Shown here piece by piece: positions 1 to 50,270 of a DNA stretch of 50,270 bases. The notes under the pieces are model-generated. The model was given only the letters and a program-made list of their open reading frames with translations. It did no database searches and was not told the DNA's origin. How positions within the stretch are numbered: the stretch's first letter is position 1; the number at the start of each line of letters is the position of its first letter. Made by a program: the position numbers and the translations under genes. Origin of the DNA: Bacteriovoracales bacterium (GTDB lineage: Bacteria > Bdellovibrionota > Bacteriovoracia > Bacteriovoracales > Bacteriovoracaceae); contig JAPONP010000067.1 of NCBI GenBank assembly GCA_026713835.1, positions 1 to 50,270 on the forward strand, written 5' to 3'.

Positions 1-152
1 ATTGCAACCGGCTGCAATTGTGCCGGGCTTCGTCTTTAAGCAAAAAATGCCCTCAACGTGCCACAAGCACGCCTTCAGACATTTTTTGCTTTCATCCTTG
101 CCGGGCACAATCTCGCTCGCTTTCATCACGAAGGTTGTTTTGGGATAGGCTC
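1..152. repeat. Family-2 palindromic dispersed repeat, left-truncated by window start (copy A)
   Basis: Aligns without indels to 19585-19736 with only a few mismatches; ends in TTTTGGGATAGGCTC, the terminal motif of the full copy. Confidence 0.9.
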
Positions 153-158
153 TAAATC

Positions 159-758
159 ATGTCTTTTAAAGTTAAGGATCACTTTTATAAAAAGGCCAAA
201 AAAGAAAAATATCTGGCCAGGAGCGTTTATAAACTCGAAGAAATCGATAAAAAATTCAAGATTTTGCAAAGAGGGATGAGGGTATTGGATTTGGGTTATC
301 ACCCCGGGTCTTGGGCCCAATATGCTTCAAAAGTGGTCGCTGAAAGGGGTCTTGTGGTTGGGGTCGATTTAAGACCCGGGGGGCCGAGGTTGGGCCAACT
401 CAAAAATGTCAAAACATACCAAAATGACGTTTATACCCTTTGCTCCCCGGAAGATGTGGAAGAGAAGACCCCGTTTGATGTGGTTCTTTCCGATATGGCG
501 CCTAAGACGACCGGAATTAAATCCGTAGATCAGGCCAAAAGTCTCGAATTGGTTAAACGGGCCTTCGATCTCATGCCTACTTTTTTAAGACCCGGAGGAG
601 ATGCCGTGGCCAAGGTTTTTGAGGGCCCCGAGTCCCATCTTTTCATGGCGCAAATAGGGAAACAATTCGATTGGGTGGGAAATTTTAAACCTCAATCGAC
701 TCGATCCGTTAGCAAGGAATTTTTTATCGTGATGAAGGGCTTTTGCCCGCCGGCGTGA
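159..758 (+). CDS. rlmE: 23S rRNA (uridine-2'-O-)methyltransferase, RlmE/FtsJ family
   Basis: SxYKLxEIDKKFKIL...VLDLGYHPGSWAQYAS...DVVLSDMAPKTTG, typical FtsJ/RrmJ motifs. Confidence 0.93.
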   Translation: MSFKVKDHFYKKAKKEKYLARSVYKLEEIDKKFKILQRGMRVLDLGYHPGSWAQYASKVVAERGLVVGVDLRPGGPRLGQLKNVKTYQNDVYTLCSPEDVEEKTPFDVVLSDMAPKTTGIKSVDQAKSLELVKRAFDLMPTFLRPGGDAVAKVFEGPESHLFMAQIGKQFDWVGNFKPQSTRSVSKEFFIVMKGFCPPA

Positions 759-886
759 TGCGGCGCGACGTTTCTAGAAAGAGGGGATTTCTGGGCCGCT
801 TTAAGGAGGGAAAACGGGGCGATACCTCAATTTTTCTTGCTCAATAAGGAGTCATTTGCGATAGTGGTGAACACTCTTCGCTAGTC

Positions 887-1726
887 TTGGGATTGAAAGG
901 GTCTATCTTGGGTCGTTTTCTTCATTGGTTTTCAAAACATCCCGAAGGTTCTCAACCTCAAAAGGAAAGGCTGCCTTTTGGTAAGGAAAGACTTTTTAGG
1001 GAAGTGAGATCCATTTTTGTCATCGTCATCTTCGTGTTTGCCTTTCGATCCGTTTTTTTTGAGCCTTTTCGAATTCCATCGGGTTCGATGATTCCGACCC
1101 TAATGATCGGGGATTTTATCCTCGTCAATAAGTTGGCTTACGGCTTTAAAGTGCCCTTTTCCGATATGTACTCTGACCCCATCTATCTCTATCAAAATGA
1201 AGGCCCAAAGAGAGGTGAGGTCATTGTCTTTAAATATCCAAAAGATGAGAGTTTTAATTATATTAAAAGAGTTGTCGGAGTTCCGGGAGATCGTATCGAA
1301 GTGATCGATAAGGTTCTCTATATCAACAATACTCCGATAGAAACCGTTGAACTTTCTCCTCCAGAATCAAAAGAGATCAAAAACGACTTAGAGGAAAAAT
1401 TTAGGCCACATCATCTTCGATTTTTTCAAACAAAGACCGGAGAGTTTTCACATAAAACGACCATTTGGGAGCATGGTCATTTTACAAAAAGCACCTCTCC
1501 TATCGTCGTTCCTGAAGGAAAGTATTTTGTTATGGGCGATAATCGTGATTTTAGTTCAGACTCTAGGGTGTGGGGATTGGTCGATCACCGCCTTATTAAG
1601 GGGAGGGCATTCTTGGTGTGGTTTTCTTTGAATCCTCCAAATTCGGAAATGGGCCATGAATTTAAGTTTCGGCCCTGGAGAATTGGAACGAGCATTCATA
1701 AAAAACTCAAAGCTACCGGATTATAA
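887..1726 (+). CDS. lepB: Signal peptidase I
   Basis: FEPFRIPSGSMIPTLMIGDFILVNK, KRVVGVPGDRIEV, YFVMGDNRDFSSDSRVWG; TTG start proposed by the ORF track. Confidence 0.95.
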   Translation: MGLKGSILGRFLHWFSKHPEGSQPQKERLPFGKERLFREVRSIFVIVIFVFAFRSVFFEPFRIPSGSMIPTLMIGDFILVNKLAYGFKVPFSDMYSDPIYLYQNEGPKRGEVIVFKYPKDESFNYIKRVVGVPGDRIEVIDKVLYINNTPIETVELSPPESKEIKNDLEEKFRPHHLRFFQTKTGEFSHKTTIWEHGHFTKSTSPIVVPEGKYFVMGDNRDFSSDSRVWGLVDHRLIKGRAFLVWFSLNPPNSEMGHEFKFRPWRIGTSIHKKLKATGL

Positions 1727-1727
1727 A

Positions 1728-3083
1728 ATGGTGAAAAGGAAAGAAAGAATCGCCTGTATCTTATCTTTGGAGGGGGCCGATTGGGTATCGTGTAAAACCA
1801 TCGTTCCAAATCTTTTTAAGCTTTATAAAAAAAGCTTTCCCGAAGCCGAAATCAAAACCTTTCACTATGCGGATTCCATGGAGGACTATGAGTATTTTTT
1901 GACCATCAGTGGGCTGGTCGATTTTTTACCGGATAAAATAATTATTTGTGATCATAAACCTCATCCCGCACGTTTGATAAGGAGCTTATTTAAAGAGTTT
2001 GGAGAAGATCGTGTGCCTTCGGTTTATTGTCACCTCTTTGGCGACTTCTCCCTTTATGCACCTCATTGGTGGGATTTAGAATTCTACTTGCAAAGAATGA
2101 ACATTCATTTTATAGCGGCATCTCATAGGCAGGTCAATTTTGTAAAGCAATTTATTGAGGGCGGTGAAGAATTTGTTTCCTATCTTCCTTTTCCCGCCGA
2201 TGATAAAAAATTTTGCTTTTCAAAAGATAAACGCAAATCCGCTCGGAATAAGTTTTTCCCTCATGGGAGAAATGAAACGAGATTTCTTTACTCGGGAAGG
2301 CTCTCGGCTCAAAAAAATACCATCTCCTTGATTCGATCCTTTAAAGATTTTTTGACTTTATCGGGATCAAATGCCTCTCTTCATATCGTAGGATTTTTTG
2401 ATGATTTGGCCTATCCATTTTTTGGGATTCACTACCCTCCGGAACTTAATCGTTACGAATTCTTAGAGGAATTAAACTCCTACGATGATTCCATAAAAAG
2501 TAGAATTGAGTTCGTGGAGAATCTTTCCTCCGATCAATTGATTGATTATTATCAGGCCTGCGATGTACTTGTCAGTACTGGGCTTCATAATGATGAAGAT
2601 TACGGAATGTCTCCGGCAGAGGCCAAGTGTTGTGGAATGTCACTCATTTTATCCAACTGGGGAGGATATGCGTCCTTTTCTCTTCCGGATGCCTTTACCT
2701 CTCTCGTCAATGTTTCCCTCGTGGATTCCTTTTATCAGGTTGATTACAAACATTTTATTAAGTTGCTCATAAAATATGATACGACAAAGAAAACAGATGA
2801 GGATCGAAAGAAGTTATCCTCTATGGCCGTAAAGCGATTTGGCATAGATGGCAATATCCCACATCTTTTGGACATTCACTCTCTCAAAATAAAAAAGTTT
2901 TCTTCTTGGAATAGAAAGTTTCAGAAGTTTTCGGGCTGCTTTAAAAATTCTTCATCAAACCCATTTGGGCTCATCAATTCCCCTAAAAAAAACGAGTTGG
3001 GCCTTAAAGATCTCATAGAGGAGGGATTGCAATCAAAGTCGATTTATAGGAGTTGTTATAATGAATACGTTGACTTTGCTTAA
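1728..3083 (+). CDS. Glycosyltransferase-like protein (group 1/GT-B fold)
   Basis: Start chosen at ATG 1728 after the lepB stop; FLYSGRLSAQKNTISLIRSF...LNSYDDSIKSRIEFVENLSSDQLIDYYQACDVLVSTGLHNDEDYGMSPAEAKCCG resembles GT1 C-terminal domains. Confidence 0.7.
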   Translation: MVKRKERIACILSLEGADWVSCKTIVPNLFKLYKKSFPEAEIKTFHYADSMEDYEYFLTISGLVDFLPDKIIICDHKPHPARLIRSLFKEFGEDRVPSVYCHLFGDFSLYAPHWWDLEFYLQRMNIHFIAASHRQVNFVKQFIEGGEEFVSYLPFPADDKKFCFSKDKRKSARNKFFPHGRNETRFLYSGRLSAQKNTISLIRSFKDFLTLSGSNASLHIVGFFDDLAYPFFGIHYPPELNRYEFLEELNSYDDSIKSRIEFVENLSSDQLIDYYQACDVLVSTGLHNDEDYGMSPAEAKCCGMSLILSNWGGYASFSLPDAFTSLVNVSLVDSFYQVDYKHFIKLLIKYDTTKKTDEDRKKLSSMAVKRFGIDGNIPHLLDIHSLKIKKFSSWNRKFQKFSGCFKNSSSNPFGLINSPKKNELGLKDLIEEGLQSKSIYRSCYNEYVDFA

Positions 3084-4134
3084 ATCTTATCTGGATCGGG
3101 CCAAGAAAGACCTTCAAGGTGGATTGGCATCTTTACAGTGGAAAAGAGAAGAGTTTTGTGACTATTCAAAAAATCCATTTATTAAGAAGGCCCATCCTCA
3201 CTCTTGCGAAATTTTTAATCTTTTAAATCCTCTTTACTTGAGTACTGTAAAAGAATTCGGCACTTTTGCCCGTTGTGATTATATTTTGGTCCGAGATGGT
3301 TTTTTCTCTCTTCTCGATTTTTTTTATCGCTTTGCACGTCCGGGGGGATGCCAAACCATTTTACTCGTTCATGAAAAATTAAAATTCATCGTCCCCAAAA
3401 CTTGGGCCGACCAAGTTCTTACATACAATATCCAAAGAAAAACAAAAGATTCGGGAAGAAGAGCATCCCCTAAGGCCCTCTATCTTTTAGCATCTTCCTG
3501 TGATAGCGATGTCCGGATTAAAACATTTCGCCATAAAATGGCAGAGATCAAACGGGTTTATGGTGAAAATTTAAAAAATATCGATATTAAGATTGGACTA
3601 CTTCTAAGAGATGATCCCTTTTATAATAAGACTAAAGAATCTGTTCATAAGGTCTATTTTCTCCTTAAAGAAGTTTTTGATCAAATTGATTTGAATCATA
3701 CATTTTGCACTTGGAGTGAGATAGAAAAGAGCGGCGATCTTCCTTACTCTTGCTATTATAATATGGCTGAAGAATGTTTGGGACATGGATTTTCCTATAT
3801 CGACCACTTTTTTCTTTATAATCATTGTGACCCTTTCGATGATCGATTGGATAAAGGTAAGCCGGGGGAGGAGATCTTTGAAATGTCCCCGGGATACGAT
3901 ATTCACATCAATCGTTTCGATTTTAAGGCCAATGATCTTTGGGATGAGGTTTTTGAGGTATCGCCCAGGTTGGGTGTCGGGGGGAGAATTTTAAATTCAA
4001 GTTTTATTCCTTATTCGTTTGAATTGGCCGATCGATATATGTTTAATAAAAAATCCGGCTTAAAACTTTCTTCTTCTAGAAAAACATTCACTTCTTTGCC
4101 AAAAGAGCAACGCGAACATCAATATATTCAGTAA
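3061..4134 (+). CDS. Hypothetical protein
   Basis: Long ORF overlapping the upstream gene end by 23 nt; no family recognised. Confidence 0.75.
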   Translation: MNTLTLLKSYLDRAKKDLQGGLASLQWKREEFCDYSKNPFIKKAHPHSCEIFNLLNPLYLSTVKEFGTFARCDYILVRDGFFSLLDFFYRFARPGGCQTILLVHEKLKFIVPKTWADQVLTYNIQRKTKDSGRRASPKALYLLASSCDSDVRIKTFRHKMAEIKRVYGENLKNIDIKIGLLLRDDPFYNKTKESVHKVYFLLKEVFDQIDLNHTFCTWSEIEKSGDLPYSCYYNMAEECLGHGFSYIDHFFLYNHCDPFDDRLDKGKPGEEIFEMSPGYDIHINRFDFKANDLWDEVFEVSPRLGVGGRILNSSFIPYSFELADRYMFNKKSGLKLSSSRKTFTSLPKEQREHQYIQ

Positions 4135-4143
4135 AAGGGGCCG

Positions 4144-4170
4144 TTTTCTCTTTCTCTTTCTCTTTTTCTC
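4144..4170. repeat. Polypyrimidine simple repeat, (TTTCTC)n-like
   Basis: ttttctctttctctttctctttttctc in the intergenic region 30 nt before the NFACT start. Confidence 0.8.
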
Positions 4171-4200
4171 GACCCAAAATGGCAAATCGGTCGTTGTTTT

Positions 4201-5784
4201 ATGATCCAGTACCAAGAAGAATTACGTGAAAATATAAAGAGGATTATTCCTTTTAATGGGCGTTGCTATATTCAAAAAATCTATAGTTCATCTACACTTA
4301 TTTGTCTTTCTGTACGTTTTTTAGGTAAAGGGTGCTTTTTGTATCTTGGAAGAGGAAATGGAATCGAAGGTTTTTGGGCGGCTTCCAAAAAGATTCCGGC
4401 AGAAATGAGAAGATCGGATAGATTTTTGGAATATCTTAGAAAACATCTTAGTTCAAAAGAAATTTTAGATATTGCTCAAGTTTTCAATGATCGTTGTATT
4501 CAAATAATTTATAGATCACATGGATACGAAAATTCATTTATTTTCTTTTGGAAAGGAAGAAAACTGTATTTTTTAAACTATTTCTTCAATAATAGGATGA
4601 AAAAATTTCAACTGCTTAAATCTTGGTTGGGAAAAGAAATTTTAGAGAAAGAAATATCATTGGATGATCTTTATGAGTCATTACTGGATATTGGGCTTAG
4701 TCAAGATTTTTCCGGTGTTTTAAAAAAATCTAAAACATCTATTGATGAAATAATTGAAATGGAAAAAAGGAAGCTGGTCAAGGTTAATAATTCGAGCAAA
4801 AAATACAAATACCTAAAAAGAAAATATGATCGTATTTGTCATGACTTAAAAAAAATAAAAGATGCTATTCTTTTAAAGGAGAGATTGATATCGAGCGACT
4901 TTTCTTGTGATGACTTAGGGGCCCAATTTGTTTTCAGGGATTTTAAATTGAGACTTGACAAAGATTTAAATCCTTTTCAAAAAAGAGATTTCATCTTTAA
5001 AAAAATTAAGTCATGCGAGAGAGCAAAAAAAATTCTTGACGAAAGAAAGCAGCAAACTGAAAAAGAAATAGAGGCATGGGAGAAGGAGAGAAGCACTTTC
5101 ACTTTTCATGATTTTTCTCAAAAAAAGGTAACTGCTCGCACCTCTAGCAAAAACTGTAATAAAGGCAAGGTAACTGTTCTCCACCCGGATAAGATTGGTA
5201 GGAGGCAACGAGGAGCGACCGAGGCGTGCTTCCTGCACGTCGCAGGAAAGCGACGAGACAGTCGACTGCCAAGGTTGCCGGGGGGTGAGCAGTTACAAAA
5301 AAAGCAAAGCAAGCAAGATCCGTATGGGAAGAAAGAACTCAAAATGATTACGCCCTACTGGATCATCCCGAAAAAAGGAGGATTAAGAGAATTGAAGCTC
5401 AAAAAACCACCCTTTACGATCTTTCGTTTTAAGGAGGGAGGGGACTTTGCTATTGGAAATAATGATGAGGGCAATGATTTTTTGCGATCAAAATGGGGAA
5501 AGAGCGATGATTTATGGTTTCATTTAGAAGGATATCCCGGCCCCCACCTTGTTTTAAAAAAAGAGAATAGAACGGAGAACCTAACGGAATCATTATTAAG
5601 AGTGATTGCCTCCGCTTTAAGAGATTACTCAAAACTTGCGATTAGAGAAATACCTCTCGTTTTTACTCAATTAAAGAATATTAAAGGAGTTCGGGGACAT
5701 AGGGGGAAAGTCACCTATAGGAGAGAAAAATACATAAAAATAGGTTATAATAAGGCATGGAAGGAGAAAACGGAGAGCGAATAA
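4201..5784 (+). CDS. NFACT family protein (RqcH/Rqc2-like), interrupted in frame by a palindromic repeat
   Basis: C-terminal NFACT-R-like FAIGNNDEGNDFLRSKWGKSDDLWFHLEGYPGPHLVLK...RGHRGKVTYRREKYIKIGYN; long coiled-coil middle; N-terminal NFACT-N-like region. Confidence 0.82.
   Translation: MIQYQEELRENIKRIIPFNGRCYIQKIYSSSTLICLSVRFLGKGCFLYLGRGNGIEGFWAASKKIPAEMRRSDRFLEYLRKHLSSKEILDIAQVFNDRCIQIIYRSHGYENSFIFFWKGRKLYFLNYFFNNRMKKFQLLKSWLGKEILEKEISLDDLYESLLDIGLSQDFSGVLKKSKTSIDEIIEMEKRKLVKVNNSSKKYKYLKRKYDRICHDLKKIKDAILLKERLISSDFSCDDLGAQFVFRDFKLRLDKDLNPFQKRDFIFKKIKSCERAKKILDERKQQTEKEIEAWEKERSTFTFHDFSQKKVTARTSSKNCNKGKVTVLHPDKIGRRQRGATEACFLHVAGKRRDSRLPRLPGGEQLQKKQSKQDPYGKKELKMITPYWIIPKKGGLRELKLKKPPFTIFRFKEGGDFAIGNNDEGNDFLRSKWGKSDDLWFHLEGYPGPHLVLKKENRTENLTESLLRVIASALRDYSKLAIREIPLVFTQLKNIKGVRGHRGKVTYRREKYIKIGYNKAWKEKTESE
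5128..5296. mobile_element. Family-1 palindromic MITE-like element (169 bp) inserted in frame in the NFACT gene
   Basis: Ends GTAACTGCTCGCACC ... GGGGTGAGCAGTTAC are inverted repeats; flanked by identical AAAAAAAG (5120-5127 and 5297-5304); second copy at 50132-50270. Confidence 0.93.
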
Positions 5785-5785
5785 T

Positions 5786-6616
5786 TTGAAATGCTCTATA
5801 TTCTTAATTTTCCTTTTGTATTCTTTAACCTTGATCGCTTCAGAGCAGAAGGCGCGTCAACTTATTAAAGGATTTGATACGTCGCGATATGCACCACAAA
5901 TTGTCGGTTTAAGAAATTTTAAAGTCGATATTAGAATTGACGGCCTTTCTGAAAAATTATCTCAACAGCTTATTTTTGGTAAAGTCAAAGATGTTTTTTT
6001 TGAAATGTCCTGGTTGAGAGGGAAAGATGATTATTCTAGTTTGAAAAAAGTTGATGTTTTTGGCCTACCGAGCGGGTTTTTTGAAATAAAGTCTGAATTG
6101 GCCAATAATATCTTGCCAAAAATAGATTCCATTGTTCCTCCCAGTTGGTCTGAAAAAATGAAAGATTATAAACTCACGATGACTCTCAATAAAGATGGAA
6201 GCACAACTATTGTGGGAAGAGATCCCCAAGGGGTTAAAGAGGCCAATGAAATTATTTTAGTCTTTGATAATCAAAAAAAACCGAAGAGTTTTATCATGAA
6301 AAAACCGATTGGACTCGAAACGGTTGATCTGGTCTTTTTCAAAAAACCCTGGAGTCGGGGAAAATGGGTGGTGAAGGAGTATCGCGTTAAAAAAAGTCAC
6401 GGCATTCAAAAGATCGAATCCCAAAGTACTTTTCATTACAGGAGGGTTCAGGGTTTTGGTCTTCCGGAAAAAATCGAGACGACGACTAAACAGGTTTTAA
6501 ATCGGCCAAGCCCGGGGAAAAAATCTGAAACCTATGAGAGGAAAGGGGCATCCACCATGAAATTGAGCAATTGGAGGATCAATACCGGGTTAAAAAAGGA
6601 TCATTTTCGCCGTTAA
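5786..6616 (+). CDS. Hypothetical secreted/periplasmic protein
   Basis: N-terminal hydrophobic signal-like MKCSIFLIFLLYSLTLIASEQK. Confidence 0.7.
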   Translation: MKCSIFLIFLLYSLTLIASEQKARQLIKGFDTSRYAPQIVGLRNFKVDIRIDGLSEKLSQQLIFGKVKDVFFEMSWLRGKDDYSSLKKVDVFGLPSGFFEIKSELANNILPKIDSIVPPSWSEKMKDYKLTMTLNKDGSTTIVGRDPQGVKEANEIILVFDNQKKPKSFIMKKPIGLETVDLVFFKKPWSRGKWVVKEYRVKKSHGIQKIESQSTFHYRRVQGFGLPEKIETTTKQVLNRPSPGKKSETYERKGASTMKLSNWRINTGLKKDHFRR

Positions 6617-6784
6617 GCACTTTTCCTTTCCCTTTTTCACGGGGGAAATGACGCACCAGGTATCGCTTCCCAAAGGATCGGTTGCCGTGAACTTCCCTTT
6701 AAATTTGACCTCTTTAACACTATAATATCTCCCGATGATGTGCCTTCTGGGCCATATTCAAGATATTTTTAAATCACCTTAAGC

Positions 6785-7750
6785 TTGGAGGAGCGACCTA
6801 TGCCACAGAAGGCCAGGGAAAGCATATTAAAAACATTATCACAGGCCACAAGGGTCATTTTCGGTCAAGATGATCTTCTTAAGTCCATTATGGCCGCTTT
6901 GGTTTGCGAGGGGCACGTTCTCGTCGAAGGTCTTCCGGGTCTTGGCAAAACCATGAGTATTAGGGCCATTTCAAAGCTTTGTAGCCTACATTTTCAGAGG
7001 ATACAGTTTACACCGGATCTTCTCCCTTCTGATTTAATCGGAACCATGATCTATAATCAGGCTAAAGAAGAGTTTTCGACTAAATTTGGACCGATTTTTA
7101 CCCAACTGTTGTTGGCAGATGAAATCAATCGCTCCCCGGCAAAAGTTCAATCGGCCCTTTTGGAGGCCATGGCCGAGAAACAAGTCACTATTGGGGATAA
7201 AACCCACCCTCTAACCTCTCCATTTGTTGTCTTGGCTACCCAAAATCCTATCGAGCAAGAAGGAACTTATCAGCTCCCCGAGGCCCAAATGGATCGTTTT
7301 ATGATGAAGGTTTATGTCGATTACCCCGATATAAATTCCGAAAAAGAAATTTTAGATCTTAGTAAAGATCCTATTGGCGAACTGGCCCCCTTACTTTCTA
7401 AAGAGCTTCTTTTTCAAGTTCAGGAACACGTTGAGAAAGTTTATGTGGATGAAAAAATCAAAGATTATATCGTTCGTCTTGTCAATGGAACGAGACCGGG
7501 AACTCCTTTCTTTTTAAAAGAGTTTGAGGGGGCGGTTGTTTCAGGGGCATCGCCCAGAGCAAGTTTGTGGCTTTATCGGGTTTCTAAGTTTAAGGCCTTT
7601 ATGGACGGGAAAGAATTTGTTTCCCCTGAAAATGTGATCTCAATCGCTCAGGATATTCTTGCTCACCGAATTATTCTTTCCTACGAAGCAACGGTTGATA
7701 AAGTTAGTGGACGATCGATCGTTTTGAAGATAGCCAATGAATTGGTTTAG
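6785..7750 (+). CDS. MoxR family AAA+ ATPase
   Basis: VLVEGLPGLGKT, RIQFTPDLLPSDLIGT, LLADEINRSPAKVQSALLEAMAEKQVT, FVVLATQNPIEQEGTYQLPEAQMDRF. Confidence 0.96.
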   Translation: MEERPMPQKARESILKTLSQATRVIFGQDDLLKSIMAALVCEGHVLVEGLPGLGKTMSIRAISKLCSLHFQRIQFTPDLLPSDLIGTMIYNQAKEEFSTKFGPIFTQLLLADEINRSPAKVQSALLEAMAEKQVTIGDKTHPLTSPFVVLATQNPIEQEGTYQLPEAQMDRFMMKVYVDYPDINSEKEILDLSKDPIGELAPLLSKELLFQVQEHVEKVYVDEKIKDYIVRLVNGTRPGTPFFLKEFEGAVVSGASPRASLWLYRVSKFKAFMDGKEFVSPENVISIAQDILAHRIILSYEATVDKVSGRSIVLKIANELV

Positions 7751-7773
7751 GGATAGGCCCTTAGGATAGGCTT

Positions 7774-8634
7774 TTGATAAAGATGGATTTAAAAGAAGTT
7801 GAGAAAGTTGTCACCCAAATTCAGAGACGATTATTTAAAGAAGCAAATTCTTATTCCATTGGAATGTTAAAATCTCATTTTCGAGGTTCCGGACTTCAAT
7901 TTAAAGAGCATCAAGTTTATTGTCATGGAGATGATGTTCGATTCATTGATTGGAAGCTCTATGCTAGGAGTAGAACTCCTTATGTTAAGACATTTGAGGA
8001 AGAGCGGAATGTCGAAATTATCATTTTTATCGACTTATCTTTGAGTATGCTAATTGGGTTTAGAAAAACAACTAAGTTAGAGGCCGCAATCAATATCGCT
8101 TCTTTGATTTCATTACTGGCCAAAGAAACGAACGATTCCGTTCAAGTTATTTTATTGGCAGATGAGGAAAAAATTTTAAAAAAATCAAATGGAAAAAAAA
8201 CGATCGTTCATTTAATTGGAGAATTGCGAAAAATTGATATTATTAAAGATAGTGGGAGGGTTAATATAGCGTATCGTCCTCAAAAAACTATGGAAAGTGA
8301 GAGGAAATTTAATATCATCAATAGATTTCTTCGACAAAAAAAGGAAGTAGTAGTTTTATCTGATTTTAGTGACTTTTGGAATAGGGATAAATTAGATCAG
8401 CTAAGTCAAAATAGACGTGCTCATTTTTTTAGAATCATTTCACCTATTGATCAATTAAAAAGTTTTAAGTTTAGCACCTACGGACTCGATGCCTCAAAAT
8501 TTCCATCGACAAAAGGAAAAATGATCCGATCCGGCTCTCGCAAATATCACTCTGAGATGAAATGGCCCTTAGGAATCAAGACGATTGATATTGAGAGGAA
8601 ATATATGGAAGATTTTGTTAGAGAATTGGTATGA
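7774..8634 (+). CDS. DUF58 domain protein (Bat operon)
   Basis: GxGLQFKEHQVYCHGDDVRFIDWKLYARSRTPYVKTFEEERN; ATG at 7783 is an alternative start. Confidence 0.92.
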   Translation: MIKMDLKEVEKVVTQIQRRLFKEANSYSIGMLKSHFRGSGLQFKEHQVYCHGDDVRFIDWKLYARSRTPYVKTFEEERNVEIIIFIDLSLSMLIGFRKTTKLEAAINIASLISLLAKETNDSVQVILLADEEKILKKSNGKKTIVHLIGELRKIDIIKDSGRVNIAYRPQKTMESERKFNIINRFLRQKKEVVVLSDFSDFWNRDKLDQLSQNRRAHFFRIISPIDQLKSFKFSTYGLDASKFPSTKGKMIRSGSRKYHSEMKWPLGIKTIDIERKYMEDFVRELV

Positions 8635-9380
8635 AGGTCTTACTTCTTCTTATATGGGCGTTTAAATTATCGGCCCTAGAACTTTTTTTAATCAATAGAG
8701 AGGGCGGAGAGAGAGAGTTTATAGCGGGAGATCTCTTAAAAGCTAGGCTTGAGGTTCATTCTAAGAATAGAAATCAAAATCTTGATAACTTTTTTCAATT
8801 TCTTGAAAAGGGAAAGCTGGGCCCATTTACGGTTATTGACCATCAAAAACCTATCGAAAACGATCAGGGTCTAAAAATTGAATCTATAGAACTCGATATT
8901 GTTTTAAGAGATGAGGTCAAAAGCAGTCAAGAATTATTTCACACTTACAATGATTCCCAAATACCAATTAGATTAAAAGGATTCAAATATAAATTTATAG
9001 GGCTTGAACCCAAAGTGAGCATATTCAATTTAGAACTACCGGAAAAGAAAAATTTAGGCTTGTGGATTCTTATTATTTCTATAACATTAGCTATCGGCAT
9101 TGTCTCATGGCATTTTTTTTCTAAAAGAAAGAGATCTTTAAATCAAGCCCGTAGAGATAAATTGAAATTGGTTGAACTTTTTTCAAACCTTAGAAGTCGA
9201 GAGAAGCTTGAACTTGTTTATGAAAAGAGAGCAATGTGGGAGCATAAGGTAAGGCTTGATGAAAGAAGAGGTTTTTATGCTGCCCTTAATCGCCACCAGT
9301 ATAAAAAAAACTGGACTTCCGATGACCTCAATGAAGTTTATAAAGAGGCAAAGAAAATAGAGATAAAATTTCATGGTTGA
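8631..9380 (+). CDS. Hypothetical membrane protein of the Bat operon
   Basis: 4-nt overlap with DUF58 gene and overlap with batA; N-terminal signal and one TM (LGLWILIISITLAIGIVSWHFF). Confidence 0.7.
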   Translation: MKVLLLLIWAFKLSALELFLINREGGEREFIAGDLLKARLEVHSKNRNQNLDNFFQFLEKGKLGPFTVIDHQKPIENDQGLKIESIELDIVLRDEVKSSQELFHTYNDSQIPIRLKGFKYKFIGLEPKVSIFNLELPEKKNLGLWILIISITLAIGIVSWHFFSKRKRSLNQARRDKLKLVELFSNLRSREKLELVYEKRAMWEHKVRLDERRGFYAALNRHQYKKNWTSDDLNEVYKEAKKIEIKFHG

Positions 9381-10359
9381 ATTTCGAAACCCTTATCTTT
9401 CCTTTTTGGCCGTCATCGCTCTAATAGTTTGGACATTAGATTATTATCATATTTTAAAAAGGCCTCAGATATTTTTCCCCCACTCATTTTTTAATAGTCT
9501 ATCTAAAAGAAGATTTGATATTAAAAGGCATTTTCTTTATCTTTGCGGTGTATTGTCTTGGGTTCTTATTGGAATTGCTTTAGCCGGACCTCGGATACCA
9601 TTAGATTTTATTAAAAATAAGCTTAAGGCAAATGACTTATATTTTGTGGTCGATGTGAGTCGTTCTATGCTGGCAGAAGATTTCAAGCCAAATCGTATAG
9701 AGGTGGCTAAAGAAAAAATTTCTGATTTTATAAAATTAAGACCAAGTGATCGAATTGGAATTATTATTTTTTCCCGAGAAGTTTTTACCTTGATGCCATT
9801 AACGACCGACCTGTCTTTAATTGATCAAGTGATTGGGGATATTACTGTCGGGCGCCTTGGAAGTGCGACAAATATAGGGGATGCTCTTGGTTTGGCTGTG
9901 GCCAGATTGATGAGATCTCAATCCAAAAATAAAATCATTATCCTTATGACGGATGGTGTGAGTAATGCCGGTAATATGGCCCCCCGAGAAGCTGCCAAGT
10001 TTGCAGCTAAGCAAAAAATAAAGATCTATAGTATTGGGATCGGTTCTTCCAAGGGGGCAAAATTGCCACTGGGGAACACTCCTTTTGGCAAACAATATCA
10101 AAATGTTCCCGGAGGAAGCATTGATTTAGAATTATTGAAAGATATGGCAAAGCTAACAGAAGGCAAGTCATATCTTGCTGAAAATGAGAGTGCATTAAAT
10201 GATATTTTTGGAGAAATCAATGCACTAGAAAAATCTGAAATTGATATTTCAGGACGGACAGTTTATAAGGAAAATTACTTAAAATATCTTGTGAGTGGCT
10301 TATGGATTTTAGTTCTTGTGGAGATATTTAGAAAGAAGATCGTGAGAGAGATATCATGA
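9373..10359 (+). CDS. batA: BatA-like VWA domain membrane protein
   Basis: DLYFVVDVSRSMLAEDFKPNRIEVAKE (MIDAS DxSxS), TDGVSNAGN; TM segments at both ends. Confidence 0.9.
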   Translation: MVEFRNPYLSFLAVIALIVWTLDYYHILKRPQIFFPHSFFNSLSKRRFDIKRHFLYLCGVLSWVLIGIALAGPRIPLDFIKNKLKANDLYFVVDVSRSMLAEDFKPNRIEVAKEKISDFIKLRPSDRIGIIIFSREVFTLMPLTTDLSLIDQVIGDITVGRLGSATNIGDALGLAVARLMRSQSKNKIIILMTDGVSNAGNMAPREAAKFAAKQKIKIYSIGIGSSKGAKLPLGNTPFGKQYQNVPGGSIDLELLKDMAKLTEGKSYLAENESALNDIFGEINALEKSEIDISGRTVYKENYLKYLVSGLWILVLVEIFRKKIVREIS

Positions 10360-12074
10360 GTTTTGTTTATAGTTCATGGCTTATTCCTCTTGTTTTTATA
10401 GGGATTTTTATTTGCTTTATCTTTTGGCAACAAGAAAAAAAAATAAGTCAGTGGGTTAAGGATCATTGGTTTTTTAAGAGAAGTTATTATTCAAAATGGT
10501 CATTCGTATTCTTTTCTTGCGCAATTATTCTTTTCTTTATTTCAATGGCTGACTTTAGAGGAAGGCCTCAAAATATAAAAACAAAAACACCCATTCAAAG
10601 AACAGCTATTTTAATAGATGTTTCTCTAAGTATGTTTGCTGAGGATATTAGGCCGAATCGATTAGAGAAAGCTATTCAGGTGGCTAAGCATTTTATAAGA
10701 AAGGCATTTGGGCATAGCATTTCCATTATGATTTTTTCTGATCACACCAGGCAACTGATACCTTTTACAGAAGATATTGATCTCTTGGACTCTCGTCTTA
10801 GCGCCCTAAAATTTCTAGATTTGAATAGGGGAGGATCGAAGGTGAGGGTGGCCATTCAAGAAACATTAGGTCATTTTATTGAGGAATCATCTGAAAAACA
10901 AATGCCTTATGGAAATATCGTGATTATTTCTGATAGTGATGAAACTTTTACCGAGTTTGACATTAAAGTCCCGGATACAATGACAGTGGCCTATATCGTT
11001 GTTGGAACAAAAGGCGGAGGAAAAATCCCTCTTCGAGAAAAAAATGGAATTCTTAGGGGATACAAAAAATATAAAAATAAAGAAGTTATCTCTAAAATAA
11101 ATGAATTTGAACTAAAAAAAATGAAGTCATCCATTAAAAATTTTCGATATTGGATACTTTCTTCTTATTCTATCCCAACTGAAGATATTATTCTTTACCT
11201 AAAAAAAACTCATCATTCAAAATTTATTAAAATGCATGGACTCGTTCGCCCTGTTTTAATGGAGTATTGGGTAGTGCCGGCAATTATTCTTTTTATTTTT
11301 TCAATCTTGCTAAAAATGGCACCGAGTTATAGGTTTGGTGTTTTTCTCCTTTTTTCTTTTTTATACCCTCTCTATTCTGAAGAGAGAGAAAGTTCACTTA
11401 TGAGTGATCCATTATATACAAAGTTTAAAAATGGAGAGGCCACCAAAAAAGAGCGATTGAAGATGGCTGAAAAATATTTAAAAAAAGAAAAGGTCGAAGA
11501 TGCTTTAAACATTTATGAAGAGAATCTTTCTTTTGATAATTTAAAGAATGACGAGTTTGGGCCTTCTGTTATCAATTACGGAATTTCTTTGATGAAAAAT
11601 GGACAAATCAAAAAAGGAGCAGAGCTATTAAACCAATATAAGAATAGTATATCCAATGATAACATAAAGAAATCTATCAATGAAAACATTATTGCATTGC
11701 TTAGAGAGCATCACCAAAAGGAAAATCAAAAATCAAAGAAAAATAATAAGAAAAAAAATAAAAATAAAGAAAATGAAAATGACGATCAATCTCAAGGGCA
11801 AAATAAGGAGGAGGGTAAAGAAAAACCAAATCAAAAAAAAGATAGTAATAATAGTAACGGGAAAAAATCAGATGAAAATATGAAAAAAAAGGATCATCAA
11901 AATAGTTCACCTAAGGATGAAAAAGAAGATTCTCGTGGAAGTATTGAAAAAAGAAAAAAAATTGAGCTTCCCACTATTTTAAATCAATTGGTCGATAAAG
12001 ATAAAAAACTTCAGGAAAAGATGCTTGATACAAGAACAAAATCGTCTCATCCAAAAGAAAAAAAGGATTGGTGA
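10356..12074 (+). CDS. batB: BatB-like VWA protein with C-terminal TPR-like/BatC-like and Lys/Asn-rich tail
   Basis: AILIDVSLSMFAEDIRPNRLEKAIQ; VEDALNIYEENLSF...; low-complexity K/N/E tail at about 11700-11960. Confidence 0.85.
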   Translation: MSFVYSSWLIPLVFIGIFICFIFWQQEKKISQWVKDHWFFKRSYYSKWSFVFFSCAIILFFISMADFRGRPQNIKTKTPIQRTAILIDVSLSMFAEDIRPNRLEKAIQVAKHFIRKAFGHSISIMIFSDHTRQLIPFTEDIDLLDSRLSALKFLDLNRGGSKVRVAIQETLGHFIEESSEKQMPYGNIVIISDSDETFTEFDIKVPDTMTVAYIVVGTKGGGKIPLREKNGILRGYKKYKNKEVISKINEFELKKMKSSIKNFRYWILSSYSIPTEDIILYLKKTHHSKFIKMHGLVRPVLMEYWVVPAIILFIFSILLKMAPSYRFGVFLLFSFLYPLYSEERESSLMSDPLYTKFKNGEATKKERLKMAEKYLKKEKVEDALNIYEENLSFDNLKNDEFGPSVINYGISLMKNGQIKKGAELLNQYKNSISNDNIKKSINENIIALLREHHQKENQKSKKNNKKKNKNKENENDDQSQGQNKEEGKEKPNQKKDSNNSNGKKSDENMKKKDHQNSSPKDEKEDSRGSIEKRKKIELPTILNQLVDKDKKLQEKMLDTRTKSSHPKEKKDW

Positions 12075-13732
12075 TGAAAATGATTTTCTATTTAATTCTG
12101 ATCTTAATTTTTTCCATCGGGGAATCGTTTGCAATTCACCTTGATATTGATGTAGAGCCTAGAAGGCCTCGTGTTAATTCATCTTATACGGTAACTTTTA
12201 GGATTGCTGTGAAGGATGATGAAGACCCTAGAGTTGATTTTAATACAATTGGAATGAATGCGATTGGTCGTCCTTCAAGGGGAATATCGGTGAGGACAAA
12301 GTTTATAAATGGAAAGCTTCTTACAGAAAAAGAGCTAACGTATTCTTACAAATTTATGAGCAAGAAAGAGGGAGATGCTGTTATAAAAGATATTAAGGTT
12401 AAAATTGGGAGCAAATCCTCCTCATTTCCTGATGTAAAAATCAAAATCTCTGCGGATGTTGGGAAATTAAAAAGTTTTTTTGTAGAAGCCGAAGTTCCGA
12501 AAAGAGAGGTTTTTGTTGGAGAAGGAATAACGATTAAGTATTATATGTATAGTAAGGGTAATGTAAAAAATTATGAATTAAAATCTTACCCTAAATTGAG
12601 TAAATTCTTAAAAAGATTTATTAATCGACCGGAGCGAGCACAAAGTGTTGAGATTGGTGGAGAGATCTTCCGTAGAGATTTACTGTATGCAGCTAGAGTT
12701 TTTCCGGAAAAGCCCGGAAAGTATTATATTGATCCAATGAGTGTACGAGTTGAGTATTCAAAAACTTCAACAACTAATCCATTTAGTTTAAATTTTTCAT
12801 TTCATCGAATTATGGTGAAAAATATTCATAGTGAAGAAGTCATCATTGTTGCCAAGCCGCTTCCTCCGGCACCTTTAGGGATCAATTTTACAGGGCTTGT
12901 CGGTAAGCACTCATTTAAGCTCACTCAAGCAAAAAATCGTTATGTGGTTAATGAGGCTATTGAAATCAATTTAGAGGTTTCAGGGGGAGGGGCCCTTGAA
13001 GCCTATACGCCGCCTGGAATTTACACTCATCCTGAAATGGAAGAGTTTGAAATGAGCAGTGATCTTCGTATTATTGATATGGAAAAAGCCAGTAAGATAT
13101 ATGAATACACCTATTTGCCAAGAAATCCATTAGAAATTAAAGCAAGTAAAATGGAGTTGGTTTATTTTGATCCTGATGAGATGCTTTACAAAAAGATAGA
13201 TTTTAACATCCCGGGTCTTGTGGCGAAGGGACTAAGTGATAGCTCTTTGCCTTCTGTTGATAATAAAGGGCCACATATAGAGAATAAAAATTTTGAAAAT
13301 AAAAATAATCCAGGGAGTGGGATTGTGGCACCTATTTGGAGTTATGATCTTTTTAATAAATTGAATGCATTAAGGTATATTAATGTATTTTTATTATTGA
13401 TACTTTTTGGACTGATCCTAAGTTTTCTCCTCTTTAGGAAAACAAAAAACTCAAGATTTGAAATGGCAAAAAGAATAGTTAAATCTTTAAGGAGAGGAGA
13501 GGTCACCTATTCAGACATATTTCAGTTATTCCAATTGGCTCGAATGGAATCTCAAGAGCCTTTGGAGGTATTTATAAAAAAACAAAATTTTAGCAAAAAA
13601 ACTCAAGATTATTTGTTGGATCTTGTAAAAAGCTCAGAGAAGTTTTTTTATTTGAAAGGTGAAGAAACTTTTCGATTTAAATATGATAAGGGCCCTTTTT
13701 CTGAGCTTTTATCATTTATATCAAAATGTTAA
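12068..13732 (+). CDS. batD: BatD (oxygen tolerance) family protein
   Basis: Signal peptide, beta-rich domain, GEGITIKYYMYSKGNVKNYEL, C-terminal TM; position following batB. Confidence 0.85.
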   Translation: MVMKMIFYLILILIFSIGESFAIHLDIDVEPRRPRVNSSYTVTFRIAVKDDEDPRVDFNTIGMNAIGRPSRGISVRTKFINGKLLTEKELTYSYKFMSKKEGDAVIKDIKVKIGSKSSSFPDVKIKISADVGKLKSFFVEAEVPKREVFVGEGITIKYYMYSKGNVKNYELKSYPKLSKFLKRFINRPERAQSVEIGGEIFRRDLLYAARVFPEKPGKYYIDPMSVRVEYSKTSTTNPFSLNFSFHRIMVKNIHSEEVIIVAKPLPPAPLGINFTGLVGKHSFKLTQAKNRYVVNEAIEINLEVSGGGALEAYTPPGIYTHPEMEEFEMSSDLRIIDMEKASKIYEYTYLPRNPLEIKASKMELVYFDPDEMLYKKIDFNIPGLVAKGLSDSSLPSVDNKGPHIENKNFENKNNPGSGIVAPIWSYDLFNKLNALRYINVFLLLILFGLILSFLLFRKTKNSRFEMAKRIVKSLRRGEVTYSDIFQLFQLARMESQEPLEVFIKKQNFSKKTQDYLLDLVKSSEKFFYLKGEETFRFKYDKGPFSELLSFISKC

Positions 13733-13755
13733 TGGGATGACTTTAGATTTAATAA

Positions 13756-14697
13756 ATGAAAACGATCAAGCATATAAGTGAAATTAAATCTCCTTTTATA
13801 GTTACTATTGGAAACTTTGATGGAGTTCATAAGGGACATCAAAGTTTATTTGGTGAGTTGAAAAAAAAGTCAAACAGGGATTCTCTAAAAACTTGTGCTA
13901 TTTCCTTTTATCCCCATCCTTTTGAAGTTCTAGGGTCTAAAGGGAACGATTTTCTTATTAGTTCATATGCGGGAAAAGAATATCTTATTAGAGATTTAGA
14001 TATTGATTATTTTCTTCCATTGAAATTCACAAAAGATTTCTCTACGAAAGATCCTGGAAGTTTTATAGAGGAACATTTGAAGTCTGATTATCTTAGAATT
14101 ATTCACTTGGGTCATGATTTTAATTTTGGATCAAACAAAAAAGGGAACTATGATTTCCTGAAAAATTACTTTTCATCAAGCTCAGTCATTGTTACAAAGC
14201 AAAATGAGTTTTATGTAGATGGAGGAGGTGTTTCATCTACAAGGATTAGAGATTTGATAAGGCGTGGGGAAATGTTAGAAGCGGCCACCCTTTTGGGGAG
14301 GCCGTTTGTTTTTGATGGAATTGTTAAGGAAGGAAAGGGGAGAGGCCGTCATATTGGTTTTCCGACAGCTAACATTGAGAGAGATCAAATGAGAGTTTGC
14401 CCCAAACTCGGTGTTTATATAACAAGAGTAATATATCAAGAGAGGTCTTATCATTCTGTAACTAATGTTGGAGTTAACCCTTCATTTGAAAAACGAACTA
14501 CACCAAGAATAGAAACTCATATTTTTGATTTTAACTCTAAGTTGTATGGAGAGGAAATTCAAATAGAATTTTTAAAAATAATAAGACCTGAGATTAAATT
14601 TTTGTCTTCTGAGGATCTTGCCTTTCAAATATCCAAGGATATTTCTTCGGCAAAAGAGTTTTTTCTAAATCAAGGAGAGAAAAGAATTTATGATTAA
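13756..14697 (+). CDS. ribF: Bifunctional riboflavin kinase/FAD synthetase
   Basis: TIGNFDGVHKGHQSLF, LGHDFNFGSNKKGN, VSSTRIRDLIRRGEM, GRGRHIGFPTANIE, GVNPSFE, ETHIFDF. Confidence 0.96.
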   Translation: MKTIKHISEIKSPFIVTIGNFDGVHKGHQSLFGELKKKSNRDSLKTCAISFYPHPFEVLGSKGNDFLISSYAGKEYLIRDLDIDYFLPLKFTKDFSTKDPGSFIEEHLKSDYLRIIHLGHDFNFGSNKKGNYDFLKNYFSSSSVIVTKQNEFYVDGGGVSSTRIRDLIRRGEMLEAATLLGRPFVFDGIVKEGKGRGRHIGFPTANIERDQMRVCPKLGVYITRVIYQERSYHSVTNVGVNPSFEKRTTPRIETHIFDFNSKLYGEEIQIEFLKIIRPEIKFLSSEDLAFQISKDISSAKEFFLNQGEKRIYD

Positions 14698-15382
14698 GCT
14701 CGCCCTGGTCGGGAAAAATATAAGTCATTCAAAATCTCATTTAGTTTACAAAAAGATTTTTAGTGAAGACATCCATTACGATCTTATTGATGTGAGAAAA
14801 GAAAAAGAACTTCCTCCGATAAGAAATCTTATGAAAATTTACCATGGTATTAATATCACTTCTCCATATAAAAAAAGTTATTTCGATGAAATCACCGTGG
14901 ATAATACCGCCAAAAAAATAGGGGCCATTAACTGTATTTCATTTCAGCCTCATCCATACGGAAGCAATACGGATTATTTTGCCATTAGAGATATTTTTTA
15001 TCAGTTGAAAAAGACATACTTAATTAGTCATATATTTATTCTTGGTGATGGAGTTATGTCAAAAACAACGCAATATTTTTTCAAATTTAATGATATTTCT
15101 TATAAGGTTTTATCAAGAAAATCCGGTGATAATATTAAACAAGTGGATTTTTCTGGATTTGATAACTCTCTTGTTATCAATACTTGCTCGAGAGATTTTG
15201 AATTTTTAGGAAAAATAAATAAAACGTCTCTTTTTTGGGATTATAATTATTCATTTGATCCGCATAAACTATATTTTGAGAAAAATGATCAATTATTACT
15301 CTACAAAGATGGATTTGATTTATTGAGTATTCAGGCTGAATACTGCTTATCTTTCTGGGGTTTTAATTCATTGAATAATTGA
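14690..15382 (+). CDS. aroE: Shikimate dehydrogenase-like protein (short)
   Basis: LVGKNISHSKSHLVY, NITSPYKKSYFDE, KKIGAINCI, GSNTDYFAI; C-terminal DLLSIQAEYCLSFWG. Confidence 0.82.
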   Translation: MIKLALVGKNISHSKSHLVYKKIFSEDIHYDLIDVRKEKELPPIRNLMKIYHGINITSPYKKSYFDEITVDNTAKKIGAINCISFQPHPYGSNTDYFAIRDIFYQLKKTYLISHIFILGDGVMSKTTQYFFKFNDISYKVLSRKSGDNIKQVDFSGFDNSLVINTCSRDFEFLGKINKTSLFWDYNYSFDPHKLYFEKNDQLLLYKDGFDLLSIQAEYCLSFWGFNSLNN

Positions 15383-15498
15383 TCTTATAACTTGATTATT
15401 TTGATTTCTAAACAGATTCTCTTCAATTGAGACCCTAAAACCTTTTATGTTTTAGCACGTTTTACCGATAAATTCAGGAGTATTTTTGAAGGGATATC

Positions 15499-17166
15499 AT
15501 GTTTAAAAAAGATTTTATTGAAATTGTCATCAACTCAAGCAGGGTGACATCAACAGACCTAAGATCTTTAGCTTCTAACAAGGACGAGGGGCTAGTAACA
15601 GAATTTGAATTACTTAATATTCCGGGGTTTAACGAAGCTGAATTTGCTTCAAGAATATCTAGAAAATATCAAATTCCATTGATCGATTTGACAAAAATAA
15701 AAATTTCAAGAGAAATAATTTCTTTGATGTCGAAAAGGCAAATTCTCCAGTTTCGAGCTATTCCCATTAAAAAAGAAGGTGAAAAAATAATTCTCATTAT
15801 ATTTGACCCTTCAGTTGTCAAGAATAAAGTTGAATTAAAAGCATTGCTTAGAAGTAATGTGGAGTTTGCCGTAACAAAAATTTCAGAATGGAAAAAATTA
15901 TTTCAAGAAATTAGAGAGAGTATTCTTGAACTCGTTGATTCTATTGAAGAAACAAAAGAAAATGATACTGTTAAAGAAGTTAACGAAGATGACATAGGTC
16001 AAGATGTTGTCCAGTTTGTTAATAAATTGCTTGTGGAATCATTTGTTATGAAAGCTTCAGATATCCACATTGAAAGTTATGAGAAGGCTTTTAGGATTCG
16101 TGTTCGAGTTGATGGAGATCTTGTAGAGTTGGCTTCTCCATCTAAGCATTACCAAATGCCGGTTGTATCGAGATTAAAAATTATGGCTTCGATGAATATT
16201 GCAGAAAGAAGGCTTCCTCAAGATGGACGAATTAAATTAAAAATAGGTAGAAGGCCTGTAGATTTTAGGGTTTCATCTCTTCCAACATTATTTGGAGAAA
16301 AAATAGTTTTACGAATTTTAGATCAATCTAATCTTCAATTAGATATGACTAATCTTGGGTTTGATAAAAAACAATTGAAAGTTTTTCAAAATGGAATTCA
16401 ACAACCCTACGGAATGTGTTTAGTTGTAGGGCCGACTGGATCCGGTAAAACAACAACTCTTTACTCTGCTCTTTCTGAAATGAATAATACGAAAAAAAAT
16501 CTCGTTACAGTTGAAGATCCCGTTGAATTTAATTTTGAAGGAATTAACCAAGTTAATGTTAAAGACGATATTGGCCTTACATTTGCTAGCGCTCTTAAAT
16601 CTTTTCTTCGTCAAGATCCTGATATTATGATGGTTGGTGAAATTCGAAATGTTGAAGTCGGAAAGATGGCGATAGAGGCAGCCTTGACCGGCCATATGGT
16701 TCTTTCGACTCTACATACCAATGACGCTCCGGGAACGATAAGTCGTCTTCTTAATATGGGGATTGATCCATTTTTATTAGTGGCTTCCTTAAACGTTGTT
16801 ACGGCCCAAAGGCTGTGCAAAAAAATTTGTCTCCATTGTAAAAGAGAAATATCGCTTCCTACTGAAGAGTTGGTTCAAATGGGTTTTTCATTAAAAATGG
16901 CTCCTAGGGTTAAAACATTTGAAGGGGAAGGGTGCAAAAGATGTGTTGGTACCGGTTACAAGGGACGAGTTGCTATTTATGAAGTTTTACCCATTAGCAA
17001 AGGGATAAGAAAATTAATTATGAAAAGAGCTTCTTCAGATGAGCTTAAAGACTGTGCTATTGAAGAAGGCATGAAAACCCTTAGAATGGCAGCATTGATG
17101 AAGGTTGCGCAGGGACTTATTCCTGTTGAAGAAGCTTTATCCAACTCAGCATCAGATAAAAAATAA
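15499..17166 (+). CDS. pilB: Type IV pilus assembly ATPase PilB
   Basis: VVGPTGSGKTTTLYSAL, VEDPVEFNFEGINQV, LRQDPDIMMVGEIRN, HTNDAPGTISRLLNMG, CxxC...CxxC zinc motif. Confidence 0.96.
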   Translation: MFKKDFIEIVINSSRVTSTDLRSLASNKDEGLVTEFELLNIPGFNEAEFASRISRKYQIPLIDLTKIKISREIISLMSKRQILQFRAIPIKKEGEKIILIIFDPSVVKNKVELKALLRSNVEFAVTKISEWKKLFQEIRESILELVDSIEETKENDTVKEVNEDDIGQDVVQFVNKLLVESFVMKASDIHIESYEKAFRIRVRVDGDLVELASPSKHYQMPVVSRLKIMASMNIAERRLPQDGRIKLKIGRRPVDFRVSSLPTLFGEKIVLRILDQSNLQLDMTNLGFDKKQLKVFQNGIQQPYGMCLVVGPTGSGKTTTLYSALSEMNNTKKNLVTVEDPVEFNFEGINQVNVKDDIGLTFASALKSFLRQDPDIMMVGEIRNVEVGKMAIEAALTGHMVLSTLHTNDAPGTISRLLNMGIDPFLLVASLNVVTAQRLCKKICLHCKREISLPTEELVQMGFSLKMAPRVKTFEGEGCKRCVGTGYKGRVAIYEVLPISKGIRKLIMKRASSDELKDCAIEEGMKTLRMAALMKVAQGLIPVEEALSNSASDKK

Positions 17167-17179
17167 AGGGGAATTTAGA

Positions 17180-18343
17180 GTGTCAGAAGAAAAAAAACAA
17201 GAATTAAATAAAACATCTTCTCTATCAAAAAAGAACGGAGAAAATGCTAGTAAAGCTGTTCAAATGTTACCTCTTCTTAAAATGATGATAGGCAATGGGG
17301 CAAGTGATTTGCATATAACTCTTAATTCTCCCCCTGCGATGAGAGTTCACGGAGGTATCGTAAAGGTAAAGTCTCCCCCTTTAAATGCACAAGATATTAA
17401 AGTTTTACTTTCTCAAATCATGACGGCTTCTAATAAAAGAGAATTTGAAAAAAATTTAGAAGTAGATTTTTCATTTGAAATTAAAAACTTATCTCGGTTT
17501 CGAGTAAATGTATTTCGATCTAGAGGTGCTATGGCCGCTGTTTTGAGAGCGATACCTAACTCAATTCCAGACATGGATACGCTTAATTTGCCTACAGTTA
17601 TACGAGAAATGACTAATATACATAAGGGATTGATATTGGTAACCGGGCCGACAGGTTCAGGGAAATCTACAACATTGGCAAGTATTATTGATCATTTAAA
17701 CACTAAAATGGCATCTCATATTGTTACAATAGAAGACCCTGTAGAGTTTGTCCATCCTCATAAATTATCTATTGTCAATCAAAGAGAGCTTGGCAATGAT
17801 ACTCATTCATTTCAAAAAGGTCTTAAATCTCTCTTGAGACAGGATCCAGACATTGTTTTAGTGGGGGAGCTTCGAGATCAAGATACTATTGAAGCCGCCT
17901 TGACAATTTCAGAAACAGGACACTTGGTATTTGGAACTCTTCACACAAACTCAGCAGCCGAAACAATCAGTCGTCTCATTAACTCTTTCCCCGCAGACAA
18001 GCAAAATCAAATTAGAACATTGTTAGCTTTTTCTCTCCAGGGAGTAATTAGTCAGCAATTGATTAAAAAATCATTTGAAAATGGTCGAGTTTTATCATTA
18101 GAAATTTTATCGGTAAATACGAGTATTTCAAATTTGATTCGTGAGAATAAATTGCATCAAATTTATTCTCAAATGCAAATTGGGCAAGATAAAAGCGGAA
18201 TGATTACAATGAATCAGTCTCTCTATAAATTAACAGATAAAGGTGATATTAATAAAAAAGTAGCGATGGCCTATAGTAGCGCTCCCGATGAATTAGCTAC
18301 AATGTTAGGGATTGATGGTGATTCAAAAAGGAGTAAATCATGA
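17180..18343 (+). CDS. pilT: Type IV pilus retraction ATPase PilT
   Basis: GTG start at 17180 proposed; LVTGPTGSGKSTTLASIIDHLN, IEDPVEFVH, LRQDPDIVLVGELRD, LHTNSAAETISRLI. Confidence 0.95.
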   Translation: MSEEKKQELNKTSSLSKKNGENASKAVQMLPLLKMMIGNGASDLHITLNSPPAMRVHGGIVKVKSPPLNAQDIKVLLSQIMTASNKREFEKNLEVDFSFEIKNLSRFRVNVFRSRGAMAAVLRAIPNSIPDMDTLNLPTVIREMTNIHKGLILVTGPTGSGKSTTLASIIDHLNTKMASHIVTIEDPVEFVHPHKLSIVNQRELGNDTHSFQKGLKSLLRQDPDIVLVGELRDQDTIEAALTISETGHLVFGTLHTNSAAETISRLINSFPADKQNQIRTLLAFSLQGVISQQLIKKSFENGRVLSLEILSVNTSISNLIRENKLHQIYSQMQIGQDKSGMITMNQSLYKLTDKGDINKKVAMAYSSAPDELATMLGIDGDSKRSKS

Positions 18344-19560
18344 CTACTTGGAAATATGTTGGGTTTAATGAAACGAAGAAAAGAGTTGAAGGAGAACTTA
18401 TAGCCAACTCTGAAAGAGAGGCCCGTCGTCAACTTAGAAAAAAAGGGATACGCCCTAGAAAATTAACACCTCCATCAATATTCAATGCCGATTTAGGTGA
18501 ATTGATTGTTAAGCTTGGTCTTTCAAAGCCTTTTAAAAAAATTGAGCTTTTGGATTTTCTTCGGCAATTTGGGGTGATGAATGGTGCAGGTGTCCCCATT
18601 TTGCAGTCGTTTGAGATTCTTTTTAAAAATCAGAAAAACCCTATTTTAAAAAAAATGATTGGAGATATCGCTCAAGATATTCGAGGTGGAAAAAGCTTTT
18701 CTGATTCTATTGAAGGAAGACCTGGATTTGATCAAGTGACGATTAACCTCATCAGGGCCGGTGAGCTTGGTGGAGCCTTAGAGGAAATGATAGCAAGAAT
18801 TGTTACTTTTATGGAAAAGCAAGAAAAAACAAAAAAAGATATTAAGTCGGCCATGACTTATCCGGCTATTGTATGCTGTGTTGGCTTTGGGGTTGTTACT
18901 ATGTTATTGATATTTGTTGTTCCAAAATTTGTCGATATAATTAAATCTTCCGGCCAAGAGGTTCCCGGTGTCACTCAATTTGTCATCAATGTTTCTAATT
19001 TGTTTTTTGATTATGGATTTTTTATGTTGGCCGTTGGAATTATTGGCTTTATTGCCTTGGCTAAATATATTAAGACCGATGCAGGTAAAAAAATATTTGA
19101 TACAATCATGATGAAATTTCCTATCTTTGGAGAAATTGTGATTAAAGGGAATTTATCATCTTTTTCTAGAGTTTTATCAACGATGCTAAATTCCGGAGTT
19201 TCCCTCATCGATTCATTGGATATCTGTATTGAAGCTATCGATCATTCTATTGTGGCCAAAGATATTCAAAGAGTCAGAGATTCTGTATCTAAGGGGAAAA
19301 CGATAACGGAACAAATTTCAAGGATTCCTTACTTTCCTGTTATGGTTTCTCAAATGATTAAAATTGGTGAGCAAACAGGAGAGTTGGATAATATGTTGGA
19401 AAAAGTTTCCAATGTTTTTGAAGAAGACGTGGATAATGCTGTTAAGAATATGACAAAACTCATTGAGCCTATTATCATTGTTGTTTTGGGAGGGATTACG
19501 GCATTGATTCTAATAGCTATGTATCTTCCGATTTTTATGTCTGCCGGAGGAGGGAATTAA
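18340..19560 (+). CDS. pilC: Type IV pilus inner membrane protein PilC
   Basis: T2SS/T4P PilC/GspF pattern: LLDFLRQFGVMNGAGVPILQSFE, RAGELGGALEEM, KIGEQTGELDNMLEKV. Confidence 0.96.
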   Translation: MTTWKYVGFNETKKRVEGELIANSEREARRQLRKKGIRPRKLTPPSIFNADLGELIVKLGLSKPFKKIELLDFLRQFGVMNGAGVPILQSFEILFKNQKNPILKKMIGDIAQDIRGGKSFSDSIEGRPGFDQVTINLIRAGELGGALEEMIARIVTFMEKQEKTKKDIKSAMTYPAIVCCVGFGVVTMLLIFVVPKFVDIIKSSGQEVPGVTQFVINVSNLFFDYGFFMLAVGIIGFIALAKYIKTDAGKKIFDTIMMKFPIFGEIVIKGNLSSFSRVLSTMLNSGVSLIDSLDICIEAIDHSIVAKDIQRVRDSVSKGKTITEQISRIPYFPVMVSQMIKIGEQTGELDNMLEKVSNVFEEDVDNAVKNMTKLIEPIIIVVLGGITALILIAMYLPIFMSAGGGN

Positions 19561-19736
19561 GAGCCTATCCTAAAACCACCTTCTATTGCAATCGGCTGCA
19601 ATTGTGCCGGGCTTCGTCTTTAAGCAAAGAATGCCCTCAACGTGCCACAAGCACGCCTTCAGACATTTTTTGCTTTCATCCTTGCCGGGCACAATCTCGC
19701 TCGCTTTCATCACGAAAGTGGTTTTAGGATAGGCTC
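19561..19736. mobile_element. Family-2 palindromic MITE-like element, complete copy (176 bp)
   Basis: Terminal inverted repeats GAGCCTATCCTAAAACCACCTT / AAGTGGTTTTAGGATAGGCTC; TTAA on both sides (19557-19560 and 19737-19740); internal large hairpin centred on CGTGC-CACAA-GCACG. Confidence 0.9.
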
Positions 19737-19771
19737 TTAATTTTGGCGAGGAAAAATATCGCCACGAGGGT

Positions 19772-20455
19772 TTATTTTTTTATTTGATGATTTATATGTT
19801 TCAGATGGATTTTATTTTTGAGATGATTAAGTCGCTTAAGATATACTTTCTTGAGCGGGCCTTCAGGGGCTTCTCTATAGAGCTGAAGCATTAATTGGTA
19901 ACTTTCCATTAGATGTCCTTCTTCCTCTTTTAATTTAGTCAGAAGTGATTTTATGTGATTCGGGGTTGAAGGGTAATCAAAAATCTTTTCATAATATTTT
20001 ATTGCATTTTTCTTATCATTAAGCTCAATAAGATAGTGGGTTCCCATATAATAGAGAAGGCGGTAGTCATTGGGATAGGTTTCAAGACCTTTTTCAAATA
20101 AAATTTTAGCTCCAATTTTATCATCTTTAATAACCGAGAGATATTGTCCACCGTACCAGTAATTTTCAATAAAAAGGGGGTCAAGGTTTGAGATGGTATA
20201 GAAACGGTAAAACATCCAAGAATTTCCATTCTTTTCCTTATAGTGCTCCAGATCAGATTGTAAAAGGGTTTGAATCCAAATAATATCGCTATAAATCCGC
20301 TTGATGCCGAAATCAAAAAATTTTAAAATATCTGATTTCAAAGTGAAATGGGACATTTGCTTGCTAATGATGAGAGGAGGCTTTTTGGAAGGAGAGATGA
20401 TCCCCGATATTATGAAGAAAAAAAAGCAGAGCGGAAGAATAGTGATCGCTTTCAT
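19772..20455 (-). CDS. Hypothetical protein with TPR-like repeats, probably exported
   Basis: MKAITILPLCFFFFIISGIISP N-terminus; NAIKYYEKIFDYPSTPNHIKSLL TPR-like; sole opposite-strand gene within the pilus region. Confidence 0.75.
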   Translation of the reverse strand: MKAITILPLCFFFFIISGIISPSKKPPLIISKQMSHFTLKSDILKFFDFGIKRIYSDIIWIQTLLQSDLEHYKEKNGNSWMFYRFYTISNLDPLFIENYWYGGQYLSVIKDDKIGAKILFEKGLETYPNDYRLLYYMGTHYLIELNDKKNAIKYYEKIFDYPSTPNHIKSLLTKLKEEEGHLMESYQLMLQLYREAPEGPLKKVYLKRLNHLKNKIHLKHINHQIKK

Positions 20456-20499
20456 TAAAAACTTTTTCTTTTAGACTAACTTCTATAAAATTGTAAGAG

Positions 20500-21441
20500 A
20501 TGTTGACTTTAAAAGGAATCACTAAGATTTTTCGAGGTCATTTTTTGGATTCGATATCGAGGAAAAGGGGCCTGTTCACCGCGTTGGATGGGCTTTCATT
20601 TACTCTTGGCGAAGGTGAAGCGGTAGGACTTTTGGGGGCCAATGGCTCGGGAAAGACGACATCTTTAAGAGTCATTATGGGATTTACAAAAGCTGATCGA
20701 GGAGAAGTGCTTTTTGATTCAAAACTTGGACCTATGGGCAGAGATTTCCGGCAAAATGTTGGATTTTTGCCGGAACGCCCCTATTTTTATCCCGACCTAA
20801 CCGGTAGAGATTTTTTATGCTTTATGGGGGCCCTAAATGGAATGTCACGAAAGGGTATTCGCAAATCTATAATCGAATGGTCCGAGCGATTTAAAATAGA
20901 CTTTGCTTTGGATAGCAAAATTAAAATATATTCAAAGGGTATGTTGCAAAGAATTGGGCTTTGTAGCGCCCTCCTTCACAATCCTAAGCTTCTTATTCTT
21001 GATGAACCTCTTTCAGGGCTTGATCCCATAGGGAGAAAGGAACTCAAGGATGCAATTCGTGAAGTGAATAGGCAGGGAAAAACTGTTTTTTTTAGCACTC
21101 ATATTATTCAAGATGTAGAAGAAATTTGTGAAAAAGTTATTTTTATAGAAAAAGGAAAACTTCTTTATGAAGGGGCCATTGATAAACTAATGACAAGTGG
21201 AGAATCTTTTTATGAATTTAAAATCTCAAAGAGATCTGTTGGAAAAAATTTTGAATGGAATGGGAATACTTTAGAATTAGAAGATTTTTTAATCATTACT
21301 GTGTCTGGAGAAGATCGTTTAGCTTTTCTAAAAAAACTAATCGATAAAGAAATAGATATTGAATCTATTGTGCCGATACGATCTTCTTTAGAGGAGATAT
21401 TTTATAAAGTGAAAAATAGAGAGGGCAGAATTTGTTTGTGA
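20500..21441 (+). CDS. ABC transporter ATP-binding protein (PilH-like by position)
   Basis: LLGANGSGKTTSLRVIMGF, YSKGMLQRIGLCSALLHNPKLLILDEPLSGLDP. Confidence 0.92.
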   Translation: MLTLKGITKIFRGHFLDSISRKRGLFTALDGLSFTLGEGEAVGLLGANGSGKTTSLRVIMGFTKADRGEVLFDSKLGPMGRDFRQNVGFLPERPYFYPDLTGRDFLCFMGALNGMSRKGIRKSIIEWSERFKIDFALDSKIKIYSKGMLQRIGLCSALLHNPKLLILDEPLSGLDPIGRKELKDAIREVNRQGKTVFFSTHIIQDVEEICEKVIFIEKGKLLYEGAIDKLMTSGESFYEFKISKRSVGKNFEWNGNTLELEDFLIITVSGEDRLAFLKKLIDKEIDIESIVPIRSSLEEIFYKVKNREGRICL

Positions 21442-22214
21442 CTTGTAAAGATCATAAGATATTGACTGTAGCTTATTATACTTTTCAAGCTTTGCTGAAG
21501 AGTCGAGTTCTTTTTCATATTATTTTAATAGGTTTATTACTGCTTTTTATAAGTTTTGTAGCAGGTGAGTTTGCATTTGGAATTGCCGAGAGAGTAGTCC
21601 TTGACTTTGGTTTAGGGACATTATCATTATCTACAATGGCCATTTCTATTTTGATGGGAGCAGGACTTATTTCAGATGAAATAGAATCCCGTACAATTTA
21701 TATGACTTTATCCAGACCCATTTCAAGGGTCTCATTCCTCTTGGGTAAATCTTTAGGGATGGGGTTTCTTTTGATTTCTAATGTTGTCATTTCATCATCT
21801 TTAACATTAGGGTTTTATATTTATTTGGGCGGTGAGCTTAACCCTCTCATCTTTTGGAATATACTTTATACTATTCTAGAGGCTTTGATTTGCCTTTTTA
21901 TTGTGATGCTTTTTTCTCTTGTCGCAAATAAAGCTCTTTCAGTTATTTTTACATTTTTTCTTTATCTATCAGGTCATGCTGTCAATGATGAGTTTATTGA
22001 AAAATTTAGCCTATCTTCTCCGATGGGTTTTTTATTAGAAAAATACCATTACCTCTTTCCCGGTTTTCATAAACTTAATATTAAGAATTTTTTATTATAC
22101 CAAAAAGATTTGGAATTTAATTTCCTTTTAAAAACACTTGGATATGGCTTTTTTTATCTTTTAGCTCTTGTCTTATTAGTTTGCTTTGTTTTTGAACGAA
22201 AGGATTTGGATTGA
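21432..22214 (+). CDS. ABC transporter permease (PilI-like by position)
   Basis: About six hydrophobic segments, ISDEIESRTIYMTLSRPISRVSFLLGKSLG typical of ABC-2 permeases; overlaps the ATPase gene. Confidence 0.87.
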   Translation: MFVTCKDHKILTVAYYTFQALLKSRVLFHIILIGLLLLFISFVAGEFAFGIAERVVLDFGLGTLSLSTMAISILMGAGLISDEIESRTIYMTLSRPISRVSFLLGKSLGMGFLLISNVVISSSLTLGFYIYLGGELNPLIFWNILYTILEALICLFIVMLFSLVANKALSVIFTFFLYLSGHAVNDEFIEKFSLSSPMGFLLEKYHYLFPGFHKLNIKNFLLYQKDLEFNFLLKTLGYGFFYLLALVLLVCFVFERKDLD

Positions 22215-22987
22215 TTTCTACATACAATACCGTAGTTGTTTTTACTTTTGGGCTTTTGGTGGGGAGTTTTGTCAATGTTCTCATTTATCGAATTCCTCAA
22301 GGTGTGAGCTTTGTTTTTCCTCGATCTCGATGTATCTTTTGTCAAAATATTGTTAAATGGTATCAAAATATTCCTTTTTTCAGTTTTATTTTCTTACGAG
22401 GAAAGTGCGCTCATTGTAAAAGAAAAATATCTCTACGCTACCCTTTTGTGGAGTTATTGGTGGCAACGGGGGCCTGTTGGTTGTTTCCAAAAGGTCTAGA
22501 TGTGAAATCTTTAATTCTCTTTTTCTTTTTCTTTTCCGTTTTTTGTGCATTTATTGTCCATTTTTTTATTGATCTCGATTTTCAAATACTTCCAAACGGG
22601 GTGAATCTTTATCTTGCCATCGTTTTTTTAAGCTATTCACTCTTTTTTCATCCTTGGCCTCATTGGTTATGGGGTGGGATTCTTGGTTTTAGTATTCCCT
22701 ACTCAATTACTTGGGTTTTTTATAAGTTAAGGGGAAAGATAGGGATGGGAGGGGGAGATATCAAGCTCTACGGGGCCTTGGGTCTGTATTTGGGCCCTGA
22801 GCAAATTGTCGTCACGCTCTTTTTAAGCTGCTTTCTCGGTTCTCTCGCTGGGTTGATATTTATTGGGTTGAGGAAAATGAAGCGGGAAACACCCATGGCC
22901 TTTGGGCCTTTTATCATCATTGCTGCATCGCTCCAGATATTCTTTCCCCATTTTCAAAAGTATTTGATGACCATTGTGTTTCAATAA
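22211..22987 (+). CDS. pilD: Prepilin peptidase / N-methyltransferase
   Basis: GSFVNVLIYRIP, CxxC...CxxC, RYPFVELLVA, MGGGDIKLYGALG. Confidence 0.95.
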   Translation: MISTYNTVVVFTFGLLVGSFVNVLIYRIPQGVSFVFPRSRCIFCQNIVKWYQNIPFFSFIFLRGKCAHCKRKISLRYPFVELLVATGACWLFPKGLDVKSLILFFFFFSVFCAFIVHFFIDLDFQILPNGVNLYLAIVFLSYSLFFHPWPHWLWGGILGFSIPYSITWVFYKLRGKIGMGGGDIKLYGALGLYLGPEQIVVTLFLSCFLGSLAGLIFIGLRKMKRETPMAFGPFIIIAASLQIFFPHFQKYLMTIVFQ

Positions 22988-23026
22988 TTTTTTTCTTAGG
23001 CTTCGTTCCGTTTTTTAACGATTTTC

Positions 23027-23056
23027 TTGAAAGGAGAATGAGATATTCGCTATAAT
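23027..23056 (+). promoter_or_regulatory. Candidate sigma70-like promoter for pilMNOPQ
   Basis: TTGAAA (23027-23032), 18-bp spacer, TATAAT (23051-23056), upstream of pilM. Confidence 0.6.
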
Positions 23057-23102
23057 GGTGGAGTACGTTGGAACTAGTCCAACCCATTTCTCGGGATGAG
23101 GG

Positions 23103-24236
23103 GTGGTTTTCAGGTCATTTGGGCCACAAGGATTTGTAAGCTTGGGGGCTTTAAATTTAAAACGTTTTCTTTCGCAAATAGGCTTGGCCCCTCAGAAAGT
23201 GCTTGGGGTTGATATTGGGTCAAGTTCTGTAAAAATTTGCGAATTTTCTGCATCAAAACAATCTTATAAATTGATAAATTTTGCTATTCGTCCATTGCCC
23301 CAGGGAGCTTTTTTTGAAGATGAAATTCAAAAATATGACGAAATTGTTGATATTCTCAAAGATCTTATTCGTGAATCAAAGATTAAATCCTCTTATGCTT
23401 GTGTGGGGTTTTGGGGAACAGATGTCATATCAAAATTGATTAAAGTTCCTTCAGGGACGAAGGAGGAAATTAAAGATGAAGTTTTGTGGGAGTCCGAGCA
23501 ATATATTCCTTTTGATATAGATGATGGAACTCTTTCTTTTGATATAGTCGGTGAGGATAAGGGAGGAGGGGTCGATGTTCTTTTCGTTGTTGCAAAGACA
23601 GAATCAGTTGAAAAATTTAAAACTCTTGTCGAAGATGCGGGTTTCATCATCAAGATTATAGATTTAAATCAATTTGCATTGGCAAATCTTTTTAGTCATG
23701 TTTGTAGAGATCAACTTGTAAAATCGGATAAACCACTTGTTCTTATCGATGTCGGAGCAAATTCGACCAATATCATCATTCAACAAGGTCTAAAACTTGT
23801 TTTTAATAAAGAAATTCCGGTTGGAGGACAAATTATAACTGATGAAATACAAAAGGTGACAGATCTAGAATACGAACAAGCTGAGGATTTAAAAGTTAAT
23901 GGTGATCAAAATGGTAATATCCCTGAAGAAATTGTAAAGATTATTGATTCTTCTTTAGATCTACTACTGTCAAAGATAAAGAAAACATTAGATTTCTATA
24001 TGTCGTCTGTAGGGATTGATCGCTTTGGAGCATGCTATCTTACCGGGGGATCTTCATCTCTTCCCGGCCTATCGGAAAGGTTGAGGGCCGATCTTGGGGT
24101 AGAAATTTTATTTTTTAATCCTTTCGACAAAATTGATGTTAATGAAAAGGTGTTCGATGAAGATTTTCTTTCCCTTGCATCTAGTCTAGGGGCAACGGCA
24201 ATGGGGTTGGCCATGAGGACATTGGATGAACAATAA
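23103..24236 (+). CDS. pilM: Type IV pilus assembly protein PilM
   Basis: VLGVDIGSSSVKICEFS, LIDVGANSTNIIIQQG, GGQIITDEI, YLTGGSSSLPGLSERL. Confidence 0.94.
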   Translation: MVFRSFGPQGFVSLGALNLKRFLSQIGLAPQKVLGVDIGSSSVKICEFSASKQSYKLINFAIRPLPQGAFFEDEIQKYDEIVDILKDLIRESKIKSSYACVGFWGTDVISKLIKVPSGTKEEIKDEVLWESEQYIPFDIDDGTLSFDIVGEDKGGGVDVLFVVAKTESVEKFKTLVEDAGFIIKIIDLNQFALANLFSHVCRDQLVKSDKPLVLIDVGANSTNIIIQQGLKLVFNKEIPVGGQIITDEIQKVTDLEYEQAEDLKVNGDQNGNIPEEIVKIIDSSLDLLLSKIKKTLDFYMSSVGIDRFGACYLTGGSSSLPGLSERLRADLGVEILFFNPFDKIDVNEKVFDEDFLSLASSLGATAMGLAMRTLDEQ

Positions 24237-24831
24237 AATGATCAAAATTAATATCTTGCCTACAGACGGCGATGCTAAAGGACTTGGAGAGTTCTATTCT
24301 CTTCTTTTGAAAATCAATGTTAAAATGGTATTGCTTTCTATTGTTCTTTTATATGCTTCATATTTTGTTTTGAATTTATATACGAAAGGTATAGAAGAAA
24401 AATTGGAGGCCAAGATTACTTCTTTGGAAGATGAAAAGAAGGCTTTGGATAAAGAAATTTCTAAATATGGTGATGTAGAAAAGCAAATTCAAAAAATCTT
24501 AGATCAAGAAAAAGTTTTGAAAAAAAGAAAAAATCTTGTTAATTTGAGAGTCAAAAGCAAGAAAAATCCTGTTAGGATTTTAACTTATATTTCAAAAAAT
24601 ATTCCTGATAAAACTTGGATAGAAAAGTTATCTTTATCAAAAGATAAGATTGATATAGAAGGGATAACATTTAGCTATAAAAGTATTGATACTTTTATAG
24701 AGAATTTAAATGAATCAATCTATTTTAAAAAGGATTTAAAATTCGATGGTTTAAAAACAATAGTCGATAAAGAAAGTGGCGCAAGGAGTGAAAGATTTAA
24801 AATTTCAGGAGAAGTCGTTAAATATAAATAA
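24226..24831 (+). CDS. pilN: Type IV pilus assembly protein PilN
   Basis: IKINILP start, TM, coiled-coil, fimbrial-assembly pattern; order after pilM. Confidence 0.88.
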   Translation: MNNKMIKINILPTDGDAKGLGEFYSLLLKINVKMVLLSIVLLYASYFVLNLYTKGIEEKLEAKITSLEDEKKALDKEISKYGDVEKQIQKILDQEKVLKKRKNLVNLRVKSKKNPVRILTYISKNIPDKTWIEKLSLSKDKIDIEGITFSYKSIDTFIENLNESIYFKKDLKFDGLKTIVDKESGARSERFKISGEVVKYK

Positions 24832-24892
24832 TTAAAGAGACGCTAAACTCGATTAAGATTTGGCGATATCTTTTTGAGGAATTAATCCTATT

Positions 24893-25474
24893 ATGAAGAC
24901 AAAATTAATTAGAAATATACACTATTTTATTCTCCTTTACATGGTCTATGCTAGGTTTGGAGATTACACGGATCATCTTGACAGACTAAAACAAAAAAAA
25001 GATAAGCCTCAGGTATTGGAAAAACAGATTGGTAGATTGAAAAAAAGACGAGATCTTTTAGAGACAGAATCTAAAAACCTTGAGGAATTAAAAGTTCAAC
25101 TTAAACAAATATCAAAAGACGTTGAGGTTATTAAAAAACAACTCCCTGAGGAAATTAGAGATTCCGATATGTTCGATCTATTCTCAAGGGAGGCAAATTT
25201 TCTAAACATAAAGGATGTTTTTTTAAATCCAACAACAGAAAAAAAAGAAGATTTTTATATTGCTAGAGAATATGAACTCAAGGCTTTGGGTACATATTTG
25301 CAATTTCTTGTCTATTTTGAGCGTCTTGAAAAAAATGCGAGGCTTATAGATATTAGTGAAGTTATTATGGAGGCTTCAAAAGATAATAAAAATAGGGGAC
25401 GTTTTCAACTCATTGACTTGAAGGCCAAGATAGAGGTTTTTAAATATGACTCCAATAGTTCAAACAAATCCTAG
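24893..25474 (+). CDS. pilO: Type IV pilus assembly protein PilO
   Basis: Coiled-coil then LKALGTYLQFLVYFERLEKNARLIDISEV, PilO-like; order. Confidence 0.88.
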   Translation: MKTKLIRNIHYFILLYMVYARFGDYTDHLDRLKQKKDKPQVLEKQIGRLKKRRDLLETESKNLEELKVQLKQISKDVEVIKKQLPEEIRDSDMFDLFSREANFLNIKDVFLNPTTEKKEDFYIAREYELKALGTYLQFLVYFERLEKNARLIDISEVIMEASKDNKNRGRFQLIDLKAKIEVFKYDSNSSNKS

Positions 25475-25997
25475 GAGTACATTTTTAGTGAAAGGGATCT
25501 ATATCTTTATATTTTTGATATTGTGGTTTTCTATTGCCCATTCTCAAGAAAATGTATTGATGGATGAGAGCAAAGAGCCGACCCCTTCTGTTAAAAAACC
25601 CAGGGTTTCTAACTTTTTCGAAGGGAAGACAGAAATACCTGATCCATTTTCGTTGAGAGACCCTTTTAAACCACTATTAAAAAAAGTAAAGAAAAAGCGT
25701 TTAGAGAAATCCACCATTATCTCAAAGGATGGAGTTCTTAAAGATAGCTTTGCTTTAGAAAAGATTTCATTGGATGAAATTTCGATTCAGGGTATTTATG
25801 TTGGAGAAAATAGAAGGGCCGTGGCAAGTGCCGGAGGCAAATCCGGAAGTTTTTTGCTTAAAGAGGGGATGAAAATAGGTCCCAATAATGCTGAGGTAAA
25901 GGCCATCCTTCCGGGAGGTATTGTTGTAGTGGAAAAGATAAAAAATATCTATGACCAAGAAGAATACTTGGAAATAATTATCCCTATATCAGAGTAA
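25446..25997 (+). CDS. pilP: Type IV pilus assembly protein PilP
   Basis: DPFSLRDPFKPLL, LDEISIQGIYVGENRRAVASAGGKSGSFLLKEGMKIGPNNAEVKAILPGGIVV. Confidence 0.9.
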   Translation: MTPIVQTNPRSTFLVKGIYIFIFLILWFSIAHSQENVLMDESKEPTPSVKKPRVSNFFEGKTEIPDPFSLRDPFKPLLKKVKKKRLEKSTIISKDGVLKDSFALEKISLDEISIQGIYVGENRRAVASAGGKSGSFLLKEGMKIGPNNAEVKAILPGGIVVVEKIKNIYDQEEYLEIIIPISE

Positions 25998-26076
25998 TAT
26001 CGTATGATAGAGCTTATATGCTATAATAAAAGAGTGAATTGAATTTAAATAAAAATAAGGTACGAAAGATAAAAAC

Positions 26077-27915
26077 TTGAGTGATATGATGGGTTTTAAA
26101 ATATTTTGCTTTGCTATTCTTTTGACCCCCGTAATTTCTTATTCATCTTTTAATTTAGAGAGTATTAACTTTGTTCAAGAAGGAGAAATCAGTAAGCTCA
26201 TTTTTAAATTTGATAAGACGGGAATAAAAGCATCTAGGTTCCAAAATGAAAAGGATAAACAAATTATTTTAGATATAAAGGATGTAAAGGCAGACTCAAA
26301 AGTTATGAGGGCATTTGATACATCTGAATTTGAAGGGGCCACCGTATTTGTTTCTCCCTATAGAAGGCCCGGAAATTTGAATGATATTCGAGTGGCCGTT
26401 CAACTTAGAGACAATGTGAGATCCATTTTAGAATCCATAAATACTACATTAGTACTTCGTATTGAGAATAGATTTGGAGTTTTTTCCGGTAAGAATTTTT
26501 CTCATCAAGGGATGACTCAATCCGGAAAAAATCTTCTTCAAGGCAATGAAAAAGATGCTTTGATCAAGATCAATGTTCCTAAATCCAATAGCGTTAATGA
26601 TATTTTGGAAAATATCGTCCTTAGTGGAAAAAAAAGATATGTTGGAAAACGTATCCATATTGATGTCAAAAAAATTGCCATTACAGATTTATTTAAAATG
26701 ATAGCAGATTCATCGGGGTTTAATATCATTGTCGATGAATCGGTGGCGGCCCTTCCTCCAATGACGCTCTCTTTGACCGATACTCCTTGGGATCAGGTTC
26801 TCGATATCATTTTAGAGACGTCAAAAACAGTCGCCCTTAAGAAAGAAAACATTCTTATTATAAAAACTTATGCTAAGGCCCAGGCAGAAAAAAAACTTCA
26901 GCATGATCAAGCAAAACTTTTGGAAGTTCAAGAACCGCTGGTCACAAAAATTTTCCCCATAAGTTATGCCAATGCCTCAGAGTTAATGAAAGGTCTAAAA
27001 GAATATAGCACAAAGGATCGGGGGAAAATATCTTTGGACGAGCGAACAAATCAACTCATCATTAGAGATACTGTAGAAAATATCGGACGAATGAAAAAAA
27101 TGATCGAAGTTCTCGATACCCAAACCCCACAAATACTCATTGAGGCCAAGATCGTGGAGGTTTTTGATGAATTCTCCCAAAAAATTGGACTTTCTCGAGG
27201 AGTGGAGATGACCTACTCTTCAGGTGGAGTGTCCACCGGAACCGGATCATCTACCCAAGACTCAGAATTTAGTTTTTCTTCTATCGGTAATTACAAAGAT
27301 GAGGGCACTGCTTTAGGGGTGAGTGTGAATATCTTTAAAAAATTGGTGGGCCTAAACACGACTTTAGAATTGTTAGAGCAAGAGAGTTCGGGGCGAGTGA
27401 TCTCCTCTCCGAAGGTGATCACCCAAAACAAAAAGGCCGCTTCTATCGTGAGTACGAGTTCTAAAACCTATAGAAAGAGTGTTTCCGCAGAGGAAGGAAC
27501 CGTGACCTACGATTCCGTGAGCGCCCCCCTCTCTTTGCAAGTCACTCCTCAAGTGACAAATGAGGGGGCCATCGTCATGGAGGTAAGCCTTCAAAAAAGC
27601 GAACACATCCCTACGGAGGCTTCAAGAACGGGAGGGGCCCCACCGGATACCTCCTCCAATTCCATTAGCACCAATGTTTTGGTGGATAACGGCTCTACAA
27701 TCGTGATCGGAGGAGTCTATAGCTTTACGGAAGCCGAAGGGCATACCGGGATCCCCTTTTTGAAAGAGATTCCCATATTCGGTTGGCTTTTTCGCACTCC
27801 TTACAATCCGGAGAAAAGAAGGAAAGAACTCGTTATCTTTTTGACTCCAAGAATCATCAATCAAAAGGAAGCGGGCCTTGAGGATAGCGCATCCGAAAAA
27901 AGTCCTTTAGGATAG
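26077..27915 (+). CDS. pilQ: Type IV pilus secretin PilQ
   Basis: AMIN-like N-terminus, STN domain, LIIRDTVENIGRMKKMIEVLDTQTPQILIEAKIVE, GGVYSFTEAEGHTGIPFLKEIPIFGWLFRT. Confidence 0.96.
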   Translation: MSDMMGFKIFCFAILLTPVISYSSFNLESINFVQEGEISKLIFKFDKTGIKASRFQNEKDKQIILDIKDVKADSKVMRAFDTSEFEGATVFVSPYRRPGNLNDIRVAVQLRDNVRSILESINTTLVLRIENRFGVFSGKNFSHQGMTQSGKNLLQGNEKDALIKINVPKSNSVNDILENIVLSGKKRYVGKRIHIDVKKIAITDLFKMIADSSGFNIIVDESVAALPPMTLSLTDTPWDQVLDIILETSKTVALKKENILIIKTYAKAQAEKKLQHDQAKLLEVQEPLVTKIFPISYANASELMKGLKEYSTKDRGKISLDERTNQLIIRDTVENIGRMKKMIEVLDTQTPQILIEAKIVEVFDEFSQKIGLSRGVEMTYSSGGVSTGTGSSTQDSEFSFSSIGNYKDEGTALGVSVNIFKKLVGLNTTLELLEQESSGRVISSPKVITQNKKAASIVSTSSKTYRKSVSAEEGTVTYDSVSAPLSLQVTPQVTNEGAIVMEVSLQKSEHIPTEASRTGGAPPDTSSNSISTNVLVDNGSTIVIGGVYSFTEAEGHTGIPFLKEIPIFGWLFRTPYNPEKRRKELVIFLTPRIINQKEAGLEDSASEKSPLG

Positions 27916-27940
27916 AGGCTTATTCCTCAACGAGAAGGCC

Positions 27941-28816
27941 ATGAAGAGGATCAGCCCATTAGCTAAGTACCTGAAAATATACCAAAAAAATCCTCGTTCC
28001 AAGGTTTTTGCTCCTTTGGCACAAACCTATCGTCGTTTGGGGATGTACCGGGAGGCCCTCGAGGTTCTCAAGAAGGGCCTGGATCTTCATCCCACCCACA
28101 CCGCCGGGCTGGTGATTTTGGCCCACGTCTATTACGACACCCAAAAATATGCCAAGGCCTTGGGCATTTTGGCCCCAATGGCCGGGGAACAGGGGGAGCG
28201 ATATGCACTGCAGCAACTCTATGCCCGTACCAATTTAAAATTGGGCCGATGGGACGATGCCCAAGAGGCCTTTGAAAGAGTCCTCCTCCTCAATCCCAAA
28301 GACAGGGAGGCCAATGAGTACCTGAAGGAGAGATCCCGGGATCTTCAAAAAGTTGCCGGGGAAGATCGGGGAGAAGAGGGCCTGCCATCTTCCGGTGAGG
28401 AATGGGTTCAGGTGGATTTTGCGGATTCCTCTCAAGAGGGAAAAAAGGAAATCTTGGGGTCCAAGGGTCGTCAAGAAGCAGACCCGATTGCAACCCATAC
28501 TCTCGTCGATCTTTACGAAAGGCAGGGGCATACCTCTAAGGCGGTCGAGGCCTTGGAGAAGATCGTTGAACTCCATCCCCAAGATAATGCATCGAAAGAG
28601 AGACTGGAATATCTTAAACGGGAACTTTTATGGTATAGGGATGGTCAAGATATTATGGCCGCTTGGGATGAGAGGTTTTCTCCTTCCCCGGATGGAGAAG
28701 AGAAGTCTCGTCATTTGCGCTATGAGGAGCTTTTGATGGGTTTTCTTCGCGGAATAAGGCAAAAAAAGGCCCGCTTTTTCAATCAAGACCATGATTTAAG
28801 TTATTTTGGAAAATGA
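27941..28816 (+). CDS. TPR repeat protein
   Basis: PLAQTYRRLGMYREALEVLKKGLDLHPTHTAGLVILAHVYYDTQKYAKALGIL, several TPRs. Confidence 0.88.
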   Translation: MKRISPLAKYLKIYQKNPRSKVFAPLAQTYRRLGMYREALEVLKKGLDLHPTHTAGLVILAHVYYDTQKYAKALGILAPMAGEQGERYALQQLYARTNLKLGRWDDAQEAFERVLLLNPKDREANEYLKERSRDLQKVAGEDRGEEGLPSSGEEWVQVDFADSSQEGKKEILGSKGRQEADPIATHTLVDLYERQGHTSKAVEALEKIVELHPQDNASKERLEYLKRELLWYRDGQDIMAAWDERFSPSPDGEEKSRHLRYEELLMGFLRGIRQKKARFFNQDHDLSYFGK

Positions 28817-29244
28817 AAAAGATACTCGTGATCAATGGTCCAAATCTCAATCTCTTATCAATTCGAGAACCCGATCTTTATGGTCAAGATACCTTGGAAG
28901 AGATCAAAATCTATACAGAGGGGAAATTGACCAAGGAGGAAGTGAGCACCACTTGGTTTCAGTCGAATCGAGAAGCCGATATTTTAGAGAAAATCCAAAG
29001 CGATATGGCCGCCTATGATGGAATTGTTTTAAATCCGGGATCATTGGGCCATTCCTCCTTTGCTCTTTACGATTGCATTAGAGGGCTTCCTTGTAGAGTG
29101 GTGGAGGTTCATCTTACCAATACTCACGGGCGAGAGGACTTTAGAAGTGACAGAATGTCGGCCAGGGTATGCTTGGGAGTTATTGAAGGATTGGGAAAGG
29201 ATGTTTACTATTTGGGCGTATTATCTTTATTGAACACAAGATAA
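28813..29244 (+). CDS. aroQ: Type II 3-dehydroquinate dehydratase
   Basis: ILVINGPNLNLLSIREPDLYG, QSNREADILEKIQ, GIVLNPGSLGHSSFALYDCI, EVHLTNTHGREDFR. Confidence 0.95.
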   Translation: MKKILVINGPNLNLLSIREPDLYGQDTLEEIKIYTEGKLTKEEVSTTWFQSNREADILEKIQSDMAAYDGIVLNPGSLGHSSFALYDCIRGLPCRVVEVHLTNTHGREDFRSDRMSARVCLGVIEGLGKDVYYLGVLSLLNTR

Positions 29245-29255
29245 GGAAAGAGAAA

Positions 29256-29825
29256 ATGTATCAAACAACCGATTTTCGAAATGGACTCAAAATTGAACTT
29301 GAAGGGAGACCTTTTATCATTATTCAGTTTCAACATGTTAATCCCGGCAAGGGCTCTGCTTTTGTGAGGACAAAACTGAAAAATTTGCAAACCGGGCAGG
29401 TTTTAGAGAAAACATTTAAAGCAGGAGTGGATACGGCGGGGAAGCCTAACCTAGACGAGAGGGAAATGGAATATCTTTATGGCGATCGTGAGGGTCATCA
29501 TTTTATGGATCAAAAAACTTTTGAAACGGTTTGTTTATCCGAAGAAAATGTTGGAGATAGGGCCCTCTATCTTCAGGAGGGTCTAAAGGTTTCTATTTTA
29601 TACTTTAATGAGCGTCCTATCACCATCGAACTTCCCAATTTTGTCAATCTCAAGGTAACCGAAACAGATCCGGGACTTAGAGGCGATACGGCTCAAGGAG
29701 GAAGCAAGAGGGCCGTCTTGGAAACAGGTCTTGCAGTCAATGTTCCTCTTTTTATTGATAAAGGAGATATTCTCAGGATTGATACGAGGAAAAATGAGTA
29801 TATAGAAAGAGTAAAAAATGAGTAG
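29256..29825 (+). CDS. efp: Elongation factor P
   Basis: DFRNGLKIELEGRPFIIIQFQHVNPGKGSAFVRTKLKNLQTGQVLEKTFKAG. Confidence 0.97.
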   Translation: MYQTTDFRNGLKIELEGRPFIIIQFQHVNPGKGSAFVRTKLKNLQTGQVLEKTFKAGVDTAGKPNLDEREMEYLYGDREGHHFMDQKTFETVCLSEENVGDRALYLQEGLKVSILYFNERPITIELPNFVNLKVTETDPGLRGDTAQGGSKRAVLETGLAVNVPLFIDKGDILRIDTRKNEYIERVKNE

Positions 29826-29891
29826 AGATTAGACTTAAATGATTAATGTCGGTAAATGAAATGAGCTTATAGGTTTAGAAAAGAGGATTTT

Positions 29892-30356
29892 ATGGATGTT
29901 AAAAAAATAAAACAAATGATTAAGTTGGCCAAAGAGGAAGAGGTCGCTAAATTAGAATTTGAAAATGATGACTTTAAGTGCTCCGTAACTCTTCCTCCGG
30001 GAAGCCTCGTGGGTGAAACTAGGGATATTCAAAGAGATATTAAGGATTCTCTTCTATCGAGTGAAAAGACGAAGGGAGAGCAAGAGAAAAACTTATCAAA
30101 AACTCAAAGTGATGATCATATTATTGAGGTGAAATCTCCTTTCGTTGGAACATTTTATCGGGCCCCTTCACCGGATAATGCCCCTTTTGTCCAGGTCGGG
30201 GATAAGGTGAGTGTCGGTCAAACCCTTTGTATTCTAGAGGCCATGAAGATTATGAATGAGATTGAGGCCGAAGTTGCTGGTGAAATTGTTGAAATCTGTG
30301 CTGAAAATGAAGGCCTTGTTGAATACGATCAGATTCTTTTTAAAATCAGGAAATAA
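29892..30356 (+). CDS. accB: Acetyl-CoA carboxylase biotin carboxyl carrier protein
   Basis: [53 protein letters not shown]. Confidence 0.97.
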
Positions 30357-30357
30357 G

Positions 30358-31701
30358 GTGAAAATCAAAAAAGTTTTGATTGCAAACAGGGGTGAAATAG
30401 CCTTAAGGATTTTAAGAACCTGTAAGGAAATGGGGATTGAAACAGTAAGTGTTCATTCTACCGCCGATGAAGAATCCCTTCATGTCAAACTTGCAGATGA
30501 ATCGGTTTGCATCGGCCCGCCACGATCAGCCAAGAGCTATCTCAACATTCCGGCCCTTTTATCTGCGGCTGAAATTACAAATGCCGACTCCATTCACCCG
30601 GGATTTGGTTTTTTATCGGAAAATTTTGAATTTGCATCTTCGTGCAAGCAGTGGGGATTGACTTTTATTGGACCGAATATGGATTGCATAAAAAAAATGG
30701 GTTCAAAAATACAGGCCAAAGAAATGGCAAAGAAGGCCAATATCCCCATCTTAGAGTCTTTATCGGTCAATGGGCTAAGTGATAAGGAAGTGACTCAGGC
30801 CGTGGGTGAGATGACTTTACCGGTTCTTATCAAGGCCAGCGCAGGTGGCGGAGGAAGGGGAATGTGTCGTGTTGACAAGATTGAAGACTTGATCCCCCAA
30901 ATCAGAAGACTTGAAGAGGAAGCAAAGGCTGCCTTTGGAGATGACACACTTTTTATTGAAAAATATATAACGAGCCCAAGGCATATAGAGGTTCAAATTC
31001 TTGCCGATCAACATGGAAATATGGTTCATCTTGGTGAGCGCGATTGTACTGTTCAGAGAAGATTTCAAAAGATTTTAGAGGAATCCCCTTCTCCTATTCT
31101 TGATGAAAAAATAAGAAATCAAATTTGTAATAGTGCTGTTCGTTTGGCCCAATATGTGGGCTATGATTCTGTTGGAACGGTTGAGTATTTATTTGATCAA
31201 AATACTCGGAAATTTTATTTTATGGAGATGAATACGAGAATACAGGTCGAACATCCCGTTACTGAGCAGAGAATAGGTCTTGACCTTATTGCTGAGCAAA
31301 TCAAGGTCGCAGAGGGCAGACCCTTGGATTTGAAGCAATCTGATATTCAATTTAACGGTCATTGCATAGAGTGTCGTATAAATGCTGAAAATCCTAAAAC
31401 ATTTGCCCCTTCTCCGGGGCAAATCATTCATTATTACCGTCCGGGAGGAATTGGAATAAGGGTGGATGACTTTATATATTCGGGATACATGGTCTCCCCC
31501 TATTATGACTCTATGGTGGCCAAGATTATCTCTCATGCACCGACGCGTTCTAAATGTATTGAAAGAATGAAAAGGGCCTTGAAGGAGACTATTATCGATG
31601 GGATTCATCACAACATTTCCCTGCATTTAAAGATACTTAGCGATACCAATTTCAAAGGCAATAATTACTCTACTAATTTACTTGATCAAATTCTGAGGTA
31701 G
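30358..31701 (+). CDS. accC: Acetyl-CoA carboxylase biotin carboxylase
   Basis: KVLIANRGEIALRILRTCKEMGIETVSVHS, KASAGGGGRGM, EKYITSPRHIEVQILAD, MEMNTRIQVEHPVTE; GTG start at 30358 proposed. Confidence 0.96.
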   Translation: MKIKKVLIANRGEIALRILRTCKEMGIETVSVHSTADEESLHVKLADESVCIGPPRSAKSYLNIPALLSAAEITNADSIHPGFGFLSENFEFASSCKQWGLTFIGPNMDCIKKMGSKIQAKEMAKKANIPILESLSVNGLSDKEVTQAVGEMTLPVLIKASAGGGGRGMCRVDKIEDLIPQIRRLEEEAKAAFGDDTLFIEKYITSPRHIEVQILADQHGNMVHLGERDCTVQRRFQKILEESPSPILDEKIRNQICNSAVRLAQYVGYDSVGTVEYLFDQNTRKFYFMEMNTRIQVEHPVTEQRIGLDLIAEQIKVAEGRPLDLKQSDIQFNGHCIECRINAENPKTFAPSPGQIIHYYRPGGIGIRVDDFIYSGYMVSPYYDSMVAKIISHAPTRSKCIERMKRALKETIIDGIHHNISLHLKILSDTNFKGNNYSTNLLDQILR

Positions 31702-31844
31702 AATAGTAGGTGAAGTAATTACTCACGGCTTCGATTTTCTTTAATAAAAAGGATTGAAGTGTTTAGGTTTATCTTTTTAGATAGTACGTTCCATTTTGCA
31801 AGCGTCATTTTAAAGTCGTGGGATAGGCTCTAAATGGATAAGTA

Positions 31845-33287
31845 GTGGCCATGGATTTTTATCTCAATGCTAAGAAATTATATTCGGAGGGTGAGTATCT
31901 CAAAGCGTTGACCAAGTTAGAAGAACATTGGCCAAATGAATATAGTGGAGAAAATTCAAAAGAGCTTTATTCCTTTTCTCTTTTATTAGCGATCGAATTA
32001 AAAAACAACAATAAGTTCAACGAAATTTTCAATCAAATACGAGATGGTTTTTTTCAAGAAAATAAAATAATTGAGTGGGTCGATTTTTTACAAGAGATGC
32101 TTAATCAAAAATGTTTTCCAGAGTTCTTTATTCGAGAGGAACTTATTGAGGTCTATAAATCTCTAGGCAGATTAAAGGACATAAGAAAAGAGTGTCAGGA
32201 GCAAATGGATAGATCAATAAAGAAAAAAAGAATCAACATTGACATGAAGGCTTATCATCCTTTTATGAGAGATACTTCTAAGACGTATGATCTTCTTCAT
32301 CAAGTTTATCAAGGTGAATATAAGACATTTGATAAAAATTTTAAAGAAATCAAAAACAAGTTTGATGAAAAAAAGATAAAAAGAATTATAAGCTTCATCG
32401 TTTCCAATATAGATCCGTCTGATTGCAAGAGAATTGAAGATCAAGAAATTATTTTTTCTTTTATAAAAAAGAAATCCGAGATAGATATTGGTTTTTTCTC
32501 AGAAATTGATAGAAATGATTTTGAAAATGATATCATTAAAAATTTTATCAATTTAATGGTTGTTGATTTTGAAAATCTAGATAATATTATTGACTTATTA
32601 GAGTTTGTAGACAAAGTAAAAAATTGGAGACTGAGAGATGATTTGATAAAGGATCTCGAAAAAAAACCATATTTCAGTGATCACAAACGCTTTCAAAAAC
32701 TTAAAGCATTGGCAAAGTCTTGCTCAAGTAAAGATATTGAATCAAATCCACGTCAAAATAACTCATCATTAAATAAAGAAAAAGTGAGTAGTGAAAAGTT
32801 AAAGGTCAGACTAGATTTGGATTCTATCAAAATGCATTATGGTGACTTGGAAAATAAATCAGATGGTGAATCGATGGTAAAGGCAGAACTTAATACATTT
32901 GAAGATGAGTGGTTTATTAAAAAATTCAAAGATATCATGGTGACACTTATAGATTTTAAATTTTATGATTTGGCTCTAAATTGTATTGATAGAATAAAAA
33001 AAATTAAGGACAAAAAAATAGATTCAAAAGATATTTATTATTTTGAAATCAGAATTTTACTTTTGAAATATGACTATATCAATGCAGTTCGAGTAGCTCG
33101 AGAAGTTTTGATGGAGGAAAATTTGAGTACTTCCGATCAAGTATGTTTTGAATACCTTAAGGGTGAATCCTATTTTTTAATGGGAGATAGGCCCAGGGCA
33201 TATAAAAGTTTTAAAAACGTTTTTAATATCGACCCCTCTTATCGATTAACAGAGGAAAGGCTGAGAAATCTTGAGGAAAATCAATAA
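31845..33287 (+). CDS. Hypothetical TPR-like protein
   Basis: C-terminal FEYLKGESYFLMGDRPRAYKSFKNVFNIDPSYR TPR-like; overlaps the next gene. Confidence 0.78.
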   Translation: MAMDFYLNAKKLYSEGEYLKALTKLEEHWPNEYSGENSKELYSFSLLLAIELKNNNKFNEIFNQIRDGFFQENKIIEWVDFLQEMLNQKCFPEFFIREELIEVYKSLGRLKDIRKECQEQMDRSIKKKRINIDMKAYHPFMRDTSKTYDLLHQVYQGEYKTFDKNFKEIKNKFDEKKIKRIISFIVSNIDPSDCKRIEDQEIIFSFIKKKSEIDIGFFSEIDRNDFENDIIKNFINLMVVDFENLDNIIDLLEFVDKVKNWRLRDDLIKDLEKKPYFSDHKRFQKLKALAKSCSSKDIESNPRQNNSSLNKEKVSSEKLKVRLDLDSIKMHYGDLENKSDGESMVKAELNTFEDEWFIKKFKDIMVTLIDFKFYDLALNCIDRIKKIKDKKIDSKDIYYFEIRILLLKYDYINAVRVAREVLMEENLSTSDQVCFEYLKGESYFLMGDRPRAYKSFKNVFNIDPSYRLTEERLRNLEENQ

Positions 33288-36200
33288 AATTCTTATTGTT
33301 TTTTTGATGGGAATATTTGCCCTTTCTTTTGTGGCCTTAGAAGTACTGCAGACAAAATATTTCTCTGGTTTTATTTCAAAGAGATTATCGAATACTTTTG
33401 ATAGAGAAATAGTTGGGGCAATTTCGTTTGAGAAAGCTGCTGTTCGTTTTTTCCCTCCCGGCATTATTATCAGCGGAGTTGAGATGGATATGAACCGCAT
33501 TATTGATGGTATTTCCCAAGCAGATATTTTTGTAGATGAAATTGATTTTCAATTTGATTTAATAGATCTATTCAAAAATAAGGTGTCATTTAAAAAGGCC
33601 ATAGCATCCGGAGGGATAGCTAGAATCAATTTAAGTCATAAAAATGAAAAAAAAATTGATTCGATCTTAGAAGAAATATCCTCATTTAGAGATACTTCTT
33701 TGAGAGTAGTAAAAAATATTGAGTTAAAGGATATGAAAGTAGATATTGATAGATATAATTTTTATTCAAAAAATATAAAAATATCACTTCATTCAGATGT
33801 GATCCTCCTTGGTATCGATATTTACAATCTTAAAGGGATTGAAAAAGATTTTGTTTTTTTAAAAGGGTTTGATATAGATGATGTAAGTGCAGATATTAAA
33901 ATAAGACCTAAGAATGTGATAATCCAAAATTTAAATATCTTGTCAGAGGATTCATCTATTCTAGCTAAGGCTCAAGCAAGTTTTGGGATGCATTTCCCAA
34001 AAGATTTTGAATATAATGCAGAGTTGAAAGTATCTTCTTTTATAGAGTCAATTATTAAAAAAAATACTTTTAATTCAGATATTACGGGAGAATTAGAATC
34101 ACACATAAAACTCAAGGGGCGAGGAAGGCATTTTGATTCTTCCGGGCATATTGAATTGGCCCGTGTCGCCACTCCTTTTGTTAAAGTTCTTGATGGAAGA
34201 ATTGATTTTAAAAAATCGGGAGATGATATTGTCGCCACCTCGTTAAGGGGATTTAATAAATCAGGTGGACTTGAAGTTAAAGATCGTTTTAAAATTTTTA
34301 ATTTATCGAGCAAGGAATTTTATCCTTTTGATTTAAATATAAAGATGAGTTCTTTAAACCTGAGTGAGTTTTTCTTCTTTCAAGAAAAAAGGAATCATAA
34401 TTTTGACATCACATTAGATGGTGAGGCAAATATTTTAAGCGACTTTAAAAACATTCAAATAATATCTAAAAATTTGTTTTCTAAAAAAACTCACTATTCA
34501 GTTGGGGGGATGAGCGTTCTCGACTATAGGGAGGCCAATATTAAAAATTTAGAACTTAATATCGATACGGATCTTAGCTACTCTTCATTTCGTGGGACTT
34601 TAAATCTTGATGAAACGTTGGCAAATATATCGGGATATATAGGAAAAGAAATTGATATATCAATAGATTTTCCTCAATTAAATTTAGAGGAAGCACTATC
34701 TATTGGGACTTTAGATTTTTCCGGAAAGGGAATGGGTAGGCTTAAAATCGAAAAATCAAAAGGTAGAGATCTTTTATTTAAGATTTATTTAAATGTTAAA
34801 AAATCACAATTTTTAGGATACAGATTTGGAGGAGTTGATGCGAATATTGATTATCTTGTGGGGGAAAAAATTGTTGCGATAAAAAAAGGGGCTTTAAGGA
34901 AGGAGAGATCAGTCATTTTTGTTGATGGTGAAGTTGACTTTAAAAATAGAGTTCATCTTGATTTGAAATTTAATTCAAGTCGAGGGATTTATAAATCTCT
35001 TAAAGATTTAACATTTCCAATAAGTAAAGAGATTGACTTTCTGCCTGGTAGATTAGATGGAAACTTGAGTGGAGATGTTAGAGTTTGGGGATATGTGGAT
35101 GATGTGAACGTTGATGGGAAATATATCGGTGAACAGCTTAATTTTTTAGGAGAAAGCATTCAGGGTATTAGTCTTGATTTTTCATATAAAAAAAGTGTTT
35201 TAAGAATCAATAATATTTCCATTAGGAAGGGGAATGGTTTTATCAGAGGGAATTATACTTTTTATGTGAATAGAAAGGGACACTCTTATGATTTTATCGT
35301 AAAAGACATAGAGATTAGTGATTTTGATAGAATTGATCCCCATTCTTTTTCTGTTATTGGTCAAATTAATATGTCGGGGAAAGGAGAAATTGGTAGAAGA
35401 AACTTTAATGGAGAAATGCAGTTTGGCTTTGAGAATGTGTCCGTATCGGGAGATAGAATGCCAAATTCATTTGGATCGGCTACCATAAAAAATGGTATTT
35501 TAAATACTGAATTGTCGATATTTGATGGAGATATCATTTTAAAATCAAATATCTCTTTAAATTCAAGGAAGAAACATTCAGATTTTTTAGTTGAAGTTAA
35601 TACATCAAAAATAAAAGAGATGATGAGCATTTTTTTTCCGCATAATATTAACCGATCTGATATTGTAGGGAGAATTAAAGGAATATCAAGGGCCGAATTT
35701 TCTCTTGAAAACATGAAAAATCTTGATCTTTTAATTAGAATTGATGATTTTGAGTATAGGAGTAATGAAATTCGATTAAAGAAAAATAACAACTCAAATA
35801 TGATTGTGATTGATCGTGGAAAAATAAAATCTGACGAAATTTTATTAGAAGGTCATAGAGCAAAGTTTTTGATGAAAGCCAATAGTTCTTTATCGAAAGG
35901 GATCGATTTTAATTTGTTTGGAAATATAGATGCGAGCATTTTAAAAATTTTTGATGAAAATATTTTAAGTTCCAGAGGAGAGCTATACGGGAACGGGATG
36001 ATCAATATTTCTAAATATATAGATGAAATGAAAATGAAATTTTCCCTTGAAGGGAAAAAGGTTGGTGGAACCTATTCAGGATTTATGGCCCAGTTTGATG
36101 GTTTTAATTTTTTTATAGACTCAGAGTCTGAAAAAATTAATTTTAAAAAATTTAAGGGGAAAATTGGAGGTGGAGATTTAAATATCTCAGGGAATATATT

Positions 36201-37254
36201 GATGAAAATTCCATTTCCAATTTTTAATCTAAAATACTCTCTTGATAATGCTAAGATAAGATTTTTAAGAAAAACAAACGTTTGGCTATCATCTAAGGGC
36301 GAAGTCAAAGGAAATAAAGCACCCTATTCTATTAAGAGTAGCGTTTCTTTAATTAATGGTTCTGTTTTTGATGAATTTAGTAAATTTATATCTAAATCAG
36401 AAAAAAAATACTTGAATCCTTATATCCCAAAGACCAAAAAAAAGATGGAGATAGACTTTTTTTTGATCGATTTAAAATTATCGACAATAAGGCCTTTGTT
36501 AATTAAAAATAGATTGCTAGAAATGAGTACGCATGCCAGGGCTGATATTAGTGGCAATATCTTTAATCCAGTTCTCAGGGGGCAAATCGATCTTGTTCCG
36601 GGAACCGGGAAGTTTTACTTTAGAAATAATGATTTTATTTTGAAAAAAGGCTTTGCAAAGTTAGGTGGAAATGAGAATAATGATATTCTTCTTGATTTTA
36701 CAGGTGTCTCAAAAATTCGAAATTATGATGTAACTCTTCGTATTGTTGGTGATCTTGACAATTTTAAAATTGAACTTGATTCAAGGCCTTCTCTTCCAGA
36801 AGAAGAGATATTGTCTTTATTGGCTCTTGGCATTACAAAGTCATCGACTTCCCACTTATCAGATCAAGATAGAGAAGCCGTAACCTCTCTCGGCTTGGGT
36901 ACATTGATACTAGATCGATTTCGAGTTAATCAGGAATTAAAATCAGTTTTTGGAATTAACCTAAGCTTAACTCCTGAGGTTGTGGAGACTGAAAAAAATT
37001 ATTTCAATGATGATTCTCAATTAAAAGATAAAAATTCAACAAAAATTTCTGTAAACAAAAGATTGACCGAAAATGTTTCGATAAAGGCATCGAGTACCAT
37101 CGGTCGAGATATCGTTCAAAAAAGAGAAATGAATATTAATTACAATATCAACAAAAATTTAAGCCTTGAGGGTATTTATGAACTCAAAGATGAGGATCAG
37201 GTAGAAGAATCCGATTCCCTCGGTACGGATGTAAAGTTTAGGATTGAGTTTTGA
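33271..37254 (+). CDS. TamB/AsmA-like (DUF490) translocation and assembly module protein
   Basis: 1327 aa, N-terminal TM, long beta-rich repeats, C-terminal LVPGTGKFYFRNNDFILKKGFAKLGG...RPSLPEEEILSLLALGIT, typical of TamB C-terminus. Confidence 0.9.
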   Translation: MRKINKILIVFLMGIFALSFVALEVLQTKYFSGFISKRLSNTFDREIVGAISFEKAAVRFFPPGIIISGVEMDMNRIIDGISQADIFVDEIDFQFDLIDLFKNKVSFKKAIASGGIARINLSHKNEKKIDSILEEISSFRDTSLRVVKNIELKDMKVDIDRYNFYSKNIKISLHSDVILLGIDIYNLKGIEKDFVFLKGFDIDDVSADIKIRPKNVIIQNLNILSEDSSILAKAQASFGMHFPKDFEYNAELKVSSFIESIIKKNTFNSDITGELESHIKLKGRGRHFDSSGHIELARVATPFVKVLDGRIDFKKSGDDIVATSLRGFNKSGGLEVKDRFKIFNLSSKEFYPFDLNIKMSSLNLSEFFFFQEKRNHNFDITLDGEANILSDFKNIQIISKNLFSKKTHYSVGGMSVLDYREANIKNLELNIDTDLSYSSFRGTLNLDETLANISGYIGKEIDISIDFPQLNLEEALSIGTLDFSGKGMGRLKIEKSKGRDLLFKIYLNVKKSQFLGYRFGGVDANIDYLVGEKIVAIKKGALRKERSVIFVDGEVDFKNRVHLDLKFNSSRGIYKSLKDLTFPISKEIDFLPGRLDGNLSGDVRVWGYVDDVNVDGKYIGEQLNFLGESIQGISLDFSYKKSVLRINNISIRKGNGFIRGNYTFYVNRKGHSYDFIVKDIEISDFDRIDPHSFSVIGQINMSGKGEIGRRNFNGEMQFGFENVSVSGDRMPNSFGSATIKNGILNTELSIFDGDIILKSNISLNSRKKHSDFLVEVNTSKIKEMMSIFFPHNINRSDIVGRIKGISRAEFSLENMKNLDLLIRIDDFEYRSNEIRLKKNNNSNMIVIDRGKIKSDEILLEGHRAKFLMKANSSLSKGIDFNLFGNIDASILKIFDENILSSRGELYGNGMINISKYIDEMKMKFSLEGKKVGGTYSGFMAQFDGFNFFIDSESEKINFKKFKGKIGGGDLNISGNILMKIPFPIFNLKYSLDNAKIRFLRKTNVWLSSKGEVKGNKAPYSIKSSVSLINGSVFDEFSKFISKSEKKYLNPYIPKTKKKMEIDFFLIDLKLSTIRPLLIKNRLLEMSTHARADISGNIFNPVLRGQIDLVPGTGKFYFRNNDFILKKGFAKLGGNENNDILLDFTGVSKIRNYDVTLRIVGDLDNFKIELDSRPSLPEEEILSLLALGITKSSTSHLSDQDREAVTSLGLGTLILDRFRVNQELKSVFGINLSLTPEVVETEKNYFNDDSQLKDKNSTKISVNKRLTENVSIKASSTIGRDIVQKREMNINYNINKNLSLEGIYELKDEDQVEESDSLGTDVKFRIEF

Positions 37255-37266
37255 TAAAGTTGGAGC

Positions 37267-40221
37267 TTGGGGAGATATCCCTTTACAAAATGGTATCTAA
37301 AGATAGTGATGAGAAGACCAATCAATTTAAAGTATTTTAGGGGAGGGTTATTTCTGAGACTCATTTTTTTGATTTTCATTTTTTTTATGTTTTCATCATT
37401 GTCACGAGCAACCCCACTTATTATTGAGAATATTTTTCTTGATTGTGACCATATAGGTGGATGTATAGACTTTGAAAAAAGGATTGAAAAAATCAAGAGA
37501 AAATATACTTCAAGAGAAAAGCTAATAGATGATCTTGAAAATATAAAAATATCTCTTGGGCGAAATAAAATGTTTTATACGATTACGACAAAAAAAAATA
37601 AAGCAAGAATTTATTTAGAATTTGACCCTGTTTTGACTCTGGGAGATATCATTATTTCTTCAAAAAATAATATAGATTTGTCGGGATTTCTTTTGCCAAA
37701 GAAAGGAAATGAGTTTGCTCGAGAGAATATCCCGGTACTAATTGAAAAATTAAAGATATTTTTGGGAACAAAAGGGTACGAAAAAGCAAAAATTAAATAT
37801 GTAGAGACACTTAAAGACGGTCAATTTTCAATAAAAATTTACATTGATGAAGGTTCGATGCAGATATTAAAAACAGTAGAAATTATATCCGACAAAAATC
37901 TTTCTGATCTTATCTCTCATAAATTTAAAAAATTTGAAGGAAAATCATGGGATAAATCATCTTTTGATGTAGAGGTGTCAAACATTGTCAATTTTTATCA
38001 AAACGAAGGTCATTATCTTTTTAAAATGGAAATAAAAGAAATAAAAAGAGATATGAATGATTTTATTACACCTGTCCTATTGATTGATTTTGGGCCGAAG
38101 TTTGGGATTGATATTAAAGGAAATCAAACGATTCCAAGCTTTGAGATTATAAATACTCTTAAAGAAATGTTTTTTGAGAGAAGAGAAAAACTTAACAAAG
38201 CACAAATTGAAAAGGTAATTCAAGAATTATATTTTAAAAAGGGTGTTTATTTATCAAAGATTTCTATTGTTAAAAAAAATTTTGTATCCGAAAATATCTT
38301 AAGAGGTAGAGGAGTGATAAAAATTAAAGGTGGCCATGAGGAAATAGAGGGGAATAAAAGACAAGAGGTCGGGCATTATTTTATCAGTATTAAAGAAGGG
38401 CATCGGTTTTTCTTGGATGAAATTAATTTTAGGGGTAATAAAAGATTTTCAAAAAAAGAGTTGAAGAAGTTTTTTTATGAAAAGGGAAGTTTGCTTTCAA
38501 GGAGAGGGTATTTAGATGAGCGTAATGCGATAGATTTTGTTGAAAGATTAAAAAAGATTTATCTTATGGATGGATTTGTTTTTATTAAAATTTATCGCCC
38601 TGAAATTAAAAAAAACAAAAAAAATAAAAAAGCTAAGATTCTTTATAGAATTGTTGAAGGAGAAAAAGTTCTCTGGGATAAATTTAGCTTAAAAGGAATT
38701 CCTCTTTCAACTAAGAAGATTATAATACAAAATATACAGAATAAAGAAGGAGAGAATGTAAACTTAATCGCCTTGAGAGGAGATATTGACCAAATCGAAA
38801 GAAATCTTAGGGAGGAAGGATATTTCTTTTCTGAAATTTTAAACAAAAACTCAACAAATGTTATTCAATACTCAAAGGATTATTCAGGGGCCATATTAAA
38901 TCTTGATATTTTCTTAGGAAAAATGATGAGGTTTAATGATGTTGTTATTGTCGGTCTTGAAAAAACGCATTCAGATGTTATTGAGAGAGAGGTTTTTTTA
39001 AAGAATAATGATAAAATAACTCCATCAAAGATTGATGCTCTTCGATATCGTGTTTCAAAGCTTGGACTCTTTAGTTCGGTTTCAGTATCGCCATTTTTGA
39101 TTGACCCTTTAAAAAATCAAACCAACATTTTGATTTCTGTTCGTGAGAAAAAATTTGGATTTTTTGAATTTGCTCCCGGATTTAGATCTGATATTGGTTT
39201 TAAAGTCTCTACGACATTAGGTCATAATAATCTTTTTGGGGAAAATCATGCGATAACTTTTAAATCTCAAATTAACCAAAGACTTGATTCTGATTCATTC
39301 GATGAAAGGAGATATCAAAATAAAATCTTAGAATTTAAAACTTCTATAGGCTACGATTGGCGTTATTTTCTTTCTTACTCGATGGATATATCGACGCTTT
39401 TTTCTTTTTCAAGAAGGCGCTTTAGGTCATTTGATACGGATATAGCGCGCGGATCTTTGACCTTGAGTAAAAAATGGACAAGTCGATCTTCCGGCACAAT
39501 TCGATATCAGTTTGAGCATAATAAGCAATTTGATGCGATAAATTCTGCCGATGAAGGAAGATTCTCGCTAGGTTTACTTATGCCGGGAGTGACATTTGAT
39601 TTTAGAGATCGTGAGATTAATCCTTCATCCGGTTCTCTTTTTAATTTTTCCTTTGAATTTGCAAGGCCTTATTTGGGATCTCAGGAAGGAGAAAAATCTA
39701 TTCGCTATGATAAAATGATTTTTCGAAATGCTTTTTATTTTCCCTTGAATAAAAATTTGGTTTTGGCCCTCTCATTTAATACCGGAGTGCAGAAGAATTT
39801 GAGCCGTGAAACCCCCATTCCCAATATCAAGGTCTTTCGCTTGAATGGGATTGATCGTATTCGAGGCTTTGCAAGTTATGAAATCAATCAGCTTGATATG
39901 GCCGATTCGGGCCACCTTAATATCGATGATGTGGATATTGATGATAAGCTTTATTTTGTCAATTTTAAATTGGAGCCCCGTTACTATTTGTCGGATTCTT
40001 TTGTTTTTTCCCCTTTTTTGGATGCCGGAAGGCTCATGATGCCTCCTTATAGACCTTTTCATTTGAAAACGGCTTTGGGGATGGGCCTCAAGTTTGTCAC
40101 TCCCGTTGGAGTATTGAATTTTGATTATGGCATGAAGCTAAAAAGAGATTCTTTTGGAGAGGGAGAATCTTTGAAAAAAGAGAGCTTTGGGAGATTTCAC
40201 TTCACTTTGGGGGTTTTTTAG
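37267..40221 (+). CDS. Omp85 superfamily outer-membrane protein (TamA/BamA-like), POTRA plus beta-barrel
   Basis: Repeated POTRA-like segments, FEFAPGFRSDIGFKVSTTLGHNNLFGENHAITF, final FGRFHFTLGVF; ATG at 37309 gives a cleaner signal peptide. Confidence 0.9.
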   Translation: MGRYPFTKWYLKIVMRRPINLKYFRGGLFLRLIFLIFIFFMFSSLSRATPLIIENIFLDCDHIGGCIDFEKRIEKIKRKYTSREKLIDDLENIKISLGRNKMFYTITTKKNKARIYLEFDPVLTLGDIIISSKNNIDLSGFLLPKKGNEFARENIPVLIEKLKIFLGTKGYEKAKIKYVETLKDGQFSIKIYIDEGSMQILKTVEIISDKNLSDLISHKFKKFEGKSWDKSSFDVEVSNIVNFYQNEGHYLFKMEIKEIKRDMNDFITPVLLIDFGPKFGIDIKGNQTIPSFEIINTLKEMFFERREKLNKAQIEKVIQELYFKKGVYLSKISIVKKNFVSENILRGRGVIKIKGGHEEIEGNKRQEVGHYFISIKEGHRFFLDEINFRGNKRFSKKELKKFFYEKGSLLSRRGYLDERNAIDFVERLKKIYLMDGFVFIKIYRPEIKKNKKNKKAKILYRIVEGEKVLWDKFSLKGIPLSTKKIIIQNIQNKEGENVNLIALRGDIDQIERNLREEGYFFSEILNKNSTNVIQYSKDYSGAILNLDIFLGKMMRFNDVVIVGLEKTHSDVIEREVFLKNNDKITPSKIDALRYRVSKLGLFSSVSVSPFLIDPLKNQTNILISVREKKFGFFEFAPGFRSDIGFKVSTTLGHNNLFGENHAITFKSQINQRLDSDSFDERRYQNKILEFKTSIGYDWRYFLSYSMDISTLFSFSRRRFRSFDTDIARGSLTLSKKWTSRSSGTIRYQFEHNKQFDAINSADEGRFSLGLLMPGVTFDFRDREINPSSGSLFNFSFEFARPYLGSQEGEKSIRYDKMIFRNAFYFPLNKNLVLALSFNTGVQKNLSRETPIPNIKVFRLNGIDRIRGFASYEINQLDMADSGHLNIDDVDIDDKLYFVNFKLEPRYYLSDSFVFSPFLDAGRLMMPPYRPFHLKTALGMGLKFVTPVGVLNFDYGMKLKRDSFGEGESLKKESFGRFHFTLGVF

Positions 40222-40315
40222 GGCCCACCGATGGTTTGATTTGGTCGGACTCATCCTGTCTTTCCAAGGATACGATGCAATGCGCTATTTCTCGTAAGAT
40301 TCTATCTTCAAGGCG

Positions 40316-40344
40316 TTGACGATGTCCGTAATGGGGATTATAAA
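40316..40344 (+). promoter_or_regulatory. Candidate sigma70-like promoter for rplM-rpsI
   Basis: TTGACG (40316-40321), 17-bp spacer, TATAAA (40339-40344), 20 nt before rplM start. Confidence 0.6.
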
Positions 40345-40363
40345 CAAGTGATTTGGAGTTTAT

Positions 40364-40804
40364 GTGGTGATCAAACAAAAATCGTTTTATCCGAAACAGG
40401 CTTCCTTAGACTCAAAATGGTTTGAAGTGAATGCAGAGGGGAAGGTTGTGGGAAGATTGGCCAGCAAATTGGCTTCTATTCTCAGGGGGAAATGCAATCC
40501 CGGGTTTACCCCAAGTGTGGATTGTGGGGATTTTGTGATCGTGACCAATGCCAAAAAGGTTCGTTTGACCGGCAATAAAATGGAGCAAAAGAAATACTAT
40601 CGTCATTCCGGGTTTATCGGGGGATTGAAATCAAAAAAGGCCAAAGAGCTTCTTGAGAATCGCCCGGAGTTGGTGATCGCTAAAGCCGTCAAGGGCATGT
40701 TGCCCAAAACGGCACTGGGAAGAAAGCAATTAAAAAAATTAAAAATTTATTCCGGAAGCGAGCATCCCCACGTTTCTCAAAAGCCTGAGCGTTTGGAAAT
40801 ATAG
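40364..40804 (+). CDS. rplM: 50S ribosomal protein L13
   Basis: WFEVNAEGKVVGRLASKLASILRGK, GDFVIVTNAKKVRLTGNKMEQKKYYRHSG, AVKGMLPKTALGRKQLKKLKIYSGSEHPH. Confidence 0.97.
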   Translation: MVIKQKSFYPKQASLDSKWFEVNAEGKVVGRLASKLASILRGKCNPGFTPSVDCGDFVIVTNAKKVRLTGNKMEQKKYYRHSGFIGGLKSKKAKELLENRPELVIAKAVKGMLPKTALGRKQLKKLKIYSGSEHPHVSQKPERLEI

Positions 40805-41209
40805 GTGAATAGTAAGCGACATCATTATTTATCCCATACCGTTGGAAGAAGGAAGGCTTCTGTGGCCAGAGTCTTTATGGCTTCGGGAACGGGAAAGATA
40901 GAGGTCAATAAGAGGCCTCTTCAAGACTACTTCCCAAAGGCAACGAGTCGGTATATCGTCAATCAACCTCTCAATCTTTTACAGATTTCCGATAAATACG
41001 ATATTAAGGTCAGCGTCTCTGGAGGAGGGATGACCGGACAGTCGGGGGCCATTCGTCTTGGAATCGCAAGGGCCTTGGCCGAGATTGACCCCAACTTGAG
41101 GGCAGAGTTGAAAAAGGCCGGGTTTCTGACCAGAGATTCTAGAAAAGTGGAAAGGAAGAAATATGGCCTTAGGGGTGCAAGACGATCTTTCCAATTTTCT
41201 AAACGTTAA
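40805..41209 (+). CDS. rpsI: 30S ribosomal protein S9
   Basis: [74 protein letters not shown]. Confidence 0.97.
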
Positions 41210-41251
41210 AATCCTCCTTTTTTTGATCCCAGTGAATGAGGACCGTTATTT

Positions 41252-43879
41252 ATGGCATCAATCAGAATCAGGGGTGCCAGGGTTCACAATTTAAAAAATA
41301 TAGATGTCAATATCCCCATCAATCGAGTGACGTGTTTGATAGGGCCCAGTGGTTCCGGAAAATCTTCTCTGGCTTTTTATACGCTCTATAACGAATCGAA
41401 GCGTCGGTATCTCAACTCAATTCCGGACTCTCTTAAATTTTTTTCAGATAGGCCTCTAAAAGTTGATGTAGATGAAATAAGTCCCGTTTTGCCGGCCTTT
41501 GCCTTGGCACAAACAAATCCCATTATGAGTTCGAGGTCTTGTGTCCTTGACGTCATTGGATTGTTGGAAAAACTACAAAAAATTTTTTATTTTTTGGGAT
41601 CTCAACATTGCCCCGTCCATGATCTGCCCTACCGCCACCTTATGCCTTCGATGCAATTGAGGAAGGCCTTTTCCGAAAAGGGGATGAGGCCACAGGAGAG
41701 CGATGTTATTCATCTTTTGATTGGTCGTGAGGAGTACAGGGAAATATATGGAGGGAGAACCCACGCACCAAGGTCTTTTTGTCCAAGACGTAATGAAATA
41801 AGGACATTTGATGAATCGGATGATTTTTATGAAATACTTCGATTTAGATTCGGAAAATTAGAGATGTTGGACAAAAGGTATGATGAATTTCTTAAACTGA
41901 AGAATGGGCAGGAGCTGATCGCATTTCAAAAAAGAAAAAAAAGGGCCGTATCGATAAAGTATTCAAAGCAAATGTCATGTCCTAAGTGCGGCAGAATGGC
42001 TTCTACCGGGAAATTACAGCATTATTCTCCCTATAATGCTCTCGGAGCATGTCGCTCTTGTTCGGGGCATGGGGCGATTCTCGTTTATGATGAAGAAAAG
42101 ATATTTCCCAATCTTAACATCTCTTTTAAAGAAGGGGGAACAAAGATATTCAACTATAAAAGATTATCCGTTTTTGAGAAAAAGTTTATTAAGGAAATAA
42201 AAAATGCCGGTTATTCTGAGAAAACTCCTTTTAAAAATTTTTCTCAAGAGACTTGGGATCGGATTCGTCATGGCGGTAAGGACTTCCCGGGCCTGGATGG
42301 GATATTTCAGCGACTTGGGAAAAAGCGATATAAAAAAGATATTCGGATTCTCTTGCGAAGTCTCCAAAAAGAGAAAGAATGTGAGGAATGTGAGGGAACT
42401 AGAGTTGGTGAAGAAGCCCGAAATACTCGAATCATTTTGAGCCAAAAATCCTTTTCGTTTCAAGAAATTTTAAAAGGTTCATTATCTGACTTGGCTCAAT
42501 TTACTATTGGAATTGTTGATGAGGGGCGTTTTGAAGATACCCATTTAAGGGCCATATTAAAATCAGTTCTTTCATCTTTGAAAACAGCTTTGAAAATTGG
42601 CTTAGGTGAGTTACCTCTCTTGAAAAAATCAAAACTTTTAACTCCTGGAGAGTATCAAAGATTGCTTATGGTAAAATATCTTTCTTACGAAGGATCAGGT
42701 TCCCTTTTTATTTTTGATGAGCCATCTCTTGGTTTGAGTGGGAAAGAACAAAAAAAGTTATTTTCAGAGATTTTAAAACTTAGAAATAATGGGAATACTA
42801 TTTTACTTGTTGAGCACTCGGATATTTTTTGTCGTTTAAGTGATGAAGTTATAGAAATGGGTAAAGGGTCTGGGTTCGAGGGGGGAAGAATCGTTCATCA
42901 GGGAAAGTATTTTGAGAAATCACCTGCCAGGCCATCTAAAGAAGAGGTGTCGTACTGCGAGGCCTTTCCCAGGAGAAGTCCCTCATCATGGATTATTGTC
43001 AAGGGACTCAAATGCGATCAATATGCCAAGAAAGAAATGAAGATACCGATCGATTGTGTTACTCAGATAAAAGGAGATTCTAATTCGGGAAAATTTCAAC
43101 TCATTATAAAATCTTTACCGATTTTAATTAAAAGACATCTTGAAGATATTTATAAAAGGGAAAGTTTTTATTCTTACACTTCTTTGCGTATAGAAGGAGA
43201 TATCCGAAATGTTTATCTTATCGATTCTAATGTCGGCAAAGTGACGGGGCGATCGACGGTTGGCTCTTTTTTGGGCATTTCTCCACATATAAGGAAATAC
43301 TATGCCGATCTTCCAATATCAAAAATGATGGAGCTTCGGCCGGGACATTTTTCGGTCAATTCTCTGTTGGGGCGATGTTCAACTTGCGAGGGAAAAGGAT
43401 TTAGGGATATCGATATGGTTTATTTGGAAGATATCCGAATCCCTTGCGATGATTGTCAGGGAAAAGGGCTAAAGGGCCAATATGCCTCTCTTTCTGATGG
43501 ACGTTTGACTTCTTATGAGACGTTTTCCCTTCCCATGAGTAAGGTCATGACCTATTTGAGATTGACCCCAAAAATCCGTCGAATTTGGGAATACGTTCAA
43601 TGGCTCAATTTGGACTACCTATCCCTTTCAAGGCGACTCAACACCCTTTCCGGGGGTGAAAGACAAAGAATCAATCTTTTGGCCTGTTTGGGGCAAAAAA
43701 TTGAGGATTCCCTTCTGATTTTTGAGAATCTCTCTTTTGGGTTATCGGAAAAAGAGCTCGTTCGATTGGGGGGGCTCTTGCGCCGAATTTGTGCCCACTC
43801 GAACTCAATAATTATTGTCGATGACCATCATTTATTTGGCCATATAAGCGATTATACTATTGATTTCAATAGGTTATAG
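41252..43879 (+). CDS. Divergent UvrA-family ABC ATPase (UvrA paralog)
   Basis: IRGARVHNLKNIDVNIPINRVTCLIGPSGSGKSSLAFYTLYNESKRRYLNS; CPKCG..CRSC and CSTC..CDDC zinc motifs; LSGGERQRINLL. Confidence 0.9.
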   Translation: MASIRIRGARVHNLKNIDVNIPINRVTCLIGPSGSGKSSLAFYTLYNESKRRYLNSIPDSLKFFSDRPLKVDVDEISPVLPAFALAQTNPIMSSRSCVLDVIGLLEKLQKIFYFLGSQHCPVHDLPYRHLMPSMQLRKAFSEKGMRPQESDVIHLLIGREEYREIYGGRTHAPRSFCPRRNEIRTFDESDDFYEILRFRFGKLEMLDKRYDEFLKLKNGQELIAFQKRKKRAVSIKYSKQMSCPKCGRMASTGKLQHYSPYNALGACRSCSGHGAILVYDEEKIFPNLNISFKEGGTKIFNYKRLSVFEKKFIKEIKNAGYSEKTPFKNFSQETWDRIRHGGKDFPGLDGIFQRLGKKRYKKDIRILLRSLQKEKECEECEGTRVGEEARNTRIILSQKSFSFQEILKGSLSDLAQFTIGIVDEGRFEDTHLRAILKSVLSSLKTALKIGLGELPLLKKSKLLTPGEYQRLLMVKYLSYEGSGSLFIFDEPSLGLSGKEQKKLFSEILKLRNNGNTILLVEHSDIFCRLSDEVIEMGKGSGFEGGRIVHQGKYFEKSPARPSKEEVSYCEAFPRRSPSSWIIVKGLKCDQYAKKEMKIPIDCVTQIKGDSNSGKFQLIIKSLPILIKRHLEDIYKRESFYSYTSLRIEGDIRNVYLIDSNVGKVTGRSTVGSFLGISPHIRKYYADLPISKMMELRPGHFSVNSLLGRCSTCEGKGFRDIDMVYLEDIRIPCDDCQGKGLKGQYASLSDGRLTSYETFSLPMSKVMTYLRLTPKIRRIWEYVQWLNLDYLSLSRRLNTLSGGERQRINLLACLGQKIEDSLLIFENLSFGLSEKELVRLGGLLRRICAHSNSIIIVDDHHLFGHISDYTIDFNRL

Positions 43880-43964
43880 GCTTCTGACCCCTGCCTGATA
43901 AAAAGAGTCAAGTTTTTCCCACATCCTCCGAAGGGATTATCAGATTTTGCTGTGGGGTTAAGAC

Positions 43965-44747
43965 ATGATTCGATTTGCTCATTTTCCATTTTTTTACTTT
44001 TTTATCATCTCATTTTTCTCACTCATTCAATTCAAGGCCTTTGCCACTTCTTTTGCTTCGACCACTGTTCAAAAAAAAGTGGAGAGTTCGGATGTTGTCG
44101 TTTTTGGCACCGTTGTTAGCTCTGATTACATCCGAGATAACTTAGGGGATATCGCCACCGAAATTACTCTCAATGCCGATCGATTTGCAACGCAACCTCA
44201 ATTTAAGAAACCACTTTCCTCCCCTCAAAGGAATTTTACGGTTCGATATCCGGGTGGAATTTTAGAAGGGATAGGTCAAAAAATACCGGGTACCCCAGAG
44301 TTCGTTATTGGGGAAAAAGTTGTTGTTCTTCTTAAGCACAACTCTTCTCGAAAAGGGTTTTGGGTTCATAATTATGCCGCAGGTAAATTTTCGAGAATAA
44401 AAAAGGGTGGTAAAGAATTTTTGGTTTCATCTATTTTTTCTGATCAGCTTGGAGTTGGACTCATTTCTGTTTCCGATTTTGATAGGATATTAGACGATTT
44501 TCGTTTTAAAACCTCGTTTTCTCCAAAAGATTCCGGTGATGAGAAAAAAATTGTTATTGCAAAGAAAGAGGAGAAAATGGTTTCTCGTGAAGTCGGTAGT
44601 CTCCAAGAAAAGAGAACCATACAATCTAGTGATGAGGAGACTCCTCCTTCCCATAGTGAACAATTTAATTTTTATTTCTTGATTTTAATTCTTATTTTTA
44701 TGGGATCATTATTTGTTTTTATCACTCGGTATCAAAAAAGTAAGTAA
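43965..44747 (+). CDS. Hypothetical exported protein with C-terminal TM anchor
   Basis: N-terminal signal FFYFFIISFFSLIQFKAFA; C-terminal FYFLILILIFMGSLFVFITRYQKSK. Confidence 0.72.
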   Translation: MIRFAHFPFFYFFIISFFSLIQFKAFATSFASTTVQKKVESSDVVVFGTVVSSDYIRDNLGDIATEITLNADRFATQPQFKKPLSSPQRNFTVRYPGGILEGIGQKIPGTPEFVIGEKVVVLLKHNSSRKGFWVHNYAAGKFSRIKKGGKEFLVSSIFSDQLGVGLISVSDFDRILDDFRFKTSFSPKDSGDEKKIVIAKKEEKMVSREVGSLQEKRTIQSSDEETPPSHSEQFNFYFLILILIFMGSLFVFITRYQKSK

Positions 44748-44759
44748 AAAGGTTATCAA

Positions 44760-46604
44760 GTGAAATATCAATTTACATACAAACGTTTTCTTTTTTACTT
44801 AGGGGTCTTTATCATACCCTTATCAACTTATGCGCTTGTTCAATTGAGGGGGAATAGTGGTGGTTTCAAGGGGCTGCATTGGGGAAGTGATCAAAGGAAT
44901 TTGGATATCCATGTCAATCCATCTAATAGTCAGAGCATAAGTGAAGGTACTATCGAAAATATCATCGACTTTTCCCTGAGCCAGTGGAATGGAAACGGAG
45001 ATATTGAAACAACCCGTCGAAGTTGGGGGGATGGAGCGAGTGCTGAAAGAAATGATCTTTATTTTAGCACAGATTCGGACTTCGGCCCCAGTGTTTTGGC
45101 CATTACGAGACTTAATTATTATTCAGGAACGGGAAGAATTTTTGCGGCCGATGTAATTGTCAATGATAATGCAGATTTTTCTGAAAATGCAAATGCTCCG
45201 GGAGGGGATTTTCTTGGAGATGTTCTGACTCATGAATTTGGTCATTTTATGGGTTTTGGCCATGGACAGGTTCAAAAATCTACTATGACTTACGTCGCTT
45301 TTAGGGGACAGCATATTCTCCATTCCGACGATAAAGAAGGGCTCAATGCTCTATATCCACTTTCTTCAAAATCGAGAGGAACTTTAAAAGGAGTTGTGGG
45401 AAGAGCCGGCTCAAACCGAGGTGTTTTTGGGGCCTATGTCAAGGCGGTTTCTTCTACAAGTGGAAAAGTTATAGCTTCGGCAGCGACAGAAAAAGACGGC
45501 TCTTTCAATATCAAGTCCCTTCCCATAAACGATACCTATTATCTCTATATTGCCCCTTTGAGAAAAAATGCAGGACCTCCTTCATATTATAACAGTGCCA
45601 GCTTTAATTTTTGTAATAATGGGGCCGATTGGGTGGAAAGTTATTCTCAAAGATGCGGAGATGAAGAAAGAGGTCATCCCCAGGGATTTAGATTATCGAG
45701 TGACGGGGAAGTCCTAAATGTGGGGGCGATAGGGATTCGCTGTGAATTTGAAATTCCATTGGATTATTCTTCAGGGGGCTCCCATTCCATTAACTTGGTT
45801 CAAAGCAATGATCAAGAGGGGGCCTATGTAGGGGAGGTACGGACGGGATTTTTTAGTGATACCTCTATCAATGCCAATAGTTCTCTAAGCGTTTTAAATA
45901 ATCAATCTCGAAGGGTTAAGGATACTTATGTCGTCGATCTTTCAGATTATAACCCTGACGCCGAAAAGGATCTTTTTCTCGATATAAAGATCGTGGCCCA
46001 GGGTGTTTATTCTCCGCTGAGAACTAATGTTTTGGTATGGAAAACTCCGTCCGGTACCCTTCCGTCGGATGGTAATTTTATTGGTCGGTATCCTAATTCA
46101 TGGGATAGTATTGATGCGATACAGACCCCTAATTATATTTCGGGAACTGTAATGACGGACTATAACCTTGATCGAAGTGGCAATTTTATCGTTCGCGTTC
46201 CTTTGGACGAGACCCAATCGGATCAGAACCGTTTTACTATAGAGATTGTCCCTCAGCCCCTCACACGAGGGCTTCCTACGGGGATTTATCTCAGTGATCT
46301 TTTTCCGGCGGCAAGCACTTTTACCCCTTCTAAAAAACACTACCTGATGATTTTAACCGTGAGCGAAAGAGAAGAAGGGAATTATTATATCGTCGAAGAA
46401 AAGGCCCATCGCTCCTGTACGGAAAAATTGAGCGTAGACGGCCTGGGAGAAGATGAGAGCGATTCGGACGGGGCCTCTTGTGGTGCTATAGACCCTCAAA
46501 ATCCAAACTCGGGAGGTGGCAACTTTATTCTCATGGCCTTAATGGGAATTTTGATGGCATTGATAGAACTCAGGAAGAGAAAGGCCCAAACATTTTTCGC
46601 TTAG
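44760..46604 (+). CDS. Matrixin-family zinc metalloprotease with C-terminal sorting-signal-like tail
   Basis: VLTHEFGHFMGFGHGQVQKSTM (HExxHxxGxxH then Met); C-terminal CGAIDPQNPNSGGGNFILMALMGILMALIELRKRKA. Confidence 0.9.
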   Translation: MKYQFTYKRFLFYLGVFIIPLSTYALVQLRGNSGGFKGLHWGSDQRNLDIHVNPSNSQSISEGTIENIIDFSLSQWNGNGDIETTRRSWGDGASAERNDLYFSTDSDFGPSVLAITRLNYYSGTGRIFAADVIVNDNADFSENANAPGGDFLGDVLTHEFGHFMGFGHGQVQKSTMTYVAFRGQHILHSDDKEGLNALYPLSSKSRGTLKGVVGRAGSNRGVFGAYVKAVSSTSGKVIASAATEKDGSFNIKSLPINDTYYLYIAPLRKNAGPPSYYNSASFNFCNNGADWVESYSQRCGDEERGHPQGFRLSSDGEVLNVGAIGIRCEFEIPLDYSSGGSHSINLVQSNDQEGAYVGEVRTGFFSDTSINANSSLSVLNNQSRRVKDTYVVDLSDYNPDAEKDLFLDIKIVAQGVYSPLRTNVLVWKTPSGTLPSDGNFIGRYPNSWDSIDAIQTPNYISGTVMTDYNLDRSGNFIVRVPLDETQSDQNRFTIEIVPQPLTRGLPTGIYLSDLFPAASTFTPSKKHYLMILTVSEREEGNYYIVEEKAHRSCTEKLSVDGLGEDESDSDGASCGAIDPQNPNSGGGNFILMALMGILMALIELRKRKAQTFFA

Positions 46605-46633
46605 GATAGGCTCTTATATAGGCCTTAAATGAC

Positions 46634-46663
46634 TTGAAATTTTTCCCAAATCCACTCTATAAT
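46634..46663 (+). promoter_or_regulatory. Candidate sigma70-like promoter
   Basis: TTGAAA (46634-46639), 18-bp spacer, TATAAT (46658-46663). Confidence 0.5.
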
Positions 46664-46670
46664 GGAGGAT

Positions 46671-47138
46671 ATGCGTCTTTTATTTGCCATCGTATTATGT
46701 ACTTTTCTATCCCCCTCCTTTTCTCAAAACTTGATGAAAGAGAGAATTTGGAAGTTGGATGGTCGAAAAAAATCCATCTATCATAAAAAGGGCGTTTTTC
46801 ATTTGGGTTCCCAAGAAAACGCCTCCCGTCTTATGGGGATTAGGCATTCCTACGGTAAAGTTCGAGGTTATGAGAGGATCGTCTTTGACTTTGAGACGAA
46901 TGGGCCGCCGAGAACTTATGGGCATCTATCGGAATCCAAAAGAAAGCTCTATATCGATTTTTTTGACTCAACCATCGACCCCTCTGTTCAATTTCCGGGT
47001 AAAAGTCGCTATGTAAAAAGTGTCAATTTTTTCCCGGATGGCGAAATGTTATCGGCTGAGATCACCTTTAATGATAGTATCGATGCAGAGATGTTTTTTC
47101 TTACGGGAAAAGGGCGTTTTATTATCGATGTGAAATAA
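46671..47138 (+). CDS. Hypothetical exported protein (AMIN-like fold possible)
   Basis: ATG at 46671 preceded by GGAGG and giving signal peptide MRLLFAIVLCTFLSPSFSQ; YERIVFDFETNG...KLYIDFFDS...VKSVNFFPDGEMLSAEITF. Confidence 0.72.
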   Translation: MRLLFAIVLCTFLSPSFSQNLMKERIWKLDGRKKSIYHKKGVFHLGSQENASRLMGIRHSYGKVRGYERIVFDFETNGPPRTYGHLSESKRKLYIDFFDSTIDPSVQFPGKSRYVKSVNFFPDGEMLSAEITFNDSIDAEMFFLTGKGRFIIDVK

Positions 47139-47154
47139 TCGGCCCCTTCCTTTA

Positions 47155-47544
47155 CTACTTGCTTGTCGTTTTGACGGCAACGCTATCCCCTATCATAATC
47201 CCTTCAACTTCAAAGGATAGGTTCTTTTTGCCGATTTCTAGAGAATGGAGAATGGCAATGGCCGAATGATCTTCTGAATAAACGATTTTGAGTTCTCCGA
47301 TCTTCACTTTGAAATTATACCGTTTTCTCATCTCATAGGGATTTATCTGCGAGATAGCTCGAAAGACATCTAGGATAACCCCTTCCCGAACGCCTTGATT
47401 TTTTCCCATGCTGATATAAAAATTTTTTAAAGGTTTAACATTATCCTTAAGAGAAATATCTTGGGAGATACTAAAAACGATGGGCCCTTTTCCGTGAGTT
47501 TCAAAAGAGATCATCAAAAATAACCAAAAAACAAATTTTTTCAT
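47155..47544 (-). CDS. Hypothetical exported protein
   Basis: MKKFVFWLFLMISFETHGK signal; MGKNQGVREGVILDVFRAI...VKIGELKIVYSEDHSAIAIL. Confidence 0.7.
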   Translation of the reverse strand: MKKFVFWLFLMISFETHGKGPIVFSISQDISLKDNVKPLKNFYISMGKNQGVREGVILDVFRAISQINPYEMRKRYNFKVKIGELKIVYSEDHSAIAILHSLEIGKKNLSFEVEGIMIGDSVAVKTTSK

Positions 47545-47656
47545 CTTTGGTGCCCCCTTGAATCCAATGACCTTCCGTTATCGCCAGGAAGAATCTCTCG
47601 ATGAGAGAAAAAAGATGAAGGGAAGATCGTGCCGCTTTTGCCCCCGGGTCGGAGTA

Positions 47657-47935
47657 CTAGAAAAAGCTCTCCAAGGAGCTTAGGGGAGTGATTTTTTCTA
47701 TGCGCCCAAAGAGGGCCTTGCCCACGATTTTTGTGGCCCGCATTAAAATAATATACTCTTCTCCCTCTTGGGCCTGTAAGAGGGGAGGGGCCCTAAATTC
47801 CAGGCAAATTTTTTCAATCCAATGCCCATTCCAGGCCCCGATGAAATGGAAGCTGGCCCACCCCTTCCCGGAATCCGGAGGGGAGGCCTTAAGGGATGAT
47901 GATGTGCAGTGCGCTATCACGATGATTTGAGACAT
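47657..47935 (-). CDS. Hypothetical small protein
   Basis: ATG at 47935 (MSQIIVIAHC) preceded by GGAGGACC on the minus strand; the ORF track's longer start at 47986 is less likely. Confidence 0.6.
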   Translation of the reverse strand: MSQIIVIAHCTSSSLKASPPDSGKGWASFHFIGAWNGHWIEKICLEFRAPPLLQAQEGEEYIILMRATKIVGKALFGRIEKITPLSSLESFF

Positions 47936-47969
47936 TTTGGTCCTCCGTTCGGATTGTGCAAAAATTAGG

Positions 47970-48026
47970 CCTTTGTCCCTTTTCACAAAGGGTTGATTTT
48001 GTTATATCTTGGGTGTAATCACCCAA
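47970..48026. promoter_or_regulatory. Two inverted repeats in the divergent intergenic region
   Basis: CCTTTGT-N8-ACAAAGG (47970-47991) and TTGGGTG-TAAT-CACCCAA (48009-48026), both with perfect 7-bp arms. Confidence 0.55.
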
Positions 48027-48053
48027 CGAACAGACGATCAGATGAGGTAAAAA

Positions 48054-49889
48054 ATGACAAAGAAACTGGAAACAGTGGGCCAGCTCTTTTTAGATCGTGT
48101 CCATAAATCCTCTTTTCATCAAGCCGTGGGCCATTTTGATGGTTCGCAAATTCGATACATCACCTATCGGGATTATAAAAAAGTCATCCAATCCCTGGCG
48201 ATGGCCTTTAAAGAAGCCGGGGTGATTTCCGGCCAAAAGGTTGCCATTCTCAGCAATACACGAAAGGAGTGGCATTATTGTGACCTTGGGATTATGACGG
48301 CCCGTGGAGTGACCATCCCCATCTACCACACCTACACGGGAGAGGAGATCAAATACATTTTTAAACACTCCGATAGCAAGATTTTGGTCGTCGAAAATGA
48401 TGAACTTTTAAAAAAGGTTCTCAAGGTTCAGGGCGAGTTGGATGGTCTCACTCATATGATCCTCTTGGATCAAGTTTCCACATCCTCTCGGGAACAAATC
48501 AAATCCGATATAACCGTCTATACTTTTGATGAGTTTTTAAAGCTCGGTGATCAGGCTTCAGAAAAAGATCCAGAATTTTTTCAAAACAATATCAAGGCCC
48601 AAACAGGCGATGAAGTGGCCAGTATTATCTACACTTCGGGAACGACCGGCGAACCTAAAGGTGTGGTGATCACCCATGAGGGTTTTACGGTCATGCTGGA
48701 AAACGTTCGTCAAATCTTTGGCGGGTCTTTGAACGAAAAGGATCGGACGTTGACCTGGCTTCCCCTCTCTCACGTTTTTGGTCGTTGTGAATCCATGTTT
48801 AATTTGATGTTTGGCTGGGAGATGGTCTTTTCCCGAGGCATCGATCATTTAATCGATGATTTGGCTGAGGTGAAGCCCACGATCCTTATGTCCGTTCCCA
48901 GGATATTTGAAAAAATTTATGCTAAAATTATGGATCAAGTGGAAGCCGGCTCTCCCGTTAAAAAGGCCATTTTCAAATGGGCCGACAAAACTCTAACCCA
49001 TTACCACGATAAATTGAGTCGAGATCTTTCGCCCTCTCCCGTAGAAGTTCTTCAGGCCAAGGCGGCCTATAATTTGGTCTTCAAAAAAATCTACAATCGA
49101 TTTGGGGGCCGAGTACGCTATTTTATTTCCGGTGGGGCCCCCATTGCGGTAGAAATCATCAAGTTTCTTAAAAACGCCAACCTGATCATTATCGAGGGTT
49201 ATGGACTGACCGAAACCGTGGCCCCTTGTACGGCCAACCCTACGGAGAAACAAATTCCTGGGACGGTGGGGATTCCCATAGGTGATGTAGAGATCAAAAT
49301 TGCCGATGATGGAGAAATTCTCATCAAGTCTAAGGCTCTTCTCCGAGAGTACTATAAGAATCCCGAAGCGACAGCTGAATCCATCAAAGAGGGTTGGTTT
49401 TATTCCGGTGATATCGGCGAATTTACTCCCGAGGGTCATTTAAAAATTACGGATCGTAAAAAGGATCTCATCATCACATCGGGAGGAAAGAATATAGCTC
49501 CTCAAAAAATTGAGAATATGCTCAAACTTCAAAGGCATATCTCTCATCCCGTCATCATTGGAGATCGCCAAAAATATCTCACGGCCCTTATCGGAATCGA
49601 AAAGGAAAGCTTTGCTCAGATGGAAGAAGAGCTTGGAGATAAGACTTTAGGTGACTTCAAGGCCATTGCGACAAATGCCAAGGTTCACGATCTCATTGAA
49701 TCGGATATCGCCAATGTGAATAAGGATTTAGCGAGCTTTGAGACGGTAAAGAATTTTTATATCGTTCCCGAAGAGTTTACGGTAGATAACGGTTTTGTGA
49801 CCCCTTCTCTTAAGGTGAGGAAGAAAAACGTTATCAAAGCATACCAAGGGGAGATCGATAAAATGTATTCGGTTCCATCGAAATCCTAA
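48054..49889 (+). CDS. AMP-dependent long-chain acyl-CoA synthetase
   Basis: IIYTSGTTGEPKGVVITHEG, GYGLTETVAPCTANP, GWFYSGDIGEFTPEGHLKITDRKKDLIITSGGKNIAPQKIE. Confidence 0.96.
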   Translation: MTKKLETVGQLFLDRVHKSSFHQAVGHFDGSQIRYITYRDYKKVIQSLAMAFKEAGVISGQKVAILSNTRKEWHYCDLGIMTARGVTIPIYHTYTGEEIKYIFKHSDSKILVVENDELLKKVLKVQGELDGLTHMILLDQVSTSSREQIKSDITVYTFDEFLKLGDQASEKDPEFFQNNIKAQTGDEVASIIYTSGTTGEPKGVVITHEGFTVMLENVRQIFGGSLNEKDRTLTWLPLSHVFGRCESMFNLMFGWEMVFSRGIDHLIDDLAEVKPTILMSVPRIFEKIYAKIMDQVEAGSPVKKAIFKWADKTLTHYHDKLSRDLSPSPVEVLQAKAAYNLVFKKIYNRFGGRVRYFISGGAPIAVEIIKFLKNANLIIIEGYGLTETVAPCTANPTEKQIPGTVGIPIGDVEIKIADDGEILIKSKALLREYYKNPEATAESIKEGWFYSGDIGEFTPEGHLKITDRKKDLIITSGGKNIAPQKIENMLKLQRHISHPVIIGDRQKYLTALIGIEKESFAQMEEELGDKTLGDFKAIATNAKVHDLIESDIANVNKDLASFETVKNFYIVPEEFTVDNGFVTPSLKVRKKNVIKAYQGEIDKMYSVPSKS

Positions 49890-49919
49890 CTCAGCACTAA
49901 TTAAGAGGAGTTTCTTTTT

Positions 49920-50132
49920 ATGGCAAGGGTTACCATTGAAGATTGTTTGGAAAGAGTAGAAAATCGCTACGAACTCGTCCATTTGGCGGCCAAAAGGGTC
50001 AAGCAACTTAGGGAAGGGGCCGAACCTTTGGTCAAATCGAAAAATAAGGAAGTAGTCACGGCCCTCAGGGAAATCGCCAAGGGAAAAGTGATCCATTCCC
50101 CCATCCAAGAATACGATGGAGAAGAATTTTAG
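49920..50132 (+). CDS. rpoZ: DNA-directed RNA polymerase omega subunit
   Basis: [38 protein letters not shown]. Confidence 0.94.
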
Positions 50133-50270
50133 TAACTGCTCGCACCTCTAGCAAAAACTGTAATAAAGGCAAGGTAACTGTTCTCCACCCGGATAAGATT
50201 GGTAGGAGGCAACGAGGAGCGACCGAGGCGTGCTTCCTGCACGTCGCAGGGAAGCGACGAGGCAGTCGAC
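50132..50270. mobile_element. Family-1 palindromic MITE-like element, truncated by window end (second copy)
   Basis: 139 nt align gap-free to 5128-5266 with two A/G differences; begins at the last base of the rpoZ TAG stop. Confidence 0.93.

Follow-up and report, generated by a model that had tools for sequence, protein, structure and literature searches.

A palindromic MITE, most likely IS66-type, in frame within a putative NFACT-domain gene of a Bacteriovoracaceae-type genome

Selfish DNA that adds in-frame segments to proteins is best known in Rickettsia, and a 2024 review calls its occurrence elsewhere in prokaryotes 'conceivable' (PMC10969869). That review (PMC10969869), which cites Ogata et al. 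2000 and 2002, describes the Rickettsia palindromic elements (RPE) as palindromic selfish units of ~150 bp that lie in frame in unrelated protein-coding genes. ERIC and other intragenic MITEs with ORFs can also fuse in frame with host genes (PMC10969869).

Here we present a case from the Bdellovibrionota in which the signature of transposition is readable and in which natural size variants serve as an internal control of whether the frame is preserved. The window is the whole stretch of 50,270 nucleotides that was analysed; it forms contig 67 of a draft genome of Bacteriovoracaceae type, which comprises 235 contigs and 2.34 Mb in total. Table 1 gives the features of the locus. Taking all results together we consider it very probable that an IS66-type MITE was moved in trans into a putative NFACT-domain gene, that the gene is read through in frame, and that the survival of such copies inside genes is filtered by length, frame and site. 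What goes beyond the first-pass annotation of this DNA are the IS66-type ends, the repeated occurrence in other genes and in signal peptides, the test by size class and the nested structured module.

Table 1. Features of the NFACT-domain locus and of the repeat copies in the window
Feature	Position	Strand	Basis or remark
Divergent NFACT-domain (RqcH/FbpA-like) host gene, 527 aa including the insert	4201..5784	+	ORF
Left 8-bp target-site duplication (TSD) AAAAAAAG	5120..5127	.	Flank identity; 8-bp TSDs family-wide
169-bp MITE copy (most likely IS66-type)	5128..5296	+	+ frame 0: 56 residues plus one base
MITE plus single TSD copy	5128..5296 + 8 bp	+	59 codons
Left terminal inverted repeat GTAACTGCTCGCACC	5128..5142	+	Sequence
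53-bp module absent from the 116-bp form	5208..5260	+	Bounded by GAGGCA direct repeat
Right terminal inverted repeat, minus strand GTAACTGCTCACCCC	5282..5296	-	1 mismatch in 16 against the L125 ends GTAACTACTCACCCCC
Right 8-bp TSD AAAAAAAG	5297..5304	.	Flank identity
Second MITE copy, cut by the contig end	50132..50270	+	99% over 139 bp

The host gene and the inserted repeat

The host protein shows Pfam matches to NFACT_N (9e-7) and NFACT-R_1 (1.2e-4), both under the curated cut-offs, and partial NCBIfam matches to RqcH_arch and EfbA. The gene is a single locus with orthologs in most of 36 relatives of the family. The ortholog alignments end near residue 295 and restart near residue 380. The insert is absent from all 19 aligned orthologs and the site falls in a variable linker before NFACT-R; an empty form of the site is presumed. 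The first-pass annotation had placed the insert in this linker of an NFACT-domain gene and had proposed the homolog alignment as a check. The placement was borne out, with the Pfam matches at the strength given above, and the aligned orthologs lack the insert, as it had expected. An AlphaFold model of the host protein, computed without an alignment, was set aside (mean pLDDT 37).

The repeat unit starts with GTAACTGCTCGCACC and finishes with GGGGTGAGCAGTTAC, and the octamer AAAAAAAG flanks it on both sides. The earlier claim of a mobile unit with inverted repeats and an 8-bp duplication proved exact to the base. Across the genome the core pattern of the repeat was matched at least 104 times, compared to 0 matches for a reversed-pattern control. 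Our copy survey covered 120 genome stretches and returned 130 copies, 40 of them with both ends. These 40 copies fall into distinct size classes: 169 bp (23 copies), 170 bp (2), 116 bp (10), 109 bp (2) and 89 bp (3). For the 38 copies with both flanks the 8-bp TSD was perfect in 27 cases and matched at 7 of 8 positions in a further 6, so that 33/38 copies reach at least 7/8. In four copies the TSDs are poor (the first copy of L043, L044, L063 and L293); these seem to have recombined or decayed. L293 is a 187-bp copy with its left flank from one site and its right flank from another; the partner flanks were found at two other contig ends (L298, L292), which points to copy recombination or an assembly misjoin. 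Many copies sit at contig ends, indicating that the repeat broke the assembly. We also distinguished a subfamily B of ~12 copies, ~82% identical, in which compensating indels keep both the 169 bp and the two open frames. The family is short, multi-copy and transposase-free, and has terminal inverted repeats and a TSD of fixed length (8 bp), as expected of a MITE. The full-MITE pattern had no match in 84,980 named genomes (a set from which its own genome was possibly excluded), and in 192 relatives a search for the 169-bp repeat returned core matches alone, within other repeats.

To place the element we inspected the IS66 transposases of relatives for element ends. One IS66 element, L125 in genome G019, is intact and of the single-transposase type; it measures 1,565 bp, its ends read GTAACTACTCACCCCC and its TSD is AGGATAAC. 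The minus-strand end of the MITE, GTAACTGCTCACCCCC, differs from the L125 end by one base, and in the 192 relatives the exact 16-mer GTAACTACTCACCCCC is confined to the two L125 ends. Another IS66, L118 in G003, has ends GTAACTACCCA and the TSD AAAAAAAG. The MITE thus combines IS66-matching ends with the 8-bp TSD seen in both L125 and L118, and given that its ends are one base off IS66 ends the 169-bp unit is most likely an IS66-type MITE. No intact cognate IS66 transposase was found in its own draft assembly, which holds two truncated remnants at contig ends; as the assembly is a draft, this absence is a weak argument. The remnants (L101-L103, contigs 231 and 104) are nearest to the subgroup of L104, whose ends differ, and they were rejected as the helper because they belong to this other subgroup. 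Having no cognate transposase from the same genome, we use the label 'IS66-type' and do not call the element a proven IS66 derivative.

Mobilisation in trans by a putative IS66-type helper is well supported by the anatomy of the element. An IS66-family transposase would have moved the non-autonomous MITE, and the helper would be an intact IS66 carrying GTAACTGCTC ends. The MITE would have landed in a AAAAAAAG stretch of the linker that joins the coiled coil to NFACT-R, with duplication of the eight bases.

Frame preservation and copies inside genes

Two frames of the element are free of stops, one on each strand: + frame 0 and - phase 1. Counting one copy of the TSD, the net lengths of 177 (169+8) and 117 (109+8) are divisible by three; 124, 97 and 178 are not. 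As 169+8 bp make whole codons and the frame is stop-free, the NFACT gene should still read through, and the predicted protein would contain 59 additional residues. The same reckoning (177 bp, 59 codons, frame kept, no stop) had been made at first pass and agrees with the ORF, which crosses the unit without a stop.

We called a copy in-gene if both its ends were present, a start codon preceded it and 80 codons or more of the gene followed. The conservative list comprises the copy in the window, L042, the second copy of L043, L047, L049, L050, L053, L070, L082 and L144. All of these belong to the classes divisible by three, where they account for 10/25 copies compared to 0/15 in the other classes (116, 89 and 170 bp); the difference is significant (Fisher p=0.0039), in a test that counts related copies as independent and in which the size classes share ancestry. 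Furthermore 10/10 of the conservative in-gene copies are in an open frame (p=1.7e-5 at one-third chance). This is what the genome-wide copy check suggested in the first-pass annotation yielded. Five N-terminal cases (L052, L055, L140, L148 and L184) were excluded from the statistics, since the native start is possibly downstream of the element.

The recurrence can be seen in unrelated genes. L144 is a CtaA-CtaB fusion with an in-frame copy within the COX15-CtaA part (TSD CTCAAAGG). Another case is a Mur ligase gene, the two parts of which are found on L067 and L179: both stretches end in the element, in frame and with the identical TSD GAGAAAAG, and Pfam places the N-terminal and middle domains on one contig and the C-terminal domain on the other. 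An open-frame copy lies in at least seven N-terminal signal-peptide regions (L042, L043, L047, L049, L050, L053, L070, L082), and 8/10 of the in-gene copies are found at signal-peptide-like N-termini of exported proteins; in these assignments start codons and the look of a signal peptide were judged by eye, without a gene caller. The start codon of L043 is TTG. If the element is removed on paper, the N-terminus of L042 reads MKLSTLISSF and then LGLLMTLIPSGYPLYA. The N-terminal clustering fits a tolerance at flexible N-terminal regions together with A/T-rich targets; its cause may be either the choice of target or tolerance.

In-gene copies would persist only where length and frame leave the host protein made, with purifying selection as the presumed filter, and tolerant sites would be linkers, N-terminal signal-peptide regions and the last residues of proteins. 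We also observed frame-breaking short copies within ~10 codons of native stops (L043, L131, L132, L134, L136, L149). In copies whose net length is not divisible by three, the element end GTAA is able to supply a new stop near the native one.

There are several other possible readings of an open insert. The host gene could be a decaying pseudogene that is open by luck, since the insertion looks recent, leaving little time for decay, and one third of random insertions would be open (two of six frames). However, the ORF is single and intact over 527 codons, the similarity to orthologs extends to both sides of the insert, and none of the ten conservative in-gene copies is in a closed frame; we therefore regard a pseudogene as highly improbable. 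The insert could also be cut out at the RNA level or skipped during translation, giving a mature protein that lacks the segment. Folded as RNA, the 169-bp unit does have a strong hairpin, better than 200/200 shuffles (z -4.5), but we found no match to an intron or any other family in Rfam, and removal of the insert would make a frame-keeping length and an open-frame bias unnecessary. This explanation is extremely unlikely.

The remaining question is whether the insert is used. The first-pass annotation had called the element domesticated, which would mean that the 59-residue Arg/Lys-rich segment gained a selected function, such as the binding of RNA or of the ribosome. Its basic composition, its location next to an RNA-binding domain and the intact frame would all suit such a function. 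On the other hand, only 4/169 positions separate the copy in the window from the consensus of the family, and the peptide is not confined to this protein: it recurs in unrelated proteins and in intergenic copies, which are equally open in reading frame. Three element peptides were compared to NCBIfam and Pfam and had no match at E up to 1. The dN/dS ratio between subfamilies A and B is ~1 in both open frames (for the first 120 bases of + frame 0 the two terms are 0.165/0.175), although with 18 differences only the power of this test is low. The small divergence, the open intergenic copies and the dN/dS value give no sign of peptide use, so we did not retain the term and consider domestication very unlikely. 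As far as can be judged from sequence, the insert looks like selfish DNA that is tolerated through read-through and not like a domesticated part of the protein.

The structured 53-bp module

What the 169-bp form has beyond the 116-bp form is the 53 bp bounded by the GAGGCA repeat. This module contains the hairpin GAG-GCGTGC-TTCCT-GCACGT-CGCA. Deletion probably gave rise to the short forms, since subfamilies A and B both have the module and the 116-bp copies match subfamily A in the rest of their length. The hairpin core GAGRCGTGC-N-GCACGTCGCA was found in four other genomes of the family (reversed control 0) and, among named genomes, in Bacteriovoracaceae, Bdellovibrionales, Gemmatimonadetes, Acidobacteria, Deltaproteobacteria and Clostridia. 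A palindrome of 122-188 bp surrounds the core in 17/19 tested loci, with arms that vary from genome to genome. Besides the window copy, L144, L235, L251, L232, L243 and L242 were noted as module-bearing loci; the core matches L225, L258, L259, L261 and L272 in named genomes seemed to be due to chance or to coding sequence and were excluded from the alignment.

The search pattern left the outer stem free. Across 30 sequences this stem has 28 both-side-changed cells compared to 10.5 in shuffles (0/500), and sliding the stem gave between 3 and 18. Model R1, which was built without sequences of the own genome, matches window positions 5207-5256 at 1.2e-9. It also matches the subfamily B copies (8e-9 to 4e-8), which lay beyond the reach of the core pattern and have a compensatory inner stem; on the 116-bp copies it had no match. 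Rfam had no family that matched the element or the core at 14 other loci, and among the matches listed a text search for the core sequence gave unrelated ones only. A second palindromic repeat family with ends AGAGCCTATCC..GGATAGGCTCT is present at positions 1-157 and 19560-19742 of the window and in tens of copies in the genome; its hairpin GGCGTGC..GCACGT matches model R1 weakly (E 0.16).

We tentatively suggest that the module is of a kind not described before, that it is shared at the apex of unrelated palindromic mobile repeats in several phyla and that a common host or transposition factor might recognise it, a reading that we see as possible but doubtful. With the same reserve, its form would be a variable outer stem, a GAG / CGCA internal loop and an RCGTGC-loop-GCACGT stem. 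That it serves as a recognition structure for elements of different origin is a guess. A nested module that is absent from Rfam and common to repeats with different ends across phyla makes it a testable question what recognises it.

Comparison with known systems

The MITE resembles IS66 of the single-transposase type (e.g. L125) in its ends, which start with GTAAC and show 15/16 identity, and in the 8-bp TSD. In contrast to IS66 it is only 169 bp long and without a transposase, and its interior is unrelated to the IS66 interior. With REP/RAYT and other hairpin repeats it shares a structured hairpin in many copies; however, it moves as a TIR/TSD element, and its core motif spans phyla in palindromes with unlike arms. 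ERIC is likewise a MITE able to fuse in frame with a host gene. Its sequence, which we take to be different from that of the 169-bp MITE, sets it apart, and the size classes found here permit a test of frame preservation.

The closest known parallel are the Rickettsia palindromic elements. The first-pass annotation had pointed to this likeness and the comparison is apt: both are short palindromic selfish units with a conserved peptide, and in both cases in-frame insertions recur in several unrelated protein-coding genes. The MITE differs from RPE in that it occurs in another phylum, its 8-bp TSDs and IS66-type ends are readable, and most of its copies are intergenic or at gene edges. Its peptides match no NCBIfam or Pfam model, a difference judged at the level of peptides. 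As these libraries showed no peptide kinship to an RPE family, we do not file the MITE as one of them, but it works like them.
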